Source: a virus
IMG/VR virus record: IMGVR_UViG_3300030390_001178
Coordinates: 1 to 20,963 of that record
Reading direction: 5' to 3' (one strand)
Length of the DNA stretch: 20,963 nucleotides
Below the pieces are notes generated by a model. The model was given only the letters and a program-made list of their open reading frames with translations. It made no database searches and was not told where the DNA came from. A program made the translations under genes and the position numbers. This document shows positions 1 to 20,963 of this stretch, one piece after another (within the stretch, counting starts at the first letter, position 1; the number at the start of each line of letters is the position of its first letter).

Positions 1-1130
1 CGTCTGGTTTATATTCTCTTTTTATCCCAATGGAGTGGAACTACGAAGGATTTATTGATGAACACGGAAGTCCAGTCTTCGATAATCCAGATCATGATGT
101 CTTCGACCCACACGGAGAGTTAATAGATATAGGTGTTGTAGAAAACTGGCAAAATGAAGCTGACGGTTTAAAAAACGATCAAGACGCATTAAACGAGTTT
201 TACAGACAATTTCCTCGAACTACTGAGCATGCGTTTAGAGATGAGGCAAGTAATAGTATATTTAACTTAACTAAGCTATACGAGCAGATAGATTATAACG
301 AAGAACTAGGTAGAACTTTAGGTTTGTCAACTGGTAGTTTTCAATGGGTAAACGGTGTTAAAGATACTCAAGTAATGTTTTACCCAGACCCAAAAGGTAG
401 GTTTAAAGTTAGTTGGATCCCACCTACTCACTTACAAAACAATATAGTTGTAAAAAATGGAATACGATACCCAGGAAATGATCACATCGGTGCGTTTGGC
501 TGTGACAGTTACGATATTAGTGGTACTGTTGATGGTAAAGGATCTAAAGGAGCGTTACATGGATTGACAAAGTTTTCAATGGAAGATGCACCTCCAAGTC
601 AATTTTTTTTAGAATATGTAGCAAGACCGCAAACTGCAGAAATGTTTTTTGAAGATATACTATGTGCTTTAGTTTTTTATGGTATGCCAATGCTCGCTGA
701 AAACAACAAACCTAGATTACTATACTACTTAAGACGTAGAGGTTATAGAGGTTACAGTATGAACAGGCCAGACAAACTATGGAATAAGTTATCTGTAACT
801 GAAAAAGAAATAGGTGGAATACCTAATACAAGTGAAGATATAAAACAAGCACATGCTGCAGCTATAGAAATGTATATACAGCAATATGTTGGTAACGTTG
901 GAGATGATAAATACGGAAGTATGTATTTTAATAGAACTTTAAATGATTGGTCAAAGTTTGATATAAACAAAAGAACAAAGTATGACGCTACAATAAGCTC
1001 AGGATTAGCAATAATGGCTTGTAATAGAAACTTATATAAACCAAACCCAAAGCAGTTCAAACAACCAATCAACATAAATATATCAAGATACAATAATAAA
1101 GCAGGACATTCTAAAATAATTAAACGATAA
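1..1130 (+). CDS. terL: Terminase large subunit, C-terminal part (5' end outside window)
   Basis: The motor of DNA packaging: an ATPase plus nuclease that cuts the concatemer and docks on the portal. Only the back part is present. The reading frame is already open from base 3, and the residues before the first in-frame ATG (base 30) read SGLYSLFIP, a continuation of the protein, so that ATG is not the start. Counting from it, an RNase H-like nuclease domain is visible, with acidic residues at the expected places: D159 in GCDSYD after a hydrophobic strand, E224 in LAENNKPRLLYYLRRRGYRG, and D319 in KYDATISSGLA near the end. The Walker ATPase motifs must lie upstream of the window. The stop is one base before the portal start (TAA-T-ATG), which suggests coupled translation. 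Assignment rests on remembered family motifs and on the portal next door; I consider it firm. Confidence 0.9.
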   Translation, partial: SGLYSLFIPMEWNYEGFIDEHGSPVFDNPDHDVFDPHGELIDIGVVENWQNEADGLKNDQDALNEFYRQFPRTTEHAFRDEASNSIFNLTKLYEQIDYNEELGRTLGLSTGSFQWVNGVKDTQVMFYPDPKGRFKVSWIPPTHLQNNIVVKNGIRYPGNDHIGAFGCDSYDISGTVDGKGSKGALHGLTKFSMEDAPPSQFFLEYVARPQTAEMFFEDILCALVFYGMPMLAENNKPRLLYYLRRRGYRGYSMNRPDKLWNKLSVTEKEIGGIPNTSEDIKQAHAAAIEMYIQQYVGNVGDDKYGSMYFNRTLNDWSKFDINKRTKYDATISSGLAIMACNRNLYKPNPKQFKQPININISRYNNKAGHSKIIKR

Positions 1131-1131
1131 T

Positions 1132-3540
1132 ATGGCACAGTCTGTACATAAAAATTTTCCTTCTCAAGTTGTTAGTGATCTCGAAAAGATTACTAGCGAG
1201 TATGGTCTAGAAGTTGGTAAGGCAATTGAATCAGAATGGTTTGATGATGCTGGCTCTCATAGATATTCACATACAAACAGAAAGTTTCATAACCTTAGGT
1301 TATACGCTAGAGGAGAGCAATCAATACAAAAATATAAAGATGAATTGTCTATTAACGGTGATTTGTCTTATCTTAATTTAGACTGGACACCAGTGCCAAT
1401 TATACCTAAGTTTGTAGACATAGTTGTTAATGGTATGGCTGGAAGAGGATATGATATAAAATCATATTCACAAGATCAGTATGGTGTTAGTAAAAGAACT
1501 GAATACATGAACAGCATGATAGCTGACATGGAAACAAAAGAGTTTAACAATGCTGCTAAACAACAGCTGAATATAGATATGTATGAAAACGATCCTTCTG
1601 AGCTACCTGATACAAAAGCTGAGTTAGAATTACACATGCAATTAAATTATAAGCAAGCTGTTGAAGTTGCAAACGAAGAAGCTATAAATACTTTGTTAGA
1701 TGGTAGTAAATACGATTTAATAAGAAGAAGATGTTTAGAAGATTTAACTGTTTTAGGTATGGCTGTAACTAAAACTAGTTTTAACTGGTCTGAAGGAGCT
1801 AAAGTAGAGTATGTAGATCCAGCGAACTTAATTTATTCATATACTGATTCACCTTATTTTGAAGACATATACTATGTAGGTGAGGTTAAAGAAATACCTA
1901 TAAATGAATTAGCTAAAGAGTTTCCAAAATTAACAGAATTTGATTTAGAAGATATACATAAACTATACAACCCAAGTAACTCAAGTAAGTATAGATCACA
2001 AGGTAGTCAAGATAAAAATAAAATATCTCTATTATACTTTAACTATAAGACGTACATGAATGACACCTACAAGATTAAAACTTTAGGGTCTGGTGCTGAA
2101 AAAGCTATATCAAGAGATGATAGTTTTAATCCTCCTGAAGGTGTTGAAGATTATTCAAAAGTTCAAAGAACTGTTGAGTGCTTATTTGAAGGTGTTAAAA
2201 TAGTAGGTACCGATAAGCTATTGAAATGGGAAAAAGCTGACAACATGATGAGAACTAAGAGTGATTTTAACAAAGTTAAAATGAATTACTCTATAGTTGC
2301 ACCTAAAATGTATAATGGTAAAATAGAATCACTTGTAAGCAGAATTACTAGCTTTGCTGATATGATACAGCTTACTCACTTAAAAATACAACAGGTACTG
2401 TCTAGAATGGTTCCTGATGGTGTTTACTTAGACATAGACGGTTTAGCTGAGGTTGATTTAGGAAATGGAACAAATTACAATGCTCAAGAAGCGTTAAACA
2501 TGTTTTTTCAAACTGGTTCTGTTGTTGGTAGATCGTTCACCGGTGATGGTGATCAAAACCCAGGAAAAATACCTATACAAGAAATTTCAAATGGAGCTGG
2601 TGCAGGTAATAAATTACAAGCACTTATAGGTAACTATAACTACTATCTGCAGATGATTAGAGATGTAACTGGTTTAAACGAAGCTAGAGATGCTTCAACA
2701 CCAGACTCTAGATCATTAGTTGGTATACAAAAGTTGGCGGCTGCAAATTCTAACGTAGCAACAAGACATATATTAGATGCTTCATTGTTTTTAACAGTAG
2801 AAACCTCAGAGCAATTATCATTAAGAATATCTGATATTATAGAATATTCACCAACAAAAAATGCTTTCATACAAGCTATAGGTGCTCACAACGTAGCAAC
2901 TTTAGAAGAAATGAAAGAGTTACATTTGTATGATTTTGGTATATTTATCGAGCTTATGCCTGATGAAGAAGAAAAACAAATACTAGAAAACAATATTCAA
3001 ATGGCTATACAAAAAGGAGCATTAGATGTTGATGATGCTATAGACATTAGAAGTGTTAGAAATTTAAAAATGGCTAACCAATTGTTAAAGTACAAAAAGA
3101 AAAAGAAACTTGAGCGAGATCAAGCCATGCAACAACAAAATATAAAAGCGCAAGGAGAGTCTCAACAGCAAGCGGCACAAGCAACAGCTCAAGCTGAAAT
3201 GCAAAAAAATGAACAAAAAGCTCAAATGGACATGCAGCTTGAAGAAAAAAGAAGTACATTAAAAGTTGAATACATGAAGCAAGAAGCTGAAATGAAAATG
3301 AAACTAATGGACAAAGAGTTTGAAATAAATATGAAGCTTAGAAACATGGACAACCAAGCTTCGTCTGCAAAAGAAACTCAAAAAGATGATCGTAAAGACG
3401 AAAGAACAAAGATACAAGCAAGTCAGCAAAGCCAACTAGTGGATCAAAAGAAAAATGAATCTACACCTAAAAACTTTGAGTCAGCGGGTAATGATACATT
3501 AAACACTGGTATGGGAGTTTCTGGCTTAGGCAATTTTTAA
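1132..3540 (+). CDS. Portal protein (crAss-like, about 800 aa)
   Basis: Forms the dodecameric ring at one capsid vertex through which DNA enters and leaves. Recognisable stretches are IPKFVDIVVNGM around residue 92, VDPANLIYSYTDSPYFED around 228-245, and VTGLNEARDASTPDSRSLVG around 512-531, all of the kind seen in portals of crAss-like and related Bacteroidota phages. At 802 aa it is much longer than typical siphophage portals but in line with crAss-like ones. Residues about 655-775 are a Lys/Gln/Glu/Met/Ala-rich stretch predicted to be long helix or coiled coil, followed by a Gly/Asn tail ending in SGLGNF. By analogy with known portals this extension would form the barrel or reach into the capsid interior. 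It lies directly after the terminase and before the scaffold-like gene, the normal position. Start at 1132 follows the terminase stop by one base; no Shine-Dalgarno site. Confidence 0.9.
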   Translation: MAQSVHKNFPSQVVSDLEKITSEYGLEVGKAIESEWFDDAGSHRYSHTNRKFHNLRLYARGEQSIQKYKDELSINGDLSYLNLDWTPVPIIPKFVDIVVNGMAGRGYDIKSYSQDQYGVSKRTEYMNSMIADMETKEFNNAAKQQLNIDMYENDPSELPDTKAELELHMQLNYKQAVEVANEEAINTLLDGSKYDLIRRRCLEDLTVLGMAVTKTSFNWSEGAKVEYVDPANLIYSYTDSPYFEDIYYVGEVKEIPINELAKEFPKLTEFDLEDIHKLYNPSNSSKYRSQGSQDKNKISLLYFNYKTYMNDTYKIKTLGSGAEKAISRDDSFNPPEGVEDYSKVQRTVECLFEGVKIVGTDKLLKWEKADNMMRTKSDFNKVKMNYSIVAPKMYNGKIESLVSRITSFADMIQLTHLKIQQVLSRMVPDGVYLDIDGLAEVDLGNGTNYNAQEALNMFFQTGSVVGRSFTGDGDQNPGKIPIQEISNGAGAGNKLQALIGNYNYYLQMIRDVTGLNEARDASTPDSRSLVGIQKLAAANSNVATRHILDASLFLTVETSEQLSLRISDIIEYSPTKNAFIQAIGAHNVATLEEMKELHLYDFGIFIELMPDEEEKQILENNIQMAIQKGALDVDDAIDIRSVRNLKMANQLLKYKKKKKLERDQAMQQQNIKAQGESQQQAAQATAQAEMQKNEQKAQMDMQLEEKRSTLKVEYMKQEAEMKMKLMDKEFEINMKLRNMDNQASSAKETQKDDRKDERTKIQASQQSQLVDQKKNESTPKNFESAGNDTLNTGMGVSGLGNF

Positions 3541-3564
3541 CTAATTATTTAATATTATTATATC

Positions 3565-4698
3565 ATGGATGAAAACAAAGAAGTGACCGAAGAGGTTACA
3601 CAAGAAACTGTAGAGCAAACTACAGAACCTCAGGTTGAAGAAAAACAAGAAGATTCACCAGTATCTATAAACGAAGATGGTGATTACAAAATAGATTTAA
3701 CAAAAATACCAACAGAAGAAATAACACCAGAAACAAATGAAACCACAGAAACAACAGAAGTTGCAGAAGATAACACTGACAACGAGGGAGTGGTTGGAGT
3801 CGATGAAGATGCCAATGCCCCAGAAGAACAAGAAAAAATACAACCGGAAGCAGAAACACAAGAAGATGAATACATAGATGTTCCAGAAGGTGTTGAAAAG
3901 CTAGTAGAGTTTATGAACGAAACCGGTGGAGATATTAATGATTACGTAAAGCTGAACACTAACGTTGAAGAAATGGACGATTCAGAAATACTAAGTGATT
4001 ATTACAAAAAGACAAAACCTCATCTTAATGCAGAAGAAATTAACTTTATGTTAGAAGATAGATTTTCGTATGACGAAGAAGCTGCAGATGAGATAGATAT
4101 AAAAAGAAAAAAGTTAGCCTTAAAAGAGCAAGTTGCTGAGGCTAAGTCCTATCTAGACGGGCAAAAGTCTAAATACTATGAAGATGTCAAAGCTGGAAGC
4201 AAGCTTAGTGATGAGCAGCAAAAAGCAATTGAATTCTTTAATAGATATAGTCAGGAAGAAAAGCAAAATGAAAAAGTTGTACAAGATCAACAACAAGCCT
4301 TTTTAAATAAAACAAATCAAGTTTTTGAAAACTTTGATGGGTTTGATTTTAATGTAGGTGACAAAACGATTAAGTATAACGTTTCTGATGTAGATTCTTT
4401 AAAAAACAAACAGGTCGATATTAACAATTTTGTTGGGAAGTTCCTAAACGAAGATTCAGTTATGGACGATGCTGCTGGTTACCACAAGGGTCTATTTACC
4501 GCTATGAACCCTGACGCAATAGCTAAACATTTCTATGAACAAGGGCGAACAGACGCTGTGAAGCAAACTGTCGCTGAGTCCAAGAACATTAACACATCGA
4601 GAGAGTCTCATAAAGTTTATGAAGGTGAAGGAGGTATTAAGTTTAAAGTTTTAGGTGAAGGATCAAGTGATATGAAGCTAAGAATAAAAAAACGATAA
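3565..4698 (+). CDS. Acidic head protein, probable capsid scaffold
   Basis: A 377-aa protein between portal and major capsid genes, where scaffolding proteins usually sit. The first 115 or so residues are extremely acidic and rich in Glu, Thr, Val and Gln (starting MDENKEVTEEVTQETVEQT) and are probably disordered. Residues about 125-250 look helical (NFMLEDRFSYDEEAADEI, then a Lys/Glu/Gln-rich helix). The last residues turn strongly basic (MKLRIKKR). An acidic, helical protein with a small basic C-terminal tip that can touch the coat protein is the usual build of phage scaffolds. No protease motif is visible. The call rests on position and composition, not on a recognised domain; it could instead be another internal head protein. 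Confidence 0.65.
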   Translation: MDENKEVTEEVTQETVEQTTEPQVEEKQEDSPVSINEDGDYKIDLTKIPTEEITPETNETTETTEVAEDNTDNEGVVGVDEDANAPEEQEKIQPEAETQEDEYIDVPEGVEKLVEFMNETGGDINDYVKLNTNVEEMDDSEILSDYYKKTKPHLNAEEINFMLEDRFSYDEEAADEIDIKRKKLALKEQVAEAKSYLDGQKSKYYEDVKAGSKLSDEQQKAIEFFNRYSQEEKQNEKVVQDQQQAFLNKTNQVFENFDGFDFNVGDKTIKYNVSDVDSLKNKQVDINNFVGKFLNEDSVMDDAAGYHKGLFTAMNPDAIAKHFYEQGRTDAVKQTVAESKNINTSRESHKVYEGEGGIKFKVLGEGSSDMKLRIKKR

Positions 4699-4726
4699 CT
4701 AAATATTAATTTAAACATTTAAAATT

Positions 4727-6190
4727 ATGGCTGTAACAGGTGTAGCGGCTGCTGGATATACTCCAGCACCGATGAAACAAACACTAGCGAGCGCGTACAT
4801 TGATTTCGCAAACGCTGGTTCGAACAGTGCAAACTGGGCGCAACAATATTTACCAGATCTTATGGAAAAAGAAGCTGAGGTTTTTGGAAACAGAACTATC
4901 TCAGGATTTCTTTCACAAGTAGGAGCTGAAGAGTCTATGACTGCTGATCAAGTTATTTGGTCTGAGCAAGGTAGATTACATTTATCTTACAAATTAGTAA
5001 CAGGAAGTAACTCAGGTGGTGCTTTAAGATTGGCTATGGGTAGTGCTACTGATGTTGATGGTAACCTTGTAGGTACTTCTGGTGCTGATCACGGTATTCG
5101 TGAAGGTGATATGTTATTAGTATCTGATAATGATACTACTATTAGAGTATTTGTAAATGATTTACCAAGTACAACAACTATTGACTGTGAAAGATACGAT
5201 GGTAATGCTTCAGGTAATGCTGGTTTAACTGGTAACTTATCTGTATTAGTTTACGGTTCGGAATACGTTAAAGGTGCTATTGGAAGAGCAGGTGCTAACA
5301 AACCACAATTCAAATCTAGAACTAACAAGCCAATTATACTAAAAGACAAGTATGAGATCTCTGGATCTGACGCTTCTCAAATTGGTTGGGTTGAAGTTTC
5401 TGGTGAAGAAGGACAAAACGGTTACTTATGGTACTTAAAAGCTTCTGGTGATACTAAAGCTCGTTTCAACGATTACTTAGAAATGGCATTATGTGAGTCA
5501 GTAAAAGCTACTACTTTAACTGCTACTGTATCTACAATTACTGGTGCTGCTGGTCAAATCAACGGTACTGAAGGTTTATGGCAAGCGCTAGAAACTAGAG
5601 GTAATATATCTAACGCATTAGATGGAGCTTCTCCTTCTGCTGCATTAACTGAGTTTGACGATATTATCGATGAGCTTGATGCTAATGGTGCAATTGAAGA
5701 AAACATGTTATTCTTAGATAGAAAAACTTCTTTATCTTTAGATGATATGCTAGCTGGTATTTCTGATGGTGCTCAAGGTGGTACTTCTTTTGGTGTATTT
5801 AACAACGAAGAAGATATGGCATTAAACTTAGGTTTCTCTGGTTTCAGACGTGGATCTTACGATTTCTACAAGTCTGATTTCAAATATCTAAATGACAAGT
5901 CTACAAGAGGATTAATTAACACTACAGATTCAGCTAATGCCATTCATGGTGTTATGATACCTGCAGGTGTATCTTCTGTATATGACCAATCATTAGGAAG
6001 AAATCTAAAGAGACCTTTCTTACATGTAAGATATAGACAATCTAATATGGAAAGCAGAAAGTACAAAACTTGGACTACTGGTTCAGTTGGTGCTACTACT
6101 TCTGATTTAGATGCTATGGAGATGCATTTCTTATCTGAAAGATGTTTAGTTGTACAAGGAGCTAATAACTTTGTATTACTAAAAGGATAA
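4727..6190 (+). CDS. Major capsid protein (HK97-fold expected)
   Basis: The 487-aa shell subunit. Size, position after the scaffold-like gene and sequence character (an N-terminal arm with PAPMKQTLASAYIDFANAGS, then WAQQYLPDLMEKEAEVFGNR, and a C-terminal MEMHFLSERCLVVQGANNFV) agree with major capsid proteins of crAss-like and related marine phages, which are expected to have the HK97 fold. Codon choice is more uniform than in the neighbours: glycine is mostly GGT, threonine ACT, serine TCT, alanine GCT, and CGT and ATC appear more often than in portal or terminase, as expected for the most abundant virion protein. The leader before the ATG is A/T-only for over 20 bases. A strong hairpin terminator-like element begins 13 bases after the stop, consistent with the gene being the end of a highly expressed transcript. 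No separate fused domain or decoration insertion is obvious by eye. Confidence 0.87.
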   Translation: MAVTGVAAAGYTPAPMKQTLASAYIDFANAGSNSANWAQQYLPDLMEKEAEVFGNRTISGFLSQVGAEESMTADQVIWSEQGRLHLSYKLVTGSNSGGALRLAMGSATDVDGNLVGTSGADHGIREGDMLLVSDNDTTIRVFVNDLPSTTTIDCERYDGNASGNAGLTGNLSVLVYGSEYVKGAIGRAGANKPQFKSRTNKPIILKDKYEISGSDASQIGWVEVSGEEGQNGYLWYLKASGDTKARFNDYLEMALCESVKATTLTATVSTITGAAGQINGTEGLWQALETRGNISNALDGASPSAALTEFDDIIDELDANGAIEENMLFLDRKTSLSLDDMLAGISDGAQGGTSFGVFNNEEDMALNLGFSGFRRGSYDFYKSDFKYLNDKSTRGLINTTDSANAIHGVMIPAGVSSVYDQSLGRNLKRPFLHVRYRQSNMESRKYKTWTTGSVGATTSDLDAMEMHFLSERCLVVQGANNFVLLKG

Positions 6191-6202
6191 GCAACACTTT
6201 TT

Positions 6203-6240
6203 AAAAGAACCGGGGCTTCGGCCTCGGTCCTTTTATTTTT
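6203..6240 (+). terminator. Rho-independent terminator after the capsid gene
   Basis: Arms 6203-6216 and 6221-6234 pair over 14 positions around a TTCG loop (6217-6220) closed by C-G, the very stable C(UUCG)G tetraloop. Only two positions are imperfect: one G-T wobble (6213/6224) and one A-C mismatch (6208/6229). The stem is followed by a T-rich run to about 6243. The arm begins with AAAA, so the other strand also ends in a T-run. Since all downstream genes are on the same strand and only about 26 bases remain before the next ATG, it more likely attenuates than blocks transcription. Confidence 0.9.
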
Positions 6241-6266
6241 TTTATTAACTTATATTATATTATATT

Positions 6267-7130
6267 ATGGCAAAAGCAAAAAAAGCTTACGCAGGAGATC
6301 CTGGCGATGAGCATGTAGAAAAACACGTGGTAGAAACTCCAGTAATGGAAGCACCACCGGTTGTAAAACAACCAAAAAGAAAAGAACCAACCAATAAAAC
6401 AACTAGTGATGGTTGGGAAATAAAAAACAGGCGCTACGTATTAGCTGATGGTAAAACTCCGTTATCATATTCAATGAGAACAAAAGAGCTTTATTATTAC
6501 GACGAAGAGAAAGGTTATGAAAGAGAAATTCAGTATACTGAAAATCAAAGAACACCTTTTGTTGAAGAATTTAAAGGGCAAGTTAGACCTGGTAGAATAG
6601 TTTTTAGAGAAGGAGTTATGTATGTACCAAAAGAAAAAGTAAACTTACAAAAGTTTTTATCTATTTATCACCCATCGGCTGGTAAAAAATGGTACGAAGT
6701 TCAACCTGTTCAAAAAGCAAATACACAATTAGAAACTTTAAATCTAGAGGTCGATGCAATGGTAGCTGCTAGACAATTAGACATTGACATGGTTGAAGCA
6801 ATAATGAGAGTAGAGATTGGATCTAGCGTAGCTAAGATGACTTCTAAAGAGCTTAAACGAGATGTACTTGTATTAGCTAAAGAACGACCTGTTTTATTCT
6901 TAGAGTTATGTGCGGATGAGAATATTCACCTTAGAAATATTGGTATAAAAGCCGTAGAAAGAAACGTTATAAATTTATCTGATGACCAAAGAACATTTAC
7001 TTGGGCTTCAACAAAAAGAAAACTAATGAACGTTCCTTATAACGAGCACCCGTATTCAGCTTTAGCTGCTTGGTTTAAAACTGACGAAGGTATGGCAGTT
7101 TTACAATCAATTGAAAAACAATTAAAGTAA
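6267..7130 (+). CDS. Conserved phage protein of unknown function, head/neck region
   Basis: A 287-aa soluble protein directly after the capsid gene. The N-terminus (to about residue 45) is Lys/Pro/Val/Glu-rich and probably disordered. Residues about 48-130 look like a compact beta-rich domain (RRYVLADGKTPLSYSMR, then LYYYDEEKGYEREIQYTENQ). Residues about 150-287 are mainly helical and end in a well-structured segment with NIHLRNIGIKAVERNVINLS and HPYSALAAWFKTDEG. No catalytic motif, membrane segment or signal peptide is seen. I have the impression that similar proteins occur next to capsid genes in marine phages, but I cannot assign a role. Position suggests a capsid-associated, decoration or head-completion protein. 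The gene is bracketed by two UUCG hairpins, one before and one after, so its mRNA may be separately processed or expressed. Start chosen at 6267 after an A/T-only leader; no Shine-Dalgarno site. Confidence 0.7.
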   Translation: MAKAKKAYAGDPGDEHVEKHVVETPVMEAPPVVKQPKRKEPTNKTTSDGWEIKNRRYVLADGKTPLSYSMRTKELYYYDEEKGYEREIQYTENQRTPFVEEFKGQVRPGRIVFREGVMYVPKEKVNLQKFLSIYHPSAGKKWYEVQPVQKANTQLETLNLEVDAMVAARQLDIDMVEAIMRVEIGSSVAKMTSKELKRDVLVLAKERPVLFLELCADENIHLRNIGIKAVERNVINLSDDQRTFTWASTKRKLMNVPYNEHPYSALAAWFKTDEGMAVLQSIEKQLK

Positions 7131-7135
7131 AAACC

Positions 7136-7176
7136 TTGTAGGAGCAGTCGCTCTTCGGGGCGATTGCAAACTACAA
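7136..7176 (+). other. Two-part RNA hairpin with UUCG loop, no U-tract
   Basis: An outer stem of 6 pairs (7136-7141 with 7171-7176) and an inner stem of 10 pairs (7144-7153 with 7158-7167, two of them G-T wobbles) are separated by a small internal loop (GA against AAA) and capped by TTCG at 7154-7157. It lies entirely between the stop at 7130 and the ATG at 7191. On the + strand it is followed by A/T-mixed sequence without a T-run, so it does not look like a standard terminator; on the - strand a short T-run follows, but no minus-strand gene exists. It may be an mRNA stability or processing element, or a degenerate terminator. Confidence 0.65.
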
Positions 7177-7190
7177 AATTAAAAATATAT

Positions 7191-8012
7191 ATGGCAATAA
7201 TAGTAGCTGGTCAAACAACCATAAGCATAGATACGGTTTATCAAAGAGTTTTAGCTTTGGCTAATAAAGAACAAAGAGGCTATATTACGCCACAAGAATT
7301 TAACTTGCACGCTAACCAAGCTCAATTAGATATATTTGAGCAATACTTTTATGACTTAGCAGCAAAAACAGCATTAACTAGAAGAGAAGAAGCTGGGCAA
7401 CAACCCGGAAGCAATTCTGAATTAGCTCCTGACTTTGGAGATACCGTAAATATACTTAGAGAAAAACTATCTATATACAAAGGTACTGATGTTGCTTTAC
7501 CATTTTCAGCTGCAAACAAGTCTTATAGTTTGCCAGCATTAAGTTCTACAATTTATAGAACTGGACGATTGTACTATTCTGGTACTGATGGATCGTCAAT
7601 CCCAATAAAACTTATTGAACAAACAGACATCAATACTATAGTTGATATGTATGCGGCTAGAAATAATAGCAGGTGGCATATTGCTGATGTACCTGATTTT
7701 TATTACACAGAAAATCTTGATGGTAGTTTTACATTATACAAAGAAAACAGTATAAGCCCAGTTACTGCTGCAAGTCAATTAAAAATAGAAGTTATAGCTG
7801 AGGTTCCAAGAGAAGTAAATTGGGGATATGTAGTTGTTAATGAAAAAGCTTTATACAATAGTACAACGGCTGTAGACTTTAACATGCATAGATCAGAAGA
7901 AACAAACTTAGTTATAAAAATATTAGAATTAGCTGGTATAACAATTAACAAACCAGGCTTAGTAACAATTGCTGGTGGAGAAGAACAACAAAACGACGCA
8001 CAAACAAAATAA
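7191..8012 (+). CDS. Head-tail connector / ring protein 1
   Basis: A 273-aa protein expected to sit below the portal. Residues 25-56 carry a stretch I recognise from connector proteins of crAss-like and many marine phages (NKEQRGYITPQEFNL followed by an Asn-Gln-Ala-Gln helix and YFYDL). The middle is beta-rich (SSTIYRTGRLYYSG, then VPDFYYTENLDGSFTLY), and near the C-terminus comes the helix TNLVIKILELAGITINKPG. The tail is Glu/Gln-rich. The start is set at the ATG at 7191, 14 bases after the hairpin; an upstream in-frame TTG at 7164 lies within the hairpin and adds only a nine-residue extension of no family likeness. The next gene follows six bases after the stop, and both products would form successive rings of the neck. 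Naming as ring/connector is by family resemblance and position; the exact ring is uncertain. Confidence 0.75.
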   Translation: MAIIVAGQTTISIDTVYQRVLALANKEQRGYITPQEFNLHANQAQLDIFEQYFYDLAAKTALTRREEAGQQPGSNSELAPDFGDTVNILREKLSIYKGTDVALPFSAANKSYSLPALSSTIYRTGRLYYSGTDGSSIPIKLIEQTDINTIVDMYAARNNSRWHIADVPDFYYTENLDGSFTLYKENSISPVTAASQLKIEVIAEVPREVNWGYVVVNEKALYNSTTAVDFNMHRSEETNLVIKILELAGITINKPGLVTIAGGEEQQNDAQTK

Positions 8013-8018
8013 TAAAAC

Positions 8019-8981
8019 ATGCCAAACAACTTAATAACACTAACACACACTCAATACTACGAAGGTACTGACGGCACACAATTAACAGGTGATGGTGTTC
8101 AGGGTAGTTATCAATTTATTAAGGTTAGTGATTTGATAAATGATATTGTAGCTACATACTGCCAGTTAGATAAAATGCTAGAAGGAACTAGAGTTTCAGA
8201 TGTTACATACCACACACATAGAGCAGTGCAAGAATTAAGCTTTGATACATTTAGATCAACTAGAGATATGGAAATAGAAATACCACCATCACTAGTAATG
8301 GCTTTGCCACATGATTTTGTAGGCTATACAAAGCTTGTTTGGAAAGATGATAACGGTATTGAACACACTATACTACCTACAAGAATAACTAGTAATCCAG
8401 ACTCATACCTACAAGACGGTAATCACCTACTTACTTTCGACAGTAATGCGCCTAATGATACTTTGTTAGCGGCTGATTCAGATACTTGGCAAGCTTACAA
8501 AACTACTTCTAGTCAAAACATAAACCAAGGGAACTCAAGACATGATGATACTGATATTTATGACGACGTTGTAGGTAAAAAATTTGGTGGTTCACCAGAG
8601 CACATGAATATAAACGGAAGTTTTTATATTGATTATTCAAGAGGAAGAATACATTTTAGTGGTAATTTAGTTGGAAAAACTGTGACCTTAAAGTATATAA
8701 GCGATGGAGTTGGAAATTTACAGTCTCACACAGGAAATTTTGAAGATACACCAAACGTACAAGATGACTTTATAGTACACAAATTTGCAGAAGAAGCTTG
8801 TATAAAACATGTGTTATATGGTTGCATGCAAGGTAGAAAAAATGCAGACTATAATATGTTACAAATTCTTAAAAAAGAAAAATTTGCTGAAACTAGAAAA
8901 GCAAAAATAAGATTATCAAATATAAAACTAGAAGAGATTACTCAAGTGCTAAGAGGTAAGTCTAAATGGATTAAACATTAA
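8019..8981 (+). CDS. Head-tail connector / ring protein 2
   Basis: A 320-aa protein that pairs with the preceding gene. Features familiar from crAss-like neck proteins are a central beta segment (MALPHDFVGYTKLVWKDDNG, followed by LPTRITSNPDSYLQD) and a C-terminal helical block from about residue 251, with VHKFAEEACIKHVLYGCMQG, KKEKFAETRKAKIRLSNIKL and the end RGKSKWIKH. The C-terminal block is probably the ring-forming, portal-facing or tail-facing helix bundle. No enzyme motif is visible. It starts six bases after the previous stop and ends eight bases before the giant tail gene; both starts share the same short leader (AATAAAACATG), suggesting a single translation-coupled block. I am confident this is a structural neck/tail protein; the specific ring assignment is inferred. 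Confidence 0.78.
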   Translation: MPNNLITLTHTQYYEGTDGTQLTGDGVQGSYQFIKVSDLINDIVATYCQLDKMLEGTRVSDVTYHTHRAVQELSFDTFRSTRDMEIEIPPSLVMALPHDFVGYTKLVWKDDNGIEHTILPTRITSNPDSYLQDGNHLLTFDSNAPNDTLLAADSDTWQAYKTTSSQNINQGNSRHDDTDIYDDVVGKKFGGSPEHMNINGSFYIDYSRGRIHFSGNLVGKTVTLKYISDGVGNLQSHTGNFEDTPNVQDDFIVHKFAEEACIKHVLYGCMQGRKNADYNMLQILKKEKFAETRKAKIRLSNIKLEEITQVLRGKSKWIKH

Positions 8982-8989
8982 AATAAAAC

Positions 8990-11900
8990 ATGGCTGAATT
9001 AAAAAGAAATTTTAATAGTGCAAAGATGAACAAAGATATGGACGAGAGGGTTTTACCTTCTGGTCAATATCGAGATGCTTTAAATGTTCAGATAGCTAGT
9101 TCTGACGGATCAAACCTAGGATCACTTCAGACCTTACTTGGTAACGCGGTGGTTAGTAATGAAGATATATTATCTGCACATTCTAAATGCGTGGGTAGTG
9201 TAACTGTTGGTGAAGAAAATAATATATACTATTTTATATCAAGAGGTGGTGGAGGTGGTTCTATTCCAGACATTCAAAAAGATTTTATAGTAAGATATAA
9301 TACTATACTTAAAACTTCTGAGTTTATTTTTGTTGACATTTTTAGTGCTAAAGCAACTGTTTCAGCTAACAACACTGGTGGTAATCAATATTTAGATATA
9401 AATACTGGCAGTAACTTGTGGACTAATGGTATAAGAGTTGGCATGTTATTAACAGGTGATTTAAACGATCCAGGTAGTTCTACTATAGCATCAGTGTTTG
9501 AAAGTAACAATGCGGCTGTTACTGATGTAGTTTCTCAAGGTAGTAATGTCTGGAGAATATATTACAGCGGTCCAACAACTTTCAAAGCAACATCTGGAGA
9601 TATAGTTAGATTTAAAAGCGATAGAGTTTTACAGTTTCAACACCACATAAAAGTACATAATATAAACCACTTAGAAGGAATGTTATTTTGGACTGATGGT
9701 TTTTCTGAACCTAGAAAAATTCACATTGAAAGAAGCGAAGCTGGTACTGGTGGTACTGGACCTTTAGCTAATTGGAACTTGTTACAAACAACTGCTCAAA
9801 ACTTAAGTGGAGGTTTATTAAACAAATATACATTTATAGGTCAAAATAATAGTAACTTCCACACAAGGCTTTGTAAAAGAAGAGGTGAATTAACATCAGC
9901 TCTTGAAGTTTGTACTAATAGAGTTGGATCTTTACCGATAAATGCTAGACTAGATCATCAAACAGTTATAAAAAAAGGACCTAATAAACCTTTAGAATTA
10001 TGTATGTTTTCTCAAGCACCAGACAGAATAAACGATGATGAGGAGGTTAATCCAATATTTGCAACAACAAACCTAACTGCTTTTGGTGATATTGATGGTG
10101 CTTTTGATGTTGGAACGCTAATGACCTTAACTTTTGGAACGGTTATAGATTTAAGAGTTGGTGATACTGTATTGTTAATTCAAGCAGATAGCAATTTAAG
10201 TCCATCAGAGTTTCCAACAGACAAAGCTTTTGTTTCAGTTCAAGTTCTAGATCCACTACCTAACAATGCAACTCCACCAAACACGCTATCTGTTGGTCCT
10301 TTTAATGTAGTAATAAATAGCGTTAGCCCAGACGCTGGTAGTTCACCAGAAAACTGGTTAGCTAGAGTTGAGCTTGAAAAACCTTTATTTGAATACAAAT
10401 TTCCTAGATTTTCTTACAGATGGAGATACCAAGATGGTGAGTACTCTACATTTGCGCCTTGGTCTTGTGTAGCTTTTATACCTGGTGATTTTGATTATAT
10501 GCCTAAAAAAGGTTTTAATCTAGGTATGACAAATAGATTAAGATATTTAAAATTAAAAAATTATTTTCCAGAGTTTGCAGCTTTTCCAGAAGATGTTGTT
10601 GAGATAGATCTTTTGTACAAAGAAGCTGGTAAAGCAGAAGTATACACTGTAAAAACAGTAAAACCAAAACATGGCTCTCCAACATGGTCAGATTATAAAG
10701 CAAACTATAAAGATAGAGGAACTTTTGAAATAACATCAGAAATGATACACGCTATAGTTCCTTCAAATCAATTACTAAGACCTTGGGATAACGTTCCTAG
10801 ATCTGCAAAAGCTCAAGAAATATCTAGCAACAGATTAATATATGGTAACTATTTACAAAACTACACTATAGATGAGACTTTAAAATTACAAGTTACTTCT
10901 AGACAAAAACCTATAGTACCAGATGCAAAGCTTACAGATTATGAAGAACCAAACTTATCAGTAAAAAGTTTAAGAACATATCAAGTCGGTGTTGTGTGGT
11001 CAGATGAGTATGGTAGAGAAACTCCTGTAATGGTTCCTAAGCAAGGTGGCTCTGTAACAATACCTAAGAAACATTGTATATTTGCCAACCAGTTACAAGC
11101 AAAAATATTAGAAGATACAGTAATACCAAACTGGGTTGAATATGCTAGTTACTATGTTAAAGAAACTTCTAACGAATATTACAATTTAGCTATGGATCGT
11201 TTTTACGATGCTGAAGATGGTAATGTTTGGCTTTCTTTTCCATCAGCTGAAAGAAACAAAGTTCAAGAAGACACATATTTATATCTTAAAAAACAGCATG
11301 ATAACGCTACAGCTGTAGTAGACAAATCTAGGTATAAAGTTATTGCTATTTCAAACGATGCACCTTTGTTTATTAAAAAGAAAAGAAGAAGCTTTGGTTT
11401 TGAAACTATTGAATACAACGTTAATGGTTTGCCAGAAGCTGGAAGAAATTTTATAAGGGTTGCTTATGATCAGTTTAATGCTATCTTTGGAGCTATTGTT
11501 GGACCACCTGCGTTGACCGAGCTACAGTTAAGAGTTGCAGGTATTGTTGGTAATGATGTTATAACATCTGATGTTTACGATGTTACGTCAGTTCAAATTG
11601 AGGGCACGGGAACTAGTGGTGAAGTTAAACTTGTTATTGAAAATAGTTTTGGTTCTGAGGTTAATGCTCTTGCTGGTTTAAACGCACAAACTCAATTAAA
11701 ATTAGAAATATTTCAAAATATTTATATTGACAAACCAGAGTTTGACGGAAGGTTTTTTGTTAAAATATTAAAAGATATAGCTTTAGAAAAACAATTATTA
11801 TCTAATTTTGAAGATGTTTACGACTACACTGTTGTTGACACAATGCAAATAGGTTATCTTAATGGTCAAACTGGAAAAGATGAACCTTGGTGGACGGATT

Positions 11901-14900
11901 TTAATCAAGATCACGAAAACCTTGGTGGTTATGCTGACGAAATAAACAGATGGGTAATAGATGACATGGACACGTACCAAACTGGTTCGGCGTTTAATAC
12001 TCACAACATAAATAGAGGAGGTGCATATAACTATAAACAAAACACACTTACAGGTGAAGGTCAGTCTAGTGGTCATGGCTACTTAGATATAAGTTACTGT
12101 TGTTTTGACAATGAAGCTTATCTTTTTGGACAAACAATGTTTACAACACCCTATGACAGGTTGAAAGTAGCAGATACTCTTTTTAGATTTAAACAAGATC
12201 CTGCTCAAGTTGTTTATAAAGTTCTAGGATCTAAAGGTAGGCTAGGGCTTTCACACAACTCAGGGGAAAATGCCGGGTTAGTAGGAGGTGGTACAACATC
12301 TCCAGGAGACTATGTAAGCTATAGAGATGATGGTAATAGTGCTTGGATTTTTCAAGACAACTCAACCGCTCCACTAATTGGTAGTGCAAGTGATTATATG
12401 TGGAACCATGACGGAGGTAGTCGTGATACACACAATCTAAGAGCTAGTCTTAGATTAAAGTTAGACAAAATGATGGGTAGTGGACCAAACCACATATTTG
12501 ATAGTAGCACTATGGCGCCGATGTCAACAAAAGATCCTATAACTGGAGAGTTAGTAGCTCTTGTAGATGGTGATAGATATGATCAAGCTGTTATTGGTGG
12601 AACTGTTAATGGAACTACATACCCTGTTGGTCATTATCATAACTGGTACCCTTTCACTAGTAACACTGGTGCTATATTAGATGATTCTAATCAACTTGTT
12701 GCTGGTATTGAATACCCTACATCTATGACGCCTAACACTAGTTATGGTGATCAAATGAATATTTCACCAAACTACTTCAGTGCTTGGGCAAGTAATTTAT
12801 ACACTAATTCTTCAAATAATATTATACTTGCAGGACAACCGACATCTGAGAGTTCAAAGCATTTTGTTACTATAGAGTTTTTAGAACCAACAGTATCTTC
12901 ATCTGGTGGATCAGACCAAAAGTATAGCAGCTTAAATCCTGCTATATGGGAAACAGAACCTAAAGAAGATGCTGATTTAGATATATATTACGAAGCTAGC
13001 GCTAAAATACCTGTTAATCCAGATCACAAACAAAATGAATTATTAATTTCTTTAGGTGCAACGTTTAGATTTCCAATTACGGGTCCTAATTATGATGAAT
13101 ACAAAGTTGTAGATGTAAACGCTGTGCCAGGAAAACCATATTTATCAGAGATAGATGTTGAGCATATATACAACTCTGCTAGTTATACCGCCAACTCAAG
13201 TCCTAATATTACTAATACTTACAGTAATGGAATTCCTCACGACACGTTTTTAAGATTTAAAAGATACGACAAAGCTACTTTCTTTGCTTATGTTAACAAA
13301 AATGGTGGAGCTGCAGCCGGTCAAACTAAAATACAAATAACAACTGGCGAAGATTCAATAAATCAAGTTACTAATATAATACAAGATGGTAGAAGACCTA
13401 TTAAAAGTCCTTATGGTTTAGGTTGGTTTAATTGTTGGGCTTTTGGAAATGGAGTTGAGTCAGATAGAGTTAGAGACGATTTCAACGCTCCACAACTTGA
13501 CAATGGGGTCAAAGCTTCTACAACACTAGCAACACCTTACGAAGAAGAAAGAAGATCTAGTGGTTTGATATGGTCTGGTATTTTTAACTCAACTTCTGGT
13601 GTTAATAATTTAAACCAATTTATACAAGCAGAACCTATAACTAAAGACTTAAGTCCTACTTACGGTCCTATAAACAAACTGGTTGCAAGAGAAACAAACA
13701 CTTTAGCGTTTTGTGAGGACAAAGTTCTTAACATGTTGACTAATAAAGATGCTTTATTTAACGCGGATGGAAATACTAATGTAACATCGACAAACAATGT
13801 TATAGGTCAAGCTACTCCAATACAAGGAGACTATGGTATGTCTGGCAACCCAGAAGCTTTAGCTGTAACACCTATGTCTATATTTTGGTGTGATGCTTAC
13901 AGAGGTCAAGTACTGAAATTGTCTGGAGGTACTACTATAACACCTATATCAGATGTAGGTATGAAAGATTATTTTAATGATGCTTTTTCAGGTTTTGGTT
14001 TACTAGAGATAATAGGTTCTTGGGACGAGAAAAAAGACGAGTATAACGTATGTATTGGTTATAGTGTAAAAGAAAACACTAGCAATAGTAAAGGTAGATT
14101 AACACCATATCCAAATAACTTTACAGAAAGTAAAAAAACAATATCTTGGAGCGAAAAAGTTCAAGGCTGGACATCTTTCAAATCTTTTGCGCCAGAACAA
14201 GGTAACACTTTAAACAACGAATACTTTACTTGGAACAAAGGTACAATGTATCAACACCATGTAGAAGAAGATACTAGTGGTAACACTGTTAATGCTAATT
14301 ATTTTTATGGAGCTCAATACTACTCTGATGTAACATTATTTCTTAACGACCAACCTGGTTCTGTTAAAAGCTTTGGTACATTAAATTACGAAGGTACTCA
14401 GTCTAGAATCACACAAGGTGTTGCCACTGAAAGTGATGGTAGTTCTAGTGATGGTCAATATGTTAATCTAAATACTAAAACTGGTTGGTATGTTGATTAT
14501 TTAACAACTGACCTGCAAGAAGTTGGAAACTTAGAGTTTAAAAATAAAGAAGGCAAATGGTTTAGCACTATAAAAGGTGTTACAACAACTCTAGATAACT
14601 TAGATGAAAGAGAGTTTTCTGTTCAAGGTTTAGGAAATGCAAACACAAATAACACGAATATTAAAACTTTACATGAAGTAAAAGTTAAACCTCACTCAGC
14701 TTCAGCATCTGGAACAAACTGGGACACAACAGCAGATAGTACTTTATGGAGAATACATCCCAACTCAGTGTTTACAGATTACAAAGCTGGAATAAGCAAT
14801 TCAAACAACAACACGTTTCAAATTTTTAGATACAGCGGAGAGTCAATTGATCCTGCTACAAACCAACGTTTAAACGGGTTTTTTTTACACCCACTTGGTT

Positions 14901-17194
14901 TTACTGAATTAGATGCTATTTGTACCGGTATAATAGATAACTTAAAAGACAATGGAAGTGGAGTTTTTGTTTATAGTGGTTTAAATTTAGATGCTAAAGA
15001 CTTTAGTGTTCCTGGTGGTACGATGAGCATTATTGGAAACAACTCTGCAGGAGAACCTATTTACAAATGGTTAGATGATGGAAGTTGGAATGCTGACACA
15101 GAAGTTCATTATGTTACTTTTGAAAATTTAGACGAACCACACACACCAAACAATACAATTAGGTTTGCAATGTTTCATGACACGTTTACAATGCCTGCAG
15201 CTGACAAAACTATTCATTTTGATATTGATGGACCAAGTGCTAATACACATGGTGGTGGTCAAGATTCTAGAAATTTACAATTTAGAGTTAACAAAGGCCC
15301 AGCAAATCCTGGCTCTGTTGGTCAAATAGGTCGTATTGGTGGTGTTCCTCAATACGGTCCGGGTACTGGAAATGGCGGACAGTATGTGGATGGTTTTCTT
15401 TGGGATAATATTTCTAGTACAAGTGCATCAGTTCTTGCGAGCGGTTTTAATAATCACCCTAGTGGTTACGTAATACCAGCTATGCACGGTTGGGATCCAG
15501 TAGGACATCCTTATCAACTTACTAATGAGTTTGCGGGAGTTGTTCCTCAATATGCTACAACAAAAGTATTTACTTACAAGTGGGTAGGTTGGGCAGCATC
15601 AGGTCTGGGAGCAATAGGAGGTGGTAATCCTCAATTTTACCTAGTAGCAAATTCCGATGGTAACGGTGGTAAATTAAAATTTGATTTTCACGCAGGAGAT
15701 CCTTACACTGCTCATTTCACCGCTGTTTATACTAACACTTACTGGCCTAGTCACCCTAACTTAATAAAAGAATGTGAAGTTGATATATTTTATACTCCAC
15801 CAATAAATGGAGAAATAAACTCAAACAACGGTGCAACTATGGATCCAGATCCAGATCCTTCATATCCTTTTACTATAATGCGTAGCTACCCGCTTTGTTT
15901 TAATGAATATTATAACGCGCAACCTTTGCCTGTAGTTAATCCGGCACCAAGAATAATGAACCAAAATGTATCATATTCTAGTCCTTTAAGTCAAAACTCG
16001 CAAATAATTATTGCTAACACTGATGGTACTGGCGGTCAATGTAACTTGTTTATTAAAGATGCTACTCTTAATAAATACTATAATACTTCAAACGACACTT
16101 GGGGATCATCTACTCCCTACGCAAATGTTGTTACGGCAGTAGGTAGTAGAATTGCACAAAATGTAGTTTTACCAGCTCACACAGCAAACTCAGCTCATAA
16201 TTATCAATATTACTTTACTGTAACTTCTGGCGGGAGTGGCTTAGTACATTTAGCTTTAAGCGCGGAAATTCCTTCTTCTTTATCTACAGCTGGTAGTTTC
16301 TTTCAAAAAGGTTCTACAACAAGTAATATCAACATAGGTGCTAAAACAGATACAACAAGAGTTCCAACACTTGTTAACGGTGTTACTTCTAATAAAAACG
16401 ATTTAGGCGGTGAAGGTAAGATTAGTACCGTAAGAATAAATGCCGTATACACTGCTGATTCAAATAAAACTATTGCTGTCAATAGACAACCTATAGGTAC
16501 TGATATTACTGGTGGTACAAAAACTATAACAATACAAGCCGCAGCAAGTGCTGGTGCAAATATTTTAAGAGTTGTACCATCTGAAGTTGCTGATCTACCT
16601 AGCAATGAAGTTATTCAAAATCACAACTACATACTACAAGAAAGTGTAACTACAGATGTTATTAGTTCAAGTAGCGCTGGAGATAAAAATGATAACCACT
16701 GTTCTTTTGCTACTGCAGATAGAGCTAAAGCTACTGTTGGAGAAAGTGTTACCTCTAATATTTTACCAGAAGGAACTCTTATAGCAGCAACCAACAGTCC
16801 TAGTGGTCATATACAGTTTAGCAAAGCTTTCTTAGCTAATTTTAGTGCTGGCACTAAGTTTTATTTAGGCGGAACTTTTAAACCTGGTACTAAGATTAAT
16901 AGTATTGCTGCTGTTGAAGGAGTTTCTGCTTATAAGAATTTAACTTTAAGCACAACTATACTTAATGATATTCCAGCTGGAACTGAATTAACCCTTAATA
17001 ATGGTTGGAATGTTTCAGTACGGTTAAAAGCTGAAGCTATAGGAACAGAGACTGTAACAGGAAACAGTGGTAGCAAAGTGGTGTCTACCGTTTTTAACAA
17101 ACAAATATACGTCACAGGGACAATAACGTTTACTACTTCAGGAGTAATAAACACAAATTTAACATTAGTACCTAACTTTATAACAGTATCATAA
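8990..17194 (+). CDS. Giant muzzle/nozzle-type tail protein, 2734 aa
   Basis: The largest gene here, 8.2 kb without interruption. The N-terminus (AELKRNFNSAKMNKDMDER, PSGQYRDALNVQIASSDGSN) and later blocks match what I know of the large tail protein (muzzle) of crAss-like phages, functionally comparable to the T7 gp12 and P22 gp10 nozzles: FWTDGFSEPRKIHI near residue 233; RFSYRWRYQDGEYSTFAPWS near 472; SDEYGRETPV near 670; YYVKETSNEYYNLAMDRFYD near 720; EDKVLNMLTNKDALFNADGN near 1575; and WSEKVQGWTSFKSF near 1720. These suggest a propeller-like body ending near residue 1800. Beyond about 1900 the sequence becomes Asn/Thr/Gly/Ser-rich and family likeness fades. Residues 2593-2668 hold two copies of a beta repeat. 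This distal part is probably exposed and may bind the host. No catalytic motif was found. It is followed one base later by a small virion gene. Confidence 0.8.
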   Translation: MAELKRNFNSAKMNKDMDERVLPSGQYRDALNVQIASSDGSNLGSLQTLLGNAVVSNEDILSAHSKCVGSVTVGEENNIYYFISRGGGGGSIPDIQKDFIVRYNTILKTSEFIFVDIFSAKATVSANNTGGNQYLDINTGSNLWTNGIRVGMLLTGDLNDPGSSTIASVFESNNAAVTDVVSQGSNVWRIYYSGPTTFKATSGDIVRFKSDRVLQFQHHIKVHNINHLEGMLFWTDGFSEPRKIHIERSEAGTGGTGPLANWNLLQTTAQNLSGGLLNKYTFIGQNNSNFHTRLCKRRGELTSALEVCTNRVGSLPINARLDHQTVIKKGPNKPLELCMFSQAPDRINDDEEVNPIFATTNLTAFGDIDGAFDVGTLMTLTFGTVIDLRVGDTVLLIQADSNLSPSEFPTDKAFVSVQVLDPLPNNATPPNTLSVGPFNVVINSVSPDAGSSPENWLARVELEKPLFEYKFPRFSYRWRYQDGEYSTFAPWSCVAFIPGDFDYMPKKGFNLGMTNRLRYLKLKNYFPEFAAFPEDVVEIDLLYKEAGKAEVYTVKTVKPKHGSPTWSDYKANYKDRGTFEITSEMIHAIVPSNQLLRPWDNVPRSAKAQEISSNRLIYGNYLQNYTIDETLKLQVTSRQKPIVPDAKLTDYEEPNLSVKSLRTYQVGVVWSDEYGRETPVMVPKQGGSVTIPKKHCIFANQLQAKILEDTVIPNWVEYASYYVKETSNEYYNLAMDRFYDAEDGNVWLSFPSAERNKVQEDTYLYLKKQHDNATAVVDKSRYKVIAISNDAPLFIKKKRRSFGFETIEYNVNGLPEAGRNFIRVAYDQFNAIFGAIVGPPALTELQLRVAGIVGNDVITSDVYDVTSVQIEGTGTSGEVKLVIENSFGSEVNALAGLNAQTQLKLEIFQNIYIDKPEFDGRFFVKILKDIALEKQLLSNFEDVYDYTVVDTMQIGYLNGQTGKDEPWWTDFNQDHENLGGYADEINRWVIDDMDTYQTGSAFNTHNINRGGAYNYKQNTLTGEGQSSGHGYLDISYCCFDNEAYLFGQTMFTTPYDRLKVADTLFRFKQDPAQVVYKVLGSKGRLGLSHNSGENAGLVGGGTTSPGDYVSYRDDGNSAWIFQDNSTAPLIGSASDYMWNHDGGSRDTHNLRASLRLKLDKMMGSGPNHIFDSSTMAPMSTKDPITGELVALVDGDRYDQAVIGGTVNGTTYPVGHYHNWYPFTSNTGAILDDSNQLVAGIEYPTSMTPNTSYGDQMNISPNYFSAWASNLYTNSSNNIILAGQPTSESSKHFVTIEFLEPTVSSSGGSDQKYSSLNPAIWETEPKEDADLDIYYEASAKIPVNPDHKQNELLISLGATFRFPITGPNYDEYKVVDVNAVPGKPYLSEIDVEHIYNSASYTANSSPNITNTYSNGIPHDTFLRFKRYDKATFFAYVNKNGGAAAGQTKIQITTGEDSINQVTNIIQDGRRPIKSPYGLGWFNCWAFGNGVESDRVRDDFNAPQLDNGVKASTTLATPYEEERRSSGLIWSGIFNSTSGVNNLNQFIQAEPITKDLSPTYGPINKLVARETNTLAFCEDKVLNMLTNKDALFNADGNTNVTSTNNVIGQATPIQGDYGMSGNPEALAVTPMSIFWCDAYRGQVLKLSGGTTITPISDVGMKDYFNDAFSGFGLLEIIGSWDEKKDEYNVCIGYSVKENTSNSKGRLTPYPNNFTESKKTISWSEKVQGWTSFKSFAPEQGNTLNNEYFTWNKGTMYQHHVEEDTSGNTVNANYFYGAQYYSDVTLFLNDQPGSVKSFGTLNYEGTQSRITQGVATESDGSSSDGQYVNLNTKTGWYVDYLTTDLQEVGNLEFKNKEGKWFSTIKGVTTTLDNLDEREFSVQGLGNANTNNTNIKTLHEVKVKPHSASASGTNWDTTADSTLWRIHPNSVFTDYKAGISNSNNNTFQIFRYSGESIDPATNQRLNGFFLHPLGFTELDAICTGIIDNLKDNGSGVFVYSGLNLDAKDFSVPGGTMSIIGNNSAGEPIYKWLDDGSWNADTEVHYVTFENLDEPHTPNNTIRFAMFHDTFTMPAADKTIHFDIDGPSANTHGGGQDSRNLQFRVNKGPANPGSVGQIGRIGGVPQYGPGTGNGGQYVDGFLWDNISSTSASVLASGFNNHPSGYVIPAMHGWDPVGHPYQLTNEFAGVVPQYATTKVFTYKWVGWAASGLGAIGGGNPQFYLVANSDGNGGKLKFDFHAGDPYTAHFTAVYTNTYWPSHPNLIKECEVDIFYTPPINGEINSNNGATMDPDPDPSYPFTIMRSYPLCFNEYYNAQPLPVVNPAPRIMNQNVSYSSPLSQNSQIIIANTDGTGGQCNLFIKDATLNKYYNTSNDTWGSSTPYANVVTAVGSRIAQNVVLPAHTANSAHNYQYYFTVTSGGSGLVHLALSAEIPSSLSTAGSFFQKGSTTSNINIGAKTDTTRVPTLVNGVTSNKNDLGGEGKISTVRINAVYTADSNKTIAVNRQPIGTDITGGTKTITIQAAASAGANILRVVPSEVADLPSNEVIQNHNYILQESVTTDVISSSSAGDKNDNHCSFATADRAKATVGESVTSNILPEGTLIAATNSPSGHIQFSKAFLANFSAGTKFYLGGTFKPGTKINSIAAVEGVSAYKNLTLSTTILNDIPAGTELTLNNGWNVSVRLKAEAIGTETVTGNSGSKVVSTVFNKQIYVTGTITFTTSGVINTNLTLVPNFITVS
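16766..16993 (+). repeat. Two-copy protein repeat at the C-terminus of the giant tail protein
   Basis: Residues about 2593-2629 and 2631-2668 of the tail protein share the pattern P-x-G-T-x-I, a variable stretch, then S-x-x-x-L, then A-G-T-x-x-x-L. The first copy begins PEGTLIAAT and ends SAGTKFYL; the second begins KPGTKINSI and ends PAGTELTL. The copies are diverged at the protein level and not obvious in the DNA. Short beta repeats of this kind are common in phage fibre and adhesin stalks, which fits a surface-exposed tip. Confidence 0.5.
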
Positions 17195-17195
17195 T

Positions 17196-17534
17196 ATGCC
17201 ATCAGTATTAACATTTTCTCAACCGTTAAACGTATCACTTCAAATAGGTGACACAGCTTACTATGCACCAATTGGAACTTCGGGTGGTTTTTCTATTAAC
17301 TCATCTAGCATTATAGAAATAGGTGTTGTAACTGCTATATCTGGTCTTGTTGTTACCGTTGGTACTAGTTTAGTTTCTGTGCCTAATGGTGCTTATATAT
17401 TATTTAGCAAAGATAATAAAGCAAACTTAAGTAGTGCGCTTGGTTACTACGCTGAGGTTAAGTTTAAAAATGATAGCACGGACTACTCTGAGTTATTTTC
17501 TATAGGGGCTGATATATTTGAAAGTAGTAAATAA
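17196..17534 (+). CDS. Small virion protein of the tail cluster
   Basis: A 112-aa beta-rich protein. It opens with MPSVLTFSQPLNVSLQIGD and TAYYAPIGTSGGF, has a hydrophobic middle (GVVTAISGLVVTVGTSL), and ends with LGYYAEVKFKNDSTDYSELF followed by SIGADIFESSK. The C-terminal part (G-Y-Y-A-E-V-K-F, E-L-F-x-x-G, E-S-S-K) is a signature I associate with small conserved proteins beside the large tail gene in crAss-like and related phages, of unproven function. The ATG follows the giant gene's TAA by one base, so translation is probably coupled and the product is likely made in proportion to the tail protein. It may be a small tail or head decoration component. No cysteines, no signal peptide, no membrane segment. 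Confidence 0.7.
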   Translation: MPSVLTFSQPLNVSLQIGDTAYYAPIGTSGGFSINSSSIIEIGVVTAISGLVVTVGTSLVSVPNGAYILFSKDNKANLSSALGYYAEVKFKNDSTDYSELFSIGADIFESSK

Positions 17535-17575
17535 CGCAAAAAAAGTGTGATTATTTAACTATAATTAAATTAAAT
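17535..17575 (+). promoter_or_regulatory. A/T-rich spacer with a weak promoter-like hexamer
   Basis: This 41-base gap is one of the few real intergenic spaces. It holds an A-run, then TAACTATAATTAAATTAAAT directly before the ATG of the cupin gene. TATAAT at 17560-17565 looks like a -10 box, but no matching -35 element lies 16-18 bases upstream, and the Bacteroidota -7 consensus (TAnnTTTG) is absent. In such AT-rich DNA the hexamer can arise by chance, so this is only a candidate, or simply a ribosome-binding leader. Confidence 0.25.
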
Positions 17576-18028
17576 ATGAATAAAGATATTAAGTTATCTA
17601 CAAGAAAGAAAATCTTAGATTTTCAATCGATGTTGATACGTGAAGCTAATGGGGTAGACATTGTAACACATCAAGACTCAAAACTGTTTCCTTTGAAGCA
17701 TACTTTTGCTGATGGCATATATGTTAGACAGATGAGTATGGATAAAGGAACTATCGTTGTTGGAGCAATACATAAACATTTACATGTTTGGTTTTTATTA
17801 ACCGGACATATTTCTGTTGCAACAGAAGAAACTACAGAGGATTATATAGCGCCGTGTTATGTTGTAGCGACACCAGGAACTAAAAGAGTTATATATGCAA
17901 ATGAAGAAAGTATATTTGTAAACATACACAAAAACCCTACAAACTCACAAAATATAGAGTGGTTAGAAAAAGAGATTGTAGCTAAAGATATAAAGGAATA
18001 TGAAGATTACATTAACAAAAATAAATAA
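17576..18028 (+). CDS. Cupin-like phage protein
   Basis: A 150-aa single-domain protein of a type repeatedly found in marine phage genomes near tail genes, with unknown role. An N-terminal helix (residues 8-24) is followed by a beta-barrel: FADGIYVRQMSMDKGTIVVG (44-63), the cupin-1-like segment AIHKHLHVWFLLTGHISV (64-81), then YIAPCYVVATPGTKRVIYAN (90-109) and SIFVNIHKNP (112-121). Histidines 66, 68, 70 and 118 could bind a metal. The usual glutamate of cupin motif 1 is missing, and Val105 stands where motif 2 normally has histidine, so this is not a canonical metal-site cupin. A fully enzymatic role is therefore uncertain; it may be structural, bind a sugar, or act on host metabolism or surface. 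It has its own A/T-rich leader rather than a coupled start, unlike its neighbours, and is followed three bases later by the next gene. Confidence 0.72.
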   Translation: MNKDIKLSTRKKILDFQSMLIREANGVDIVTHQDSKLFPLKHTFADGIYVRQMSMDKGTIVVGAIHKHLHVWFLLTGHISVATEETTEDYIAPCYVVATPGTKRVIYANEESIFVNIHKNPTNSQNIEWLEKEIVAKDIKEYEDYINKNK

Positions 18029-18031
18029 GAT

Positions 18032-18715
18032 ATGAGTTTTTTAATAGCAGGAGCGGTTGTTGGTGTTGGTGCTGGTGTAGCTAAAGCTATATCTGGTGGT
18101 AAACAAAAAAGAGCAGCTAAAGAAGCGGAGGCTGCAGCTAAAGCAGATATGGAAAAGCAAAAAAATGCTTTTTCAAACCTAGACACTAGTAATCCCTACG
18201 CTAACATGGAGAACAAAATGGAAGACTTACAGGTTAATACACAAGAAGCTGACTTTATGAAAGCTCAACAACAGCAAAATCAAGCTAATATAATGCAGCA
18301 AATGAAAGGTGCTGCTGGTAGTTCTGGTATAGCTGGTTTAGCACAGACTTTAGCAAACCAAGGAAGTATGGACGCTCAAAAATCTTCAATATCAATTGGT
18401 AAGCAAGAAGCTAACAACCAACAACTAGAAAGACAAGCTGCTTCTCAAATTCAAGATCAAGAAAGATCAGGTGATATTATGTCAAGAGATATGGAAAGAA
18501 ATAAAGTATCAACATTGTTAGGTATGGCACAGTCTGAAAAAGCTGCGGCAAGCGAACAGGTTGCTGCTGCCGACTCAAAAATGTGGTCTGGTATTACTGG
18601 AGCTGCTGGATCTTTAGCTGGCGGTTTACAAGGCATACAAAAAGCTGGTGGTATTGCTGGAATGAAAGATGGCGGTTACCAAGATTACTTAGCATCATTA
18701 AAAGAAAACTCATAA
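18032..18715 (+). CDS. Probable internal virion (DNA-ejection) protein
   Basis: A 227-aa protein with a Gly/Ala/Val-rich hydrophobic N-terminus (SFLIAGAVVGVGAGVAKAIS), then a Lys/Ala/Glu helix, an Asn-rich middle (NPYANMENKMEDLQVNTQEA), a long Gln/Ala/Met helical region with AAGSSGIAGLAQTLANQG, and a second Gly/Ala segment (GITGAAGSLAGGLQG) near the end. The build, glycine-zipper-like ends around Gln-rich amphipathic helices, resembles internal virion proteins of podoviruses such as T7 gp14, which insert into the host outer membrane during DNA ejection. I recall similar small proteins in this position in marine phages. Located after the tail genes and before two other soluble, helical, likely packaged proteins. 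The N-terminal stretch is not a cleavable signal peptide as far as can be seen. Role inferred from composition and context. Confidence 0.65.
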   Translation: MSFLIAGAVVGVGAGVAKAISGGKQKRAAKEAEAAAKADMEKQKNAFSNLDTSNPYANMENKMEDLQVNTQEADFMKAQQQQNQANIMQQMKGAAGSSGIAGLAQTLANQGSMDAQKSSISIGKQEANNQQLERQAASQIQDQERSGDIMSRDMERNKVSTLLGMAQSEKAAASEQVAAADSKMWSGITGAAGSLAGGLQGIQKAGGIAGMKDGGYQDYLASLKENS

Positions 18716-18716
18716 T

Positions 18717-19826
18717 ATGAAAAAAACACCATTAAAACAAGCAGATGGTACTTTAGTATCAGGAGCATATAGAGCGGCCTCAGCTGGAAACCGTCAACCT
18801 GATGGCTTCTCACAAGGTATGGATAAGCTAGCACAAATTGGACAAAGTATGGTTGACCAATATGTTGATACGGCTCAAGAGGCACAAAAAACTGGAGATG
18901 ATCTTGCTAAAAAAATATTAGATACTGGCGGTGGACTTGGTACTAGTTGGTTAAACGTTGTTCAAGGAGATGTGAAAGGACTTCATGGTAATTATAAAAA
19001 AGCAGCTAAGTTTGGTAAGAAAGGAAAAAAAGCTGAAGGTATGCAAAACTTAAATACATTGTCAGCAGAAGTAGCATCAATAAAAGATCTCAACTCTCAA
19101 ATAGCAGAGTGGCAAGGTCCTCCTGGTACGCCAAGTGACTGGTCTAAAAGTTTAAAAGAAAAAGATCAAAACATAATAAACGCTTTTATGGATAACAGAT
19201 CTAAAAAAAGATCTAGAATGGTTAATGGACAAAGAGTATTTGAAGTTGAAACTCCTGAGGGTTTTATGTCTATTCAGAAAATAGAAGAGATTGCTACTAA
19301 CGCTAAAAAAGATTATTCTACAATGCAGAACATTAGAGGTAGTGTTATTGAAGAAGTCAACAAAGGTGTTGAGCATGCTTTTAAAAATGCACAGTTTGGT
19401 TACGTACCACCTGATGAGAGAGAAAAAATAAAAACTAGGACTATAAAAAACTTAAAAGCTGGTAACTTAAACTCATTAATGCATGATGATATTTTAGAAA
19501 CTGGTGGTTCTTTTTTAGAAGATATTATTGAAATGCCTCAGTTAAAAAAAATGAAATATAAAGATTTAGGATTAACACCGCCAGAAGGTGATGATGGTGT
19601 TATGAACGAAACACTAACAAAGGAACACATGCAAATGATAGCTGATAACTTGGCTAAACCAGAAAACAAAGAGTTAGCGCTTGACTTAATGGGTGACTAT
19701 GTGTTAGGTTTTATAGACAAAAACTATACAGATGCTTATGAATCAAATGGTGGTAGTTATCAAAGTGCCGCTGGAGAAGAGTCTATGAGTGATCAGGACA
19801 TTATAAACGACGCTTTAAAAGAATAA
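18717..19826 (+). CDS. Unknown protein, possibly internal virion (cargo) protein
   Basis: A 369-aa, largely helical, hydrophilic protein that I do not recognise. It starts with MKKTPLKQADGTLVSGAYRA, a Gly/Gln-rich flexible region, then a helix (DKLAQIGQSMVDQYVDTAQE, about residues 36-55), a Lys/Gly patch (KKAAKFGKKGKKAEG), a central helical part around residues 110-250, and an acidic C-terminus (EESMSDQDIINDALKE). No enzyme motif, cysteine-rich site or membrane segment is visible. The ATG follows the preceding TAA by one base, so it is probably made together with the ejection-type protein before it. Position between that gene and the open gene running off the right edge suggests a packaged or ejected virion protein. 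Alternative: a tail-assembly chaperone or scaffold. Confidence 0.5.
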   Translation: MKKTPLKQADGTLVSGAYRAASAGNRQPDGFSQGMDKLAQIGQSMVDQYVDTAQEAQKTGDDLAKKILDTGGGLGTSWLNVVQGDVKGLHGNYKKAAKFGKKGKKAEGMQNLNTLSAEVASIKDLNSQIAEWQGPPGTPSDWSKSLKEKDQNIINAFMDNRSKKRSRMVNGQRVFEVETPEGFMSIQKIEEIATNAKKDYSTMQNIRGSVIEEVNKGVEHAFKNAQFGYVPPDEREKIKTRTIKNLKAGNLNSLMHDDILETGGSFLEDIIEMPQLKKMKYKDLGLTPPEGDDGVMNETLTKEHMQMIADNLAKPENKELALDLMGDYVLGFIDKNYTDAYESNGGSYQSAAGEESMSDQDIINDALKE

Positions 19827-19837
19827 AATAATATAAT

Positions 19838-20963
19838 ATGCAAGAAAATGAACCGCTAGTTTTTGATCCTAATGCTGTACAAAAACCTCAAAGTGAACTA
19901 GAGAAAATAGTTAGTCACATGAGAGGTAAGAATTATCCATTGGATCGTATTCACCAAGTTGTAAGAGAGCATAAGAAAAAAGAAGAAGCTGAAAAGGTTG
20001 AAGCTGCAAGAGTAGCTAAGTTGACTAAAGCTAACGATGCTACTGCTATTTATAAGCAAAAGCAAATGCAGAAGAAAGCTATGAACGATTGGTCTTCTTC
20101 TTTAGAAACTGGCGCTACATTTAAAAACGAAGAAGGAGTAGACTACTCTTTAAACGCAGACAATCAATGGACTGCTAATGGCGAAGTTGTCGATCAAGAC
20201 GATTTCAATGCCAACCAACTACCACAATACTATAAGCAATTAACAACAGCTGGTGAATTACCAGACCTTAGTGTAGTGTCTAAAGATTTGCAAGATGTTT
20301 TTGACTCAACTAAAATAACGGCGCCTCAACAAGAAGCAATTAATAATTTAGCAAAAAATAGATACGACAAGTATGTTAACCTAGAAAATGAATTTGACGG
20401 AGATTATTATGCTAAACAGGACAAGGCTGTAACCACACAAGATTATAATAGCTATGAATGGGAGTGGTTGGCATCTCCAACTGGTGGTGGTTTATATAAA
20501 CATAAAACAACTGGAGAGATGAGCCCGCCAATGAGCGCTCCAGGTAAGTTAGCATCTCTAAGTTTTGGTGATTTATTATTAGAAGAAGAAGGTGAGTATC
20601 AAATAGAAACAACGGCTGGTCTAAAGGAGAAAATACAAGACACTCATGATAATTTAAAAAATCAAGTTGATGCAATAAAAACTAGAAAAGCAATTAAAGA
20701 GCTTGCTGAAAAAAAAGGTATTTCTCCGCGTGATATAGATATTGATTCAGAAGAAGTAAAGAATTTAGCAAAATCATATAGTAACGAAGACGTTCAAGAA
20801 GGTATAATGAAGTTTTTAACTGAAGACGAACGTATGTTACAAATAGATCGTAATGTAGAAGCGTATATAGATGAAGAAGGTCAAGAAGGTTTTGACAGTA
20901 AATGGTACGAAACTTTTGGTATGATGAAAGGTGACAAGCAAAAAGATGTTGCAAAAGAAGTTT
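19838..20963 (+). CDS. Unknown virion-region protein, 3' end outside window
   Basis: The frame from ATG 19838 stays open to the last base, at least 375 codons, so the gene is truncated by the window edge. It begins MQENEPLVFDPNAVQKPQSE, then a Lys/Glu/Ala-rich helical stretch (about residues 45-90), a region with many Asp/Asn/Tyr, the segment YEWEWLASPTGGGLYKHKTT (about 206-225) that may be a small structured domain, and further Lys/Glu-rich helices. No catalytic motif is visible in this part. The start follows the previous stop by 11 A/T-only bases. In crAss-like phages and podoviruses the genes after the tail proteins are often very long and encode packaged, ejected proteins (lytic enzymes, virion RNA polymerase); whether that holds here cannot be judged from this fragment. 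Confidence 0.7.
   Translation, partial: MQENEPLVFDPNAVQKPQSELEKIVSHMRGKNYPLDRIHQVVREHKKKEEAEKVEAARVAKLTKANDATAIYKQKQMQKKAMNDWSSSLETGATFKNEEGVDYSLNADNQWTANGEVVDQDDFNANQLPQYYKQLTTAGELPDLSVVSKDLQDVFDSTKITAPQQEAINNLAKNRYDKYVNLENEFDGDYYAKQDKAVTTQDYNSYEWEWLASPTGGGLYKHKTTGEMSPPMSAPGKLASLSFGDLLLEEEGEYQIETTAGLKEKIQDTHDNLKNQVDAIKTRKAIKELAEKKGISPRDIDIDSEEVKNLAKSYSNEDVQEGIMKFLTEDERMLQIDRNVEAYIDEEGQEGFDSKWYETFGMMKGDKQKDVAKEV

Follow-up and report, generated by a model that had tools for sequence, protein, structure and literature searches.

What is the long C-terminal part of the very large muzzle protein of an uncultured crAss-like phage, and does it, as a preliminary description of this DNA proposed, bring host recognition onto the phage nozzle itself? 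The window analysed here is a 20,963-bp IMG/VR fragment whose 5′ edge falls within terL, and in which the truncated terL is followed by genes for the portal, a 377-aa protein, the major capsid protein, three further products and the muzzle. The muzzle ORF (8990-17194, + strand) runs from ATG to TAA in one intact frame of 2734 aa. It matches PHROG 14478, a virion structural family (8e-105, reaching residue 1882), and the Pfam domain crAss_MUZ_C (PF25729; residues 1769-1862, 14294-14575, +; 31.4 bits against a curated cut-off of 27), and by these two matches it is a muzzle protein, as large as had been described. Its best cultured-phage matches, the muzzles of Cellulophaga phage phi38:1 and Elemovirus (30-32% identity in the matched parts), cover residues 1-1882 piecewise in tblastn searches, and among the cultured-phage matches listed none passes residue ~1904. 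The whole protein retrieved 79 IMG/VR loci, further loci being added through module alignments to give more than 80 environmental relatives overall, and in blast comparisons with the 79 the common core ends at about residue 1884. Residues 1-1884 (8990-14641, +), where the alignments to more than 70 relatives stop, are taken here as the muzzle core; the conserved blocks do stop, as had been noted, at ~1884 instead of ~1800, and alignment to conserved muzzle sequence is absent past that residue. The sole match of the muzzle-core profile in the PDB was judged to be due to chance.

Beyond the core lies an 850-aa C-terminal module (EXT; residues 1885-2734, 14642-17191, +), homologous to stand-alone proteins of relatives. 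That some 800-900 C-terminal residues are without a match is confirmed: the module has no match in Pfam or PHROGs, its profiles give nothing meaningful against the PDB, searching the PDB with the full-length protein as a single sequence likewise yields nothing, and neither sequence searches of cultured phages nor a single-sequence query of bacterial genomes finds a homologue. The reported richness in Asn, Thr and Gly is real yet mild, at 9.6, 10.2 and 9.6% in the module as against 8.0, 7.6 and 8.2% in the core. Structure prediction, which had been suggested as a check, gives a multi-domain all-beta chain of moderate confidence in two AlphaFold2 models built from 18 and 36 sequences (mean pLDDT 62 and 66, pTM 0.36 and 0.43), with the best-predicted and most conserved all-beta domain at residues 1976-2084 (14915-15241, +; pLDDT mostly 75-92, 42-68% identity). 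Foldseek searches with the two models return nothing below E 0.001 from the PDB, the best viral fold matches being two uncharacterised proteins, A0A7S9SUB0 (E 9e-11) and A0A218MMJ7 (1e-8). Bacterial Ig/cadherin-like domains are present in seven of the 39 module proteins scanned; the window's own module shows no fibre, chaperone, lectin or depolymerase domain in Pfam or PHROGs.

The relatives (individual loci carry L numbers) place this extension in a wider setting. Downstream of the muzzle, those with enough sequence carry a homologue of a 112-aa ORF, and the muzzle itself stops 14-45 residues past the core in many relatives and extends by ~590-850 residues in others. The slot between core and 112-aa gene is occupied in all 70 complete loci and empty in none: its content is fused to the muzzle in 28, stand-alone in 32, split in five and present in both forms in another five. 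The stand-alone proteins measure 522-827 aa, and the total slot length is similar in the two states (589-850 aa fused vs 542-844 aa separate). In hhalign comparisons the fused extensions (group A1) match the stand-alone group A3 with 100% probability over 564 columns, and the further groups A2 (L060-type) and A4 are connected through transitive links (A1-A4 95%, A3-A2 98%, A2-A4 99%), the direct comparison of the fused extensions with the stand-alone group A2 being not significant. On the strength of these profile alignments, fused and stand-alone modules are one family.

The stop/start break of the separate-gene relatives maps to approximately 14720-14745 (+) of the window, at a G-x-x-W-D ... 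W-x-V/I motif. The L032 muzzle terminates in SYVGADGSGDIWDATAD-stop and its next gene begins MADWYVIS, while the fused L025 protein reads through the colinear junction as SYVGIDGSGGAWDSSSVVSAEGLKWTVADV. The window lacks a stop/start pair at the core/module border, so that muzzle and module form one chain. A quickly built tree of 87 core sequences, in which some branches are long and a few truncated rows were given their state by length, requires at least 16 changes between the fused and separate states; branches with at least 95% support alone require seven or more changes for 'fused' and six or more for 'separate'. By this tree, fusion or fission of module and muzzle has recurred. Our literature search found no paper in which a muzzle or nozzle is described as fused or split.

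Several loci show further rearrangements. Five of them (L057, L062, L065, L076 and L083) combine a muzzle extension of 560-1080 aa with an extra stand-alone slot gene of 480-920 aa; L057, L065 and L083 also have a longer 112-aa homologue, of 327-384 aa. The muzzle ORF of L063 (10001-22174) reaches 4057 aa, with large insertions near its beginning; its C-terminal extension comprises 1427 aa. The muzzle ORF lies in two pieces in L069 (10001-14430) and L071 (10001-16319), through either a real split or a sequencing error, the split falling between core residues ~768 and 1477 in the former and at ~630 in the latter.

The other border of the slot is formed by the 112-aa gene (17196-17534, +), whose product is, on the evidence of PHROG 18548, hhalign and alignment, a C-terminal piece that has separated from the ancestral muzzle. 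One end of PHROG 18548, a 241-aa profile, matches the C-terminal region of the muzzle (1.3e-12) and the other the 112-aa ORF (5.7e-8), and the 112-aa profile matches the C-terminus of phi38:1-type muzzles with an hhalign probability of 98.4% (E 4e-15). In phi38:1, Elemovirus and MW202828 the core runs in-chain directly into 112-aa-type sequence; in gut Crassvirales another gene directly follows the muzzle, and the last muzzle strands are similar in the multiple alignment, the 112-aa profile giving no significant match to crAss001 gp44 alone. As these alignments indicate, the module sits inside a formerly single muzzle chain, of which the module-free phi38:1 and Elemovirus keep core and C-terminal end joined. 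The simplest history would be that the module gene was inserted immediately ahead of the final segment of the muzzle gene, after which the upstream module border would have been lost, or re-formed, several times. The more interesting point is that an interchangeable gene product makes up the extension and lies within an elsewhere-single muzzle gene. Between module and 112-aa gene the stop and start are joined as TAATATG (17192-17198, +), a 1-nt spacing that recurs in many relatives, and this junction suggests coupled translation of the two. A gp44-like muzzle is defined by a hexamer, a ring-joining domain, a seven-bladed propeller and the crass fold, and by one chain that includes the terminal strands; the window muzzle departs from this last feature, its final segment being the separate 112-aa ORF, a lineage-wide departure that leaves the homology of the core to gp44-like muzzles standing. 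In MW202828 (L003) a 183-aa gene (16656-17218) that carries the annotation putative glycosidase interrupts the muzzle gene itself at core residue ~1685, and the C-terminal muzzle part is there fused to the 112-aa-type segment.

Hypervariation among relatives had been suggested as something to look for in the C-terminal part, and mean pairwise identities among 21 fused proteins from the clade to which the window belongs bear it out in part. Identity is 53% over residues 1-950 and 67% over 1451-1884, and drops to 46% over residues 1885-2110 and to 36% over the distal part of the module (residues 2110-2734, 15317-17191, +), which also diverges between near-identical phages. The distal module thus changes faster than the muzzle core, but not uniquely so, since a zone within the core, residues 951-1450 (11840-13339, +), is about as variable (40% identity, 32% gaps); from the order of conserved blocks this zone would correspond to the crass/IG2 insertion region. 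Two variable zones parted by a conserved stretch are as expected of two exposed surfaces, and the module displays the tail-fibre-like pattern of a conserved proximal anchor with a variable distal part. In the pair L058/L070 the capsid proteins are identical (dS 0.003) and the gene just upstream of the muzzle is near-identical; the muzzles share 28-35% identity in one mid stretch and then 94-99% at the core end, and the modules are 100% identical at the start and then ~40-60% over much of the remainder. A similar divergence pattern is seen for L029/L031. The change in L058/L070 from a nearly identical capsid side to strong divergence from the muzzle on looks like a recombination border near the muzzle start. 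In all pairs dN/dS of muzzle and module is below 0.4, no positive selection was detected in 13 pairs, and the module is no more divergent than further tail genes, for instance the 227-aa ORF. Within 8990-17534 there is no repeat longer than 18 nt of the kind expected for template and variable repeats of a diversity-generating retroelement (DGR).

The proposal that host recognition is fused onto the nozzle rested in part on the lack of a separate tail-fibre gene in the window. This is literally true, except for a 150-aa cupin-like ORF (17576-18028, +) that PHROGs labels short tail fibre; the label is that of Vibrio and Alteromonas podoviruses, and this neighbour, 73-88% identical within the window's clade and without a match in four contigs of other clades, is of uncertain role. 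The absence carries no weight, because the window begins inside terL and the fibre genes of relatives lie just upstream. Near-complete relatives do carry large genes between groEL and terL: in this interval the L005 contig encodes a protein of 944 aa that matches Peptidase_S74 and several tail-fibre PHROGs, the L070 contig a 1590-aa protein with a tail-fibre PHROG match at 2e-71, and the contig of L010, the tree row nearest the window, proteins of 654 and 616 aa with a common MKFLN start. The fused L025 contig has no large gene there, and exceptions may exist.

Other genes add further observations. In L010, L014, L016, L026 and L028 a single fused ORF of 601-604 aa takes the place of the window's 227-aa and 369-aa ORFs (18032-19826), which marks another nearby fusion/fission site. 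The L025 contig encodes a 1001-aa protein (L097:11720-14725, -) with a signal-peptide-like N-terminus, a MAM domain (1.4e-17) and a Por_Secre_tail domain, the C-terminal sorting domain of Bacteroidetes type IX secretion (2.1e-9), a phage-encoded product that is apparently meant for host secretion; at the matching place the L010 and L005 contigs encode proteins of 793-797 aa with similar N-termini, without a match to that domain.

Taken as sequence relationships, these comparisons establish that the nozzle carries a detachable, partly fast-changing tail module which has been joined or un-joined several times. That the fused and separate states are nothing but assembly errors or the product of stop-codon recoding is hardly credible: the relatives are all metagenome contigs and crAss-like phages are known for stop recoding, yet whole clades across several datasets have common states, and the break stops are TAA with the sole exception of L078 (TGA), in mixed frames, with intergenic gaps, new start codons and long reading frames on either side. 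Nearly as remote is an enzymatic module such as a capsule or polysaccharide depolymerase. Crassvirales tail regions may hold glycosidase-like proteins (review PMC10136315), and the gene within the MW202828 muzzle bears such a name; that name, however, is unsupported by Pfam, and the module itself belongs to no enzyme family in Pfam or PHROGs and has no significant fold match in the PDB. We also consider it improbable that receptors are bound chiefly by the fused C-terminus, in place of tail fibres. The variable distal part of the module, the lack of a fibre gene in the window and the absence of a large gene between groEL and terL in the fused L025 would fit this, but the large genes of L010 and L005 and the fibre matches of L005 and L070 in that interval speak against it, as do relatives that possess fibres together with a stand-alone module. 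Of the original idea there remains a separable module, fused here; the replacement of missing tail fibres is not supported.

While the anatomy of module and slot is well supported, function is inferred. Slightly favoured, in our judgement, is a putative all-beta Ig-like nozzle arm, covalently tethered in this phage, that contacts the cell surface beside the tail fibres; a conserved proximal domain followed by a variable Ig-like distal part suggests such a secondary binding or docking arm. The main rival is a purely structural module (padding, clamp, lengthening or fibre-docking scaffold) that makes no receptor contact and whose distal divergence reflects relaxed constraint. This role is possible but the less probable of the two. 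Presence in every complete relative at near-constant length, the low dN/dS everywhere, a divergence not above that of the 227-aa ORF or of the crass-tip region, the absence of positive selection and the lack of lectin and enzyme domains in the module of the window are all consistent with it. Against it stand the contrast of proximal conservation with distal variability, the sharp drop in L058/L070 despite identical capsid proteins, and the gain of Ig/cadherin-like domains by some members, while repeated fusion and fission would be easier for a surface-attached than for a buried part.

How a cell-contacting nozzle arm could be built is suggested by better characterized tails. crAss001 has a hexameric muzzle that attaches to ring R5 through its ring-joining domain (PMC10172136), and for a hexamer of the present type six modules per virion would follow. 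In SU10 the two ends of the chain together form the platform domain of the nozzle (PMC9509320), which by analogy would place the insertion point in the ring-joining/platform domain and the modules at the nozzle shoulder. The conserved proximal domain would then anchor the module at the ring-joining (platform) side, the 112-aa chain would provide the last muzzle strands in trans, and the distal all-beta Ig-like part would point outward as a secondary arm working with dedicated tail fibres. Fusion would fix the stoichiometry, the stand-alone form docking non-covalently at the same site. A bolder extension, which we hold to be plausible though somewhat short of an even chance, is that an entire lineage among the crAss-like phages has a nozzle of two or three chains, in which the inserted gene split off the last strands as the 112-aa protein acting in trans and became an obligatory cell-contact arm, repeatedly fused and released.

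Regarding gate opening in crAss-like nozzles, the published structure proposes that the crass tip touches the cell. The present comparison points to a second module, apparently undescribed, as a putative virion part attached to the nozzle; it is present in 70/70 complete relatives, free in some and fused in others, and these natural forms make its position, copy number and role directly testable. A family of uncharacterised virus proteins thereby gains a likely place in the virion, and a nozzle gene is seen to have been broken up through gene insertion.

Among known systems, crAss001 gp44 (1371 aa; Bayfield et al., 2023, PMC10172136) resembles the window muzzle in its PF25729 family, in its order after ring-type proteins and in core blocks that align, but is one chain to the last strands, with the cargo gene gp45 directly next and no slot module. 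Insertions that alter length within the muzzle family have been described (PMC10172136), but these fall within the crass and IG2 regions rather than at the C-terminus. The closest cultured muzzles, phi38:1 gp97 (1324 aa) and those of Elemovirus, differ from the window in having no module and the 112-aa segment fused straight after the core. A0A7S9SUB0 (Virus NIOZ-UU157) and A0A218MMJ7 (uncultured virus) match the module in predicted fold and the stand-alone slot proteins in size. The SU10 nozzle protein gp17 (1005 aa) is alike in its working, with a nozzle hexamer, Ig-like nozzle domains and side-docked appendages, but its appendages are separate trimeric fibres held on a tryptophan dock loop at residues 839-857 (PMC9509320); it has no sequence relation to the window muzzle, and the likeness is one of analogy, not membership.
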